Notes: a model not told the origin generated them from the sequence alone. Positions 1 to 64,000 are shown, numbered from the stretch's first letter. The stretch: 64,000 bases of DNA from an uncultured Pseudomonadales bacterium (GCA_943842505.1 CALTDI010000015.1:39901-103900); one strand, 5' to 3'. Made by a program: numbers and translations.

Positions 1-921
1 ACAGGCTTGGAAGAAGATCGCTATGTGAAGTCAGTCGAAGTCGTTGAAGTCAACGATGTAGACAATCAGGCAGGCACTGGCCGAGATACTGTTGGTGGCG
101 CCTATATCTTCCACCACATGATTTGGGGTACAGCCCAGCTTAACGAGAACGGCGAGCGTGATGGAAGCTTCTCCATTCCTTGGCCGGTTCACGAAGTCGG
201 CAGAAACGCTGACATCTTCGACGAAGATGCGGGTCGCCTGTTGAAGGCGGGTTCATCAATCGTTTCCGATTCCGTGCACTTGCACTCCAACGGACGTGAT
301 ACCACCGGTCACCTTGAGGTTGGTTTTCGTTTCCACCCTGAGGATTACAAGCCGAAATACCAGAATGCCTTCATCGGCCTGGGTAATGGCGTCGATATCA
401 GTATTACGGGTAACGAAAAGGACCAGGAGCTCCACGCCTACACGGTGCTTAATCAGCACACTAAGGTCATAACATTCGAGCCACACCTGCATGCTCCTGG
501 TGAGCGCATGTGTCTTGAGGCAATTTGGGGCTACACGGTAGAAACGCTTTCTTGCGTAGGCTACGACCACAACTGGGTGCGCGGCTATCCTTATGAAGAT
601 CACGCTGCTCCCCTGCTGCCTAAGGGCACTATCCTGCATATCGTTGGCTACATGAACAACACGGAGACTAATCCGAACGTTCCTGATCCGCGCAACTGGC
701 AGGGTTCTGGTAACCGCTCAGTAACGAATATGTTCATCGATCTGGGCATTCGCGTTACCTTAACGGATGATCAATTCTTCGAAGCTATGGAAGAGAGACG
801 TCAGGTACTGAATTTGGGACCAAATGACCATGTTATTGGTTGCCCACTATGCCTGGCTCCTCTAGTCGCTCCTATCGCCGAATCTGAAAGCGAAGAAGCG
901 AACGACGTAGCTGGCAACTAG
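1..921 (+). CDS. Copper type II ascorbate-dependent monooxygenase-like (PHM/DBM-like) protein, 5' partial at window edge
   Basis: Frame open from base 1. Motifs match the PHM copper ligand pattern: FHHMIWG (HH), HSNGRDTTGHLEVGFRF, FEPHLHAPGERM (HxH), YDHNWVRGYPYED...LPKGT, and a Met in RSVTNMFIDLG. Confidence 0.75.
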   Translation, partial: TGLEEDRYVKSVEVVEVNDVDNQAGTGRDTVGGAYIFHHMIWGTAQLNENGERDGSFSIPWPVHEVGRNADIFDEDAGRLLKAGSSIVSDSVHLHSNGRDTTGHLEVGFRFHPEDYKPKYQNAFIGLGNGVDISITGNEKDQELHAYTVLNQHTKVITFEPHLHAPGERMCLEAIWGYTVETLSCVGYDHNWVRGYPYEDHAAPLLPKGTILHIVGYMNNTETNPNVPDPRNWQGSGNRSVTNMFIDLGIRVTLTDDQFFEAMEERRQVLNLGPNDHVIGCPLCLAPLVAPIAESESEEANDVAGN

Positions 922-940
922 TCGAGGTTGTAGTAATAAG

Positions 941-1873
941 ATGAGTAAGTTAATTAGTAAATCAATCAGCAGGGTTAACGCCCTGCTGATTGCTGTTTTT
1001 ATAGTAGTCACATCGAGTGCAGCCCTTGCCGACACCTATCAGTTCGGACAGCACATCGAACCTGCCTATGAAGGCTGGCACCCGAATGCAGACGGCACGT
1101 TCAGCTTCATGTTTGGTTATATGAATGAGAACTGGACCGAGCAACCGGACGTCGCTGTTGGAGACAATAATTTTTTCTCTCCCGGTGATGCCGACAGAGG
1201 ACAACCAACCCATTTCTTGCCGCGCAGAAACCGCTTCACCTTTGAGGTAGTTGTACCTTCCGATTGGGGTGAACGCGAGCTGGTTTGGACGCTGAACGTA
1301 AATGGTGTTGAGCGTAAAGCTTATGCAACGCTGAAAGACGATTATCTGGTGGATAATATGGTCATCGCTTCCGAGACCGGTTCACTAGGTGCCGGCACCA
1401 GTAGTCCAGAGTCTCGTGCCAATATCCCGCCAGTAGTCACTATTCAGGGTGACGATATTCGCACTGCACGCGTCGGCGAAGAGATAAGCTTCGTCACTCA
1501 AGTAATTGACGACGGTTTGCCGAAAGCTAGACGAGAAAGCACTACGAGTGAGGACGCTCTCCAGAGACGCATGATGCGCCCCCCTACTCGCATTACCGTA
1601 GGGAAGGTGAACGGACTGTTCTTATCCTGGAACAAATATAGAGGTCCGGGCAATGTGACATTTGACCCTCCCATGCCCAAGCCTTGGGAAGACACTAGAA
1701 CATCTGCCAATTCTCCCTGGGGTGCACTCTGGTTACCACCAGAAGCGCCAGAGGATGGCCTGTATGAGGTAACCGCAACCTTCGATACACCAGGTACTTA
1801 TATTCTCTGGGGGCGTGCCGACGATGGTGGCCTTTATACCGATGGCTACATCACAGTGAATGTTACCGAGTAA
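941..1873 (+). CDS. Secreted protein of unknown function, paralog 1
   Basis: N-terminal signal peptide; long blocks identical to the next ORF (RGQPTHFLPRRNRFTFEVVVPSDWG, DNMVIASETGSLGAGTSSPESRANI, WEDTRTSANSPWGALW). Confidence 0.8.
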   Translation: MSKLISKSISRVNALLIAVFIVVTSSAALADTYQFGQHIEPAYEGWHPNADGTFSFMFGYMNENWTEQPDVAVGDNNFFSPGDADRGQPTHFLPRRNRFTFEVVVPSDWGERELVWTLNVNGVERKAYATLKDDYLVDNMVIASETGSLGAGTSSPESRANIPPVVTIQGDDIRTARVGEEISFVTQVIDDGLPKARRESTTSEDALQRRMMRPPTRITVGKVNGLFLSWNKYRGPGNVTFDPPMPKPWEDTRTSANSPWGALWLPPEAPEDGLYEVTATFDTPGTYILWGRADDGGLYTDGYITVNVTE

Positions 1874-1885
1874 TTAGTGAATTAT

Positions 1886-1912
1886 AAAAAGGGGCGTTAT
1901 TCGCCCCTTTTT
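1886..1912 (+). terminator. Rho-independent terminator, potentially bidirectional
   Basis: aaaaaGGGGCGttattCGCCCCttttt directly after the 941-1873 stop codon. Confidence 0.85.
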
Positions 1913-2044
1913 ATTGCCTGAAATTTGAATATTTCCGCAGGTGAAAATTTATTAAAACTGGTCTAGATAGAATTGATCAGAGGCAACGCTATAATCTTCT
2001 CAGTCGTTATGCTTAAAACACGTTATTACTAACTAATAAAAAAA

Positions 2045-3010
2045 TTGTGCCAGGGGAAAGACATGAACCATTATTCGAATAATAAGACAAAATGGCTAAC
2101 TGGGTTGCTTCTCTTCTCGGTACTGAGCACCCAGTCAGCAACGGCGCAGCTCAGCTATCGGACCGGCGCTGAGATCGAGCCAGGTTATGAAGGATGGCGT
2201 GCCAACGAAGATGGGACCTATACTCTTATTTTCGGATATATGAATGAGAATTGGGAAGAACAGCCTGACATTGAGGTCGGAGAAAGTAACTTCTTTACTC
2301 CCGGAGATGCCGACCGAGGACAACCTACACATTTTTTACCAAGGCGTAATCGGTTCACCTTTGAGGTAGTTGTGCCATCAGACTGGGGCGACCGTGAGCT
2401 AGTTTGGACACTAACTCACAATGGCGAAACCAACAGGGCCTATGGCACACTGACTACTGACTATCTGATCGATAATATGGTTATCGCCTCAGAGACCGGT
2501 TCTTTAGGCGCTGGAACTAGCAGCCCCGAATCCCGAGCCAATATTGCTCCCGTAGTCACCGTTCAGGGTGAAACGATGAATGGGGGCATTACGAGAAACG
2601 CAAAAGTCGGTGAAGAAATTATCATCACAACACATGTGGCCGATGATGGCTTGCCCAAGCCCCGCAGCACGACCTCTGCACGAACAAGTACATCGGTTCA
2701 GGAACGCATGATGCGACCACCACGCCGAACTACAGTAGGTAAAACTAACGGGCTGTTCCTATCTTGGAATAAGTACCGAGGCCCCGGCGAGGTTAGCTTC
2801 GAGCCAGCACAGGTAAAACCCTGGGAAGACACAAGAACTTCAGCAAACTCACCGTGGGGAGCTCTTTGGACCCCTCCTCCCATTCCAGAAGATGGCATCT
2901 ACGAAGTGAGGGCCACATTTTCAGAACCGGGCGAGTATGTGCTGTGGGCCCGAGGCGATGATGGCGGGCTTTATCACGATCAGCGCATCACGGTTAACGT
3001 AAGCCCTTAA
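2045..3010 (+). CDS. Secreted protein of unknown function, paralog 2 (true start may be the internal ATG MNHYSNN at 2063)
   Basis: Tandem paralog of 941-1873; signal peptide-like N-terminus after MNHYSNNKTKWLTGLLLFSVLS. Confidence 0.8.
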   Translation: MCQGKDMNHYSNNKTKWLTGLLLFSVLSTQSATAQLSYRTGAEIEPGYEGWRANEDGTYTLIFGYMNENWEEQPDIEVGESNFFTPGDADRGQPTHFLPRRNRFTFEVVVPSDWGDRELVWTLTHNGETNRAYGTLTTDYLIDNMVIASETGSLGAGTSSPESRANIAPVVTVQGETMNGGITRNAKVGEEIIITTHVADDGLPKPRSTTSARTSTSVQERMMRPPRRTTVGKTNGLFLSWNKYRGPGEVSFEPAQVKPWEDTRTSANSPWGALWTPPPIPEDGIYEVRATFSEPGEYVLWARGDDGGLYHDQRITVNVSP

Positions 3011-3013
3011 TAG

Positions 3014-3634
3014 CTAGCGCGGCGCGCTGGAGGAATCCTGCGATCGCTCCGCCTCTTCAGCCTCTAGCTTAATTGTGAAGGGAGGATCGTAGCGAGGTTT
3101 ATCCTGATTGAGGATGATATTCGTGCGCGGTGGCGTCACATAGCGAACATCGGAATCGGGCCCAGCGTTTTGCGTATCTACTAGCAGAGCTTCTGCAGCC
3201 TTTGTTAACGATGGGGCCTGCGCATCCGGCCCGAAGGAAAAGCTAAAACTCCCTCTGACTAAAAAGTCATTCTCGGCTAGAATCGCCCAGTCTGCCGTGT
3301 AATAGGTAGCTATATCGAGTTGCGGAACATCCCAAAAGAATTCCTCTTGTACCGTCGGATCGTAGCGAAAGCTAATATCCACCCAATCTCGTAACTCATT
3401 CCTAAGAGTCAATTTAACCAGTCGCACAGCGTAGGGAAACTCCAAACGCAGTCGCTCGGGAGCAGCCGCCAGGACACTGTCATCTGCGGGTGAGGTTTCT
3501 GTTTCGATGCTAATTACTGTAACATCTTCACCTTGAGCATAGAGGCCTCCAACAGGAGACTGAGCAATGGCAGAATGCCATAGCCCTAGACTCAGACAAG
3601 CTATACAGACTTTTTGGATTGAGTACGGATTCAA
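3014..3634 (-). CDS. CopC-like periplasmic domain protein lacking His ligands
   Basis: SPADDSVLAAAPERLRLEFPYAVRLVKLTL...YYTADWAILAENDFLVRGSFSFSFG follows the CopC pattern; signal peptide; the mature part has no histidine. Confidence 0.6.
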   Translation of the reverse strand: MNPYSIQKVCIACLSLGLWHSAIAQSPVGGLYAQGEDVTVISIETETSPADDSVLAAAPERLRLEFPYAVRLVKLTLRNELRDWVDISFRYDPTVQEEFFWDVPQLDIATYYTADWAILAENDFLVRGSFSFSFGPDAQAPSLTKAAEALLVDTQNAGPDSDVRYVTPPRTNIILNQDKPRYDPPFTIKLEAEEAERSQDSSSAPR

Positions 3635-3683
3635 TGCGCTTCCACTTTAGTCCCGCCATGGCGAAAATTTCAATTCTTGCGAT

Positions 3684-3719
3684 ACTTTCGCAACTTTCGC
3701 AACTTTCGCAACATTCGCG
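3684..3719. repeat. 9-bp tandem direct repeat (actttcgca x3 plus a degenerate fourth copy)
   Basis: Read directly: actttcgca-actttcgca-actttcgca-acattcgcg, in the divergent intergenic region. Confidence 0.9.
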
Positions 3720-3826
3720 CCTATTGCCACTTAAAACTGATGACGAAGAATAGCATCGCCGACCAAATTTGGGAAATGTGAAGATAGCCAGAATATGGGT
3801 ATAAGATAGAGGAAAGAAGGCCAATA

Positions 3827-4624
3827 ATGCAGGGAACAAACATAGATCTAATACTCGACGAGCTCGAGAATAGCAATTCCAACACCACACGGTTTAGCGA
3901 GAACTGGTCACAGGGTCGCTCAGCTTACGGTGGACTGGCGGCTGCATTTGCGGTAACCGCCATGAGAAAAAAACTAGCCCAAGCACAGACCATTCGTTCC
4001 CTAATGGTCTCTTTTATCGCACCGGTCGCTGCCGGCGAAGTTACGGTAGAGGCTTCTCTTCTTCGCCAGGGGAAGAACGTATCTCAGTGCAGTGCGAACG
4101 TAATATCACAGGGGCAGATTGCCCTTCAAGCCATGGCAGCTTTTGGTAATTCGCGCGAGGCCTTCGAGCCTCCCCGTCAAGCCATAAAGGAATTACCGGA
4201 CAGAAATAGCGGCATAGCTTTTAGCGACAACAGCAAACAGACGCCCCATTTCTTGCAGTACTTCGATGGCTGCTGGATTGGTGGTGGCATACCCTTCTCC
4301 GGTAACTACAAGCCGTTTCTAAATCTATGGGTTCGGCACAAGCAAGATGTTTCCCGCTTTCCTGTAGAGAAGCTGTTAGCGATAGCCGATATTCCGCCAC
4401 CGGTACTGCTATCTCATTTTGATAAACCTCCCGTCCCGGCAAGCTCGCTGAGCTGGTCCTTAGAATTTATAGAGGCGCCGGAGTCGATAAGCAGTGAATG
4501 GTTCTATATGGAATTCGAAGTCGATGCTGCGGCAGATGGCTATACGCAGCAATCCGGCAAGATATACGACGAGTCAGGCCGATTGATAGCACTAACCCGG
4601 CAGTGCATGGTCTATTTCGGCTGA
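3827..4624 (+). CDS. Acyl-CoA thioesterase family protein (TesB-like double hotdog)
   Basis: SQGRSAYGGLAAAFAVTAM...SLMVSFIAPVAAGEVTVEASLLRQGKNVSQCSANVISQGQIALQAMAAFG. Confidence 0.75.
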   Translation: MQGTNIDLILDELENSNSNTTRFSENWSQGRSAYGGLAAAFAVTAMRKKLAQAQTIRSLMVSFIAPVAAGEVTVEASLLRQGKNVSQCSANVISQGQIALQAMAAFGNSREAFEPPRQAIKELPDRNSGIAFSDNSKQTPHFLQYFDGCWIGGGIPFSGNYKPFLNLWVRHKQDVSRFPVEKLLAIADIPPPVLLSHFDKPPVPASSLSWSLEFIEAPESISSEWFYMEFEVDAAADGYTQQSGKIYDESGRLIALTRQCMVYFG

Positions 4625-4735
4625 TTTAGTCAGCGACCTTCCTAACTCCCTGGATTCGCTAAGGCGACAGCAAGATAGAGAGTAGCGCAGGTTTTTGTTA
4701 GAATTTAGCCTTTGGGAGAATAGCGAGGTGACAAG

Positions 4736-5236
4736 TTGATAAGCATGAATACACTTCAACGAAAAGTGAGTCTACTCGTCCTTGGCGCGTTGCTGGGCTT
4801 GCTGTCCTCTACCAATTCATTAGCGCAGCATAGCCATGGCGTTCTAACTCCTGGCGTAACCTTTCCCCCGGACGATTCTGTACTAACCGAACCTCCACAA
4901 ATGATCACTATGAGTTTTCGGGTAGACGTGCGGCTGCTAAAGCTCGCGCTGTATACCGCGGAAGATGAATGGATCAATATCGACTTTCAATACGACCCTT
5001 CACGATTTAGTCACAGCTTCGTCTTGCCGATACCGGGAGAACTACCCAAATCGGAATACTATATCGCTCGCTGGTCAGTAACAGATGATAGAAGAGGATT
5101 GGTGAATGGTGAGTTTACATTCGCCTTCGGTTCCGGCGCTATACCCCCATCCGAGACGATCGCATCTAAAGTGAGCGATCGCGTTGAGATTCTGCCCTCT
5201 ACCGGCTCCTATCGCTATCAACGGCCCACTAACTAA
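4736..5236 (+). CDS. CopC-like periplasmic domain protein, second atypical copy
   Basis: FPPDDSVLTEPPQMITMSFRVDVRLLKLALYTAEDEWINIDFQYDPS...YYIARWSVTDDRRGLVNGEFTFAFG; signal peptide. Confidence 0.6.
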   Translation: MISMNTLQRKVSLLVLGALLGLLSSTNSLAQHSHGVLTPGVTFPPDDSVLTEPPQMITMSFRVDVRLLKLALYTAEDEWINIDFQYDPSRFSHSFVLPIPGELPKSEYYIARWSVTDDRRGLVNGEFTFAFGSGAIPPSETIASKVSDRVEILPSTGSYRYQRPTN

Positions 5237-5287
5237 GATTCTGGTGATGTTCGAATCTGGGCCTATACTCGCCACATCAAATACTAG

Positions 5288-6025
5288 CTAGCGGAACTTG
5301 AAGCCCTGCCCCTCAAGAAAACCTTTCATGTGTGGTCTGGCCTTCTCAGAGAGAAGTGAGGACACCTGCTCGGTCCAGCTAATTCCATGCCCTCCTCCTG
5401 TCCTGGTCTTGTAGTATTCGCGAATATGCTCGTCATATTCCGAGATAGCCTCTCTATCCCCTACTTCGTTATAGACCTCTTCCTTTAGTATTACCGATAG
5501 AGGAAGCCTAGGCTTGACCTCAGGATCCTGGTCTGGATAGCCGAGGCACAGGCCAAAGACGGGGTAGACCCCCTTAGGTAGCTCAAGCAATTCGGATACT
5601 TGGGCCGGGTCATTCCTGATCCCCCCGATATAACAGATTCCCAAACCCACCGATTCGGCCGCCGCCACCATGCTCTGCGCCATTAAGGCAACGTCTACAG
5701 TAGCGATAATAAAATGTTCCGTATAATCACCTTCGAATGATTTCTCATACTCTGCACAATAATTTCCTGGCCGCTTCAAGTCTGCACAGAAAATCATGAA
5801 CTCGGCAGCCGATTCAACATAGCTCTGGCCACCCGCCAGCTTGGCGATCGCGCTTCTGGTTTCTGCCTTCTTTATTCTAACCACCGTAGAACCCTGCAAA
5901 AAACTTGAGGTCGCGGCGGCCTGACCCGCAGTTATGAGGTCAGCAAATAGCTCCGGCTCAATAGCCTGATTGGTAAATTTTCGAATACTGCGGTGGGACT
6001 TCAGCAAGTCAATCACTGAGCTCAT
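5288..6025 (-). CDS. nfsA: Oxygen-insensitive NADPH nitroreductase, NfsA family
   Basis: DLLKSHRSIRKFTNQAIEPE...GLGICYIGGIRNDPAQVSELLELPKGVYPVFGLCLGYPDQDPEVKPRLPLSVILKEEVYN. Confidence 0.85.
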   Translation of the reverse strand: MSSVIDLLKSHRSIRKFTNQAIEPELFADLITAGQAAATSSFLQGSTVVRIKKAETRSAIAKLAGGQSYVESAAEFMIFCADLKRPGNYCAEYEKSFEGDYTEHFIIATVDVALMAQSMVAAAESVGLGICYIGGIRNDPAQVSELLELPKGVYPVFGLCLGYPDQDPEVKPRLPLSVILKEEVYNEVGDREAISEYDEHIREYYKTRTGGGHGISWTEQVSSLLSEKARPHMKGFLEGQGFKFR

Positions 6026-6079
6026 GAGAACATCCTATTAGTTGGTCAAGTAAGATAGTTAGTTAAGATAGCTAAAAAA

Positions 6080-7264
6080 TTAATGGCTAGTGTTAGTAAG
6101 ATTGTCGAGGAATGACGGCACGATATCGTTGGCGAGATTTGATTCAGCATTAAATAAAAGCACCAGCCCTATATTTGCCTCAGGCACAAATGCCATCTCA
6201 GACCTATAGCCACGCACACCGCCGCCATGATGCACCACACGCTGCCCCTCGTAGTCGAAAACTCGCCAACCTGTCGCATAGTAAGCCTTTTCAAGACCCG
6301 ACCAGCGGTTGAAATAGTTGCCTCTGGGGGTTGCGATAATGGGTTCGTGTAACTGCGAAAGAAAATCGGGAGACAGCACTTCTGGAAAAGCCCCCAGATT
6401 AGCTCGCACCCACATACTCATGTCGAAGATGCTTGCGTTAATTCCAGAGGCGGGAGCGACCGAGTAATAGGCAGGATTAGTAGAGGTGGTGCGCCATGCG
6501 CCCCTCGATTGGCGATGCGGAGCTGTAGCCTCTAGATTTTCCAAATAGGGCTCCATGCCTACGGATGCGGTAGTCATTCCCAGGGGTTTGAAAATCTGTT
6601 CGTAAATAAATTTCTCATAACTCTCGCCAGTGCTCTGCTCGACGACATCACCAATCAGAGAAAAGACTACGTTCTGATAGCCATAACAATCGCCCGGCTG
6701 ACATACCGTTGGAATCTTCGAGAAACGTGACTTGATTCGATCATAGCCCACTCCGTCGTCCAGTAAATTAGAATAGGAGTGCGGCATCAAGCCTGTCGAA
6801 TGGCTTACCACATGCTTGAGTGTGATGGCACCGGATGAACGACGCGTACCTAAATGCATCGTAGGAAAAAGATCGGTGAGCTTTGTGTCCCAGGTTTGAT
6901 AATGCTGATCAACCAAGAGTGCCGCTGAGGTGCCTGCAAAGGTCTTGGACATCGAGGCGATGCGAAATACAGAGTCGGTGTGCACAGGCTCGCGAGTTTC
7001 GATGCTTTTCACGCCCCATGTCTGCATATGCATGATGCCTTCGCGGGAAACTATCGCCAAGGCAACACCGGGAATTTTCTTTTCTCGAGTCGAAGCTTCC
7101 ATCCATGCTACAAATTTGGACAGGTCGTAGTTGTAGTCAGTCTCTAAGGTCGGATCGCCAGCTAGTAGCGACGAGCTACCCAGAAACAAACTTGAGGCAA
7201 AGAAGCGGATGAGCAGAGTTCGAATTTTGATAGATACTTCCCTGTTATGCATGCACATAGTCAC
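6080..7264 (-). CDS. Beta-lactamase family serine hydrolase (class C/esterase-like)
   Basis: SMSKTF (SxxK), YQNVVF (YxN), HHGGGVRGYRS (HxG); N-terminal signal region. Confidence 0.85.
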   Translation of the reverse strand: MTMCMHNREVSIKIRTLLIRFFASSLFLGSSSLLAGDPTLETDYNYDLSKFVAWMEASTREKKIPGVALAIVSREGIMHMQTWGVKSIETREPVHTDSVFRIASMSKTFAGTSAALLVDQHYQTWDTKLTDLFPTMHLGTRRSSGAITLKHVVSHSTGLMPHSYSNLLDDGVGYDRIKSRFSKIPTVCQPGDCYGYQNVVFSLIGDVVEQSTGESYEKFIYEQIFKPLGMTTASVGMEPYLENLEATAPHRQSRGAWRTTSTNPAYYSVAPASGINASIFDMSMWVRANLGAFPEVLSPDFLSQLHEPIIATPRGNYFNRWSGLEKAYYATGWRVFDYEGQRVVHHGGGVRGYRSEMAFVPEANIGLVLLFNAESNLANDIVPSFLDNLTNTSH

Positions 7265-7447
7265 TGGATGACTCTTGGTGGTTTTAGCACCTGATTTTGT
7301 TTTGGCTTAATAGTCGGATCACTCATTGCTCGCAGATCTGCAATAGCAGATCACTAGTTTAACCGCGTTGTCGAACGCTGGATACCAATTGCATCAGATA
7401 CGGCATTATCCCGATGCAGGTATTGGGCGAGCGTTTTTGCCGGCAAT

Positions 7448-7500
7448 AAAAAAAGCCGACCTAACTTCAGTTAATCCTTCTTAACTCTAGTTAAGTCGGC
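7448..7500 (-). terminator. Terminator for the degP/degQ-like gene
   Basis: GCCGACCTAACTT...AGTTAAGTCGGC stem; on the minus strand followed by a run of seven T (plus-strand aaaaaaa at 7448-7454). Confidence 0.75.
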
Positions 7501-7577
7501 CAAGCGGGGGCACTTTTTAGTTAAAAGAATCTAGTCTGGTAGCCGCGCTGCCCCGGTAAACACGACTTCACTTCGCA

Positions 7578-8999
7578 TCAGGGGAGAAACAACAACATTC
7601 TGCGCCCCTCTCGAATGATGGTTAGTGCAGTTATGGAGCCGCTCGAGCCTTCGGCGCTGGCTGAAGTGGCAGCATTAAAGGCCTCAAGGTCAGCTATTTG
7701 CCTGCGGTTTACCTCAATAATCACATCGCCTTCTCGTAAACCTGCCGCCCAAGAATCTCCTGATTGACTTAAAGAAACAACTTCAACACCCTGTTTTGAA
7801 TGAGGATTTCTACTTCGAGTAGTTTCTAGCACCGCCCCGCGGAACTCCTTGTTGGCCGCATCTAGCGAGCCGGCAGCAATCGCCTGACCCGAGGAGCCCC
7901 CGATCCTGGCTTGCAGGGTTTCGCGCTTGCCATTGCGATACAGCGCCAACTCTACCTGCTGCTCCTGAAGCATGAGCCCCACCCTATTTCGCAACTGCCT
8001 GCTGCCATTCACCTCTTCCCCATCTACCCCCACAATGACATCCGACACCTGCACCCCAGCCATGTCCGCGGCACTATCGGGCATCACACTCGTCACAACA
8101 GCGCCATAATCAACCTCAACGTCTAACGCTGCGACAATATCGGGGGTAGCGTCGGCTATGGTCACGCCAAGCAACCCGCGCCGTACCTCTCCATCGCGTC
8201 TCAGGTGCTCCATGACCGTTGCCACCATATCTGTAGGCACAGCAAAGCCTATACCGTTACTGCCGCCACTACCGCTTATGATTGCCGTGTTGATCCCTAT
8301 TAACCTGCCCTCCATATCCACCAGGGCGCCACCGGAATTACCCTGGTTAATAGCCGCATCTGTCTGGATAAAGTCCTCATAGTTATCATTGTTTATGCCT
8401 GCACGGCCCAGAGCGCTGACAATACCCGAGGTAACCGTTTGCCCAATACCGAACGGGTTGCCAATGGCGACAACATAGTCGCCAACGGCGACTGTGCTGA
8501 CATCGGCAAAGTCAATTTCAACGAGGTTCTCTGCCTCGACCTGCAATAGCGCTACGTCGGTGCCAGGATCACTGCCTAGGAGCTTCGCTCTCAGACTTCT
8601 ATCATCACTGAGCCGCACTGTTATCTGAGAGGCATCAGCAACTACATGATGATTCGTGATGATAAGGCCCTCCGAGGCATCGACGATTACCCCTGACCCG
8701 GCGCCAGTAGCGTAGGACCGATGAGGTGCTTCGATATTCCCCTCGGGAGCTTCTCCGAAGAAGCGTCTCGCTCCCTTCGGCAACTCCTCACCATTGAAAA
8801 AATAGCGTCCCGCAGTGGGCATGGCCTTGCGGACATTGATACTGACTACTGCTGGAGTAACCTGCTCTAACATAGGTGCCAGAGAGGGTATGCCCTGCCT
8901 CAACGCCCCAGTGCTTATAGCTTGAGCCTGAGCTGCCAAGAGCATAAGCGCCGCCAGTGTAAGCAATTTCCCCGATCTAATAGATATTCCACTCTTCAT
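7578..8999 (-). CDS. Do-family periplasmic serine endoprotease (DegP/DegQ)
   Basis: GSGVIVDASEGLIITNHHVV, GTDVALLQVEAENL, QTDAAINQGNSGGALVDMEGRLIGINTAI, two PDZ-like regions. Confidence 0.93.
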   Translation of the reverse strand: MKSGISIRSGKLLTLAALMLLAAQAQAISTGALRQGIPSLAPMLEQVTPAVVSINVRKAMPTAGRYFFNGEELPKGARRFFGEAPEGNIEAPHRSYATGAGSGVIVDASEGLIITNHHVVADASQITVRLSDDRSLRAKLLGSDPGTDVALLQVEAENLVEIDFADVSTVAVGDYVVAIGNPFGIGQTVTSGIVSALGRAGINNDNYEDFIQTDAAINQGNSGGALVDMEGRLIGINTAIISGSGGSNGIGFAVPTDMVATVMEHLRRDGEVRRGLLGVTIADATPDIVAALDVEVDYGAVVTSVMPDSAADMAGVQVSDVIVGVDGEEVNGSRQLRNRVGLMLQEQQVELALYRNGKRETLQARIGGSSGQAIAAGSLDAANKEFRGAVLETTRSRNPHSKQGVEVVSLSQSGDSWAAGLREGDVIIEVNRRQIADLEAFNAATSASAEGSSGSITALTIIREGRRMLLFLP

Positions 9000-9259
9000 C
9001 TTGAAATCTCCTCTTTAAACCTTATAAATGAATATAGGCCTCAGATTTACTGGCCTGCAGACCGCAATGCATACAGTTTGGAGAGAGAGACGACGAATAA
9101 CCTGAAATTGAGGTGAATTTTATGTCCAGAAAACCTGCAGAGGGAGAAAATTGCGGTTTGAGCGGTCTTATTAAACTAGAATATGAAGCGATTAGAGGGC
9201 AATAGAGGCCATACAGCGGTGCTTCATAGCAATTTCAAATCGAGACCTTCTCTCAGTTT

Positions 9260-10304
9260 TTGTTGAAAAGGTTCGAAAAGTCGAAAATTAGCGGAATACT
9301 CATGTCTATTACGATCACTGAACAACGCGAACAGAATGTTGACCTTCCACTGCATGCCGCAGCACCGGCGCTTGCCCGACCATTCTCGCTCGGAGACTGG
9401 CGAGTACTGCCGCAGTTGAACCGCCTGCAACATCTCATTAGCGGCGAAGAGCGACAGTTAGAACCGCGCCTGATTAAGCTGCTTTGCTTTCTCGCGGCAA
9501 ATGAACACCGGGTTCTGTCACGCGAGGAGCTTGTGCAGGAACTATGGCCCCGAGTCATAGTGAATGAAAATTCACTCACTCGAGCTATCTCGGAGCTTCG
9601 CAAGCAGTTGCAATCGACAATCGCTGTCCATGCTAATTACATCGAAACTATTCCCAAGCGAGGCTACCGCCTCATCCCCATAGTCGAATTCACAGAGGCT
9701 CGGCGCTCTGCAGCAATACCTGGCAATTTCTCGCTTTGGAACGAACTACTCACGCAGTCACCTCGAAGAGTTGCTGCCGCCCTATCCGCTGCCGGTCTGT
9801 GTTTGATACTGGCAGGATGGCTATCTCTGGGCGCACAGCGTCTCGTCGATCTGGATCGAAGTCTGGTAGTGTTGAGTGACGACGTACTCAATGAAGAGCC
9901 CGACTATCTGGGTGGCACGCTGCAATTGAGTACAATCGAGGGAAGTTCTGCCGTCGTTGAGTCTATCGCTTCGCCCGTAGTCTCTCTGGACGAGAAGCAA
10001 TACGCCTTCATTCAATATGACACGTCCGGCTCGACCATTTTCCTTGGCGGATTTGGCACGGCAATCGAACCCGTTCCCTGTTTACTACAGCAATAGACAG
10101 CTCTTCAATTTGGCCTGGTCTCCTGTGGGAAACAATCTGCTGTTTGCAAGAAGGCCGAACGTTTCAACCGCGGCAGTTTTTTCGCCCGTAGGCGAGACAG
10201 CCGAGCTGCTTATGCTAAATCTAAACACGCTGGAGACGACTCGACTAGTGGAGGACATGAACCCAGCCGATACTGATCCCTCTACCAGTCTCAACCTCAC
10301 CTAG
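9260..10304 (+). pseudogene. CadC/ToxR-like winged-helix membrane regulator, frameshifted near 10036-10047 and apparently truncated
   Basis: 9260-10096 encodes a wHTH (LSREELVQELWPRVIVNENSLTRAISELRKQL...IETIPKRGYRLI) and a TM; homology-like text continues in another frame in 10017-10304 (NRQLFNLAWSPVGNNLLFARRP). Confidence 0.65.
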
Positions 10305-10348
10305 GCATTATCGAGCAAGCAACACGCTCCCTACTCGAATCCTTCTAT

Positions 10349-11275
10349 CTACATCTGATGGCTGGCGGGGCCCACGACCGTCGAAAGATACGATGTGACT
10401 ATCAGAATTGCCGCAGCAATCGCTAGCTCCACACGAATCGAAGTTTGTAGCCGCGAGATACTCCCACTAGCAAGCATCGAAGGCACCAAAACAAGTTTAT
10501 TGATAGCGGCGACCGCTAGAATAGCAGCGACTAGAACCAGCTTAACTAGCAAGACCACGCCGTAGCCAGTTTTTATCAAGTCGAAAGGCGAGTCTAACAA
10601 CTCCCACGACATCAATATGCCTGCCAGAAAGAGTATCGAGAGGATGGCGATAGCATTATCACCAAAGCGCTTAAGCGTCTTCTGCAATGTTTCCAGGCTT
10701 GTGCTCTTGCTCAATTGCAAAAATGGATAGAGACAACCGATCCATAGAGCGAAGGCTATAAAGTGCAGCATTATGGAAGTCTGAGCCACAATACTTAATA
10801 CGGAAACATGACCGCTTACCCGATGAGAAAAGGCCAATATGATCAGAGCCGCGAACTGAATTGTAAATAGAAACCGCGCCAAAAGAACGGATAGCTTACC
10901 ATCCGTATACTGCAGCTTCTTAAGAAAGACTACACTTGCCCCCCCTGCCAATATAAAGGCTAGCAGCCTGAACAAGGTGACATCACCGAGACTGGTGTCC
11001 AACAAAATAGAGGCCATCCCCCAGTCAAACATTCCCCCTACACCACTGTCGTTTATCAAACCAACCTGCACGAGAAAGCCGAGCAGAACCCCGTGAAAAC
11101 CGACAACTGCGCCGACAAAGACAGTGGAAAAATTGGAGAATAGCGTTGCCCTGCTTCCATTGGAATAACGCAAAGCAGCTAGACTGCCTCCAGCTATACT
11201 GAAGGCAGCAAAGTAGAGGAGAAGTTTGGCTAGAAGGCTTGCCATCTCCCAATTGTCAGGGAGTGAAAACATCAA
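10349..11275 (-). CDS. copD: Copper resistance CopD family membrane protein
   Basis: Multi-TM; HFIAFALWIGCLYPFLQL, FGDNAIAILSILFLAGILMSW, GYGVVLLVKLVLVAAILAVAAINK; directly downstream of copC. Confidence 0.85.
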   Translation of the reverse strand: MMFSLPDNWEMASLLAKLLLYFAAFSIAGGSLAALRYSNGSRATLFSNFSTVFVGAVVGFHGVLLGFLVQVGLINDSGVGGMFDWGMASILLDTSLGDVTLFRLLAFILAGGASVVFLKKLQYTDGKLSVLLARFLFTIQFAALIILAFSHRVSGHVSVLSIVAQTSIMLHFIAFALWIGCLYPFLQLSKSTSLETLQKTLKRFGDNAIAILSILFLAGILMSWELLDSPFDLIKTGYGVVLLVKLVLVAAILAVAAINKLVLVPSMLASGSISRLQTSIRVELAIAAAILIVTSYLSTVVGPASHQM

Positions 11276-11289
11276 GCGCTCCGATTCAG

Positions 11290-11709
11290 CTAGTGCCCGT
11301 GGCTCGCGGCTTCGCCGGAATGATCTTCGGCCGCCGACGGGTCAACAGTAAAACTGTAACTATCTGCTACCGTGTGGCCGTCTGCACCGATGACCGCCCA
11401 GTTAACGGTGAACGCACCTGGATGCATGCCGGGGGTTTCAATCATGAATGTGGCTTTAGGCTCGCTGTTACTCTCAAAATTAGTTGGCATTTCGTGGCCC
11501 ACACCCATCAGCTCCAACTTAACCAGTTTCACCGGCCCATTGAAGCTCAGGTTAATATGTCCTGGTGCCTCCCTAATTATCGCACCGTCAGCTGGAGCGG
11601 CCTCTTTCAATGCCGTATGAGCGAAGGCAGTAGTGGAAACTAGTAGCGTGAAAACAGCGCAGGCAATGACGCGTGATGCCGACCGAAGAGACGATTGAGA
11701 ATGTTTCAT
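11290..11709 (-). CDS. copC: Copper resistance protein CopC
   Basis: Mature N-terminus HTALKEAAPADGAIIREAPGHINLSF; NWAVIGADGHTVADSYSFTV; His-rich tail. Confidence 0.9.
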   Translation of the reverse strand: MKHSQSSLRSASRVIACAVFTLLVSTTAFAHTALKEAAPADGAIIREAPGHINLSFNGPVKLVKLELMGVGHEMPTNFESNSEPKATFMIETPGMHPGAFTVNWAVIGADGHTVADSYSFTVDPSAAEDHSGEAASHGH

Positions 11710-11849
11710 AGAAACCTCAGATTAAGAAAAGTTAGTCAGATCAGAGGATTATCGCAGCTTGGAAGGAAATAGGCGAATCAGGAACTATGCGTCAAATTGT
11801 CGCAGAATCTAGAGCCCTCACACCCTGATCCGAACCGGATATCGCCGTA

Positions 11850-12575
11850 TTAGGTGCCTTTCTTTTTCCATACCCGACTCCTGGGCGAGAGCGTGATCTC
11901 ATCAAAAACCGTGCCGGCTCGTGACGCCAATACCATCATCACGGCCTGTGCAATATCCTCCGGCTCGATCGCGTTTTCGGGTGACTGCTCTGGCTCAAAC
12001 TGTAATCGATCGAAGAATGGCGTACGCACGGCTCCCGGATTAATCAGGGTCACCCTAAGCCCAGACTTGCCGCTCTCTTCACGCAGCGCCTGGGAAAACC
12101 CGCGAATAGCAAACTTACTGGCGCAATAGATACTGCCCTGCCTGGCACCCCTGAGAGCCGCTTCGGAGCCCATAAACAAGATATCACCCTCACCCTGTTT
12201 CTTTAGCTGGGGCAGGAAGGCTTTTGTAACAATTACCTGGCTAGTTAGATTGGTATCCATAACTAATCGAATGTCTTTCACCGAGAGCTGCTCCAGGAAC
12301 CCCATCCTGCCGATGCCGGCATTATTGATAAGCGCCTTCACTGGCATGTCTATTTCTTCAATCAATGCAGACATTGCATCGGGAAGCGCATCTAAATCGG
12401 CAAGATTGATACTTCGGCCAATAAAATTCGGATGATCCAGCCCCGCTTTCTCCAGATTTTTGGCAATACCTAGAACCACATAACCCGCTTCAAGCAACGC
12501 CTTTACCAGGCATAGACCTATACCAGAGGATGCCCCCGTCACTACGACCATCTTTTTAGTATTTATTTTGCTCAA
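11850..12575 (-). CDS. SDR family NAD(P)-dependent oxidoreductase
   Basis: VVTGASSGIGLCL, NNAGIGRMG, YCASKFAIRGF, INPGAVRTPFF. Confidence 0.9.
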   Translation of the reverse strand: MSKINTKKMVVVTGASSGIGLCLVKALLEAGYVVLGIAKNLEKAGLDHPNFIGRSINLADLDALPDAMSALIEEIDMPVKALINNAGIGRMGFLEQLSVKDIRLVMDTNLTSQVIVTKAFLPQLKKQGEGDILFMGSEAALRGARQGSIYCASKFAIRGFSQALREESGKSGLRVTLINPGAVRTPFFDRLQFEPEQSPENAIEPEDIAQAVMMVLASRAGTVFDEITLSPRSRVWKKKGT

Positions 12576-12603
12576 TCTGAATACTCCAAAATACCTTCGA
12601 CTA

Positions 12604-13599
12604 TTACGCGCAACGGTAATACTGCTGCGGCGAGATATGGCTGAACAATAATTTCTCTATAGCCGCCAATTGTAAAGACTCATCCTCACTCTTTAGCGCT
12701 ATCATTCCATCCGCAGTCGTCGTGGGTCGCGCAAACAATTCTTCATCTGGGTAGAGTTTAACAATTCTCTTGTGAAAATCGATTGGCATCCTAAACAAGC
12801 CGCTACTTACAGAGTGAATTTTTCTTGCATCAAGCTTCGCAAACACTTGTGCAAATAAACTCTCATAGGGCGTCAAGCCCTGAGAATCCAATATCAATGG
12901 CTCGAAGCGAAGAGCAACTCTCCAACCGGCGAGCTGCAACTTCTGCAAGGCTTCAAGTCTTTTATCGATCGATGGAACTTTATGCTCCCAGCGCGAACCC
13001 GCCTCATGAGAGGTGAAACTCATAGCAATGACGCAGTTTGGAATAACCGGCTGCTCAAGCAAATGGCGAATCTGCGTACTCTTCGTTCTGAACTCTAATT
13101 CAGCGTTAGGGTATTCTCCAAACAGCGGCACAAAATGCTTACAGAAATCGCTGACTGGCTCTAGCGCCAGGCTGTCACAGTCGTAACCGCTGTAATAGAC
13201 GCCACCACCAGAATTTTTCTCTATCTTGCTAGCGATGGCTTCTTCAAAATCTTCATAATTAACGAATAGTACGTAGTTAGCTGAGCTATACATGCCCTGC
13301 AGAAAACAATAGCGACAATCGTATACACAGTTCAGCATATGCGAAAAGTAATAACTCCTGCTGTCGTTGTAACCGTATCCATCTGGCGCCACAAGCACCT
13401 TACTCCCATACTTTTTCGCCAATATTAACGCAGGTGCCTTCTTCTGCAGACGGAAGTTCTGAGATTTTCGATTGAACACCTCCCCATAGCGCTCACAGAC
13501 GACCCGCGGCACCTGAGGAAAACGATCGAGCATGTTTTTAACTCGGCTCGTTTCCAACACTTCTTCTTCGATGTAGATCGTCGAAAACATATCACTCAA
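12604..13599 (-). CDS. Spore photoproduct lyase-like radical SAM protein
   Basis: HMLNCVYDCRYCFLQGMYSSANYVLFVNYEDF (CxxxCxxC) plus EFRTKST and VALRFEPLIL motifs typical of the SPL family. Confidence 0.8.
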   Translation of the reverse strand: MSDMFSTIYIEEEVLETSRVKNMLDRFPQVPRVVCERYGEVFNRKSQNFRLQKKAPALILAKKYGSKVLVAPDGYGYNDSRSYYFSHMLNCVYDCRYCFLQGMYSSANYVLFVNYEDFEEAIASKIEKNSGGGVYYSGYDCDSLALEPVSDFCKHFVPLFGEYPNAELEFRTKSTQIRHLLEQPVIPNCVIAMSFTSHEAGSRWEHKVPSIDKRLEALQKLQLAGWRVALRFEPLILDSQGLTPYESLFAQVFAKLDARKIHSVSSGLFRMPIDFHKRIVKLYPDEELFARPTTTADGMIALKSEDESLQLAAIEKLLFSHISPQQYYRCA

Positions 13600-13602
13600 C
13601 CA

Positions 13603-14466
13603 CTACTGTTTGCCCACTCTGTCAATCTGTGCCGAGAGCTGGCTGATAATTTGTTTACTGTGACTTCCAGCTAGACTTATAACACTTTCCAGATCAGCCT
13701 CAAGACCCAGCGCCTTATAGCGTAGACAGAGCCGCTTCAACTGCAATTTCTGGTTTACCGTTAGATGAATGCGCGAACAAAGCTCACGATAGACTCCGGG
13801 TATACGATGACTATCGTTGTGTTCTCTTACTATCTCGCTCATTTTGGAAATAAGTAAAATGATTTGTTCTTGTAGCAGCCTAATCCAGATAGGTATGTTC
13901 TTGAAATCCAGCTTCTCAATCGGATTCTCCAGATTATCAGAAATTATTTTGAATACTTGCACCAATTCGGCAGTAGAGTATTTAGTCGCCTGCTCGAAAA
14001 ATGAAAATGCTTCCATCTCATAGGCTACATCTTCGGGATAGGTGCGCTCTGGCTCATCGACAGTAATCACCGCGACACTATCTATCCCTGCAATAAGCTG
14101 AGGTGGATAGGCGCTAACGCCCGATACCTGGCAAGTGATTTTATTGCCAAGCCAGGCGCTGCCCAGCGGCGCCTTACTATGACCAGCAATACCGATATTT
14201 AACCAGGCCCGTATCTGACCTTCCTCATTGGCTTGTTGCTGCGACAGGTCGGTAATGGCTGCCTCCATAGCGGCTCTGCCGATTCCCGAAACAATCAGGT
14301 GTAGGTTGTTAGAATTACCATACTGCACGAATCGAGACGTGGTTTGAAATGGCTGCAGATGCAGCATGGGGATCAGAGCCTTAGCCTCCAGGGCATGAGC
14401 CACCACTATATTCACCGGGGTGGATTCTGATCCATGCAATGATTTTTCAAACTTCTTAATCATCAT
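13603..14466 (-). CDS. Nucleoside phosphorylase/nucleosidase-like protein with C-terminal extension
   Basis: VVAHALEAKALIP, LIVSGIGRAAMEAAI, WLNIGIAGHSKAPLGSAWLGNKI, YEMEAFSFFEQATKY, FKIISDNLENP (PNP/UDP-phosphorylase superfamily pattern). Confidence 0.65.
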   Translation of the reverse strand: MMIKKFEKSLHGSESTPVNIVVAHALEAKALIPMLHLQPFQTTSRFVQYGNSNNLHLIVSGIGRAAMEAAITDLSQQQANEEGQIRAWLNIGIAGHSKAPLGSAWLGNKITCQVSGVSAYPPQLIAGIDSVAVITVDEPERTYPEDVAYEMEAFSFFEQATKYSTAELVQVFKIISDNLENPIEKLDFKNIPIWIRLLQEQIILLISKMSEIVREHNDSHRIPGVYRELCSRIHLTVNQKLQLKRLCLRYKALGLEADLESVISLAGSHSKQIISQLSAQIDRVGKQ

Positions 14467-15307
14467 GTGCCTCAGATATCAGGCTACCGTGCATTTTTAG
14501 AAGCTGGTCATAGTAGTGGACGTCTTCGAGCTTTGCCCTCTTTGAAGCCCCATTTCTTAATATTGTCACTTTCTCTAGGAGAGTTTTCTGAACAAGTCGC
14601 CCTTGATCAGCATCCAAACTCCCACTGCTTAGAAGCTTTGTAAGAGACTGCACTCTAAATCTGTCCATACCCCAGTAATGCTTGGACAATTGATCTTCAT
14701 GACCACCGTACTTCATGAGCAAGGGGTTATCCACATAGAGGACGCGTTCTTTGCAACAGATTCTCAACCAAAGATCATAGTCTTCACAGGCCGGTAACGA
14801 TTCGTCAAATCCGCCTACATCTGCAAGCAGGGAACGATGCAGCACTGCCGCAGACGGAGAGATCGCACACAAGGGCAGGCACAGCGGAAAGATATAGCCG
14901 CCACTCTTTTTATGCTTGTGCATTTGATTAACGCGCTTACCGTTTCGAATCCAGATTTCATCGCTATGTACCAATCTGATATCCGGGCTCGCTTCCAGTT
15001 CAGACAACTGTACCTCGAGCTTCTTTGGCAACCACTCATCATCCGAGTCGAGAAATGCCACACAGTCGCTGGACGTAGCCTCTACTCCCGCGTTTCTCGC
15101 CGCACTGACACCCAGGTTCTGCTGCCTGATATAAATGACCTGGGAAAAATGTTCTTTGACCAACACCTCAGTAGAATCCGTTGAGCCGTCATCGATAACG
15201 CAGACTTCCTCAGGCTGCCGTGTCTGCTCAAAAACAGATTCAAGCGCGCGGCGCAGAGTCCTCGCTCTATTGTATGTTGGGATTATAACTGCGACTGAAT
15301 ATTTCAC
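14456..15307 (-). CDS. Glycosyltransferase family 2
   Basis: VAVIIPTYNRARTLRRALESVFEQTRQPEEVCVIDDGSTDST...AFLDSDDEWLPKKLE. Confidence 0.92.
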   Translation of the reverse strand: MKYSVAVIIPTYNRARTLRRALESVFEQTRQPEEVCVIDDGSTDSTEVLVKEHFSQVIYIRQQNLGVSAARNAGVEATSSDCVAFLDSDDEWLPKKLEVQLSELEASPDIRLVHSDEIWIRNGKRVNQMHKHKKSGGYIFPLCLPLCAISPSAAVLHRSLLADVGGFDESLPACEDYDLWLRICCKERVLYVDNPLLMKYGGHEDQLSKHYWGMDRFRVQSLTKLLSSGSLDADQGRLVQKTLLEKVTILRNGASKRAKLEDVHYYDQLLKMHGSLISEAHDD

Positions 15308-15373
15308 GGCGCTACTACTGATAGTGAGTTAAATTGGCAGCCCTTGAACAGCCACCGACCGGGGTTCGCTTGC

Positions 15374-15402
15374 AAAAAAAGGGAACCGAGGTTCCCTTTT
15401 TT
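15374..15402. terminator. Bidirectional rho-independent terminator
   Basis: aaaaaaaGGGAACCgaGGTTCCCtttttt, between minus-strand genes. Confidence 0.85.
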
Positions 15403-15466
15403 CTATCCATACTTTCTGTGCTAAACGCTTTGGCTAATTCCGTCTAGCCAAACCAGAAAAGGCTAA

Positions 15467-16684
15467 CTAGTTATATTTCGCCAATTCCTTTCTCGCGATA
15501 ACGCGACGATGCACTTCATCCGGCCCATCGGCGAGACGCAGTGTACGCTGACCTGTCCACAGTGCCGCTAGAGGGAAGTCCTGGGATACACCGGCCGCAC
15601 CGTGCATCTGAATAGCACGATCGATCACACGCAGAGCCATATTTGGTACGGCTACTTTGATCTGAGATATCGCATCACGAGCCGCCTTGTTTCCTATCGT
15701 GTCCATGAGCCATGCTGCTTTGTAGGTAAGCAGCCTGCACATCTCAATTTCAATGCGACTATCGGCAATGACGTCATAGTTGCCACCTAGCTCCGCTAGA
15801 GGCTTACCAAAGGCTTCCCTGCTTACTGCACGCTGACACATCAGATCGAGAGCCTTCTCCGCAGCACCAATAGAACGCATGCAGTGATGGATACGGCCAG
15901 GGCCTAGACGCCCCTGAGAAATTTCAAAGCCTCTGCCGCGACCAAGAATTATATTGCTTTCAGGTACTCGAACATTATGGAATTTAATATGCATATGACC
16001 ATGAGGCGCATCATCGCGGCCAAAGACATGCATGGGTCGTATGACCTCAACACCTTCGGCGTCCATCGGCACGAGAATCTGTGATTGCCGAGTATGCTTT
16101 GGCGCATCGGGATCGGTTAACACCATAACGATCATAATCTTGCAGCGGGCATCACCGGCGCCAGAAATATAAAACTTCTCGCCACTTATCACCCACTCGT
16201 CGCCATCTAGGACTGCGCTCGTTGCGATATTGGTTGCATCAGAAGATGCAACACCGGGCTCAGTCATTGCGAATGCTGAGCGAATCTCACCAGAGAGCAG
16301 CGGCACCAGCCACTCTTTCTTCTGTTCTTCGGAACCATAACGTTCTAATACTTCCATGTTACCGGTATCGGGCGCACTGCAATTAAACGCCTCAGATGCA
16401 AGTCGGCTTCGCCCCATGATCTCGGCTAGGTGTGCGTACTGCAGATTCGATATGCCTGCGCCACCCTGACTCTCTGGCAGGAAGAAGTTCCACAATCCCA
16501 GTCTACGAGCCTCAGCCTTGAGGCTTTCCAATATTTCGTCCTGACGAGGTGTGTGCGACCATCGGTCACCAACACTCACCTCTTCGTGATATTCAAGCTC
16601 TACCGGCTCTACTTTCTCAGCTACAAAAGTACGAATCTTTTCACGCACTTCAACTAGTTCTTCTGATAATCCTAAGTCCATCAT
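15467..16684 (-). CDS. Acyl-CoA dehydrogenase family protein
   Basis: [80 protein letters not shown]. Confidence 0.93.
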
Positions 16685-16731
16685 GTTTTACAGTTCCCCT
16701 GATTCCTAATTAATTAAATAGTATACGCCGA

Positions 16732-17496
16732 TCAACTGGCAATAGTTCCACCGCCATCGATCACTATAGTCTGTCCTGTCGTAAAGCTACCCGCCGCTGA
16801 CGCCAGGAACACTGCTGCACCTGCTATCTCGTCCGGCTCACCAATTCTTCGCAGCGGATACTTGGAAACAGTCGCCTCGTAGATTTCCGGATTCTCCCAG
16901 AGCGCCTTGGCAAAATCCGTTTTCACCAGGCCAGGTGCAATACAATTGACCCGAATGTTTTTAGGCCCCCATTCTACCGCCAAGTTGCGCGCAATTTGCA
17001 TATCCGCGGCCTTAGAGATTGCATAGGCACCGAGAGCATCGGTACCCTTTAGACCACCGATTGAAGATACGATTATTACCGCGCCTTCGCCCATTTCGGC
17101 CATGCCTGGAAGTACTTGCTGGCACAACCTGTGAACGCTGCCTATATTAGCATGCATTACTTTGTCGAAGGCCTCATCGGGAATATCTTGTGATGGGCCG
17201 AAATACGGATTCAAGGCGGCATTACAAACCAACACACTTACCTTGCCAAGTTGCTGCTCCGTCTTGCTGACCAACTCTTGTAATTGCTCTTTGTAGTTGA
17301 TGTTGCAGGCAATAGCGATGGCCACACCGCCCTTCTCTCGTATCGCGGACGCCACTTCGTCACACGCATCCTGATTACGGCTGGATATGACAACCTTTGC
17401 TCCATGTTCCGCCATTCGACTGGCGATTGCCAGGCCGATACCTTTGGTGGAACCAGTAATAATTGCCACTTTGCCTTCTAGGCTAAATAAACTCAT
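16732..17496 (-). CDS. SDR family oxidoreductase
   Basis: AIITGSTKGIGLAIA, VCNAALNPYFG, YAISKAADMQIARNLAVEWGPKNIRVNCIAPG. Confidence 0.93.
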   Translation of the reverse strand: MSLFSLEGKVAIITGSTKGIGLAIASRMAEHGAKVVISSRNQDACDEVASAIREKGGVAIAIACNINYKEQLQELVSKTEQQLGKVSVLVCNAALNPYFGPSQDIPDEAFDKVMHANIGSVHRLCQQVLPGMAEMGEGAVIIVSSIGGLKGTDALGAYAISKAADMQIARNLAVEWGPKNIRVNCIAPGLVKTDFAKALWENPEIYEATVSKYPLRRIGEPDEIAGAAVFLASAAGSFTTGQTIVIDGGGTIAS

Positions 17497-17575
17497 GCTC
17501 TCTCCACTTCAACTAATTTAATACGGATACGGTAGTACAGAATAGGCATATCAGACCCATTCATTTTAACTCTAC

Positions 17576-18406
17576 TTATTTTGTCCACGGGCGTTTTCCC
17601 TTGGATATACTAGTACCACCATCCACCGGTATGACCGTTCCGTTCGTGTAGGCACCAGCCCTAGATGCAAGATAGGTCACGATACCAACCATCTCTTCAG
17701 GTTTTCCAACTCGATGCAGCGGGCAATCATCTTCTATATCCTTTTTGTAATGCTCAAACACATAGTCTGTCATTTTTGATTCGAAGAAACCCGGCGCTAT
17801 TGCATTCACCGTGATATGCCGTGCAGCTAACTCCACCGCAAAGCTTCGTGTCAGATGATGCAGTGCGGCCTTACTCGAAGAATAGGCAAAGGTAGGTACG
17901 CGCTGGACGATAGGCACATGAATACCATCCATCGACCCAATATTAATTATCCGCGACGGATCTTCCGCAGTCGCCGATTTAGACAATAGAGGCACAGCAT
18001 CACGAGTAAGCGAGAAGACCGCCGTTAAATTCGTATTTATGACTTTCGCGAAACCATCGTCGGGGTATTCTTCGAGTTTCGCACCCCAGTTCGCTCCCGC
18101 GTTGTTGATCAGGATTGACAGGCCACCTAACTTCTCTTCGACAAACTGCAACAGCCGAGCTCGATCTTCGCTATCGGTAACATCTGCAGCAAGCGCCCAG
18201 CACTCGCCAAACTCCGATAGTTCGGCAAGAGCCATGTCGCACTTCTCCTGATTTCGAGAAGCAATGACCACTCGAACACCATTACAGAGAAGCCCCTTCG
18301 CCATGATCAAACCCAGGCCGGAACTACCACCTGTAACCAGCGCCGTCTTCCCTTCTAAAGAAAATAGGGAATTAGTTACATAATTATTGTTATCTTGCTG
18401 ACCCAC
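17576..18406 (-). CDS. SDR family oxidoreductase
   Basis: ALVTGGSSGLGLIMAKGL, NNAGANWGAKLEEY, YSSSKAALHHLTRSFAVELAARHITVNAIAPG. Confidence 0.93.
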   Translation of the reverse strand: MGQQDNNNYVTNSLFSLEGKTALVTGGSSGLGLIMAKGLLCNGVRVVIASRNQEKCDMALAELSEFGECWALAADVTDSEDRARLLQFVEEKLGGLSILINNAGANWGAKLEEYPDDGFAKVINTNLTAVFSLTRDAVPLLSKSATAEDPSRIINIGSMDGIHVPIVQRVPTFAYSSSKAALHHLTRSFAVELAARHITVNAIAPGFFESKMTDYVFEHYKKDIEDDCPLHRVGKPEEMVGIVTYLASRAGAYTNGTVIPVDGGTSISKGKRPWTK

Positions 18407-19428
18407 TAGTCCTCATCCGCGACTTTAATCAATTGCTTACCGAAATTTTTCCCCTTTAACATCCCACGAAAATACTCCGGCGCATTCTCTAGGCCGATGC
18501 CGACGCTTTCTCTGTATTTCAATCTGCCGTCCTGCACCCAGCTTCCTAATTGACGCGTCGCCTCTACCCAGCGATCCTGCCATTCGGTCACGACGAAGAA
18601 TCTGTGCTCTGGCACGGGATCTAATGTCTTAAGAATATGAAAAGGCGTCTCAGAGTTGGCGAGATCTTCGTCATTATAATTAGATATGTATCCGCATATA
18701 GGCACTCTCGCACCTGGGTTCAGCAATGGCACTACCGCCTTGGTGACGTCACCGCCTACGTTCTCAAAATAGATGTCAATACCGTCCGGGCACGCCGCGG
18801 CCAGTTCGGCAGCTAGGTTGCCTGCCTTATAATCTATGCAGGCATCGAATTTGAGTTCTTCTTTTACGTAACGGCATTTTTCTGGGCCTCCAGCAATACC
18901 CACTGCACGCAGACCTTTGATTTTGGCTATCTGCCCCACAGCCGAGCCAACAGCACCAGATGCCGCTGCAACTACCAATGTCTCCCCGGGCTGAGGCTTG
19001 CCAACCTCGGTAAGTCCAAAGTAAGCCGTCCTACCCGTCATTCCCACGACTCCAAGGTGCGCCGAGAGACTGCCGTTATTAAGATCAACTCTCATCAGAC
19101 GAGGGTCATCTGCGTTCGCGACAATATGAGACTGCCATCCCATGTGCGCAGCAACAGCATCTCCTTCCACGAAATCCGGAGAAGTAGATTTCAATACAAC
19201 ACCGGTCGATTCACCTACTATAACATCACCAATCTGTAGCGGGTCGGCGTAAGACTTAACATCGTGCATGCGGCCCCGCATATAGGGGTCAAGAGATAGC
19301 CAGCATACGCGGATCAATACCTGGTTATCGCCCAGCTCCGGGATGTCGACTTCGCGGAGTCCAAAACACTCATCAGTTGGCTCTCCGATTGGGCGCTGCG
19401 CTAGAAATACTTGTGTGTTTTTTGTCAT
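18406..19428 (-). CDS. NADP-dependent oxidoreductase, medium-chain (CurA/PTGR-like)
   Basis: LAQRPIGEPTDECFGLREVDIPEL, SLDPYMRGRM, VVAAASGAVGSAVGQIAKIKGLRAVGIAGGPEKC, DIYFENVGGDV. Confidence 0.92.
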   Translation of the reverse strand: MTKNTQVFLAQRPIGEPTDECFGLREVDIPELGDNQVLIRVCWLSLDPYMRGRMHDVKSYADPLQIGDVIVGESTGVVLKSTSPDFVEGDAVAAHMGWQSHIVANADDPRLMRVDLNNGSLSAHLGVVGMTGRTAYFGLTEVGKPQPGETLVVAAASGAVGSAVGQIAKIKGLRAVGIAGGPEKCRYVKEELKFDACIDYKAGNLAAELAAACPDGIDIYFENVGGDVTKAVVPLLNPGARVPICGYISNYNDEDLANSETPFHILKTLDPVPEHRFFVVTEWQDRWVEATRQLGSWVQDGRLKYRESVGIGLENAPEYFRGMLKGKNFGKQLIKVADED

Positions 19429-19478
19429 TGTAAAGTCCTGTCCTAACTCTATATCTCAGGCCGATCAGTCTACTTTAC

Positions 19479-20714
19479 TCAATGCCTTGGAACAACTGAT
19501 GCCAACGAGGATTCAAGCAAATCCAGTCCATCGAAGATCTCGCTCTCACTCACAAGCAACGGCGGTATAAGTCGTACTATCTTGTTTCTGGTGGGGGTTA
19601 CTAGCAGACCTCTAGCAAGAGCCGCTTGGCTTAGGCGCATTACGTCCTCATCAGACCCCAGCTCGAAAGCACACAGCAACCCCCTCCCGCGAATGCTCCC
19701 CACGAAATCAGGAAATTTTGCCGCAATTTCCTTGAGACCTCTGAGCAGTAATTCGCCAGAGATCCTTGCTTTTTCAGCTACATTCTCTGCACGCAGATGA
19801 TCGACAACCGCGGTTGCCACGGCGCATGCCAGAGGATTACCACAGAACGTTCCTCCGTGGTCTCCCTTGCTAAGTTTTTGATCGACAGCGTCAGATATGG
19901 CGAAAGCCGCGAATGGAACCCCACCTGCGATGCCCTTACCCATTGTCATGATATCCGGAGCGATCGTCTCTTCGCTGTGCTCGATGGCGAAGAATTTCCC
20001 GGTTCGACAGAAACCTGTTTGGATCTCATCAATTATCAAGAGCACGCCTTTCTCTTTACAAACCCTTGCCACAGCGCTTAGATAGTCTTCTTGGGGAATT
20101 CTTACACCTCCCTCTCCCTGAATCGGCTCCAAGATTACCGCTGCAGTATCTTCGTCGACGGCCTTAACCAGAGCAGCGAGATCTCCAAATGGAACAAAAC
20201 TATTCCCGTGCAGATAAGGAAGGAATTGATCCGTGTTGTCTCGCCCTCCTGAAACAGACAGTGTATTAAATGTGCGCCCATGAAACGAAGCCAGGGTCGA
20301 TACTATCTTTGACTTACCGCTGATTTTTCTGGCGAGCTTTATCGCTGCATCATTTGCCTCGGCGCCGCTATTTGCAAAATAGATCTTCGACAGATTCACC
20401 GGCAAGACACCACTGAGCGCACTCAATAAGTTCGCCCGCGCAGGAGAGTAGGTAAACCCTGAGTTTGGGTTTTGAATTATTTTTTGTGCCTGCGCATAGA
20501 TGGCACCTGTAATTACAGGATGTGAATGACCAAGACAAGTCACTCCCCAACCAGAGGTGAAGTCCAAATATTCTTTCCCCTCTTCATCCCATACTTTGCA
20601 TCCCTCACCCCGCTCAATAGCCACAGCCTGGCGATTACAAAAGGTAATGCCCAGACTATCCTCTATCTCTATAGTGCTCATTTCCGACCTCTTCTGCTCT
20701 ATCACTCTAGACAT
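19479..20714 (-). CDS. Class III PLP-dependent aminotransferase (acetylornithine/ornithine aminotransferase-like)
   Basis: [85 protein letters not shown]. Confidence 0.9.
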
Positions 20715-21462
20715 TTCCTACTCGATACCAATAGGAATACAATTTCCTAAAGCCCCACCTCTGATAGAGACTAAGGGCTGCATGATTCGATTCTTCTACC
20801 TGCAGGTAGGCATATCTAGCACCCCTGCTATACCCCCATTTGAGCAATGACGCCAAAATTCTCGAGGCATGTCCTTTGTTACGATAGGCCTCGGCCGTAG
20901 CTATTCCGAACAAGCCCAGGGCTCCGCACGCCAGCACTCCCATGCCACTGCTCAAGGTACGGCCTTCATCGTTCCTATTTGCTAGAAACAAATGAGGAGA
21001 ATTGATTTTAGCCAACGTGATATTGTGAATAGCGATGTTCTCAGCCTGCCTGTTGGTAAGTTCATACCATGCGCATAGCCAGGCTTTAACCGTCAATTCA
21101 TGGCAAGATTCGGAGTCATCACCAAGAGCAACTTCATCGAGGTCTAATAGCATCGCGTGGGTTAGCGACTGTTTTTCATACCCTCTATTGGCAAGTGCAG
21201 TATCGATAGCAATTACGTCCTCGAATGACGAAACGCAGGGCTGTAGCAGCTTCACGGTGGGCGCTATACTTCGTCGAGAGAAGAAATTTTCTGTTACAGA
21301 AATCAACTCGGCATTTTCAAAGCTGACATTCGGGTAGACGCTCAAGGAATTCGCGCGTCGGTCCGCACCCAGCGCATATCTAAGTACGCCAAAGGGCAGC
21401 TCCTGCTCCTCCAATGCAGGCCAGGCCAGCCTGCTCGCCGTTTCTATCTCCATAACATTCAT
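20707..21462 (-). CDS. GNAT family N-acetyltransferase
   Basis: C-terminal GLFGIATAEAYRNKGHASRILASLLKWGYSRGARYAYLQVEESNHAALSLYQRWGFRKLYSYWYR. Confidence 0.85.
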   Translation of the reverse strand: MNVMEIETASRLAWPALEEQELPFGVLRYALGADRRANSLSVYPNVSFENAELISVTENFFSRRSIAPTVKLLQPCVSSFEDVIAIDTALANRGYEKQSLTHAMLLDLDEVALGDDSESCHELTVKAWLCAWYELTNRQAENIAIHNITLAKINSPHLFLANRNDEGRTLSSGMGVLACGALGLFGIATAEAYRNKGHASRILASLLKWGYSRGARYAYLQVEESNHAALSLYQRWGFRKLYSYWYRVGNV

Positions 21463-21500
21463 TGCGTCTGCCCACTGCGTTCAATAAACACCGAATAATC

Positions 21501-21690
21501 GGCAAAAAAAACCCCTAAGGCCGAAGGCGCTTAGGGGTTTCGATAGTCGTTTTAATTAACTAGTTAGAACCACTGCTCTCCGGCAAGTAAAAAATATGTC
21601 GCGCGCGCGGCGCGTCGGGCCGCCGCATTGAATGCTGCTGCCTGCCGGAGTGCTACTTGCTGTATCCTGCAATCGATCATAAGAATTCTG
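21501..21690 (-). ncRNA. Candidate structured RNA ending at the 21507-21541 terminator (speculative)
   Basis: Non-coding stretch with nested inverted repeats: CTCCGGCA/TGCCGGAG, GCAAGTA/TACTTGC, GCGGCG/CGCCGC, GCATTCAATGC; ends in a strong terminator. Confidence 0.25.
21507..21541 (-). terminator. Rho-independent terminator (minus-strand T run)
   Basis: AACCCCTAAG-gccgaaggcg-CTTAGGGGTT stem; on the minus strand followed by a T8 run. Confidence 0.85.
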
Positions 21691-21779
21691 ATTTTGGGTT
21701 TCATTCAAGGTTTGGGTTTCATTTAAGGGCAGGCACTTTATTGGAATAGAATTACTCTGTCAATAAAGTTCTTAACATC

Positions 21780-22073
21780 CTATGCATCACCACTGTCCTC
21801 GTCTCTGCTGTCGTCTCTGTTCTCGCCTCTGTTCTCTCCTCTATCCTCGCCAGAGCCTGAGCGACTGTCGTCGCTAACTCTACTCTCTCTATTCTCTCTA
21901 AACCCTTCAAAGTTATTCACATTGAAATCGAAAAATGGATTCTCGAATTCAAAAACCCTTACCTCTCGCCCGGTGATGGCTCCCTCAGCTACTAGAACCC
22001 CTATATAAACCACCAGTGTAACTACCAGCAGTGTATATCGATTCTTTAGAATAATATTTTTCATGATCTGCAC
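21780..22073 (-). CDS. Small membrane-anchored protein with low-complexity charged tail
   Basis: ILKNRYTLLVVTLVVYIGVLVA TM segment, then ENRESRVSDDSRSGSGEDRGENRGENRDDSRDEDSGDA; 12 bp downstream of the ABC permease. Confidence 0.6.
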   Translation of the reverse strand: MQIMKNIILKNRYTLLVVTLVVYIGVLVAEGAITGREVRVFEFENPFFDFNVNNFEGFRENRESRVSDDSRSGSGEDRGENRGENRDDSRDEDSGDA

Positions 22074-22084
22074 CTTTTGAACCG

Positions 22085-22939
22085 CTAGTCGGTAAATCGT
22101 CGCATGTATACGGCACCGGTGATGAGAATTGACCCCACAACTATCCCAAACAATGTTTCGTAATTAAAAATTCTCTCTAAAAGACTCTGAAACTCAAATA
22201 TAAGATATTGATTAGGGTTCGCAGCTCGCGATTGCACCCAATCGGCCAAATACTGTGTGCCGAATATGAAATCCTCAAAGAATCCAACCAGAATGAAGAC
22301 ACCGCCAGCCCAAAGCAGCGGAGTCTTCTTAGCGAATGCTGAAAACAACAGCAGCCAACCAATAGAGGGAAGAAGCCATAACGAAGTTACTAACGCAGAG
22401 AAATAGATAAGCACCAAGCTGGCGATAGCTGCCAGAAACATCCATCCAATGCCTACTAGATCCACATCATTACTCACACCCAAGATGGTCAGCAAAATCA
22501 TGCCAATCAAGTACATCGCAAAAATATTCAGAACGTAGAAGATCGGCGCAACGATGACTATGGTAAAGACTTTAGAGAGCACCGTCTGTAGATTCGATAC
22601 AGGCATAGACTGCCAAAACAGAATACTCATTTCCTTGCGATCCTGAAACAAAGTATTAATCAGGTAGATAACACTACTTATATAGAGTGTTAACATAAAA
22701 GGTATTGCCAGCAGCATAAAGAATGGTGCCATGTCGAATGGCGACAAACCGTCAAACAACACAGAGATATAACTCAGCCCCTCCGCCAATTGAGTTTCAT
22801 CTATTTGCATTGCAACCCAGAAAGTAGCAACCAGTATAAGCAACGCAACAACCGCGGGAGCACCGATGAATAGATTTCGATGCTCTAACACTTCGCGTCT
22901 CAAGAGCGCATAGAATTGGACTATTTTGAATCTATCCAT
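22085..22939 (-). CDS. ABC transporter permease (ABC-2 like)
   Basis: Multi-TM protein overlapping the end of the ATPase gene; LINTLFQDRKEMSILFWQSMPVSNLQTVLSKVF typical of ABC-2 permeases. Confidence 0.85.
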   Translation of the reverse strand: MDRFKIVQFYALLRREVLEHRNLFIGAPAVVALLILVATFWVAMQIDETQLAEGLSYISVLFDGLSPFDMAPFFMLLAIPFMLTLYISSVIYLINTLFQDRKEMSILFWQSMPVSNLQTVLSKVFTIVIVAPIFYVLNIFAMYLIGMILLTILGVSNDVDLVGIGWMFLAAIASLVLIYFSALVTSLWLLPSIGWLLLFSAFAKKTPLLWAGGVFILVGFFEDFIFGTQYLADWVQSRAANPNQYLIFEFQSLLERIFNYETLFGIVVGSILITGAVYMRRFTD

Positions 22940-23792
22940 GTCTGTCCTCCTTCAACTTGGCAACAAAGAGGTCTGCAACACTGGGAGTCTGCAGCTCGCC
23001 CAATACTTCCAATCGCTCCTTTAGAACGGATTCAAACGTATACGATTTCTTCCCCAACAATTCACGAACATGAATCGGACCACATGCATCCGCCTCCGCC
23101 ATCTTGTCCGCATCCACCAGAACTTCTGTGTAAACTTGGGAGAGCTCACTCATAAGAGTATCTAGCACTATCTTGCCCTTATTGATGAAGAGCAGATGCG
23201 AGAGCAGAGTCTCGATCTCCTCCACCTGATGGGTGCTAATTATTATTGTTCTATTTCCGTCGTAGTAGTCATTTAGCAAGCGGTCATAAAACTCTTTGCG
23301 GTAGATGATGTCTAAACCTAGTGTCGGCTCGTCTAACACTAATAACTGCACCTCGATTGACATAACCAGAGCGAGATGGAGTTGTGTCACCATCCCCTTC
23401 GATAATTCTTTTATTCGCTTATTTGACGGGATATCGGTAGTACTTAAAAATTTTTCGGCCTTCTTCCGGTCGAATCGCGGATGCACTGCCTCTACATAGT
23501 CGATAAGCTGCGAAACTTTTAACCACTTGGGTAAGATGCCCACATCGGCGATGAAGCAAACATCCTCCATCAGTTTGTGTCGCGCCTTTCGCGGGTCGCG
23601 ACCAGTAACGCTGAGTTCCCCGTCCACATCACACAGACCAATGAGCGCTTTCAGCGTAGTCGTCTTACCGGCACCGTTAGGCCCTATCAAACCGCTAATA
23701 GCCCCACTTGGGATGGTCAAATCCACGCCGTCCAAGGCAGTGAAATTGCCATAGTTTTTCCTAAGTGACCTGGCTTCGACGATATTACTCAT
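22932..23792 (-). CDS. ABC transporter ATP-binding protein
   Basis: GLIGPNGAGKTTTLKALIGL Walker A, ELSKGMVTQLHLALVMSIEVQLLVLDEPTLGLD Walker B/signature, STHQVEEIE. Confidence 0.95.
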   Translation of the reverse strand: MSNIVEARSLRKNYGNFTALDGVDLTIPSGAISGLIGPNGAGKTTTLKALIGLCDVDGELSVTGRDPRKARHKLMEDVCFIADVGILPKWLKVSQLIDYVEAVHPRFDRKKAEKFLSTTDIPSNKRIKELSKGMVTQLHLALVMSIEVQLLVLDEPTLGLDIIYRKEFYDRLLNDYYDGNRTIIISTHQVEEIETLLSHLLFINKGKIVLDTLMSELSQVYTEVLVDADKMAEADACGPIHVRELLGKKSYTFESVLKERLEVLGELQTPSVADLFVAKLKEDRHG

Positions 23793-23817
23793 AGCCTATC
23801 CCCAAAATTCCCGATTT

Positions 23818-24177
23818 CTATCTATTCTTCTCGCTGCCAAGGAGTTCATCGACCTCCAAGCCCAGCCTCTCAATACGTTCAGCAATCTGTGGCCATTCCT
23901 GTTCAAGAAATTTCCTTTTTTCTTCAGTGGATAGTTTTTCCTTCGCTCCTGATAAGACATACATTCCAAGCCCCCGTTTTTTCTCAACCAATTCTTCATC
24001 GACTAAAATTTGAAACGCTTTCGACACGGTGATCGGGTTTATGCGTTGTTCGCTAGAAATCTGGCGCACGGATGGCAATGCGTCGCCCTCCAGGAGGACT
24101 CCATCCATGATGAGCTCTACCAGCCTGTCTCTAAGCTGCAGGTAAATAGGCTCTTTATTGTTCCAATTGATTTCCAA
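23818..24177 (-). CDS. GntR family transcriptional regulator, YtrA-type
   Basis: PIYLQLRDRLVELIMDGVLLEGDALPSVRQISSEQRINPITVSKAFQILVDEELVEKKRGLGMYV; short effector-less C-terminus; next to an ABC operon. Confidence 0.92.
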   Translation of the reverse strand: MEINWNNKEPIYLQLRDRLVELIMDGVLLEGDALPSVRQISSEQRINPITVSKAFQILVDEELVEKKRGLGMYVLSGAKEKLSTEEKRKFLEQEWPQIAERIERLGLEVDELLGSEKNR

Positions 24178-24200
24178 CTAGCAGTCTCCCGCCCCATGTA

Positions 24201-24222
24201 GTGTTATACATCACTATAACAC
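24201..24222. promoter_or_regulatory. Candidate operator of the YtrA-type regulator
   Basis: Perfect inverted repeat GTGTTATA-catcac-TATAACAC, 24 bp upstream of the regulator start codon. Confidence 0.7.
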
Positions 24223-24318
24223 CATATCAGCAAAAAACAACAGAGAATATCCGCAGCATAAGCTACTGATATTATTAGTTAAAACGAGAAGTATTGAAAG
24301 TGCGGGAAAAATTCAGGG

Positions 24319-25524
24319 CTAGCTTTGCCGCTTTTCCAGAGCCGTATCGGCAGCTAACAGCTCTTGAACTTCCTGATCTGAGAAGTCGAACTCACGCAGA
24401 ATCTCACGCGTGTGCTGGCCAAATTTGGGCGGCTTATGCCGCACCGAACCCGGCGTTCGCGAGAATTTTATTGGGGTTCCTGCCATCTTGTACCAATCGT
24501 CTTCGATGACCATTTCACGATGTTTGGTATGGGCATTGCCGACGACTTGCGCCGTATTGTAGATCGCACCCGCGGCGAGACCGGCAGTGGCTAGCCGGCC
24601 TGCAATTTCGTTGCCGTCTATCTTCATCAGGCTGGATTCTATTTCAGCTTTCAACTCATCCCTGTTGGTAACGCGATCAATATTTTTAAGAAATCTGCTA
24701 TCTGTAATGAGTTCTTCTCGTCCTAACTCAACGCACATTTTCGCGTAAGCCCGATCGTTTCCAGCGCCTATAAAAATATCGACTGTCTTGGTACGGAACG
24801 TATCGTAAGGGCTAATATTGGGATGAGCATTGCCGGTAGCCTCAGGCACCTTGCCCGAGTACATATAATTAGGAATATGGGGATGCATGAGTGAGACAGC
24901 ACAGTCATAGAGTGTCATATCGAGGTACTGACCCTGCTGCGACTTTTCCCTCTCCGCGAGAGCCATGAGTATCGCGACCGCAGAGTATAGCCCAGTGCCC
25001 ATGTCTACCATGGCAAGGCCAAGCCTCGTGGGATTGCTCCCAGCCTCGCCGTTTACACTAAACCAGCCTGCCATCGCCTGTATGATCGCATCATAGCCTG
25101 GAAAACCTCCCCATGGACCATCACTTCCAAAACCGCTAACCCTGCAATGAATTAGCCGTGGAAACTTCTCACTCAGCACGGTCTCAAATCCAAGGCCCCA
25201 TTTTTCCATCGTGCCCGGTTTGTAGTTTTCGATGAGCACATCCGCCTTCTCTAACAGTCGTAACAAAACTGCCTGTCCAGCAGGCTTTGATAAATCCAAA
25301 CCCATGGAACGCTTGTTTCTATTAACCCCAATATAATAGGCAGAATCTTCGCCGTGAAACGGAGGCCCCCAATCACGAGTCTCGTCTCCCCTAGGGGGCT
25401 CGATCTTGATTATCTCTGCACCGTGATCACCCAACATCTGGGTACAATAGGGCCCACCCAGAACTCTAGATAGATCGATTACTAACTTTCCCTTTAGAGC
25501 CCCATCACTGCTTTGATTGAACAC
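24319..25524 (-). CDS. CaiB/BaiF family CoA-transferase
   Basis: KLVIDLSRVLGGPYCTQMLGDHGAEIIKIEPPRGDETRDWGPPF...YIGVNRNKRSMGLDLSKPAGQ. Confidence 0.95.
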   Translation of the reverse strand: MFNQSSDGALKGKLVIDLSRVLGGPYCTQMLGDHGAEIIKIEPPRGDETRDWGPPFHGEDSAYYIGVNRNKRSMGLDLSKPAGQAVLLRLLEKADVLIENYKPGTMEKWGLGFETVLSEKFPRLIHCRVSGFGSDGPWGGFPGYDAIIQAMAGWFSVNGEAGSNPTRLGLAMVDMGTGLYSAVAILMALAEREKSQQGQYLDMTLYDCAVSLMHPHIPNYMYSGKVPEATGNAHPNISPYDTFRTKTVDIFIGAGNDRAYAKMCVELGREELITDSRFLKNIDRVTNRDELKAEIESSLMKIDGNEIAGRLATAGLAAGAIYNTAQVVGNAHTKHREMVIEDDWYKMAGTPIKFSRTPGSVRHKPPKFGQHTREILREFDFSDQEVQELLAADTALEKRQS

Positions 25525-25639
25525 GTTGGCATCCTGAATTGTCGTTGTACATTACGCTACATAAGAATTTTGATTCGGAGCATGAGGATACGGCAGCCTA
25601 GTGTTGGGTTCAAGTACCGACTATTCGTAATAAGACAGG

Positions 25640-26554
25640 CTATACCGCATCAACCAGTAACTCCCGGCTCAGCCCTTCTTTGCGAATTAGTGTCTTAAGC
25701 TGGCTCAGCGCTTCTATCTGAATCTGTCTGACCCGCTCTCGCGTTAGGCCTACTTCAACCCCTACGTTTTCCAGCGTATCAACGTCGTAGCCAGCCAAGC
25801 CAAAGCGCCGACAGATTATTTCTCGTTGTTTAGCCGTGAGTTGCTGCAGCCATTCTTCCAGACGCGATTTCATCTGCACTGTCTGTACATGGCTTCGCGG
25901 GTTCTGTTTCGACTGGCAGCTGAGCATATCTACAACAGTTGTTTCGGATTCTGCGGAGGCAGAGGCATCTACAGAGCTAAGTTTCTCGTTTAGAATCATC
26001 ATGCGCTCCACATCTATGCGCGAACAGCCAATCGATTCCGCGATCTCGCGAGGCCCCGCTTCTTGCCCTGTTTCTCTGACAGAATCTCGCTGAATGCGTA
26101 GATAGCTATTTAAGCGCTTCACGACGTGAACCGGCAAACGAATAGTTCGCGTCTGATTCATTAAGCCGCGCTCTATATTCTGTCGAATCCACCACGTTGC
26201 ATAAGTCGAGAAGCGAAAACCTTTCTCAGGATCGAATTTTTCTACCGCGTGGATTAGACCAAGATTGCCCTCTTCTATAAGGTCCAGAAGGGAGAGACCA
26301 CGATTAAGATAGCGCCTGGCAATTTTCACTACTAGTCGCAGATTGCTCTCTATCATTCTGCGCCTGCTTGCACTGTCCCCCTGCAGTGCACGCCGCCCAT
26401 AAAATACTTCTTCTTCTGCAGTCAGTAGAGGTGTGTGGCCGATATCTTTGAGGTAGAGACGGGTAGCATCGGCAGCGACGTCGGCTGCCTGAGAGCCCTT
26501 GCAGCTCAAGTTATGAGCCTCACCCGGCTGTGATATTAGATTTTTATTATTCAA
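25640..26554 (-). CDS. rpoS: RNA polymerase sigma factor RpoS
   Basis: [105 protein letters not shown]. Confidence 0.9.
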
Positions 26555-26702
26555 TTAGTGACTCCTTCCCTGTAGCCTGACGAGCAGATGAGCACATCCA
26601 ATGTGCTGTAATGACACGCGCCTAATTAACGACAGAAGCGCGAGGAGATTACTCAATTAAAGTATAGAGCGCTTTGGAAAAATTACGAATTGTTTGTGTG
26701 GG

Positions 26703-27302
26703 CTAATCTAAAATAGCAGGGAGAAAGAACTCGGCAACCATAACTGGCTTCTTGAAGAGGTGGAAAAGGCTGCGTCTTCCCCAGGAACTCTCGGCAAAAT
26801 GAGTGATATCCATACCACTTCTAAGCAGGTCCGGATGACTAAACAGATACTCTCCCAGGGGCTTTTCGTTCAGTTCCAACACACGCCGCAGTGGGCTCAT
26901 CAAGCTAACTTCAGGAATAAGTGTGTGCGCCAGTACCCAGGGGGTGTTGTTGCCCAGAAGCACAACTTTTCGCGACCAGAACCTATGTCCGGCTGCTAGG
27001 GGGCCGAAGCGCGAGCGCACAGCTGGCTGTGGAACAGTAGTCCAACCCTCGGACTGCACCTCGACCCGAAAATTTCCCTTACTTTTTTCGACAAGTAACT
27101 GCGTCAGCGAACCGGAATCTAGAAGCCAGTTTTTCCATATATCACCGAGCTGTGAAACACACTCGCTTTCACTACGCCATTTGAATTGCGAATCCGAAAT
27201 ATCGGGCATCGCTACCTTCGTATTTGCGAACGCTAAAATGGGAGCTGCTTTCGATTGCAAGGGCATATAGAGCCGGGGTGTATTGGAGAAACTACCCCAC
27301 AC
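26703..27302 (-). CDS. ubiC: Chorismate--pyruvate lyase
   Basis: WKNWLLDSGSLTQLL, VLLGNNTPWVLAHTLIPEVSL, LGEYLFSHPDLLRSGMDI, WGRRSLFHLFKKPVMVAEFFLPAI. Confidence 0.88.
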   Translation of the reverse strand: MWGSFSNTPRLYMPLQSKAAPILAFANTKVAMPDISDSQFKWRSESECVSQLGDIWKNWLLDSGSLTQLLVEKSKGNFRVEVQSEGWTTVPQPAVRSRFGPLAAGHRFWSRKVVLLGNNTPWVLAHTLIPEVSLMSPLRRVLELNEKPLGEYLFSHPDLLRSGMDITHFAESSWGRRSLFHLFKKPVMVAEFFLPAILD

Positions 27303-27341
27303 TGCAATATCGCAGTGTGGGGTAGCTATTGCGATGTATTA

Positions 27342-28406
27342 CTAGCGCGGCCGGTAGTTTTGCAGCGTCTTAATGATCACTGTCATAACGCGACGATTCT
27401 GCTCACGGCCTGTGTCTGTATCGTTACTTGCCACCGGCTGCGACTCACCGAAGCCACGCGATGAAATACGACTCGCTTGCACGTTAAATCTATCTATCAT
27501 GACCTGACGAACAGCTGCGGCGCGACGGTCGGAAAGCCCCAGATTGTCCTGCTCAGTACCGCGACTATCCGTATGGCCTTCTAACTCGATGACCACATCG
27601 GGATACTGTGCCATGAAATCGGTCACTTCTTCTATTTCAGGGAAATATTCCGGCTTCACTTCCGAGCGATCGAAATCAAAGTTAACCATCAGCTCGACTC
27701 TTGCCACTTCTTCCACTGGAATCGGGCAACCATCTGCGTCTACGGCATAGTTTCTAGGAGTATCGGGACAGTTATCACGGCTATCCGGAACGCCATCTCG
27801 ATCTGCATCCGGTGCGGCCGCAGGTGTTGGAGCTGCCGGTGCAGCCGCCGTAGGCCTTGCTGCTGGCGCTGCTGCCGCTGGGCGAGAGCTCTTGCCACCG
27901 AAGCGGTAGACTAAGGCGGTATCAATACCCACATCAGAGTCTTCATGATCACGACCCAGGTACTGAAATGAACGAACGGCAGTACGCCAAGTCCACTTGT
28001 CGGAAATTTTGTAGCTTACGCCGCCGCCTATATCCCACAGCGTCTCATTATCGCCACCAAAATTGCTATTGCCCACACCACCGAGCACAAAAGTATCGAG
28101 AGCGCCAAGATTCACACCTAAATCATAGATGAGGTCCAACTTATAATGGTCAATATCAATTTCCCCACCGCCAGTCGTGCTGCTATCCAGATCAAACGTG
28201 CTCAACTCAAAGCTCAGTCGATCGGTAAAATCATAGCCTATGCCCAAGAAGTAGTTCGTATCTTGTTTGAGCCCAGTAGTATCATCGAATTCCATCCACT
28301 GCAGCCCAGGAGCCACATAGAATTGGCCTTCGGCAGCTAACGCCGCGGGTGAGATGAGCCACGTAGCAACAAATACAGCTGAAAATATTTTGGTAGGTAA
28401 ACGCAT
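27342..28406 (-). CDS. OmpA family outer-membrane protein (beta-barrel + TSP3-like repeat + OmpA C-terminal domain)
   Basis: DADRDGVPDSRDNCPDTPRNYAVDADGCP; VMVNFDFD-like...VIELEGHTDSRGTEQDNLGLSDRRAAAVRQVMI...GFGESQPVASNDTDTGREQNRRV. Confidence 0.93.
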   Translation of the reverse strand: MRLPTKIFSAVFVATWLISPAALAAEGQFYVAPGLQWMEFDDTTGLKQDTNYFLGIGYDFTDRLSFELSTFDLDSSTTGGGEIDIDHYKLDLIYDLGVNLGALDTFVLGGVGNSNFGGDNETLWDIGGGVSYKISDKWTWRTAVRSFQYLGRDHEDSDVGIDTALVYRFGGKSSRPAAAAPAARPTAAAPAAPTPAAAPDADRDGVPDSRDNCPDTPRNYAVDADGCPIPVEEVARVELMVNFDFDRSEVKPEYFPEIEEVTDFMAQYPDVVIELEGHTDSRGTEQDNLGLSDRRAAAVRQVMIDRFNVQASRISSRGFGESQPVASNDTDTGREQNRRVMTVIIKTLQNYRPR

Positions 28407-28595
28407 AGTAAGTTCTACAATATTAGCAAAATGATGGGTTGAAAAATTTGCGCATTATAGTGTTTCTACCGCATAGATAAAGCGCTATTGTAACAAATTT
28501 TCCCCTTTTTACCCTAACTACCTCGCTCGCACTACAGGCCTAGCAAAACCGAGTATTTGCGGCGGGGCTCTTCAGGACAAGTCCTTATATCGGCC

Positions 28596-28629
28596 AGATT
28601 TCAGCCTTCAAGAATTGGGGCTGAAATCT
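28596..28629. promoter_or_regulatory. Perfect 11-bp inverted repeat upstream of phoR
   Basis: AGATTTCAGCC-ttcaagaattgg-GGCTGAAATCT; no T-run. Confidence 0.6.
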
Positions 28630-28777
28630 ATTCGAAACCGGCTCAGTTAGAGCTAGCCGCCCTGTTACCATGCTAATACAATATAGACTTAGTAGAGAGA
28701 CCCCGAGAGTAGTGCCGAGTCATTGCTCAATTCTAGCCAAATAAAGATCGACCGAAGCATATCCCAGGTACCTCAGC

Positions 28778-30124
28778 TTGCAGAATTGGCGCACTGAACT
28801 AAATAGAATCTGCCTCCTGTTGTCGCTAGCCGCCATCGTAGGCTACGGCGTGGGGCACATAGGCTGGGTAATGCTGATAAGCCTGAGCCTCTATTATCTA
28901 TTCAACCTCTACCAGCTACGTCGTTTCAATCTGTGGCTCAACCGTGATTCCTCCGAAACTGACTCCGAGCCACCGGAAACCTTTGGCCTGTGGGGCGACA
29001 TTTTCGATGGCATCTACCGTCTGCAGAAACAGGAACGACGCGCTAGCTCCTATCTAGCCAACATCATCGACAAGGCTCAGGAGTCTTCTGCCGCACTCGA
29101 AATGGCGGTAGTCATGATTAACAAGCAGAACAATCTGGATTGGTGGAACCTGGCCGCCGAAGAATTACTGGGCTTCCAATACCCCAAGGACAGAAACCAG
29201 CCCATCACCAATCTGATTCGCGACCCTCGATTTTCAGATTATTTCTATAACGAAAACTACGACGACACACTGAAGATGGACGCGCCGGGGGAGAGCAGCA
29301 AAGTCTTAGAATTTCAAATCGCGTTATTTGGCGAGCACGAACGCCTGATGATAGTTCGCGATGTTACTCAGCTGCATAGGCTCGAATCGATGCGCAAGGA
29401 TTTTGTTGGAAATGTTTCCCATGAGCTAGGCACCCCGATCACCGTGATTAAGGGCTACCTCGAGGCCATTGTAGACAATCTGGATTCAATGGATGAAAGA
29501 TGGCATAAGCCAATACAGCAGATGCGGCAACAGTCCCTGCGCATGGAAAACATCGTGCGAGACCTGCTGATTCTATCTAGCCTAGAAACCAAGGGACTAA
29601 CCAAGACACAGAACTTTATCAAACTAACAACGCTTTTCTCGGAAATAGAGAACGATACTCAGCAGATGTTTAAGGACAAGCAGCATACTTTTGAGATCAT
29701 CTGCAATCCCGCCCTTTGCTTTACAGGCAAGCGCAGCGAAATCTATAGCGCCATATCGAACCTAGTTGTAAATGCCGCAAAATATACGCCTGCCGGAGGT
29801 CATATTCAGCTCTCGGCCGAGGCGAACGGCGGGCTCTTTGAGATTAGCGTGCAAGACGATGGCATTGGTATTGAAAGCCACCACATTCCCCGACTCACAG
29901 AACGCTTCTACCGGATCGATGGAAGCAGGTCATCAGATACAGGGGGAACGGGCTTGGGACTGGCGATAGTGAAGCACATACTCGCTAGACATGAAGGAGA
30001 GCTGGAGATTTCGAGCACCCACGGAGAAGGCAGCCGCTTTCTCTGTAGGCTGCCACTTTCGCGAGTAAGCTTAGAAGAAAGCGTATCAAAAACCAAAACG
30101 GAAGCTCTGAGCACCGACACTTAG
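28778..30124 (+). CDS. phoR: Phosphate regulon sensor histidine kinase PhoR
   Basis: FVGNVSHELGTPITVIKGYLEAI H-box, HATPase motifs GIGI and GGTGLGLAIVKHIL; N-terminal layout and position next to phoU-pst. Start TTG at 28778. Confidence 0.88.
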   Translation: MQNWRTELNRICLLLSLAAIVGYGVGHIGWVMLISLSLYYLFNLYQLRRFNLWLNRDSSETDSEPPETFGLWGDIFDGIYRLQKQERRASSYLANIIDKAQESSAALEMAVVMINKQNNLDWWNLAAEELLGFQYPKDRNQPITNLIRDPRFSDYFYNENYDDTLKMDAPGESSKVLEFQIALFGEHERLMIVRDVTQLHRLESMRKDFVGNVSHELGTPITVIKGYLEAIVDNLDSMDERWHKPIQQMRQQSLRMENIVRDLLILSSLETKGLTKTQNFIKLTTLFSEIENDTQQMFKDKQHTFEIICNPALCFTGKRSEIYSAISNLVVNAAKYTPAGGHIQLSAEANGGLFEISVQDDGIGIESHHIPRLTERFYRIDGSRSSDTGGTGLGLAIVKHILARHEGELEISSTHGEGSRFLCRLPLSRVSLEESVSKTKTEALSTDT

Positions 30125-30129
30125 AACGT

Positions 30130-30855
30130 CTAATCCGAGCGGGCGATTTTCTCTGCAACATTATCTAGAGGAGCGTGCCTAACATCCATCCCCTTGACCA
30201 GATAGATCACATGCTCGGAAACATTCTTTGCGTGATCTCCGATGCGCTCCAAAGCGCGCAATGCCCAGAGCAGATTTAACATACGACTAATACTTCGGGG
30301 GTCTTCCATCATATAGGTGATGAGAGAGCGCATTGCTGAGCCATACTCGTTATCAACGATTATGTCATCCTGCGCAATTTCCAGCGCGGCACTCGCATCG
30401 TAGCGAGCGAAGGCGTCGAGTGCCAGGCTCACCATTCTAGCCACTCGGTCTCCTAAATGTCTAAATTCGATTATGCCCTCGGGGAAGTCACCCTCCTCTG
30501 TTAATTTTATTGCCATCCGTGCAATTTTTGCAGACTCATCACCAATACGCTCCAGGTCGCGGACTGTCTTAATGATCGCAAGGACTAATCGTAAATCACT
30601 GGCAGCCGGCTGCCGTCTGGCCAGGATAAGATTGCATTCCTCATCGATCTTAATCTCCAATGCATCGATATTATTCTCTTCGACTAGCACTTCGCTAGCT
30701 AGACCACTGTCTGCAGAAGTGATCGAGAGCAATGCATCAGTTACCTGCTTCTCAACGGCACCCCCCATTTCAAGCATATGATTCTTGATATCTTCCAACT
30801 CGGCATTGAACTGTTGCGATATGTGTTGGCCATGGCCTTCGGCTTGAGGGTTCAT
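30130..30855 (-). CDS. phoU: Phosphate transport system regulator PhoU
   Basis: HISQQFNAELEDIKNHMLEMGGAVEKQV, RRQPAASDLRLVLAIIKTVRDLERIGDESAKIARMA, ALERIGDHAKNVSEHVIYLVKG. Confidence 0.95.
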   Translation of the reverse strand: MNPQAEGHGQHISQQFNAELEDIKNHMLEMGGAVEKQVTDALLSITSADSGLASEVLVEENNIDALEIKIDEECNLILARRQPAASDLRLVLAIIKTVRDLERIGDESAKIARMAIKLTEEGDFPEGIIEFRHLGDRVARMVSLALDAFARYDASAALEIAQDDIIVDNEYGSAMRSLITYMMEDPRSISRMLNLLWALRALERIGDHAKNVSEHVIYLVKGMDVRHAPLDNVAEKIARSD

Positions 30856-30907
30856 CTACTTTTCCTGACAAATTTGACTTGAGTTAGCTTAATTAAATAA
30901 GAGTTCT

Positions 30908-31768
30908 TTAACCGTAACGACCGGTTATATAATCTTCCGTTTGCTTTTCGCGAGGGTTCGTAAAGATAGTATCCGTGGCATCGAATTCAACCATATTGCC
31001 CATATACATAAACGCCGTATAGTCCGATACCCTGGCTGCCTGCTGCATATTGTGAGTTACGATCACAATGGTGTAATCATTCTTTAGCTCATTGATGAGC
31101 TCTTCAATCTTAAGTGTTGAGATCGGGTCCAACGCAGATGCCGGCTCATCCAGAAGCAACACCTCTGGCTCAACTGCTATAGTTCTCGCGATAACGAGAC
31201 GTTGCTGCTGACCACCCGACATGCCAAGCGCACTATCGTTCAGTCTGTCTTTTACTTCGTCCCAAAGGGCCGCCGCCTTTAATGACTTCTCGACAGCCTC
31301 ATCGAGGATACGCTTGGAATTTATTCCCTGAATGCGCAAGCCATAGGCAACATTTTCGTAGATAGACTTCGGGAACGGGTTGGGCTTCTGAAAGACCATA
31401 CCTACGCGCCGCCTGAGATCTGCCACGTCTACAGACTTCTGATAGATATCATCTCCATCCAGTGCTACGAGGCCTTCGATGACGCAGTCATCAACCAGAT
31501 CGTTCATGCGATTAAAACACCTTAGCAGACTGGATTTTCCGCATCCGCTAGGCCCAATGAAGGCAGTCACGCGCTGTTTTGGAATAGTCAGATTGATATC
31601 GATCAGTGCCTGTTTGTCTTTTGCGTAATACAGATTCAAATGTTCGATATCAATACAACTTGCCAGGGCTCCAATGTCTTTACTCTTCTCACCCAGCACA
31701 GACGACACATCCACAGTTCTAGTCGGGGATTGCGTGTCATTCGCCTGCTCACTATTCAACTCATTCAT
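30908..31768 (-). CDS. pstB: Phosphate ABC transporter ATP-binding protein PstB
   Basis: [67 protein letters not shown]. Confidence 0.97.
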
Positions 31769-31794
31769 TGATCTTCGACCCGTAGTAGTAATTA

Positions 31795-33492
31795 TTAGAC
31801 GTCCAACGCCTTGTATTTCTCACGCAGATGATTTCTAAGCGCCACTGCCGTTAAATTTAGCCCGGCGATAACGATGACCAAAAGCAAAGCTGTTGCAAAG
31901 ACTAGTGGTCTGGCCGCCTCAATATTAGGGCTTTGAAAACCCACATCGTAAATATGAAAACCGAGATGCATGAACTTCTGCTCAAGGTGTAGATAGGGAT
32001 AATTTCCATCTAGCGGTAGTGACGGCGCTAATTTCACAACACCTACCAGCATTAAAGGTGCCACCTCTCCTGCCGCTCTCGCCACCGCGAGAATCAAGCC
32101 GGTCATCATCGCGGGGCTAGCCATGGGCAGCACCACGCGCCACAGCGTTTCAAATTTCGTCGCGCCCAGCGCCAAACTGCCCTCACGCACGCTTCTCGGA
32201 ATTCTGGCCAGACCTTCTTCGGTGGCGACGATAACCACTGGAACGGTTAGTAGCGCCAAGGTCAAGGATGCCCACAACAGACCGGGCGTTCCAAAGGTTG
32301 GTGCAGGCAAGGCTTCAGGATAAAAAATCTGATCGACTTCGGCGCCAAGTATATAGATAAAGAAACCCAGCCCGAAGACCCCATATACAATGGACGGCAC
32401 ACCGGCGAGATTATTAACTGCAATGCGAATAGCGCGAGTGATGAAGCCCTGACGGGCATATTCACGCAGATAGACAGCGGCAACGACTCCGAACGGTGTC
32501 ACAAACACAGACATCAGCATAACCATCATCACGGTACCAAAAATAGCCGGAAAAATACCGCCCTCTGTGTTCGCTTCCCGTGGCTCGGCGGTCAAAAACT
32601 CTCCCAGTTTCAGGAAGTAGGTTCCGATCTTACCGACCAGAGAGAGTTGATTCGGCTTATACGCGCGAACGATATCGGCAAAGCTAACCTCCGTCTCCTC
32701 ATCATTTGCCGCAACGAAAATTGCCGAATCTCTGTTCACCGTCTCATATAACGCAATTAGTTGAACCTGCAGCAGGTCATACTCTTCATCGAGTTCAGCC
32801 CTATCGCTATCAATCTCAGCTAAAGCTTCGGGCGTCAGCTCCTGATCGAGTTCCAGGCGACGCTCACGCAGCCGAAGACGTTCCATGGCGTAGTTGATCT
32901 GCCCTATTTCCTGGTTTTCAATCACATAGATATCGTCGCGAATATCCAATGCTCGCTCGAGACGCTCGTTAAAATCATTCCACCTGGCCGCTTCAATTGC
33001 TAACGCATCACCACTAAATGAAATCAGTTCAGAGTTTTCTTTGATGCCACTGAGATGACCGTAGAAATTGCCCCACTCTCGTCTCTCAAGAGCTATAACA
33101 TTCTGCGGATATTCGACATCATGTACGAAGTCACTAAGAACCCAGGTAAAATCTGCGCCGGTTAAATCTCTATTACCCAGCTTCAATAACTGACGCTCGT
33201 AGAATCCCTGCGCCTCATTAACCGGAATCCCCGATGATGCTATCTGCGCAGATATAACCATTTCACTTTCTACAAACTCACCGATAACTTGCGTGCTGAG
33301 GAGTTCACCAGACGATGTTGGCGGCGCATAGTTGGCCTGCATCACATCGCGAGGCCAGAAATGACTCATACCGCGGACGGTGAGCAAGGCCAGCAAACCT
33401 ACAACCATAAGAATACTGATAGCCACCGCTCCGGCATTTAGCCAAACCCAGGGCGTTCCTCTTCGCATCCATGTAGACATTTGCGTTTTCAT
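31795..33492 (-). CDS. pstA: Phosphate ABC transporter permease PstA (long form)
   Basis: [36 protein letters not shown]...[19 protein letters not shown]; long N-terminal/periplasmic segment. Confidence 0.93.
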
Positions 33493-35831
33493 ATCGTGCT
33501 GTACTTAGTCCTTAGGCGCTGCCTGACTATTTCTGCAACGTTATTAAACATGAACGTAAACATGAAGAGCACCAGAGCCGCGAGGAATAGAATTCGATAA
33601 TGCGTACTATCTACTTCTGACTCTGGAATCTCTACGGCAATATTTGCCGCCAGTGTACGCATGCCTTCGAATATATTGATATCCATGATAGGCGTGTTTC
33701 CCGTAGCCATAAGTACGATCATGGTTTCACCCACCGCTCGGCCCATGCCAATCATTAGTGCGCTGAAGATGCCCGGGCTCGCTGTAGGCAGCACTACTCT
33801 CTGCAGACTTTGCCAAGGCGTGGCGCCCAGAGCGAGAGAGCCATAGGTCAGTTGCTTGGGAACGGTGAAGATCGCGTCTTCCGCGATCGAGAAAATCGTC
33901 GGTATTACAGCAAAGCCCATGGCAAAACCCACAACCATTGCATTACGCTGGTCGTAACTAATACCCAGATCGTTTGTTATCCAGAAACGCATGTCGCCAC
34001 CGAAGAAGATGTTTTCAATAGGCACGGCAACCGCAAAAGACAGATAGGAAAACACAATAATAACGGGAATCAATATGCCGGCTTCCCAACCATCGGGAAC
34101 CGATTCACGAATTTTTCTGGGCAATTGGGTCCACGCAAAACTGGCCCCAAGAATGCTAAGTGGGAGTACGATCAGAATCGAAAAAATACCCAGTAAATTC
34201 TTCTCAACAAAGGGTGCCAGCCACAAACCCGCGAGGAAGCCAAGCACAACGGTTGGCAGCGCCTCCATCAGTTCGATTAAGGGCTTCACCTTGCGCCGCA
34301 TCGCGGGAGCCATAAAATAGCCGGTAAAGATTGCACCGCAGATCGCCAGAGGCGCCGCCAAGAGCATGGCGTAGAAAGCCGCTTTTAGCGTACCGAAAGA
34401 AAGTGGGACTAGAGAATACTTCGGCTCAAATTCATTGCTGGAAGCCGAAGACTGCCAAATATATTCCGGTTCTGAATAACCCTCATACCAGACCTTATCC
34501 CACAGCACAGACCAGGAGACTTCGGGGTGCTCGTTGCGAACCTCCCAAAAGCCGACCGCACCTTCGCTGGTCTCAAGGAGCAAGCCATCTCCGCGCGGGG
34601 AAAGAGCTATTAATCTGGGCTGTGCATTACTTATATCCTGAGAAAAGACTGCACGGTGTGCCGTTGTATTGTAGATCGAGAGACTACCCTGCCCGTCTAT
34701 ACTGACGAAGTTTTTCCGGCGCTGCTCAGGGGTCATCTTCAGTATAGGCTCTGCACTGGGACTAAATTCGCGCACCTTCTGCAATCGAGTCTGCCCCTCT
34801 TCTCGCGAGAGGAACCACTGCGCGACATTCCCCCCGTCGTCAGCGACCAATAAAGATATACCGCCCAAGAGAAAGACCACCTGCGTAGGCCTAACCCCGC
34901 CTTCGGTAAGAAACATCTCTATACCAAACTCATTACTTTGACCATTTCTGGCGGCGATCAAATCAAGAGTCCTGATCAGGCCATTACTGGAAATAAAATA
35001 GAGCCAGCGCTGATCGCCGCCGATGAACATCTGCTCAACATTCTGAACCAGCAGATCCAGCGGATAATTTTCAATATCGATCTCAGGATCGCCGCCCCCG
35101 ATATCGAATGCCGCAAACAGGCTCGTCTGCTTGCTAGCACTAATAAGGTTTACCGCGCCTCTGGCATCCGTTCCTGCAAGCATCAGAGTATCGCCAGAGG
35201 AACGCACTGCCAATCTAGCCAGAGCTGACCCCACGAATAGGGAGAACGGCTGCTGCCCGAAAGGGAAATCGATGACAGGCGTTAATGTCCGCCTATTATT
35301 TGGGCCGGAGAAACTGGTATCGAAGCCATAACGAGCAACAATGGCTTCACCATTGTCCAAGCCAAGCGCAAAGATGCCACTCTCTTCCGTGTCCAGGGCA
35401 AACTGGCTTATGGCCGCGCCTTCCGGGAGCTCGATATCCATGGCAGCGACGGTGGAACCATCTTCCACATCGAAGAACAAGACATCTGCCCTGTCGCCTA
35501 TGCGCATGCCTATCTCTGACTGTTCCTCTATCGCCAGATGCAGGGAATTGGAGTCGTAGCGATTCTCTAACTGATATTCATTTACCTTGTCCAGAGTCGC
35601 CGACTCGAACAGAGGTATCACTTCATAGAACAGGTACATGAAGATGAGCAGGATCGCCAATATGACGCTAACACCACCTATGGCGATGGCGACACTGGCC
35701 ACCTTGTCAGAGGCATGACGCATCTTCCGTCGAAAAGCCATACGACTCGAAGCCATCTGCAGCGGTGAAGATTTTCCGTCAGAGGCTTCCACGCTCTGGC
35801 TACCTGCTTGCTGATTTACTTCGTTTGACAT
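33489..35831 (-). CDS. pstC: Phosphate ABC transporter permease PstC (long form)
   Basis: LLAAPLAICGAIFTGYFM, ELMEALPTVVLGFLAGLWLAPFVE, GRAVGETMIVLMATGNTPI; large propeller-like insert. Confidence 0.93.
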   Translation of the reverse strand: MSNEVNQQAGSQSVEASDGKSSPLQMASSRMAFRRKMRHASDKVASVAIAIGGVSVILAILLIFMYLFYEVIPLFESATLDKVNEYQLENRYDSNSLHLAIEEQSEIGMRIGDRADVLFFDVEDGSTVAAMDIELPEGAAISQFALDTEESGIFALGLDNGEAIVARYGFDTSFSGPNNRRTLTPVIDFPFGQQPFSLFVGSALARLAVRSSGDTLMLAGTDARGAVNLISASKQTSLFAAFDIGGGDPEIDIENYPLDLLVQNVEQMFIGGDQRWLYFISSNGLIRTLDLIAARNGQSNEFGIEMFLTEGGVRPTQVVFLLGGISLLVADDGGNVAQWFLSREEGQTRLQKVREFSPSAEPILKMTPEQRRKNFVSIDGQGSLSIYNTTAHRAVFSQDISNAQPRLIALSPRGDGLLLETSEGAVGFWEVRNEHPEVSWSVLWDKVWYEGYSEPEYIWQSSASSNEFEPKYSLVPLSFGTLKAAFYAMLLAAPLAICGAIFTGYFMAPAMRRKVKPLIELMEALPTVVLGFLAGLWLAPFVEKNLLGIFSILIVLPLSILGASFAWTQLPRKIRESVPDGWEAGILIPVIIVFSYLSFAVAVPIENIFFGGDMRFWITNDLGISYDQRNAMVVGFAMGFAVIPTIFSIAEDAIFTVPKQLTYGSLALGATPWQSLQRVVLPTASPGIFSALMIGMGRAVGETMIVLMATGNTPIMDINIFEGMRTLAANIAVEIPESEVDSTHYRILFLAALVLFMFTFMFNNVAEIVRQRLRTKYSTI

Positions 35832-35883
35832 GAATCTCTCAAGACTCGCTACTGCGATTTTAGATCTTCCTTGCTAAAACACA

Positions 35884-35918
35884 ACAAAGGCTCAGTCTAT
35901 TACAGGCTGAACCTTTGT
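35884..35918. other. Intercistronic hairpin downstream of pstS
   Basis: ACAAAGGctCAG...CTGaACCTTTGT inverted repeat between pstS and pstC. Confidence 0.55.
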
Positions 35919-35949
35919 CTACTTAAGGGGAGAAACTGTTACCCACTCT

Positions 35950-36939
35950 CTAGTTGCGTTGCAAGTCTAGTTGCAGATTACGCATTGTGTCCTGCACGAC
36001 TCTCACTGGCAAAGGGATATAACCATCTTTGAGCACTACTTCCTGACCTGTCTTCGACAGAATCAGCTTAACAAATTCGCGCTCCAGTGGTGGCAAGGGC
36101 TTGTTTGGCTCCTTATTCACATACACATAGAGGAATCGCGCCAAAGGATAGTTGCCTGTAACCGAATTCTCCGGTGTCGCTTCAAAATATTCGCTGCCCG
36201 CATTCTTGGCTATGGGTACGGCTCTGACACTGGAAGTACGATAGCCAATCCCTGAATAGCCGACGCCATTGATCGATGTGCTCACAGACTGGACCACAGA
36301 CGCTGAGCCAGGCTGCTCATTTACGTTGTTCTTAAAGTCACCATCACACAGCGCCACGTCCTTGAAATAGCCGTAGGTTCCTGAAACGGAGTTGCGTCCA
36401 AACAGCTGAATATCTCGACGCTCCCATGCGCCGCGCATCTCAAGATCCCCCCAGCTATCGATGGCCGCAGAGGCACCGCAACGCTGATTAGAAGAGAATA
36501 TGGCATCGACCTGTGGGATCGTCATGCCGGCAATGGGGTTGTCCTTGTGTACATAAACAGCTAGAGCGTCTATAGCGACTGGAATGGCAGTGGGCTTGTA
36601 GCCGTAACGCGACTCGAAGGCTTCGATCTCATTGTCCTTCATCTCGCGGCTCATAGGGCCAATATTTGATGTTCGCTCAGTGAGCGCCGGTGGGGCTGTA
36701 GATGAGCCTGCCGCTTGAATTTGAATATTCACATTCGGATAGACTCGCTTAAAATCCTCAGCCCACAATGTCATCAGATTTGCGAGGGTATCTGATCCTA
36801 CGCTTGATAGATTGCCAGAAACCCCGCTAGTGCGTTCGTATTCTGGAATTCCCTGTTCCAATTCGGCGCCTGCTACGGAGAAAGAGAGGGCCGCGAGAAA
36901 GGACAGAGTCAGGGTTTTAACGAGTGCATTGATGCGCAT
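35950..36939 (-). CDS. pstS: Phosphate ABC transporter substrate-binding protein PstS
   Basis: [64 protein letters not shown]...[18 protein letters not shown]. Confidence 0.95.
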
Positions 36940-36997
36940 TTGACCTCCAAAAAGACAGATTTAGGCTTTGTTTCATTGGGGTCAACTATATAGGCCT

Positions 36998-37018
36998 AAT
37001 ATTACAAAATTATGACAG
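36998..37018 (-). promoter_or_regulatory. Candidate Pho box upstream of pstS
   Basis: Minus strand reads CTGTCATAATTTTGTAATATT, close to the PhoB direct-repeat consensus (CTGTCATA..A..CTGTCAT). Confidence 0.55.
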
Positions 37019-37265
37019 TGAGATTTCGACGGCAATGCCGCGGTTTTTACTTCTGTATGACATGAGTCAAACGAAGCGAACGTGGTAATATGGACGGCCA
37101 GTCGGGGCTTTTAGCACTGTACACTTGGCCATTGAGGCTAAAATAGCGCTGCAAATCAGCCTCTGGAACCGTGTAGAAGATTTGTCATCCACTAGTCACA
37201 AAGCGCCTTCGATAAATTGGGTACACTAGCCGCCCGATTTACAAATTGCGCAGGAAAAGAGCCCT

Positions 37266-39443
37266 ATGTCGGAGCAAGCAGACCGCAAGTCACTGAATTT
37301 GGCCGTGGACAATACTTCCAAGGCACAAACTGGCACCCCCGCGGCGACTGCACAGGCCCGGGAATTAGCAGCTGGCGCCGATATAGACCTGGAAAATTCC
37401 GCCTATTACGAGAATCGCGAGCTTAACTATTTCAAGTTTAACTTGCGCGTGCTTAGCCAGGCCTCAAACCCCAAGCACCCGCTCCTTGAAAGACTCATGT
37501 TTCTGTTAATTTTCAGTTCGAACCTGGATGAGTTCTTTGAAATTAGAATCTCCGGGCTCAAGAAGCAATTAGACTTTGGCCGACAGCGACCCGGACCCGA
37601 CGGTTTGTATCCAGAGCAAGTACTAAAAGAAATTCATCTCCAGGTGAGCGCAGCGCTGACCGAGCAATATCGAATCCTAAATGGAGACCTACTACCTAGC
37701 CTGGCTTCGGAGAACATCCACTTCATGCCCCGTCACGAATGGAACGAAGAACTCAAGGCTTGGGCTCGTGACTATTTTGATAGCGAAATTCAGCCGGTCG
37801 TAAGCCCGTTAGGACTAGACCCAGCCCACCCTTTCCCACGACTGGTAAACAAGAGTCTAAACTTCATCCTCTCTCTCGATGGAAAAGACGCATTCGGCCG
37901 CGAAAGCGGCCTTGCTATCGTGCCAGCGCCTCGCTCTCTTCCACGGCTTATCAAGGTACCGTCAGAAATCGCTCCCGAGGGGGATAATTTCATCTTCCTC
38001 TCCTCGATTATTCACGCCCATGTTGATGAATTGTTTCCTGGCATGACTGTCACGGAGTGCCACCAGTTTAGGGTGACTCGAAACTCTGATCTGGAAATGT
38101 CGAATGTTGAAGTCGAGGACTATGCAATGGCATTGCAGGGGCAGCTGCATAGCCGCCGTTTTGGTGCCGCGACAAAACTGGAGGTCAGCATAGGCTGCCC
38201 CGAAGAGCTGACGGATTTCCTTCTGGAACGATTCAATCTTACCACCGACGAGCTATTTCAGTTGGATGGTCCAGTGAATTTACAGCGCCTAATGGCACTG
38301 TATGGAATGATCGACCGTTCTGATCTACGCTACCCCCAGTTCTCCCCGGGCACGCCGCGCCTGCTCGAAGAAGACAGCTATATATTTGCCGCCGTCGACA
38401 AAGAAGATCAATTACTACTCCATCCTTTTCAGTCATTCATACCCATTATCGACTGGGTGCGCCAGGCAGCAAAAGATCCAACTGTGCTGTCGATCAAGCA
38501 GACGCTTTATCGAACCAACGAATCCTCAGAGCTCGTTGAGGCGCTCGCCGAGGCCGCACGAAATGGCAAAGAGGTTACCGTCGTAATCGAACTACGCGCA
38601 CGCTTCGATGAAGAGGAAAATATCAATTTCGCGAGCATCTTGCAGGAAGCTGGAGCAGTAGTGGTATACGGCGTTATGGGTTACAAGACCCACGCGAAGA
38701 TGCTGCTGTTTGTGCGTCGAATTGGCAATAGCCTGAAGCGCTATGCTCATTTGGGCACGGGCAATTATCATCGTAAGAACTCCCTACTCTATACAGACTA
38801 CAGCCTGCTCACATCCGATGAAATTGTCTGCGCAGACGTGCACAAGGTGTTTCAGCAGATCACCGGTATGGGCAAGAAGATTCATCCGAATCTACTTATT
38901 CACGCGCCTTTCAACCTGCGTAAATCTCTGCTGAAGATGATCAACGCTGAAAGAGATGCAGCGCTGGCGGGAAAAAAAGCACGCATCGTAGCCAAGATGA
39001 ACGCCATAACTGATCCGGATATTATTAAAGCGCTCTATGGCGCCTCGATGGCTGGCGTGAAGATCGATCTTATTATTCGTGGCATCTGCTGCCTGCGCCC
39101 CGGCATGGCTGGCGTTAGTGAAAATATACGAGTCATATCTGTGATCGGTCGCTTCCTGGAACATTCACGGGTGTATTATTTCCAAAACTCAGATCCGCAA
39201 GTCTATTGCTCCAGCGCCGATTGGATGGAACGCAATCTCAACAACAGAATTGAAGTCTGCTTCCCCATCTTAAAGAAGAAGCACATCAGTCGCGTCAAAG
39301 CGGAGCTAGAGATGTACTTAAATGACCGCGGTCAAAGCTGGGAATTAAATTCCACAGGTGAGTATCTCTCACTTGAAAGCACATCGCCCTCGGACGAATC
39401 ACTGGAAGATGTGCAAATGCTATTGCTTAAACAATGGTCTTGA
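37266..39443 (+). CDS. ppk1: Polyphosphate kinase 1
   Basis: YYENRELNYFKFNLRVLSQASNPKHPLLERLMFLLIFSSNLDEFFEIR, FARFDEEENI-type motif ELRARFDEEENINFA, YGVMGYKTHAKMLLFVRR, HLGTGNYHRKNSLLYTDYSLLT. Confidence 0.97.
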   Translation: MSEQADRKSLNLAVDNTSKAQTGTPAATAQARELAAGADIDLENSAYYENRELNYFKFNLRVLSQASNPKHPLLERLMFLLIFSSNLDEFFEIRISGLKKQLDFGRQRPGPDGLYPEQVLKEIHLQVSAALTEQYRILNGDLLPSLASENIHFMPRHEWNEELKAWARDYFDSEIQPVVSPLGLDPAHPFPRLVNKSLNFILSLDGKDAFGRESGLAIVPAPRSLPRLIKVPSEIAPEGDNFIFLSSIIHAHVDELFPGMTVTECHQFRVTRNSDLEMSNVEVEDYAMALQGQLHSRRFGAATKLEVSIGCPEELTDFLLERFNLTTDELFQLDGPVNLQRLMALYGMIDRSDLRYPQFSPGTPRLLEEDSYIFAAVDKEDQLLLHPFQSFIPIIDWVRQAAKDPTVLSIKQTLYRTNESSELVEALAEAARNGKEVTVVIELRARFDEEENINFASILQEAGAVVVYGVMGYKTHAKMLLFVRRIGNSLKRYAHLGTGNYHRKNSLLYTDYSLLTSDEIVCADVHKVFQQITGMGKKIHPNLLIHAPFNLRKSLLKMINAERDAALAGKKARIVAKMNAITDPDIIKALYGASMAGVKIDLIIRGICCLRPGMAGVSENIRVISVIGRFLEHSRVYYFQNSDPQVYCSSADWMERNLNNRIEVCFPILKKKHISRVKAELEMYLNDRGQSWELNSTGEYLSLESTSPSDESLEDVQMLLLKQWS

Positions 39444-39533
39444 GACACGACTCGCAAGAAACCCTTACAATTATCACAAGGCGTCACCGAGAAGAAGTTA
39501 CAGAAGGACTTATTTTACTATCGAAACCAAAGG

Positions 39534-40538
39534 CTAGTTATCGGTCAGGCTAACATCGGGTAGCTCGCTATTTTGCATGACCGCCAAGGTCTTCTTATTC
39601 TTTACCATAAAATCCAGCATGCCCTCACGCAATGCTGTCGCACTGAAGTTTATACAGTCCACCGAATAGGCTTGCATAAGGCCTACCAGCACGGCCCAAC
39701 CTGGCAACAATAGATCGCGTCGACGTTCTTTCAGCCCGCCCAGTTCCCCACCTTCCGAGATGGCCTTAATGATTTTCGATTTCAATGCTATGAGTGCATC
39801 AAGCTCGATTTTGCCCTTGCTATAGCCATGTGACTGGCAGATAGCCGCTAGCATCTTTACCGTACCCGAGGAGGCATAAGCCTCCTGCCAGCCTGCCTTT
39901 CTTACTCCAGGGCCAATGCCCGCGAAGACTGCAAGCGCCGCCTCGGCCGCCTCGTTCAATTGCGTCTCGAGCAAGGCGGTGTCTGCACTGTGTTGTGGAA
40001 AGAATTTATCGCGACACGCCACACTTCCTATAGCCATGCTTTCAGTAAGAAGCCGACTATGGCGATGACCAATAACAACCTCCGTACTGCCGCCTCCTAT
40101 ATCGATCACGAGACGATGCTGGTCAGACTCTGGCAAGGAGGTGATTACCCCCGCATAGATTAGCACCGCCTCCTGCACGCCACTGATTGTTGAAATCTCA
40201 ATGCCTATTTCGCTAGCGAGCTGGATAAAATCTATGGAGTTGTCGGTAACGCGAAAGGTGTTTGTACCCAGTGCCCAATATTGCTCGAGCGGATACTGAT
40301 CCATCAATGTTTTAAAGTGTTTTAGACAGTCTAGGCCTCTCTTAAAAGCCCCCGGTGAGATACTGCCGGTCTTACGCACGTCTTCACCGAGCTGAACAGA
40401 GTCACTGCAACGCTCAACGATTTCAATTCGACCTTCAACCCACTCCCCGATCAGGATATGAAAGCTGTTGGATCCCAGATCGATACATGCATACATAGGA
40501 AGAGGATGACTAGTAGAGAGTAAATAGGCGCCTGACAA
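39534..40538 (-). CDS. ppx: Exopolyphosphatase/GppA family phosphatase
   Basis: CIDLGSNSFHILIGEWVEGRIEIVER, ALGTNTFRV, RLVIDIGGGSTEVVIG. Confidence 0.92.
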   Translation of the reverse strand: MSGAYLLSTSHPLPMYACIDLGSNSFHILIGEWVEGRIEIVERCSDSVQLGEDVRKTGSISPGAFKRGLDCLKHFKTLMDQYPLEQYWALGTNTFRVTDNSIDFIQLASEIGIEISTISGVQEAVLIYAGVITSLPESDQHRLVIDIGGGSTEVVIGHRHSRLLTESMAIGSVACRDKFFPQHSADTALLETQLNEAAEAALAVFAGIGPGVRKAGWQEAYASSGTVKMLAAICQSHGYSKGKIELDALIALKSKIIKAISEGGELGGLKERRRDLLLPGWAVLVGLMQAYSVDCINFSATALREGMLDFMVKNKKTLAVMQNSELPDVSLTDN

Positions 40539-40682
40539 TCGCTGAAAGAGGCTGTTCTGCTTGCAATCAGGCCTAAGTAGGCATGGAATAAAACAGAGGA
40601 GACTCGATCAGATATTTCTCATGCTCTTACACTATATCGTCAGATCGACGTGGAGTCTGAATCTTAGACCCTCGCCATAGCG

Positions 40683-41147
40683 CTAGATCATCGATTGCTG
40701 ATAGTTTTCCAGGCCTACCTTTTCTATCAAGGTCAGTTGCGCTTCCAGCCAGTCGATATGTTCTTCTTCGCTGCTTAGGATCTCACTCAGCAGATCACGG
40801 CTTACGAAATCGCTGACAGACTCACAGTAGGCAATACCCTCTTTCAGGTCGGGGCAGGCAATGAATTCTAGCTTGAGGTCACACTCCAGCATTTCCTGAG
40901 TGTTTTCGCCGATCAACAATTTTCCAAGATTCTGGACATTCGGCAGTCCCTCGAGGAAAAGAATTCGCTGTATAAGCTGATCCGCATGCTTCATCTCATC
41001 TATTGATTCTTCGTGCTCTTTGGCAGCCAGCTTTTCCAGCCCCCAGTCTTGATACATACGAGAGTGGAGAAAGTACTGATTAATGGCGATGAGTTCGTTG
41101 GCAAGCGCCTTGTTTAGATGCTTGATTACGGTAGCGTCCGACTTCAT
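40683..41147 (-). CDS. bfr: Bacterioferritin
   Basis: [71 protein letters not shown]. Confidence 0.96.
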
Positions 41148-41359
41148 TTAGTGGGTCCTTGTGACAAGTTATAGTTCGCACAAGCTTCGCTTCTCATGAC
41201 TGAAATGTCAAGAAATTAGGGTGTAAGTCATTGATATAGATAGCATAACTAAATGAGAAGCAATCCCATTACTATTCAGCTGCCTACAGGCTACAACAAG
41301 GCGTTTGGAGGAGATACCGCTGCAGAGAAGAAAACGGCTTAATGGCGAAAACGGGCTGG

Positions 41360-41548
41360 CTAGCCCGCGTTTGTATAGGAGGCTGTCTTGTGGAATTCCT
41401 TAACAATTGTCTGAGCGAGTTTGCCACACTTACCGCACTCGCTCGCCACACCGAGCTTCGAACGCAGATCAGTCATATTGCTCGCACCACCACGGCACAA
41501 ATCACGAATCTGATTGTCGGTAATTTGTCGGCAAATGCATACGTACAT
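41360..41548 (-). CDS. bfd: Bacterioferritin-associated ferredoxin
   Basis: MYVCICRQITDNQIRDLCRGGASNMTDLRSKLGVASECGKCGKLAQ; Cys pattern CxC...CxxC. Confidence 0.9.
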   Translation of the reverse strand: MYVCICRQITDNQIRDLCRGGASNMTDLRSKLGVASECGKCGKLAQTIVKEFHKTASYTNAG

Positions 41549-41580
41549 GGTGTTTCCTCAGTGTGGCAAATACTTTAAAT

Positions 41581-41599
41581 GATAATGAGAATGATTGTC
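41581..41599. promoter_or_regulatory. Fur box
   Basis: GATAATGAGAATGATTGTC matches 16 of 19 positions of GATAATGATAATCATTATC, between divergent bfd and feoA. Confidence 0.85.
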
Positions 41600-41687
41600 A
41601 ACAACATTTAAATCTGTTAATTTAGAACCCTACAAACCCTCCACGCTAACAAGCTAAGTTATTGTTTTAAAAGGCCAGAATACAGCC

Positions 41688-41924
41688 ATGTCGCGAACGA
41701 CCCTATCATCAGCGAAGAGCGGCGACCGCTGCGTCGTGTTGGAAATAGCCTCGGATCCTCCTGAGATGAAGAGCAGACTCTACGCGCTGGGCATTATTCC
41801 TGGCTCGGCAATAGAATTGCTGCGATTCGCCCCCTTGGGCGACCCGATGCAAGTAAAGGTAGGTGGAAGCTTTGTCAGCATTCGCAAATCCGAAGCCAAA
41901 ATCATTACCGTGGATATCCAATAG
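41688..41924 (+). CDS. feoA: Ferrous iron transport protein A
   Basis: CVVLEIASDPPEMKSRLYALGIIPGSAIELLRFAPLGDPMQVKVGGSFVSIRKSEAKII. Confidence 0.93.
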   Translation: MSRTTLSSAKSGDRCVVLEIASDPPEMKSRLYALGIIPGSAIELLRFAPLGDPMQVKVGGSFVSIRKSEAKIITVDIQ

Positions 41925-41927
41925 GCC

Positions 41928-44051
41928 ATGCAAAAAATAGCATTGATCGGCAACCCCAATTGCGGGAAGACCACATTATTTAATCTACTTACCGGCGCGA
42001 ATCAGAAAGTCGGTAACTGGCCGGGCGTTACTGTAGAGAAAAAGTTCGGTTATTTCGAACTCGAGAACCAGTCAATCGAGCTGGTCGACCTACCCGGCAT
42101 CTATTCTCTTGAACAAGGCTATAGTGGTATCGATGAAAAAATTGCTCAGGACTTCCTAGAGCAGAGCGACATTAGCCTAATCATCAATATCGTTGACGCT
42201 ACCAACCTGGAACGAAGCCTCGTATTGACTCAGCAACTGATGGAGCGCGGGGTCCCCATGTTGCTTGTTATAAACATGCTCGATGTTGCCAGGCAACAGG
42301 GCATTACGGTTAGCACCGACAAGCTGGCCCAGAAGCTACAACTGCCTATCATAGAAATGATCGCCTCGCAGAAGCATGGCATCGATGAACTTCGTAACAG
42401 CTTAATCTCGACATTTGGCACTGTTCCACCAGCTAGAGAGAACAAGCCAGCCCCTGGTGAAAGCGCAGCCTCTGAAGAGAAACTCCTAAAACGCTATCAC
42501 CAATCGCGGCAGCTCATTAACGGCGTGGTTGAAGTCTCCCCTACTCACCACAGCCTGTCGGAAAGAATCGACTCCGTGCTTATAAACCGTTGGCTTGGCA
42601 TACCCTTCTTCCTGTTTATGATTTACCTGATGTTTACCATCGCGGTAAACCTTGGCGCTGTCTTCATCGATTTCTTCGACATCCTTTTTGCTGCGGTGCT
42701 GGTGGATGGCGTCAGCTGGCTGCTGCGTGAAATATCTGCCCCCGAGGTTCTGGTAACACTGCTAGCTCAGGGCGTAGGTGGCGGCGTAACACTGGTCGCT
42801 ACCTTTATTCCGGTAATCGGTTTTCTCTACCTGTGCCTATCTGTATTGGAAGACTCTGGCTATATGTCACGCGCCGCCTTTGTTATCGATCGAGCGATGA
42901 GCGGAATTGGCCTGCCCGGGAATGCCTTCGTACCTTTGATTGTTGGCTTCGGCTGCAATGTGCCTGCGGTAATGGCTGCCAGGAGCCTGGGGAGAGACAG
43001 CGATCGGCTAATGACGATAGCCATGGCCCCCTTTATGAGTTGCGGCGCAAGACTAACTGTCTATGCGTTATTCGCTGCCGCATTTTTTCAGCAGAATGGG
43101 CAGAACATAGTCTTCGCTCTGTACTTACTCGGTATCGCCTTAGCGGTATTTACCGGTTGGATATTTCGTAAACAGCTATTTACCGATGAGGTTACGCCGT
43201 CGTTTCAAGAAATGCCTGCCTACCATGTTCCTATCGCCAGGAATATTTTGCTTACCACCTGGTTTCGTCTTAAGTCCTTCATCTTTAGAGCGGGCAAGAC
43301 CATCGTCGTTGTTGTAATAGCACTAAGCTTCCTCAACTCTATAAGCACGGACTTTAGTTTCGGAAACGAAGACTCTGAAGATTCGGTGCTAAGCGTTATT
43401 GGCCGGTCGATCACTCCAGCTTTCGCGCCTCTAGGCATAGAAGAAGACAATTGGCCGGCAACGGTCGGTCTCTTCACAGGCATGTTCGCCAAAGAAGCTA
43501 TTGTGGGAACCCTAGATGCACTCTACAGCGAATCCAACGCAGACGAGGATGACGGTTCCCCACCAGACCTCATCGCGGCCGCCGGCGATGCATTCGCTTC
43601 CATAGGTTCAGAGCTTCTGGCTCTGAGCTCTACCCTCACTGATCCACTGGGCATATCCATCGGTGATATCAGCGATCTTGATGCTGTTGCCGACGACCAG
43701 GAAATCGAGACCACGACGCTTAGCAATATGGCAGCTTTGTTTTCTGGCCCCTTCGCCGCCTTCTGCTATCTGGTATTCATACTACTCTACGCCCCATGTG
43801 TAGCCGTGCTAGGCGCAATCAACAAAGAAGCAGGGTGGCATTGGACACTCCTGGTCTTCGGTTGGAGCACTGGACTCGCCTATATAACCGCCACCGTCAT
43901 CTATCAGATTGGCACTTTCTTCCTAAACCCCCTATTCTCCTCCCTGTGGATAATAGGCATGCTTACTATATTGATTGTCTTCATTCTCAACCTGAAGAGA
44001 CTCACCAGTAAAATGGTGCCAAAGAACCTCATTCCAGCCGTTCAATTGTAG
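41928..44051 (+). CDS. feoB: Ferrous iron transport protein B
   Basis: ALIGNPNCGKTTLFNLLTGANQKVGNWPGVTVEKK (G1), DLPGIYSL, permease core. Confidence 0.98.
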   Translation: MQKIALIGNPNCGKTTLFNLLTGANQKVGNWPGVTVEKKFGYFELENQSIELVDLPGIYSLEQGYSGIDEKIAQDFLEQSDISLIINIVDATNLERSLVLTQQLMERGVPMLLVINMLDVARQQGITVSTDKLAQKLQLPIIEMIASQKHGIDELRNSLISTFGTVPPARENKPAPGESAASEEKLLKRYHQSRQLINGVVEVSPTHHSLSERIDSVLINRWLGIPFFLFMIYLMFTIAVNLGAVFIDFFDILFAAVLVDGVSWLLREISAPEVLVTLLAQGVGGGVTLVATFIPVIGFLYLCLSVLEDSGYMSRAAFVIDRAMSGIGLPGNAFVPLIVGFGCNVPAVMAARSLGRDSDRLMTIAMAPFMSCGARLTVYALFAAAFFQQNGQNIVFALYLLGIALAVFTGWIFRKQLFTDEVTPSFQEMPAYHVPIARNILLTTWFRLKSFIFRAGKTIVVVVIALSFLNSISTDFSFGNEDSEDSVLSVIGRSITPAFAPLGIEEDNWPATVGLFTGMFAKEAIVGTLDALYSESNADEDDGSPPDLIAAAGDAFASIGSELLALSSTLTDPLGISIGDISDLDAVADDQEIETTTLSNMAALFSGPFAAFCYLVFILLYAPCVAVLGAINKEAGWHWTLLVFGWSTGLAYITATVIYQIGTFFLNPLFSSLWIIGMLTILIVFILNLKRLTSKMVPKNLIPAVQL

Positions 44052-44064
44052 CGGGAGAGAAATC

Positions 44065-45984
44065 TTGCAGGATTCGGCAAAACAGGATGCTGGCATTCCT
44101 GTTAGTAAATATTTGTTCGCTGCAATACTATTGCTGTTGCTAATAAAAGTATTTCTGGCGTCTGTGCTCGACCTCTATAGCGACGAGGTTTTCTACTGGC
44201 AGGCTTCGGCAAACCCCGCCATAGCCTATAGCGACCTCCCCTTTATGACCGCTCTTCTGATTGGCCTTGGATCCGCCATAGAACCAAGCAACACCCTCGC
44301 AGCGCGCAGCTTATTTATTCTCTTGGGCAGTTGTTTGCCGCTTCTCATGTTCTGGATAGCAAAGCCTATCACTGGTTATAAATTTGCTATTGAATCGGCA
44401 GCCCTAAGCTTGTGCTTGCCATTGGCTGGATTTCTTGGACTACTCGCCGTTCCCGATGTACCACTGGTTTTCTTCGGCCTTCTCTCCATAGGCTTCTTTG
44501 ATCGCGCATTACGTGACAATCAACTTTCCCACTGGCTATTTGCAGGCGTATTTGTTGCGATGGGCTTGAGCACCCACTACAGATTCTTCCTCTATCCGGC
44601 AGGCGCGATTCTTTTTCTACTATTTTTTAGTGGCGAACGAAAGCAGTGGAGCAACCCCAGATTATGGCAGTGCATTGCAATTGCGAGTCTAGGCTTAATA
44701 CCTATTCTGTGGTTTAACTTGAGCAATGCTTTGAGCAGTGCCAGTTTCTATTTTGTGGATCGCCACCCATGGGAGTTTCAGGCCAGCGGGCTACTGCATA
44801 TGTTCAAGCAGGCTGGCCTGGTCACGCCGCCGCTATACCTTATATTCGCCTATACCCTCTACCTCATGCTGGGCAAGGCGAGACACGGTGATCGCAGCGC
44901 CGCTTTGCTACTCAGCTTCTCTGGGGTAAATTTACTGATCTACCTCCTGCTCGCCCCGTGGACAGATGCAACAAGCACCTCTATTCATTGGCCGCTATCT
45001 GGCTATTTCCCTCTACTGGTCTTTGTTCCGCTAGCACTGAGGTCCGCCTCAGGCTTCCTCGCCCGATATTTTACGGCACGCAGAGCGCATCGATTAATCC
45101 TGTGCATTCCAATAATTGGCTTCCTGGGCACGTTAACCGCCTTATTCGGTGTCGGCTCCCAGGCTTTCCAGACATCTCTGCAACCGATTGTCGGTAGCGG
45201 CGTGCTCTCCAACAAGATGGCCGGCTGGAAACCCTTCGCCAGTCATGTCGATGGCCTCTTACAAAGTCAGTTTTCAAAGCCGACGCTCATCGTTACAGAC
45301 AACTATTACACGCTCGCCCAAGTCGAGTACGCCAAGCTCTCCGAGCAGGCATACACTCTGGACGAAGACAAAGCCGTGCGCGACGGCAGAATCACCCAAT
45401 ACCGACTATGGCAGAAAGATAGGATTGGTTTTGAAATGCTCAGAGCCGATGACTATCTATTTGTAGCAGAAGACAGCACATTAGACACTGCAGCCAAGCA
45501 CGATCTGTTGGAATACCTCTGTGACCGCACCGCGGAAGTCGAACATCTTGGTACACTGCATCTATTTGCTGGAGACAAGGCCTTTAGCTTCTACAAAGGC
45601 AGCGCACTGGACCCTGACAGCAATCAGACCAACGCCTGCCCCTATCCTGCGATCGCGTGGATGGATGCGCCGGCTCGAGATGCCGAATTACACGGAGTCG
45701 TGGCCATAAATGGCTGGGCTTTCAACGAAGACGTTGGAATCGAGCGAATAACATTACTAATCGATGGCGAGCCAGTTGCAGATGTCGAATATGGCGGAAG
45801 TCGACCGGATGTTGTTGAAGTCATGCAAGTGGTTAGCGATCCGAACCTGCCGAATATTGGATACAACTATACGTTCGATAGTAGGGTCATCGAAAATGGC
45901 AAGCACCAAGTAGAGTTGGAAATTCGAAATCGCTTGGGGGTCCTCCAGCGATATGGAAAGCGCACCGTGGAAATCAAAAACTAG
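44065..45984 (+). CDS. Glycosyltransferase family 39-like membrane protein with C-terminal Ig-like domain
   Basis: DLYSDEVFYWQASANPAIAYSDLPFMTALLIGLGSAI (GT39); C-terminal VAINGWAFNEDVGIERITLLIDGEPVADVEYGGSRPDV...NGKHQVELEIRNRLG. Confidence 0.85.
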   Translation: MQDSAKQDAGIPVSKYLFAAILLLLLIKVFLASVLDLYSDEVFYWQASANPAIAYSDLPFMTALLIGLGSAIEPSNTLAARSLFILLGSCLPLLMFWIAKPITGYKFAIESAALSLCLPLAGFLGLLAVPDVPLVFFGLLSIGFFDRALRDNQLSHWLFAGVFVAMGLSTHYRFFLYPAGAILFLLFFSGERKQWSNPRLWQCIAIASLGLIPILWFNLSNALSSASFYFVDRHPWEFQASGLLHMFKQAGLVTPPLYLIFAYTLYLMLGKARHGDRSAALLLSFSGVNLLIYLLLAPWTDATSTSIHWPLSGYFPLLVFVPLALRSASGFLARYFTARRAHRLILCIPIIGFLGTLTALFGVGSQAFQTSLQPIVGSGVLSNKMAGWKPFASHVDGLLQSQFSKPTLIVTDNYYTLAQVEYAKLSEQAYTLDEDKAVRDGRITQYRLWQKDRIGFEMLRADDYLFVAEDSTLDTAAKHDLLEYLCDRTAEVEHLGTLHLFAGDKAFSFYKGSALDPDSNQTNACPYPAIAWMDAPARDAELHGVVAINGWAFNEDVGIERITLLIDGEPVADVEYGGSRPDVVEVMQVVSDPNLPNIGYNYTFDSRVIENGKHQVELEIRNRLGVLQRYGKRTVEIKN

Positions 45985-45994
45985 CCCTGCTGCG

Positions 45995-46972
45995 CTAATA
46001 GGGATTTAGCGCTTCTACTGCAATTTTCCACTCATTACTTGCCGTAAATCGCCACAGACGCATATAACTTGTTCGAAAACTCTGCTGAGAATCATCTTCC
46101 AGAGTTTCCATCGTGCCGTAGGTATAACCAACTTCTTTAGACGCAGAAAGATACCCTCCCATATGGGTGAGGCTAATCTGATTCGTAGTTGATAACTGAT
46201 TGTCCAAGAAAGCACCATAGACCGAGCTCGCCGCATCCGCTCCCACCGCCGGCGCCATACCCGGCAAGTAGACTCGTGTATTCTCTAACCCATAGCGTAG
46301 CAGCGCACGCTGGCCTCCGCGAAAATTTATCGACTGTCCGAAAAGATTATCGCGATCGATCAACAGCTGCATATTATTGCTTTCTGCCATCGCCATGACT
46401 GGATGTGCAGTTTCTTCGAGCACCGGACGTGTGTCGTCAAAATTGGGCTCAACTTCTAAACTCAAAAAACCCGGGATACCGGCTACGATATCCGCCATCA
46501 ACACCCAACGAGAATCCTGCTTGAGCCAAATCGACACGAGGTGGCCAAAGCCTGATGGAGCACCCTCATCAAGAATCGTAAGAGGCCCTGCAGTTAACCC
46601 TAAGTCACCGGCTCGTGACACATCGACATAGTGTGCCTCCCAGTTAATCTCATTGGCGGTATCTTGGAATTCTTCTGAGGCATACAATTCGAGGGCATCG
46701 ACGGGGCCGTCACGAAAGACAGTAGAACCCTGACCCAAGAATTCGAGAAACGCTGCAGTCCTGCCGATTTCGGCGGATCGATCTGCAAAACTCTGATCTG
46801 CGGACATCAAGTCCAACCAATGTTGATATTGGCTGACTTCTTCGCTCTGAATTTGGTTCTGCTCCTGCGCCTGCAAAACCAAAAAATGCGAGCCTATGAG
46901 AACTACGAAAAACAGCTGTGCTAGCCGTTTGCAGCGCCTAATAACGATTACTGTGTCTTTAAGCCTAAGCAT
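45995..46972 (-). CDS. Secreted protein, possibly two SnoaL/DUF4440-like domains
   Basis: Signal peptide; DLGLTAGPLTI...GHLVSIWLKQDSRWVLMADI and SKEVGYTYGTM...YMRLWRFTASNEWKIAVEAL. Confidence 0.6.
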   Translation of the reverse strand: MLRLKDTVIVIRRCKRLAQLFFVVLIGSHFLVLQAQEQNQIQSEEVSQYQHWLDLMSADQSFADRSAEIGRTAAFLEFLGQGSTVFRDGPVDALELYASEEFQDTANEINWEAHYVDVSRAGDLGLTAGPLTILDEGAPSGFGHLVSIWLKQDSRWVLMADIVAGIPGFLSLEVEPNFDDTRPVLEETAHPVMAMAESNNMQLLIDRDNLFGQSINFRGGQRALLRYGLENTRVYLPGMAPAVGADAASSVYGAFLDNQLSTTNQISLTHMGGYLSASKEVGYTYGTMETLEDDSQQSFRTSYMRLWRFTASNEWKIAVEALNPY

Positions 46973-47085
46973 TGATCAATAGTAATCTTATTATCAATTC
47001 TTAACTAGCCCAAATTCAATAGCATCGGCGCAGCGAGCGCAGGATAGATAGGGTAGAGGCAATCACAGATGATTCAAATGAGGCC

Positions 47086-47133
47086 CTATTGACAGCACTA
47101 TTGACAGTACTATTGACAGTACTATTGATTGTT
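47086..47133. repeat. 12-bp tandem repeat (ctattgacagta, three good copies plus one degenerate)
   Basis: ctattgacagca-ctattgacagta-ctattgacagta-ctattgattgtt read directly. Confidence 0.9.
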
Positions 47134-47459
47134 CTAGAGTTGATGAACCGCTAGAATTGAGGGCTTCAGGAATAGAGCGATAGAACACAGCGTCACTACC
47201 GAAATCATCCAAGCAGACGGCCGTCACTGAAACCCAATTGTGCATAGAAAAATTCGAAATCTAGCCTTATCACACATCATATTGGCAATAGCCATGTCTG
47301 CTTGCATGAGCCCAATTCACGCAGACACCGTGCTGGTAGACAATGACTCAGATCTCATTGCTCTAGCCAATGCCGTCGAATACTACGAAGACGGATCTGA
47401 ATCACTAACTATTGATGATGTATTAGCAGAAAATTTTGCGGTGAACTTCATACCCCATA

Positions 47460-50174
47460 ATGGAGATATCCTACATTTCGGCATTACCAGTTCAGCTTAC
47501 TGGATACGATTCGACCTCGACTGGTCTCAGCTCGATCACCCTGAAGGAAAAATTTTGGAGTTCGGTCCCCCCCAAACTCGTAGCCGGACTTTTACGCGGC
47601 GGCATTGATTTGTTCGTCGTCGATGATGCCGGCGAACTGATTTCGCAATATACGCTTGGCACACTAGAGAGCCCTAGCGAAATAAAAACACTGAACCGAG
47701 GTTTCGCCCTAAAGATAAATGAAATCTATGGCGATCATTACTACCTCAGAGTAACTAGCGCACGACCGCTGCGCCTTCCCATATCGCTTTGGAGTGAAGA
47801 TGCGTTTCTCGCTCAATCGATAAGCTCAGATACCGGTCTTGGTTTGCAATACGGCATATTGCTCGCCATGATTTTCTATAATCTATTTCTTTTCTTCACG
47901 ATTCGCGAAAAAAGCTATCTCTTCTATGTTATTGCGGTAGCCACGCAGGCCGCTTTCCTGTTTCTAGATTCTAAACACTTACGCTTCCTTTTCGACGAAT
48001 TGAATGCGGGCAGTTGGTGGGTAGACATCTCAGAGAGGCTTATCTACCCCCTACTCGTGATTACAGCCTTATTATTCCAACGGTCATTACTGCGTATCTG
48101 GGAGTACAATCTAAAGCTGGATATGACTATAAAGATCCTGCTTGGCGGATTTACCCTGGTTATGCTTTCCACCCTTGCGCCTAGCGAGAAGGTTTTTCAG
48201 TATCCATTCATTGCACTATTACTCGCTGCAATACCGCTAGCTTTCTATAACAACATCGATGCGATTCGAAGAGGAAACCTGACTGCCGCCGTACACATGG
48301 CCGCAATTGGCATATTCCTTGCCGGAACGATTATCTTGATGATGCAGCAACTCTTGCCCGGATTTCCAAGTAATGCTTTCACCGACAATGCGTACAATGC
48401 CGGCTTGATCATTCAATCACTCCTACTCTCACTGAGTTTGGCAACTCAATACAACCAGATCAAACAAGAAAAGGAAGACGCACAAAGGCAGGCTATCGAT
48501 AACTTGGTTAAATCTGAAAAGATCAAAGACGACCTGCTGGCCAATGTCTCACACGAATTACGCACACCTCTATTTGGTATCAACGGGCTGGCTGAAACCG
48601 CATTGGCAGAGTTCAGATCGAATACAAAGAACCCGGTACTAATTAGCCAGAACCTCGAATTAATCCAAGCAAGTGGCGACAGACTAAGCAAACTAGTCAA
48701 CGACCTACTCGACTTCTCCAGCGCCAAAGAAGAAGCTGCCTATATCAAATTCAGACCGGTAGATCTGAATAGCATCGCAACGCTGGTAATTGCCATCTGC
48801 AAGCCACTAGTTGGAGAGAAAAATCTGGACCTCAGGGTCGAGATAGACCCTGACCTCCCCTTGGTAGCCGGCGATGAAGATAGACTGCAGCAGATACTAG
48901 TTAACCTAACCTCCAATGCCATCAAGTTTACCTACTCAGGAGAGGTAGTAATCTCAGCGGAGCTTACCTCCGATTACAACGTGACCATCAAAGTGCGTGA
49001 CACGGGCATTGGCATACATAGAACCGACCATGACACAATATTCAAGACTTTCGATAAACTACCTTCTCAGCATCTAAATGCATCGGGAATCGGCCTGGGC
49101 TTGCCACTCGCAAAGAGCATGGTAGAACTGCATCGCAGCGAGTTAAGAGTAGAGAGCGAACTCGACTTGGGTTCAACCTTTAGTTTTGACTTGCGCGTAT
49201 CGTTAGATCAGACCCGCGCCGTCCAGCCGACTAATATTCACAAGCAAATGATTAGGCGTGCCGACTACATAGAACAGGCAAACAAGGAACCCGAAACACC
49301 GAAACTTCGCAGCGAACAGGATGTCACCATTCTGGTTGTGGACGATGACGAGATCAATCGCGTAGTAATGGGCCAGCAGTTAGACGAATACAACGTAATC
49401 AAATGCTCGAATGGGCTCGACGCCCTAACTGTTGTAGACGGGCAGAAACCAGATCTGATCTTGCTCGATCTAATGATGCCTGGCTTGAACGGGCATGAGG
49501 TCTGCCAGAAGCTTAGACAAAAGTACAGCCAGATAGAGTTGCCAATAATATTAGTCACAGCGAAAACCCATCTAGAAGACCTGACACAAGGATTTAAAAC
49601 TGGCGCCAATGACTATCTTGCAAAGCCTTTTCACAATGAAGAGCTACGCTCTCGAGTAGAGAATCAGCTACGCCTCAGCTTGCTGCACCGAGTCAATGAA
49701 GACAACCTTCGCATGCGCTCCCAGATCGAGTCTTACGCCAAGGCAGACTCCGAACTGCGCAGCTCACGATTCAGACTTCAACAAGTTCTGGAATCTATAA
49801 ATGCAGGCTTCATTGCCTTCGAACTACCCGGGAAGATATTCAGCCTCAACCAACGAGCGGCTGAATTACTGGGCACCGATCGCGAATCTGTTCTGGACAA
49901 AGACATACATACTTTATTTTCAGATTCAGAAGTAAATACCGAGATACTCCACGCGCTCGAGAACTGGGAGGACGGTGAGGATGATGAGGGGCTCCAGGAA
50001 GACCTACCGAACCATGCCGCTAGTAGAAGCATCAGTATAGAGATCGCCTACCCCTATAGCAGCGCAACTAAAGCATCTGCCAAGACAATTATGTTCAATA
50101 GCAAACTCAACCTGTTTGGCAGTGATGAAGGTACCGGAGTGCTTTTCCTCGAAGACACGGAGCCACTTAAATAG
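47460..50174 (+). CDS. Main kinase ORF: 7TMR-DISM, HisKA, HATPase, receiver and PAS-like domains
   Basis: LLANVSHELRTPLFGINGLAE, DTGIGIHRTDHDTIFKTFDKLP, GIGLGLPLAKSM, ILVVDDDEINRVVM...LILLDLMMPGLNGHEVC; the first residues before about 47567 are probably not native. Confidence 0.85.
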   Translation: MEISYISALPVQLTGYDSTSTGLSSITLKEKFWSSVPPKLVAGLLRGGIDLFVVDDAGELISQYTLGTLESPSEIKTLNRGFALKINEIYGDHYYLRVTSARPLRLPISLWSEDAFLAQSISSDTGLGLQYGILLAMIFYNLFLFFTIREKSYLFYVIAVATQAAFLFLDSKHLRFLFDELNAGSWWVDISERLIYPLLVITALLFQRSLLRIWEYNLKLDMTIKILLGGFTLVMLSTLAPSEKVFQYPFIALLLAAIPLAFYNNIDAIRRGNLTAAVHMAAIGIFLAGTIILMMQQLLPGFPSNAFTDNAYNAGLIIQSLLLSLSLATQYNQIKQEKEDAQRQAIDNLVKSEKIKDDLLANVSHELRTPLFGINGLAETALAEFRSNTKNPVLISQNLELIQASGDRLSKLVNDLLDFSSAKEEAAYIKFRPVDLNSIATLVIAICKPLVGEKNLDLRVEIDPDLPLVAGDEDRLQQILVNLTSNAIKFTYSGEVVISAELTSDYNVTIKVRDTGIGIHRTDHDTIFKTFDKLPSQHLNASGIGLGLPLAKSMVELHRSELRVESELDLGSTFSFDLRVSLDQTRAVQPTNIHKQMIRRADYIEQANKEPETPKLRSEQDVTILVVDDDEINRVVMGQQLDEYNVIKCSNGLDALTVVDGQKPDLILLDLMMPGLNGHEVCQKLRQKYSQIELPIILVTAKTHLEDLTQGFKTGANDYLAKPFHNEELRSRVENQLRLSLLHRVNEDNLRMRSQIESYAKADSELRSSRFRLQQVLESINAGFIAFELPGKIFSLNQRAAELLGTDRESVLDKDIHTLFSDSEVNTEILHALENWEDGEDDEGLQEDLPNHAASRSISIEIAYPYSSATKASAKTIMFNSKLNLFGSDEGTGVLFLEDTEPLK

Positions 50175-50192
50175 CTAGCAAACAGCAAAGTT

Positions 50193-50702
50193 GTGAATGA
50201 TACGGTTGAGCTAGTTAGCTTCTTAGGACAGGCGCAGCAGAATATACGTCGAATCGGAACAAGATTAAGCGTACTTACCCCGTCGGAGATTACCAGTCAC
50301 CCAGCGCTGCTTGACAAGCTAACCGGTATCGAACATTTGATTAACTTCATCGATGAGCAACTACCGAGTGTAAGCAGTGAGGGCGAATATCGCCAGCAAC
50401 TGATTACCCTGATGCGCTCCGCCTTACATACCTGGGAGGTTACCACTCAGAAGTCGAAAATCGAGCTGGCCGAGGAGAGCAATATTTGGGCCGTTAGCAT
50501 CGATGACGGCCGCCTAAGAACACGCACATTCGACCGCTACTTGCGAATCGAACAATTGCCGAAGATTCCGCGTTGGCGAGAAGTTGTAAGAACCGCCTAT
50601 TTCGTCTTGTCGAATCCGGCAATTGAGCCCGAAACACGCCTATCTCTAGAGTCAGAATTAGAGAAGACCAAGTCTATATTGAAGAAGGCCGCTATAAGCT
50701 GA
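50193..50702 (+). CDS. C-terminal domain fragment of the hybrid kinase, or a separate small protein
   Basis: Same reading frame as the upstream kinase, six codons after its stop; SKIELAEESNIWAVSIDDGRLRTRTFDRYLRIEQLPKIPRWREVVRTAYFVL. Confidence 0.6.
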   Translation: MNDTVELVSFLGQAQQNIRRIGTRLSVLTPSEITSHPALLDKLTGIEHLINFIDEQLPSVSSEGEYRQQLITLMRSALHTWEVTTQKSKIELAEESNIWAVSIDDGRLRTRTFDRYLRIEQLPKIPRWREVVRTAYFVLSNPAIEPETRLSLESELEKTKSILKKAAIS

Positions 50703-50898
50703 TAGGCGTAATTAGACGCCGAAAGTAGGTTTCAGCATTCCCTTAGCCGCCCACATTCGTTAACCTACTGCTTATTAGTCAGTGTAAGAATTAGATTCCA
50801 CGATGCTTGTGGGTATGTTCCGAAGTTACTGACTGTTTATTAGATCTTTCATTAGCACAGCACAGCACAGCGCAACCCAAACCATTTTCGCGATAGCT

Positions 50899-51762
50899 AT
50901 GTACATACAACATTTTGGCCTTGCCCAATATCCATTTTCGCTGACACCAAACACGCGATACTTCCTGAAATTGCCAAGCCATCAGCGCGCCTTCGATTTC
51001 ATAATAGAGGCTCTACGAAACGGGGAAAGCTTCACCAAAATCACCGGCGAAGTGGGAACGGGTAAAACCATGTTGTGCCGAAAAGCGCTCAATGCACTCG
51101 CCGTGCTCCAGGACAGGTATGCTACAGCCTTCGTCCCCAACCCATTCCTAAATGAAGAAGGCATCATGCATGCCGTCGCCGAAGAATTTCATCTCAGCTT
51201 TGATCCAAGCGCCAGCTACTACGATCTTCTAAAGCTAATCACTGAAGAGTTGATCCGCCTCTCAACCGAGGGCAAAACTGCCGTACTGTTCATCGACGAA
51301 GCGCAAGCGATGCCAGAGGAATCATTAGAGGCGATACGCCTGCTTACTACACTGGAGAGCGCTGCTAACGGACCTACACCGCTGCAAGTTATCCTATTCG
51401 GCCAACCTGAGCTAGATGAACTATTGCAGCGCCCCGCACTCCGAGAATTAAATCGTGATCTTAGTGTTTCCTTTCAACTAGCTGCACTAGATAGCGATGG
51501 CGTCGAAGCGTATCTGAATCATCGCCTAATCAAGGCAGGCTACAATGGCTACAGCCTGTTCACGCAGAAGGCCATAGATCTGATTTTTCAAAGCTCGAAG
51601 GGCGTGCCGAGGCTTATCAATATCCTCGCTCACAAATCACTAATGGTCGCTTTTGGCAAAGGCGCCTCTTCCCTGACCGATATACACGTGACGCTAGCCA
51701 TCGCAGATACCGAATCGGCCCAGCCACTCAGATCACAGAAAAAGCACCTGTTCTCTTCTTAA
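50899..51762 (+). CDS. ExeA/MshM-like AAA ATPase
   Basis: MYIQHFGLAQYPFSLTPNTRYFLKLPSHQRAFDFIIEALRNGESFTKITGEVGTGKTMLCRKAL; VLFIDEAQAMPEESLEAIRLLTTLES. Confidence 0.88.
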   Translation: MYIQHFGLAQYPFSLTPNTRYFLKLPSHQRAFDFIIEALRNGESFTKITGEVGTGKTMLCRKALNALAVLQDRYATAFVPNPFLNEEGIMHAVAEEFHLSFDPSASYYDLLKLITEELIRLSTEGKTAVLFIDEAQAMPEESLEAIRLLTTLESAANGPTPLQVILFGQPELDELLQRPALRELNRDLSVSFQLAALDSDGVEAYLNHRLIKAGYNGYSLFTQKAIDLIFQSSKGVPRLINILAHKSLMVAFGKGASSLTDIHVTLAIADTESAQPLRSQKKHLFSS

Positions 51763-51866
51763 CGCAAGATTTGGCCGCCACACCAGGCACTTGTACCACA
51801 GTCCTGTTGTATCCCCGCCGGCAAACATTATAATCACCCAAGCTCACCGAATCTGGAATACCCGCT

Positions 51867-52643
51867 ATGTCTCAAGAACTCTGGCAACAACTCAAATCAG
51901 AAGCTCAGCAGGTCATTCAACAAGAACCTCTGCTGGCGAGTTATGTCTATGCCTGCGTTCTAAACCACAACAGCCTGCAGTCTGCTCTCAGCTTTATTCT
52001 AGCGACCAAGCTAGCCGACGATGTTATGCCAGTGGTTACCGTTCGAGAATTATTCGATCACGCTTTCGAGGAATCCCCAAAGATCATCGAAGACGCTGCA
52101 TGCGATATAAAAGCCGTTTTTGAAAGAGATGCAGCTGTAAGCACCCATCTGGCGGTCATTCTTTATCTGAAAGGTTTTCAGTCGATTCAAGTTCATCGGC
52201 TTGCGCACTTTCTTTGGAACAATAACCGGAACGAGCTAGCCTTGTTTATGCAGAGTCGAAATTCCGAGGTCTTTGCCGTCGACATTCACCCGGCTTGCAA
52301 GATTGGCCGCGGCATTATGTTCGATCATGCCACCGGCATTGTCATTGGTGAAACGACCGTTATCGAAGACGATGTTTCCATCCTGCAACAGGTGACATTG
52401 GGCGGCACCGGCAACGAGAAAGGCGATCGACATCCAAAGATACGCTCGGGAGTGCTTATCTCTACCGGGGCGAAAGTCTTGGGTAATATCGAAATAGGTA
52501 TGGGGGCAAAGATAGGTGCAAACAGTGTTGTGCTTAACGATGTTGCCCCACATACAACCGTGGTCGGCGTCCCGGCAAAAGCCATAGGCAAACCAGGTAC
52601 CCAGACACCATCACAAACGATGAATCAAAACTTCTTCGACTAG
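51867..52643 (+). CDS. cysE: Serine O-acetyltransferase
   Basis: HRLAHFLWNNNRNELALFMQSRNSEVFAVDIHPACKIGRGIMFDHATGIVIGETTVIEDDVSILQQVTLGGTG. Confidence 0.96.
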   Translation: MSQELWQQLKSEAQQVIQQEPLLASYVYACVLNHNSLQSALSFILATKLADDVMPVVTVRELFDHAFEESPKIIEDAACDIKAVFERDAAVSTHLAVILYLKGFQSIQVHRLAHFLWNNNRNELALFMQSRNSEVFAVDIHPACKIGRGIMFDHATGIVIGETTVIEDDVSILQQVTLGGTGNEKGDRHPKIRSGVLISTGAKVLGNIEIGMGAKIGANSVVLNDVAPHTTVVGVPAKAIGKPGTQTPSQTMNQNFFD

Positions 52644-52770
52644 TTCAGATCCAAAAAATTCAGCATGAAATTAGACTGTAGGCGCTGAAGGCTCCCCTAT
52701 ACAAATATGCCCATGCGAATGCAACTCGCCTTCATAACAGACTAAACCTTCCGGCGAGACAGCTAAAACG

Positions 52771-54159
52771 CTATTGAACTGTGTCTGAGGCGAGATCATA
52801 TTTAAGGCGAGCTGTGGCCTGCTGAGGTTCTCCATCAACCAGTCTTGGGCGGAACGTCAGACTATTGAATTTAGCTAGCAGTAGTCCTTCCTCTGGCGGT
52901 GATTCTAGATAATGTGCGAGCAGCTCTGCCTGTTGGATCATGCTTACCGTACTACTATAGCGATGACTAAAACGCCGTGACACCGTATTTACTCCGGCGA
53001 GACTAAACGAGAATAAGGCGAAGTTTGAATCGTTCTCTGCGTTGTTTCCAGCATCGCTAAAGAGGGGACTGCGCACATTGGGAAGTGCCGCAGACCATTC
53101 GCTGAAGGATATATAGGTATAGGAGGCTTCACCGTCAAGCGTTACCAGCTTATTGCGCTGTGCGACGACGGCTGCCTCAACAGTCGAATAGAATTCGGTA
53201 TCCGGAATCACCATAGGTTGATTCCATAACTCAATAACCAAAGATTCGTCGACACCCGTCGCTAACATTTCATCGTAAGCTAGGCGATAAATCTCTGTCG
53301 CGGCCTCCGGCTTGTCATAGAGTATGTGCCAATCGCCTAGGTACACATTTGTCATTGCAAGCGCTTCTGCATCGGGAGATTCACCTCCCGCATAGACTTC
53401 ATAAATTCTGTTGATCAACCCTAAACCCGAAAGATAGAAGGTCTCATTCACGTCATAGCGGCCACGCATTGCCTCCAAACCTGGTCCAACTTTTCTCAGC
53501 TGGTAGCTGGTCGGACCCCCATTCCAAAGCGCTACCGTCTGCAGGTGAAGCTGCCGCAATTGCTCGTAGATCATTGGCACAAGCCGCACGTCGTTTTCGC
53601 TCCAGAGAGTTTGCGCAACGGCAAGGGCAATCCATCGAATTTCAGCGGAGCGGCCAAAATGGTAACCCTGATAGAAACTATCATCTTCCGCCACGGCTCT
53701 CAGATGGAATCGGGATAGCTCTAGGAGGTCGTCGATTAATTCCTGATCGATAAATTTGCTTTTCTCGGTATAGAGCCAGTATAAATGCTCCATATTCTCT
53801 CTAGCCGATTCCCAATTGCCGCGGTTGGCGAAGTTACTTATTTTCTTGCTCAGCAGAGGTCGTTGAATGTCGGTGTAGAGGCCATCTTCTATGCGCGCTA
53901 TCTGCATAGCGCGATCGAGAAGGTCGTGAGCCTCGTCAAACTGATTGAGCATCATGAATTTATCCGCCAACTGTTCGATGGGCTCTATCAGCCTGGAATC
54001 CATAGGGCCAAGCGTATCCTGCATGTCATTCAACAACTCACGGCCTAACGCCAGCTCGTCAATGACATTCGGCGTCGAATCAGGAACAGGCTGCCCGTAG
54101 GCAATCCCCACGGGAAATGCCAGAAGTAGTGCTAAGGCTGTAGAGAGTAGCTTAGTCAT
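52771..54159 (-). CDS. Secreted TPR-like protein of unknown function
   Basis: Signal peptide; helical repeat text DEAHDLLDRAMQIA..., PEAATEIYRLAYDEMLA. Confidence 0.65.
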   Translation of the reverse strand: MTKLLSTALALLLAFPVGIAYGQPVPDSTPNVIDELALGRELLNDMQDTLGPMDSRLIEPIEQLADKFMMLNQFDEAHDLLDRAMQIARIEDGLYTDIQRPLLSKKISNFANRGNWESARENMEHLYWLYTEKSKFIDQELIDDLLELSRFHLRAVAEDDSFYQGYHFGRSAEIRWIALAVAQTLWSENDVRLVPMIYEQLRQLHLQTVALWNGGPTSYQLRKVGPGLEAMRGRYDVNETFYLSGLGLINRIYEVYAGGESPDAEALAMTNVYLGDWHILYDKPEAATEIYRLAYDEMLATGVDESLVIELWNQPMVIPDTEFYSTVEAAVVAQRNKLVTLDGEASYTYISFSEWSAALPNVRSPLFSDAGNNAENDSNFALFSFSLAGVNTVSRRFSHRYSSTVSMIQQAELLAHYLESPPEEGLLLAKFNSLTFRPRLVDGEPQQATARLKYDLASDTVQ

Positions 54160-54344
54160 CGTAATTCTCGGCTCAAATATGGAAGCTTTGAGTAGGATAT
54201 CAGGCAGGCTCAGGCTTGAATAGGAGTGGCGCCCAAAGCTGCGAGACGGCTGTAGACACAGGGCCCGATGTGATCGCTATTTTGCAGCCCCTTGATTATA
54301 CTCAGCTTAGAAGATTACAAAATGACTGCATTTAGGAGAGTAAT

Positions 54345-54773
54345 GTGAACAAAATCGGCAAAACTGTGGGCTTTTCCCTGCTATCACTGTTAATTGGTCT
54401 AGGAGCCGGCCTTTTCGCAGTTTCCTCCGCCCAGGAAGACGGCAAAGTCTATGAGCTTAGAATATACACCGCAACACCGGGCAATCTGGACAATCTACAA
54501 GCGCGCTTTCGGGATCACACCATCCGTATTTTCAACAACCATGGCATGAAGATAGTTGGTTTCTGGACGCCTACAAGCGAAGAAGACGCCGATGACACCC
54601 TAATCTATGTCTTGGAGCACGCCAGCCAGGAAGCTGCCAATGCCTCATGGCAGGCATTCGGCCAGGATCCCGAGTGGAAATCTGTCTCCGACGCATCTAA
54701 TGCCAATGGCTCAATACTAGCCGGGGTTGAACGCCGCTATATGAAGGCGACAGACTATTCGCCATTGCAATAG
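54345..54773 (+). CDS. NIPSNAP family protein, secreted or membrane-anchored
   Basis: KVYELRIYTATPGNLDNLQARFRDHTIRIFNNHGMKIVGFWTPT...LIYVLEHASQEAANASWQAFGQDPEWKSV. Confidence 0.88.
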   Translation: MNKIGKTVGFSLLSLLIGLGAGLFAVSSAQEDGKVYELRIYTATPGNLDNLQARFRDHTIRIFNNHGMKIVGFWTPTSEEDADDTLIYVLEHASQEAANASWQAFGQDPEWKSVSDASNANGSILAGVERRYMKATDYSPLQ

Positions 54774-54824
54774 TTACGATACGGGCCTGCTCGTTTCCAG
54801 AAGTAAATGACAGAAAACAAAAAA

Positions 54825-54853
54825 GGGATGGCTCTAAAGCCATCCCTTTTTTT
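54825..54853. terminator. Rho-independent terminator
   Basis: GGGATGGC-tctaaa-GCCATCCC followed by T7; A-run on the other side allows bidirectional use. Confidence 0.9.
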
Positions 54854-54963
54854 AATTATTGTTTACTGAGAAACTTCTCTAGAATTTTTCCTGCAGCTTA
54901 TTGTCGAACCCAATTTTATTAAAGTGATTTATCAAGAACCTGCCGAAGCATTTGATTCATCAA

Positions 54964-55134
54964 CTAGAACACCAGCGGGTTATTAAAGAACTTGAATGAG
55001 CCATAGGCTAGTTCCAGCAACTCTACCGTAGACTGACCCTCACCGAGCCAGTAATAGAGCAAGCCACCCAAAATGATCCCTGCCGAGCTTAAAGCTGCAA
55101 TCGTCTTGTCGTCTATCTTGCCATTCTCGTTCAT
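54964..55134 (-). CDS. 56-aa small membrane protein, not in supplied ORF track
   Basis: Minus-strand ATG..TAG: MNENGKIDDKTIAALSSAGIILGGLLYYWLGEGQSTVELLELAYGSFKFFNNPLVF; 30 bp downstream of the DUF6644-like gene. Confidence 0.65.
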   Translation of the reverse strand: MNENGKIDDKTIAALSSAGIILGGLLYYWLGEGQSTVELLELAYGSFKFFNNPLVF

Positions 55135-55164
55135 ATCTACTCCTAAATAAACCGACTACTACTG

Positions 55165-55764
55165 CTAGCTAAATCCAATCCAGCGACCGGTTGCCGCTAC
55201 CGTAAACCATATCAGCATCGATGTGACAGCGACTAATCGTATCGTCCAAGGATTGATTTGGGCATGGGGACGACTGGTCAACAAGGGCTGCTTAATAAAC
55301 AACATGAAGCAGGACCCCGCAATAAGCACTAACATCTTTATCCAGAACACTTCCATAAAATAGACCTTGTTACCCACACCTGCCGCGCAAAAAATGCCCG
55401 TTAGGATCGCCATTAACAAAGCCCATCTAAAGCACTTGTGAGTTCCTGTAACTAACGTTTCCGAAGGAACATCCTTGAAGATCATGCCGAGGAGACGCAA
55501 GTCTGTAGCCAGCACCGTTCCGCCTAGAACCGCCATGGAAAGTAAGTGCAACGCTTCCACTGTTGCATAGACAGAGCCATAGGTGGTGCCAATGACTCCA
55601 ATCCATGAAGATTGATTCATCCAGTTAAAAAACGACTCCAAGCCAGGGTATATGGCTTCACGAATGCCCAGAGCTTCAACGAGGACCATCAGTAGAAAAA
55701 CTGCAAATACTGCCAGCGATCTAGCATATTGACTCAAGATCGAACCTAACATGCGAACTCCCAA
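55165..55764 (-). CDS. DUF6644-like multi-TM membrane protein
   Basis: VEALHLLSMAVLGGTVLATDLRLLGM, THKCFRWALLMAILTGIF; multi-TM. Confidence 0.65.
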   Translation of the reverse strand: MGVRMLGSILSQYARSLAVFAVFLLMVLVEALGIREAIYPGLESFFNWMNQSSWIGVIGTTYGSVYATVEALHLLSMAVLGGTVLATDLRLLGMIFKDVPSETLVTGTHKCFRWALLMAILTGIFCAAGVGNKVYFMEVFWIKMLVLIAGSCFMLFIKQPLLTSRPHAQINPWTIRLVAVTSMLIWFTVAATGRWIGFS

Positions 55765-55808
55765 ATTTTGATGTTGGATCAGGCCAACATTCTGCTAAAA
55801 ACTATAAC

Positions 55809-56381
55809 TTACAGCGCGTTTAGCTGATCTACGCAACCAGCCGCCCACAGAATAGTAGTATTAGTCGTATTCGTACAATCCACCCAGTCGTAAGGAATAT
55901 ATCTCCCTAAGGTGACTACTCCGCACCAAAGAACGAGTGAAATAATCGCACCAGTTCGCAAGGGCCCTGGCGCTACCGGATCGTTATCCCAATTGCCTTT
56001 AGCGGATTTCAATCTATTATTGAAAATCCACGCATTGATGAATGCCAAGAGGAGTAAAATCATTTTCATTCGAAACCACAGACTCTGAATCGTCTCCACC
56101 GGTTTCGCATAAACCAATAATGCTCCGGTGATAAACATGATTACAAACCCAATAATCATGGGCTTGTGCAGTCTAGCGGCTATTGTGGAGGCAGGAACAT
56201 TGGGCATAACCCAGCCAAGCATACGAAAATCTATGATAAACAGAGATCCAATACTAACCATCAATGTTAGTACATGGGTAGCTTCTAACCAGCTGTAGCT
56301 ATAGTAACCCGCCACCAGCATCTGGCTGTATTCCTGCGCTTCCATCCAATGAGCAAATTGCAGTAATAACTCGTTTATCAC
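55809..56381 (-). CDS. DUF6644-like multi-TM membrane protein
   Basis: LEATHVLTLMVSIGSLFIIDFRMLGW, RLHKPMIIGFVIMFITGALL; same motif order as 55165-55764. Confidence 0.65.
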   Translation of the reverse strand: MINELLLQFAHWMEAQEYSQMLVAGYYSYSWLEATHVLTLMVSIGSLFIIDFRMLGWVMPNVPASTIAARLHKPMIIGFVIMFITGALLVYAKPVETIQSLWFRMKMILLLLAFINAWIFNNRLKSAKGNWDNDPVAPGPLRTGAIISLVLWCGVVTLGRYIPYDWVDCTNTTNTTILWAAGCVDQLNAL

Positions 56382-56507
56382 GCTTTCCAGCCTCCTTTAA
56401 TACCACTATGCGCTTTTTCTTCTTAGAGCGGAAAGAATAAACATCCTTGCGCCTCGAGTCCACTGCTATGACGTGGAATAACCCCCTCGCATGATGTAAA
56501 TCATAAT

Positions 56508-57599
56508 TTAGGATTGCGCCTGAATCTCTCGTTTTCTGTATTCTGAGGGCGTCACGCCCTTAATTTGACGGAAGGCATTATTGAAAGGCGTGATCGATTG
56601 ATAGCCAACAGAGAGAGCAATGGTAAGCACCGGAACACTTGGATTTTCATTATCCGCCAAGGCCTCACTGGCATCTTCAATGCGGTATTCATGCAACATG
56701 GCATTGAAGTTTCTGTAGCCTAATTGCTTATGAATAAAGGCGCGCAATCTGTACTCCGGCAAATTGAGCTTCTTCGCTAACATGGAGATGGTTAATCCCG
56801 CCTCCCTGTACAATTTGCCACCCTGAAAGACTTTGTTGAAACTTTCTTTGTCGAACGGCGCCGTGCTTTCTGGCAACGTCTCCTCAGCCAATTCCGTGAC
56901 CTTGCGAATCACATTGCCAAGCGACACGTAGTCAAAGCGCATGGCCACCAGCAACATGCCCGTGGCAAGGAATGCAATCGAGATAACTATTATAGTCTGC
57001 GCCGTTGCATAACTTGCCGAACCGCCATCGAGTAGAAAGTTCTCTACGAATACAACGGAAAATATAAGTGCGCCCTGTACTCCTATGATAAACCAACGCA
57101 GTATCCTGCGATCATCCACCAAGTCTGCTCTCCACCCCTTCAGAGTCCAATAAATAGCAGAAGCTACGAATGCGAGCATCATGACATCCATGCAGGTGCC
57201 TAGAAATGCTAACGAACCCGATGCCTCACTGGAATAGATAGAAATACCGGAAAGAATGGAATCCAGAACAACCTGAGTAGCGAAGACGAACACTAGAAGG
57301 ACTGGGAACTTTTGCTGCTCCTGAAAGATCAGGAAGCAATAAATCATGAATAATCCAGCAATGGTGTTCATGCCTATTTGGATAAACAGCTGCCAGCGAC
57401 TTAGGTCTAATTGAAACTGTGGATCGATATGCTGACCTGCCATACCATTCAATAGATAGAAAATGATAAATACTGCCATCAGGGCAAATACCCTGGCACT
57501 ACCCGCTTTCGGTTCCGCTTTCAGATAGCCAGCCGCCAAGAGCAAGACAGAAAGCATCGCAATAATTTGTGCGCTAAATAGAAGGAGTGGATTTGGCAA
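56508..57599 (-). CDS. Multi-TM AraC family transcriptional regulator
   Basis: N-terminal TM segments; C-terminal AraC HTH LTISMLAKKLNLPEYRLRAFIHKQLGYRNFNAMLHEYRIEDAS...IALSVGYQSITPFNNAFRQIKGVTPSEYRK. Confidence 0.92.
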   Translation of the reverse strand: MPNPLLLFSAQIIAMLSVLLLAAGYLKAEPKAGSARVFALMAVFIIFYLLNGMAGQHIDPQFQLDLSRWQLFIQIGMNTIAGLFMIYCFLIFQEQQKFPVLLVFVFATQVVLDSILSGISIYSSEASGSLAFLGTCMDVMMLAFVASAIYWTLKGWRADLVDDRRILRWFIIGVQGALIFSVVFVENFLLDGGSASYATAQTIIVISIAFLATGMLLVAMRFDYVSLGNVIRKVTELAEETLPESTAPFDKESFNKVFQGGKLYREAGLTISMLAKKLNLPEYRLRAFIHKQLGYRNFNAMLHEYRIEDASEALADNENPSVPVLTIALSVGYQSITPFNNAFRQIKGVTPSEYRKREIQAQS

Positions 57600-57722
57600 G
57601 ACGTATTCCTGAAGATCGGGGCCAACGACTACGACAATAACCGATCAATTGATAAAATTCAAAGCCCTACCGGCCAATTCGTAAGCAGTGAGGCATTCCT
57701 AGACACATGCTAGATAATGCCT

Positions 57723-58079
57723 CTAGCGCTTCAACCTTTCCTCGACCTCATCGATGATGCTATCCACCGAACGATCACCCCTCTCTTGGGCATCGAATTG
57801 ATTGAATAGGTTTATCGATCTCTCTGTTCTGCGCCCAAATTGCAGCACTTTTTCGAAATAACTATCCTGGCCCTCATTCTGCTTGATTAGGTCGATAATA
57901 AAAGCCCCCAAAGACAGGGCGCTAAGCAGAATATCTCTGAATGCATCGATATAGAGTTTAAGTTGAAATACTAAAAATTTTCGCAGTTGCGGCCACAGCC
58001 TTTCCATTATATCTACCCTCTGCCCAATTATTTCATGGCTTGTTTTGTTATCCATCTTAGCGACTCCATTAGCCTTCAA
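57723..58079 (-). CDS. Hypothetical small protein
   Basis: Open frame with plausible composition; hydrophobic KLYIDAFRDILLSALSLGAFIIDLI. Confidence 0.5.
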   Translation of the reverse strand: MKANGVAKMDNKTSHEIIGQRVDIMERLWPQLRKFLVFQLKLYIDAFRDILLSALSLGAFIIDLIKQNEGQDSYFEKVLQFGRRTERSINLFNQFDAQERGDRSVDSIIDEVEERLKR

Positions 58080-58526
58080 TGCCTTTTGAGTGGCAAGTGT
58101 TTTCCCCTATTTCCTTCAAAAAAGGCCCGATCACACCCTCACACGATGTCAGAGCGTAATCGCTACCAAGCGCAAAAATCTGAAGCAGGCATACAGGGCC
58201 TGCCAAGTTAACTTGTGAACCTTAAGACGCGCTGGATTACATTCTAGTTACAGAACTCTAGGCTACGCGGCTTTGAAGGGCTTCGCATTCACTGCCAGAC
58301 TAGTATTCACTATCCGTGCCAACCTATTAAGCGTTTGTTTTTTATAAATTTATTATCGAAGCGAGAAATCTGGAAGTTAATGAAACCGCCAGCAAGTGAT
58401 CAATCTGACCAAACGACAGGTGAGAAGGTTTTCGCAGGATTGGGAGGGCAAGGGGATACTGGCTACCGTAATGAATCCATTGGCAAGTTTTACGAGTAAC
58501 TAAGGGAATGCACTACTCGAGCACAA

Positions 58527-59822
58527 TTAGTCTGATGCGGCTGGCTCTGCAACAGCAATCACTGTCGATTCTTCGATGGCAGTCATAGCCTGAGAGACGG
58601 ATTCCAGCTCAAAGCCCATGCCGGCATGTTCTACCAGACGCGTTATCAGCTTTTCATTAAATGCTGTCGCTGGCGTCCAGAAACCACCGCCTACTTCACC
58701 CGCATCAACATCGCGACGAAGACTGATGCCGGCCTGCGCTAGCATTTTTGCCGTGGAGCCATAGCCGGGGTCTCGGTCACCCGTTACCTTGACTCTAATC
58801 CTTTCTCCACGCTCGGTCCGCCCAATTAGTCGCAGATCATAATAGCCCTTCAGCTGTTGCTCAGGACTGGGACCCTCTCCGGGGCTAGGCAGGAAGAATC
58901 GGGTGGCAAGCCAACGCATAGGAGCGAAGGCCATCATAAACATCGAAACCTTAGTCCCGAAGGAAATTCTCTTTGCTGTTTTCTTACCCTGCTTCCCGGG
59001 GCCGGCAAGCATCGCTTCGTCATACTTAAAATTTTCGGCATAGAAACCATCAACCAAGGCATTGCTGCGCAGAACAACTCGCGTGTTGATGGACGCCATG
59101 ATGAACGGGCCTGCCCAAGAATCGAAGTCCTGATCGAATTCCACAGACACATTGTGTTGCCGGGTCTTGAAGCCGTGATCTGGCGGACACAGTGAATAAG
59201 GATCACGCATCTCCTTACGGATAGCAGGGTCTGCTGATGCCTCTTTATAGAGGTTGAGCCCGCTGGCAATAGTGCCACCCGACGCGCCCCCCTTCATAAC
59301 CTTCACTCGCAGCTTCACCTGATCGCAGTAGCTGCCGAAATGTCGCTGCGCATGACTCTGTAGAAATTTCACGCCCAAGTCTGATGGAATCGAGTCGAAG
59401 CCACAGCAATGTACGATGCGGGCGCCACTGCTTTTTGCCTGCCCCTCATAGCGCTCTATCATGCGCCGAATCCATTGCGGCTCCCCCGTTAGATCGCAGT
59501 AGTCAGTTCCCAATTCGCAGCACTTCTTAACCAGAAGCTCACCATAGAGGGCGTAGGGTCCAACGCTGGAAATGACTAATTCTGTCTTCTCGCACATCGA
59601 CTGCAAGGCTTCTGCATCTGCCGAGTCGGCAATAATGACAGGAATCTCGTTCGCGTTGGAACCGAGTGATTCTTTGAGGGCTTGCAGCTTGGATTCAGAG
59701 CGCCCTGCCATTGCCCATGTCAGATTAGGTTCCGTGTATTCATTTACCAGGTAGTTACAGAGAATTTTGCCAACGAAGCTGGTTGCGCCGAATACTACAA
59801 TGTCAAATTCTCTGTTTTTCAT
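58527..59822 (-). CDS. Saccharopine dehydrogenase family / trans-acting enoyl reductase-like protein
   Basis: FDIVVFGATSFVGKILCNYLVNEY...WAMAGRSESKLQALKESLG, YCDLTGEPQWIRRMIERYEGQAKSSGARIVHCCGFDSIPSDLG. Confidence 0.93.
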   Translation of the reverse strand: MKNREFDIVVFGATSFVGKILCNYLVNEYTEPNLTWAMAGRSESKLQALKESLGSNANEIPVIIADSADAEALQSMCEKTELVISSVGPYALYGELLVKKCCELGTDYCDLTGEPQWIRRMIERYEGQAKSSGARIVHCCGFDSIPSDLGVKFLQSHAQRHFGSYCDQVKLRVKVMKGGASGGTIASGLNLYKEASADPAIRKEMRDPYSLCPPDHGFKTRQHNVSVEFDQDFDSWAGPFIMASINTRVVLRSNALVDGFYAENFKYDEAMLAGPGKQGKKTAKRISFGTKVSMFMMAFAPMRWLATRFFLPSPGEGPSPEQQLKGYYDLRLIGRTERGERIRVKVTGDRDPGYGSTAKMLAQAGISLRRDVDAGEVGGGFWTPATAFNEKLITRLVEHAGMGFELESVSQAMTAIEESTVIAVAEPAASD

Positions 59823-59851
59823 TTACTACTTACCTACGGTTTAGCTGCGGC

Positions 59852-60892
59852 TTAGGCAGTGACGTTATTGCCCGAGAGCAATGGGGAATCATTTGAATCT
59901 GGCCGCTGAGCGCTAGACGCATCGCGCGAGTGTCGATAACTCATCCAAATTAGAAACTGCAAGCCAAACAGTAGCGATGCGGCGAGTAGATGCGTAGGCT
60001 GAACCAGTGCTGGCATGCCGAGATGACCCAAGGTTGCGCCCGAGAGCACAGCAGTACCTATTACCACTATCATTGCCAGCGTGAGCCTGCTCAGGGTGTG
60101 ATGCCAGCCCAATGAAGCAACCAAAAGCCATGCCAACCAAAGATTCGCGAACAGTACAACCGCCGAAAAACTTCTATGCACATAGAAAAACCAAGGCATT
60201 GCTTCGATCCAGCTAGAACGCAACTCTTCACCCTGTGACTCGCGGATAAAATCCGTCATCTCGCGAACCTGAGTACCCATGGCAACCTGCACAATCGTAA
60301 GCCCCAATACAATATACAGCCACATCCCAAATCGCGGATTGATATTCGCAACAGATTGCGATGCCATAATGCCTCGCCTGGCCTGTGCGACCGCATACAG
60401 AAGAGTTCCTACTATGGCCAACGCCATCAGCATGTGCAGCGTTATCATGCCCGGTTGCAGGTTTGAGCCGACAACCTTTGCTCCGAGCCAGCCTTGAAAT
60501 CCCACCATCAAGAATGCGGCTACTGAGGCCTTGAATATACTTGTGTCATGCTCACGACAAGCCCATGAAAAAAGAGCAGTTAGAAATATCATGAAGCCAA
60601 TGCTCACCCCTACCAACCTATTGACGTACTCGGTCCAGGTTTTTACTACATTGAAGCGCGTATCGGCATAGCCGAGTTCTGCGTAGATCTCCTGGTAATT
60701 TTCAGGGAGTTGCGCCTCGCTTGTTGGCGGGACCCAACTTCCGAAGCAGGTGGGCCAATCCGGGCAGCCCATGCCGGCGCCGGAGGCACGTACCGAGGCA
60801 CCCACCAATATTAAGAAATACACGGCAGCGATCGTAATCCATGCCATACGTCTGTAGCGCCTTAGCGCGGTGTTGTCTGAGTCAGTATTCAT
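59852..60892 (-). CDS. ctaA: Heme A synthase, COX15/CtaA family
   Basis: VGASVRASGAGMGCPDWPTCFGSWVPP, WTEYVNRLVGVSIGFMIF, VYVHRSF-like FFYVHRSFSAVVLFANLWLAW. Confidence 0.93.
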   Translation of the reverse strand: MNTDSDNTALRRYRRMAWITIAAVYFLILVGASVRASGAGMGCPDWPTCFGSWVPPTSEAQLPENYQEIYAELGYADTRFNVVKTWTEYVNRLVGVSIGFMIFLTALFSWACREHDTSIFKASVAAFLMVGFQGWLGAKVVGSNLQPGMITLHMLMALAIVGTLLYAVAQARRGIMASQSVANINPRFGMWLYIVLGLTIVQVAMGTQVREMTDFIRESQGEELRSSWIEAMPWFFYVHRSFSAVVLFANLWLAWLLVASLGWHHTLSRLTLAMIVVIGTAVLSGATLGHLGMPALVQPTHLLAASLLFGLQFLIWMSYRHSRDASSAQRPDSNDSPLLSGNNVTA

Positions 60893-60991
60893 AATTGTTA
60901 GCTAGAGAGTTGTCGACTGTCGCATTGCACAGCTTCCAGTAACAACACCACTCTTGCCGGGCATCGTTGAAGTAAGCCGTTGTTAAAAAAA

Positions 60992-62230
60992 TTAGCTGCG
61001 CAGGGATTCCAATAGAGATAGTGATGGATAACTGTCCATCTTTAACCCCTGCTGCTCTTGATACGCTCGAATGGCGCTTCTGGTTCGGCTACCTACTCGA
61101 CCGTCAGGCTCACCTGAATCGAAACCGAGACCGTTGAGTAATTCCTGTAGTTCCCGCACCTGCTCAATGCTCATTGCCTGCTCATTCTCAGGCATGCGCT
61201 GAATAGCTGGTCCACCGGAAAATCTATCTGCCAGATGCCCCACCGTCAGCGCATAAAATATAGGCGTGTTATAGACCCGCGTCACCCTAAAATTGTCATA
61301 GGTAAGAAAGGCAGGACCCTGCGCCCCGGCTGGAATAACCACAGAGGCTTGCATGTCTGCAACGGGAATAGGCGCACCCGAAGTTTGGCGCAGCCCTATA
61401 TCGCGCCATTCTTGCAGTGGTTTACGCGTGCCAGTGCCTGCCAGGGAGAAATCAAAATCCTCCGGTAGCAGAACCTCCCGCCCCCAACGCTCGTCACCCT
61501 TCCAACCTGATTTAGATAGGAAATTTGCTGCAGAGTGAAATATGTCCGGAAGGCTGTTCCAAATATCGATTCTGCCATCACCATCGCCGTCTACGCCATG
61601 CAGATTGAATACCGAAGGCATAAACTGTAATTGTCCCATTGCGCCCGCCCAGGACCCGCTCATGTCCGCCGCAGAAATATGGCCCTCATCGATGATCTGC
61701 AGGGCTGTCAGCATCTGCGTGCGGAAGAAGTCCGCTCTGCGCGGGTCATAAGCCAGAGTAGCTAGCGCCTGCAGAACGGAGAAGCCGCCTGTATTACTGC
61801 CGAAGTTGCTCTCGATCGCCCAGAAGGCTGCCAGGTATTGCGGCTGCACCCCGTAGCGTTGACGCACTTCCTCCAGCAAGACTGCGTGTTGTTGCAATAA
61901 CTGCTGACCACGCTCTACCTGCCGGGGAGTAACCCGCAGGCCCAGGTATCTGGTAAAAGTCTGCACGAATTCTGGCTGACTGCTATCGAGCTCCAAGACC
62001 CGGGGAAGTGGCGCTTCTAGATCGTCCAGAGCCGCGAGGGTAGACTCACTAATACCGAGTGCGGCAGCTTCAGCTCGTAGCTCAGCCACCCAATCTTCAA
62101 AAGACTGTTCTTGAGCGAAAGCTGGGAAACTTAAAAGGGCTAACAGTAGGAGGGATGCTGCTATTTTCATGCTCGCTATGATAATGGATATCGGGGAGAA
62201 TGGAAATCTGCAATAGGGCAATCTAATCAC
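60992..62230 (-). CDS. Lytic murein transglycosylase, MltB family
   Basis: GVQPQYLAAFWAIESNFGSNTGGFSVLQALATLAYDPRRADFFRTQMLTAL...SWAGAMGQLQFMPSVFNLHGVDGDGDGRIDIWNSLPD; C-terminal peptidoglycan-binding motif. Confidence 0.95.
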   Translation of the reverse strand: MIRLPYCRFPFSPISIIIASMKIAASLLLLALLSFPAFAQEQSFEDWVAELRAEAAALGISESTLAALDDLEAPLPRVLELDSSQPEFVQTFTRYLGLRVTPRQVERGQQLLQQHAVLLEEVRQRYGVQPQYLAAFWAIESNFGSNTGGFSVLQALATLAYDPRRADFFRTQMLTALQIIDEGHISAADMSGSWAGAMGQLQFMPSVFNLHGVDGDGDGRIDIWNSLPDIFHSAANFLSKSGWKGDERWGREVLLPEDFDFSLAGTGTRKPLQEWRDIGLRQTSGAPIPVADMQASVVIPAGAQGPAFLTYDNFRVTRVYNTPIFYALTVGHLADRFSGGPAIQRMPENEQAMSIEQVRELQELLNGLGFDSGEPDGRVGSRTRSAIRAYQEQQGLKMDSYPSLSLLESLRS

Positions 62231-62288
62231 GCTAGACCGGCAGCCGCTAGAGCCTGGCGCTCGACATCAGTTCGGCTAGCTTCGGATC

Positions 62289-62660
62289 TCAGGCAGCGAC
62301 AGAGTGATTTAGGTACTCATTCAACTGCTTTTCATCTTGTTCAGCCAAAGCCTGGAAGTTTAGCCCTAGATGGTAACTATCCTGTCGTTGACGGCGACAA
62401 TAGGAAACAGTGCAAGTAGACTTTATTTTTCGACTGCATCGCCCCTGCGCCGGCAGAGCAAACTCTAATTCAAAATCGGGAAACAGACCCGAGTCCGATT
62501 TAAACCTAGCCAATTGTTCGATCAATTGATGGCGACACTCAATCTGAATCCCAGAAGGAGATAGATTCATCAGCGTGCCATTTCTTACGATACCTGCAAG
62601 ACGAATATTCGCTTCACCACGCAGGTCAACTCGGGGATAATTTCGCTTGTCATTGCTCAT
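62289..62660 (-). CDS. PilZ domain protein
   Basis: KRNYPRVDLRGEANIRLAGIVRNGTLMNLSPSGIQIECRHQL (RxxxR...DxSxxG-like). Confidence 0.8.
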   Translation of the reverse strand: MSNDKRNYPRVDLRGEANIRLAGIVRNGTLMNLSPSGIQIECRHQLIEQLARFKSDSGLFPDFELEFALPAQGRCSRKIKSTCTVSYCRRQRQDSYHLGLNFQALAEQDEKQLNEYLNHSVAA

Positions 62661-62842
62661 AAAAGTAGTCTTTACATGATTTAAACAGGCTTATCACATT
62701 ACTCCAACGACCCGCTTATCCTAGCTTTTATTGATCAATTTATGACCTGCCGCACACTTTTCAGTATCATTGAGCATAAATGTGAAGCTGGTAGATATTA
62801 ATTGGGATAGATCGTAGTCTAGCCAGACTAAAGGTAGGCGAC

Positions 62843-63610
62843 ATGGCACGCTTCAGTAAACAGTCTCTCCATTCCAAAACAAAGCGAAGGAGGATTCTTA
62901 CATGGATTTTCTTGTTCTTTCTGCTCCCCTTCGGCCCCTACCTGCCCGCAGAGGAACAACTCTTTCTTCGCAGCGGCGTAAGAGAATACATCGAGCAAGA
63001 ACAGCTGGCGCGCTTCGATCATTTGCTCGAAAGCCTGGGCCGCAACAAGAATCTACCCAAGGGTTTTGAGCTCCAAACCTTGCTCGCGCTGAGCCACTAC
63101 CCGGAACTGAGCGAATCAAGATCAATTTCGTCGTCGATGATGTGTCTATCCCCCTGTCATCACGGCCCCACTGGAGCAGCATGCTTCGTTCTGCGAGGAA
63201 CAGAACCTATCAGGTCATCATAGACAGCGAGCGCGAAGGTACCAGAGGAGCGTTACTTCTAAAAAACCAGCCATTCAATGCTCAAGTTGGGATAATCGGG
63301 CATGAACTAGCCCACACTGTTTACTATTTGAATCGCTCCCTGTTTGGAATACTCAGCGACGCACTATGTCAGTTGAGCGACTGCCGCATCAGGGTTTGAA
63401 AGAGCTACAGACAAGCGACTGATCGACTATGGGCTAGGTTGGCAGCGCTTCGACCATGCTAGGTTTGTTAGGGGCCAAATCTCACAGAATCAAATTTCGG
63501 CATCTACCGCCGAAGGTGGCGGCGGTGCTTACATGAGTCCGGCTGAAATTCTGCGTATCATACAAGGCCACGAAGCCTACAAGAACCAGACTCAGACTTC
63601 GGCTAACTAA
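62843..63610 (+). pseudogene. Secreted HExxH metallopeptidase-like protein interrupted by two compensating frameshifts
   Basis: Frame 2 N-terminus (62843-~63115), frame 1 middle IKINFVVDDVSIPL...GIIGHELAHTVYYLN (~63115-~63390), frame 2 C-terminus FERATDKRLIDYGLGWQRFDHARFVRGQ...SAN* ending at 63610. Confidence 0.6.
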
Positions 63611-63892
63611 ATAGGTTTATTTCTGGCCCACTTATTTCTAATTGATAACCAAGCTGTGCAGAAACTCCAACCGTGTATCTCAGGCCAGGTGAACACACTC
63701 AGGCGTGATCGTAATTTAACTAGGGTCTATCTATCTGCGGGGCTACGGGGCTTCAGGTCTCACATTGAGCCGGTATCTAGCTCTGGTTTGCTGGGCATGG
63801 GTTTGCTGCAGGTAAAGTATGCAGAGAGGTATAAACGATCGCTAGAAAAATATTAATTGTTTATTTAATATCAGTGAGTTATAGAGATTTCT

Positions 63893-64000
63893 TCATGCGG
63901 TTTGCTCTTGCGCAGCATCTCGAAGTTTGGCAATAACGGACTCCATAGCTCTATCGATGAGTGGCGTCTCATAGATAACCTTCACCGTGCCCGCCTTCAA
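63893..64000 (-). CDS. C-terminus of a partial CDS entering from the right edge
   Basis: Minus-strand open frame to the window edge: LKAGTVKVIYETPLIDRAMESVIAKLRDAAQEQTA*; not in ORF track. Confidence 0.4.
   Translation of the reverse strand: MKAGTVKVIYETPLIDRAMESVIAKLRDAAQEQTA

Follow-up and report, generated by a model that had tools for sequence, protein, structure and literature searches.

A putative heme c-fused copper monooxygenase of the PHM/DBH type, with a partner protein family in a Pseudohongiellaceae bacterium and with copies in T4-like phages

We analyzed a window of 64,000 nucleotides, bases 39901-103900 of contig C15, from the 3.25 Mb genome of an uncultured Pseudomonadales bacterium. 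The following features were identified in its left part.

1..921, + strand: F0, the 3′ part (306 codons) of a putative heme-c/PHM-like copper monooxygenase gene, whose upstream DNA was fetched from the host genome
963..992, + strand: RNA stem-loop of 13 pairs, terminator-like, within the signal-peptide codons of F1a
941..1873, + strand: F1a, secreted partner with two predicted Ig-like domains, starting 19 nt after F0
2045..3010, + strand: F1b, second partner copy by homology to F1a, likely ATG start at 2063
3014..3634, − strand: CopCa, CopC-fold protein by Pfam (28.6 bits, cutoff 23.3), no conserved His
3827..4624, + strand: acyl-CoA thioesterase (4HBT_3/4HBT_3C) by Pfam, no signal peptide by eye
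4736..5236, + strand: CopCb, CopC-fold protein above the Pfam CopC cutoff, likely ATG at 4745
5288..6025, − strand: nitroreductase-family protein, right border of the syntenic block
10349..11275, − strand: CopD
11290..11709, − strand: canonical CopC, with an N-terminal His after the predicted signal peptide and a DGH motif

The full F0 gene (L009:6383-7822), recovered from the host genome DNA, begins 519 bases before the window and encodes 479 amino acids. Its upstream extension, already proposed in a preliminary description of this DNA, added a heme c domain, so the protein consists, in order, of a signal peptide, a c-type domain with one heme, and a domain like that of peptidylglycine alpha-hydroxylating monooxygenase (PHM) and dopamine beta-hydroxylase (DBH). 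The heme domain sits outside the window and was hidden from the first reading. The heme site consists of C46-x-x-C49-H50 and a Met at position 86 within an invariant MPP motif, and the CxxCH and the axial-type Met are kept without exception by the 18 paralogs, the 46 relatives and the 113 phage copies. The full PHM-style copper ligand series that had been noticed in the left-edge protein was located in the complete protein as H211 H212, H266, H335xH337 and M417 (full-protein numbering). None of these six residues varies among 46 non-redundant close relatives. The earlier reading is changed in that F0 is a heme-c/PHM fusion and one of 18 paralogs.

Domain searches with the window F0 revealed no match to the copper monooxygenase families of Pfam (PF01082/PF03712), even as the complete protein. 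The preliminary description had looked to HMMER for a Cu2_monooxygen match of the first ORF, and its absence, taken literally, counts against that description. Weak heme-domain matches were all that Pfam and NCBIfam gave for the window F0, and a PDB search with the single protein returned only the heme domain of hydrazine synthase. The homology of the window F0 therefore rests on paralog profiles and on fold. A catalytic-domain profile of the 18 paralogs matched human DBH (4zel) in the PDB with an E value of 0.0011. The six copper-ligand columns of this profile aligned to H223, H224, H294, H373, H375 and M448 of the 4zel chain, which at an offset of 39 we take to be H262, H263, H333, H412, H414 and M487, the known DBH ligands. 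Cu2_monoox_C (PF03712) was matched by 8 of the 18 paralogs at E <0.1 (best 7.2e-7), and two long-type paralogs passed its curated cutoff.

An AlphaFold model of F0, with an input alignment of 46 close relatives, had a mean pLDDT of 56, with values of 70–90 across much of the catalytic part and <50 in the heme part. Upon Foldseek search with this model, ranks 1–28 were all PHM or DBH (best E 2.0e-6). The PHM fold of two jelly-roll domains is thus indicated by Foldseek on a model of mean pLDDT 56, with low TM-scores to PHM (0.3–0.5). Because of these low scores and the modest model, the fold kinship counts mainly jointly with the ligand alignment. F0 also shows the ligand order of PHM/DBH (CuH = HH + H; CuM = HxH + M). 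Three independent lines, the fold search, the paralog profile to DBH and the Pfam matches of paralogs, place F0 in the PHM/DBH type as judged from model and sequence. A fold search ranking PHM/DBH first and metal ligands that align with DBH by the paralog profile are in agreement with the PHM-style site proposed at the outset.

The 18 F0-type genes of the host genome comprise 11 "short" ones (signal peptide, heme c, PHM) and 7 "long" ones, which add an N-terminal thioredoxin-like domain. Their identity to each other is 21–80%, and all ligands are kept in 16 of them. The other two, the long paralogs L016:9064-10917 and L021:4304-5992, have lost the HxH of CuM and kept CuH, which indicates that not every family member can be an oxygenase. 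These two paralogs, together with the position of the window locus near copC-copD and among CopC-fold proteins, would suit a protein that binds copper and heme and is not an oxygenase, namely a periplasmic electron-transfer protein or copper/redox sensor on a retained PHM scaffold. We consider this unlikely, since both copper sites are invariant in 16 of 18 paralogs, in spite of their 21–80% identity, as well as in 46 relatives and 113 of 113 phage copies, a sensor or carrier has no need of the full CuM set, and copper-homeostasis genes are absent beside most paralogs. The preferred reading of F0 as a monooxygenase agrees with this conservation.

Between 11 and 31 matches per genome, a few of which may involve only the heme domain, were found in 19 of 19 sampled genomes of the genus, the host included, and none in 10 genomes from other families of the same order. 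A class-wide sample of 275 genomes contained window-type F0 only in the window's own genome and F1 nowhere else; in a phylum-wide sample of 398 genomes, only two further genomes had clear relatives. The named relatives, MAGs from the sea and from fresh water, carry the labels Pseudohongiella, OM182 or Pseudomonadales, which fit the family Pseudohongiellaceae. Neither F0 nor F1 was found on plasmids. PQQ alcohol dehydrogenase genes lie near the L013 and L014 paralogs and NHL-propeller genes near those of L014, L018 and L019, and most paralogs have no adjoining copper-homeostasis genes.

The two tandem secreted paralogs previously noted after the first gene are F1a and F1b, which lie on the same strand as F0 and are 67% identical. 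The F1 family has nine members in the host genome. An F1 adjoins eight of the 11 short-type genes, and these eight F0-F1 pairs are in differing genomic contexts. Recurrent co-occurrence, which the preliminary description had proposed to examine by gene neighbourhood, was found at two levels. In 72 of 79 loci, F0 was directly followed on the same strand by F1, mostly 2–36 nt apart (80 named loci, 79 scored; some exceptions are contig ends, and a gene order shared by closely related genomes does not count as independent evidence). Of 59 genomes in the family, 39 had both F1 and window-type F0 and 20 had neither. The pairwise-identity matrices of F0 and F1 for the eight pairs in one genome were correlated with r 0.97, a value reached in 6 of 40,320 permutations and owed in large part to a single set of close pairs. 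This correlation suggests that the pairs were duplicated as units. The predicted fold of F1 consists of two Ig-like sandwiches. Fold search gave only generic Ig-like matches for it, and we set the fold aside as a guide to function. By its adjacency and co-occurrence, F1 is a dedicated partner of F0, and its role is most likely substrate presentation, docking or assembly.

The RNA hairpin at the F0-F1a junction is followed by a T run in the window and in its nearest relatives, but not in all relatives. Compared with synonymous-codon shuffles, folding gave z < -2 in 27 of 37 window-type loci and in 5 of 35 other F0-F1 junctions. In an alignment of 24 sequences, picked for clear hairpins, 91.9% of the cells were paired and compensatory changes on both sides occurred in 11 of the 13 pairs. 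As controls, sliding the partner reduced pairing to 27–55%, and no shuffle reached the observed values. RNAalifold recovered the same stem, and no Rfam family matched this covarying hairpin. Its probable role is to set the F0:F1 ratio, through attenuation or through mRNA stability; as the T run is not found in all relatives, either of these routes is something that we infer.

Downstream of F1, the two CopC-fold-like proteins around a thioesterase were both recognized by Pfam above the CopC cutoff, one of them on the minus strand, and the canonical copC-copD genes recorded further on were found at 10349-11709. The thioesterase showed no signal peptide by eye and is therefore probably cytoplasmic; it is syntenic with F0 but perhaps unrelated to it in function. 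The block SURF1-F0-F1-(F1)-CopCa-thioesterase-CopCb-nitroreductase is kept in about 40 MAGs, and at L011 the F0-F1 pair is succeeded by a third CopC-like gene. CopCa, CopCb and their relatives do not have the D-x-H copper site of CopC, and no conserved His was present for CopCa among 38 aligned minus-strand F4 proteins. CopCb has a QHxHG motif directly after its predicted signal peptide, with the first His in 32 of 32 sequences and the second in 30 of 32. By sequence comparison, CopCa and CopCb are thus CopC-fold proteins without the CopC copper site, and CopCb may bind copper by another way.

These neighbours bear on whether the locus serves copper tolerance, with the fusion oxidizing Cu(I) or reducing Cu(II) in the periplasm and F1 and the CopC-like proteins acting as copper chaperones. 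The CopC-fold neighbours and the copC-copD genes within 6 kb would fit such a function, and a cytochrome domain could move electrons in either direction. But the CopC-like proteins lack the CopC copper site and are present at some loci only, among the seven other F0-F1 pairs only the one at L011 has a CopC-like gene beside it, and 11–31 matches per genome are hard to square with copper detoxification. We regard copper tolerance as quite improbable. Of the copper-dependent oxidative system with its own accessory proteins that was first proposed, the copper-monooxygenase-type protein and the recurrent F1 stand, while a copper-handling role of the CopC-like proteins, which have no D-x-H, is so far unsupported. 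"Uncharacterised copper-dependent oxidative system" remains a fair label.

The PHM-type site of F0 and the NHL-propeller genes near the L014, L018 and L019 paralogs, with PAL among the matches of these genes, raise the question of a bacterial peptide-amidating system made of PHM and a PAL-like NHL propeller. This appears hardly probable. The NHL proteins are closer to TRIM-type NHL repeats than to PAL, and no NHL/PAL-like gene is present at the window locus; as neighbours of the paralogs, the NHL genes are not PAL-specific. In PHM, an Arg two positions before HxH binds the substrate. The corresponding residue in F0 is Glu in the window type and variable among paralogs, and the lack of a conserved Arg argues against peptidylglycine as the substrate.

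Searching IMG/VR with the short-type alignment revealed at least 141 contigs encoding full-length F0 relatives, and the phage loci of 80 of these 141 were fetched. Type A copies are 68–77% identical to the L016 tandem genes of the host genome and match no PHROG; type B copies are 49–55% identical to the long-type L020 and are without its thioredoxin domain. A is followed by B in 34 loci, and several loci have a small exported c-type cytochrome between the two. All ten heme and copper ligands are kept in 113 of 113 complete phage copies. Neighbouring genes encode the T4-type head proteins gp21 (protease), gp22 (scaffold) and gp23 (major head), with E values of 2.5e-84, 3e-70 and 1.3e-160. Elsewhere they encode the gp32 single-strand DNA-binding protein, UvsX, SbcC/SbcD-like gp46/47 and a UvsW-like helicase, or tail tube, primase and tail fibre. 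The T4-like context is based on PHROG matches in five contigs and on gp23 homologues in 19 of the 80 fetched loci. Since the neighbour genes differ among contigs, the insertion points differ as well. Window-type F0 was found in a single viral contig of putative phage origin, with 72% identity.

In the tree, 38 type-A phage sequences joined three Pseudohongiellaceae genes (support 0.99), 14 more joined three further Pseudohongiellaceae genes (0.95), and type B was sister to L020 of the host genome (0.995). The bacterial relatives of the phage copies in the window's genus reach 77% identity. These groupings, together with this identity, indicate that type A was likely captured at least twice from the Pseudohongiellaceae lineage, and the phage hosts are likely members of this family. 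It could be argued that the copies are functionless host DNA, mis-assembled or packaged by chance, given their 68–77% identity to host genes and the metagenomic contigs without counterpart in cultured-phage records: 50,697 GenBank phage records had no match to type A or type B. Such an origin is very improbable, as the copies are flanked by T4-like structural and replication genes, with several distinct insertion points, make up phage-only clades (38 and 14 sequences), and keep the ten cofactor residues in all 113. Genuine phage genes are thus the preferred reading. F1 was found neither in viral contigs nor beside phage F0, which suggests that it is supplied by the host or unneeded by types A and B. 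The phages may steer the oxidation in their hosts.

We think it likely, as the best explanation of these data, that F0 is an exported, heme-c-reduced copper monooxygenase with F1 as its partner, an F0:F1 ratio set by the hairpin and copies acquired by phages. Loaded with heme and copper, the mono-heme c-type domain (His/Met) would draw electrons singly from the pool of periplasmic cytochromes and hand them, one by one, to the PHM/DBH-type copper pair (CuH: HH+H; CuM: HxH+M). O2 activation at CuM by the reduced coppers would lead to hydroxylation of a C-H bond in a small substrate. The heme domain would stand in for ascorbate, the fusion making the cytochrome pool the likely reductant. Duplication of F0/F1 pairs as units may have led to differing substrate ranges, with the hairpin at the F1a start setting the ratio of the two proteins, and the PQQ alcohol dehydrogenases near the L013 and L014 paralogs could process the resulting alcohols further. 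T4-like phages would have taken up two F0 types, sometimes with the small c-type cytochrome, as auxiliary metabolic genes. A wider proposal, for and against which we find the balance about even, is that of a heme-wired PHM-type class with its own partner and ratio-setting hairpin, expanded as a periplasmic oxidation toolkit in one marine family and captured at least twice by T4-like phages to drive the same reaction in infection.

The 11–31 matches per genome in common marine bacteria suggest that a large capacity to oxidize dissolved organic matter is still unexplored, and the fused heme provides a simple system in which to study by experiment how electrons reach two distant coppers. The intact phage copies and the accompanying cytochrome suggest a reaction worth controlling during infection, and a route to finding the substrate. 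In the open-access literature, outside which most subscription papers lie, we found no description of bacterial heme-PHM fusions or such phage genes, nor of the F1 partner, the family expansion or the RNA element.

PHM/DBH-type enzymes are known and have been studied in animals, with ascorbate as the reductant, and their chemistry is already known at the family level. In F0 the six copper ligands of these enzymes recur in unchanged order and with similar spacing, and PHM/DBH are its best fold matches. Unlike them, it is fused to a c-type heme domain, which argues against ascorbate, occurs in bacteria and phages, has a dedicated F1 partner, and in the window lacks both a Pfam match and the conserved peptide-binding Arg. 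Peptide-amidating PAM (PHM+PAL) differs by its PAL-type propeller partner, which was not found at the window locus. With c-type cytochromes (Cytochrome_CBB3 / Haem_bd type) F0 shares the CxxCH and the downstream MPP methionine, both invariant, but its heme domain falls under the Pfam cutoff and is the N-terminal domain of a copper protein. CopCa and CopCb resemble CopC (PF04234) in scoring above the Pfam cutoff and differ from it in lacking the D-x-H ligand motif, CopCb starting with QHxHG instead. For the phage F0 copies, the nearest precedent is phage-borne pmoC, a subunit of the host copper monooxygenase carried as an auxiliary metabolic gene (PMC7674155). Phage pmoC and viral amoC are likewise phage-borne parts of host copper monooxygenases, but they are membrane subunits of pMMO/AMO, an unrelated copper family, whereas phage F0 would be a complete exported enzyme that includes an electron-transfer domain, often paired.

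Genes for the secreted heme-c/PHM-like copper monooxygenase-type protein (F0) were found on T4-like phage contigs of IMG/VR (L171-L250), at one or two per contig. They are of two types: type A, which is 68-77% identical to the tandem genes at L016, and type B, which is 49-55% identical to the long-type gene at L020. On some of these contigs a small c-type cytochrome gene sits between the two types. All 113 complete phage copies retain every cofactor ligand. Example phage loci are:

L171:1648-6275, heme-c/PHM locus
L173:2689-6584, heme-c/PHM locus
L177:3074-5962, heme-c/PHM locus

On one very large, putatively phage-derived IMG/VR contig of 339,794 bases (L213), the A and B genes adjoin curlin-like repeat proteins. 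In a MAG from a genus where the system is otherwise absent, a 7-kb contig (L266) has a type-B gene after a broken type-A gene, the order seen on phage contigs; this may be either mis-binned phage DNA or a bacterial source of the pair.

Seven long-type paralogs (L015, L016, L019, L020, and L021) have an N-terminal thioredoxin/AhpC-like domain, from which the CxxC motif is absent, and no gene for the secreted partner F1 adjoins any of them. In two, L016:9064-10917 and L021:4304-5992, RMN replaces the HxH of CuM, while CuH and the heme motif are retained; their function has possibly changed.

Within the signal-peptide codons of the first F1 copy (window 963-992) lies a covarying RNA hairpin, terminator-like in the window, matching no Rfam family and found at the equivalent position in about 30 related loci. 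A second F0-F1 locus (L010, L070-L102), as conserved as the first, lacks the hairpin; its flanking genes were labelled pnp/truB-like and relA-like by position and size.

PQQ dehydrogenase genes adjoin other F0-F1 pairs:

L013:1713-3383, PQQ dehydrogenase
L014:1237-3348, PQQ dehydrogenase
L014:5649-7847, PQQ dehydrogenase

One of the three encoded enzymes has its own cytochrome c domain. These dehydrogenases are candidates for the next oxidation step.
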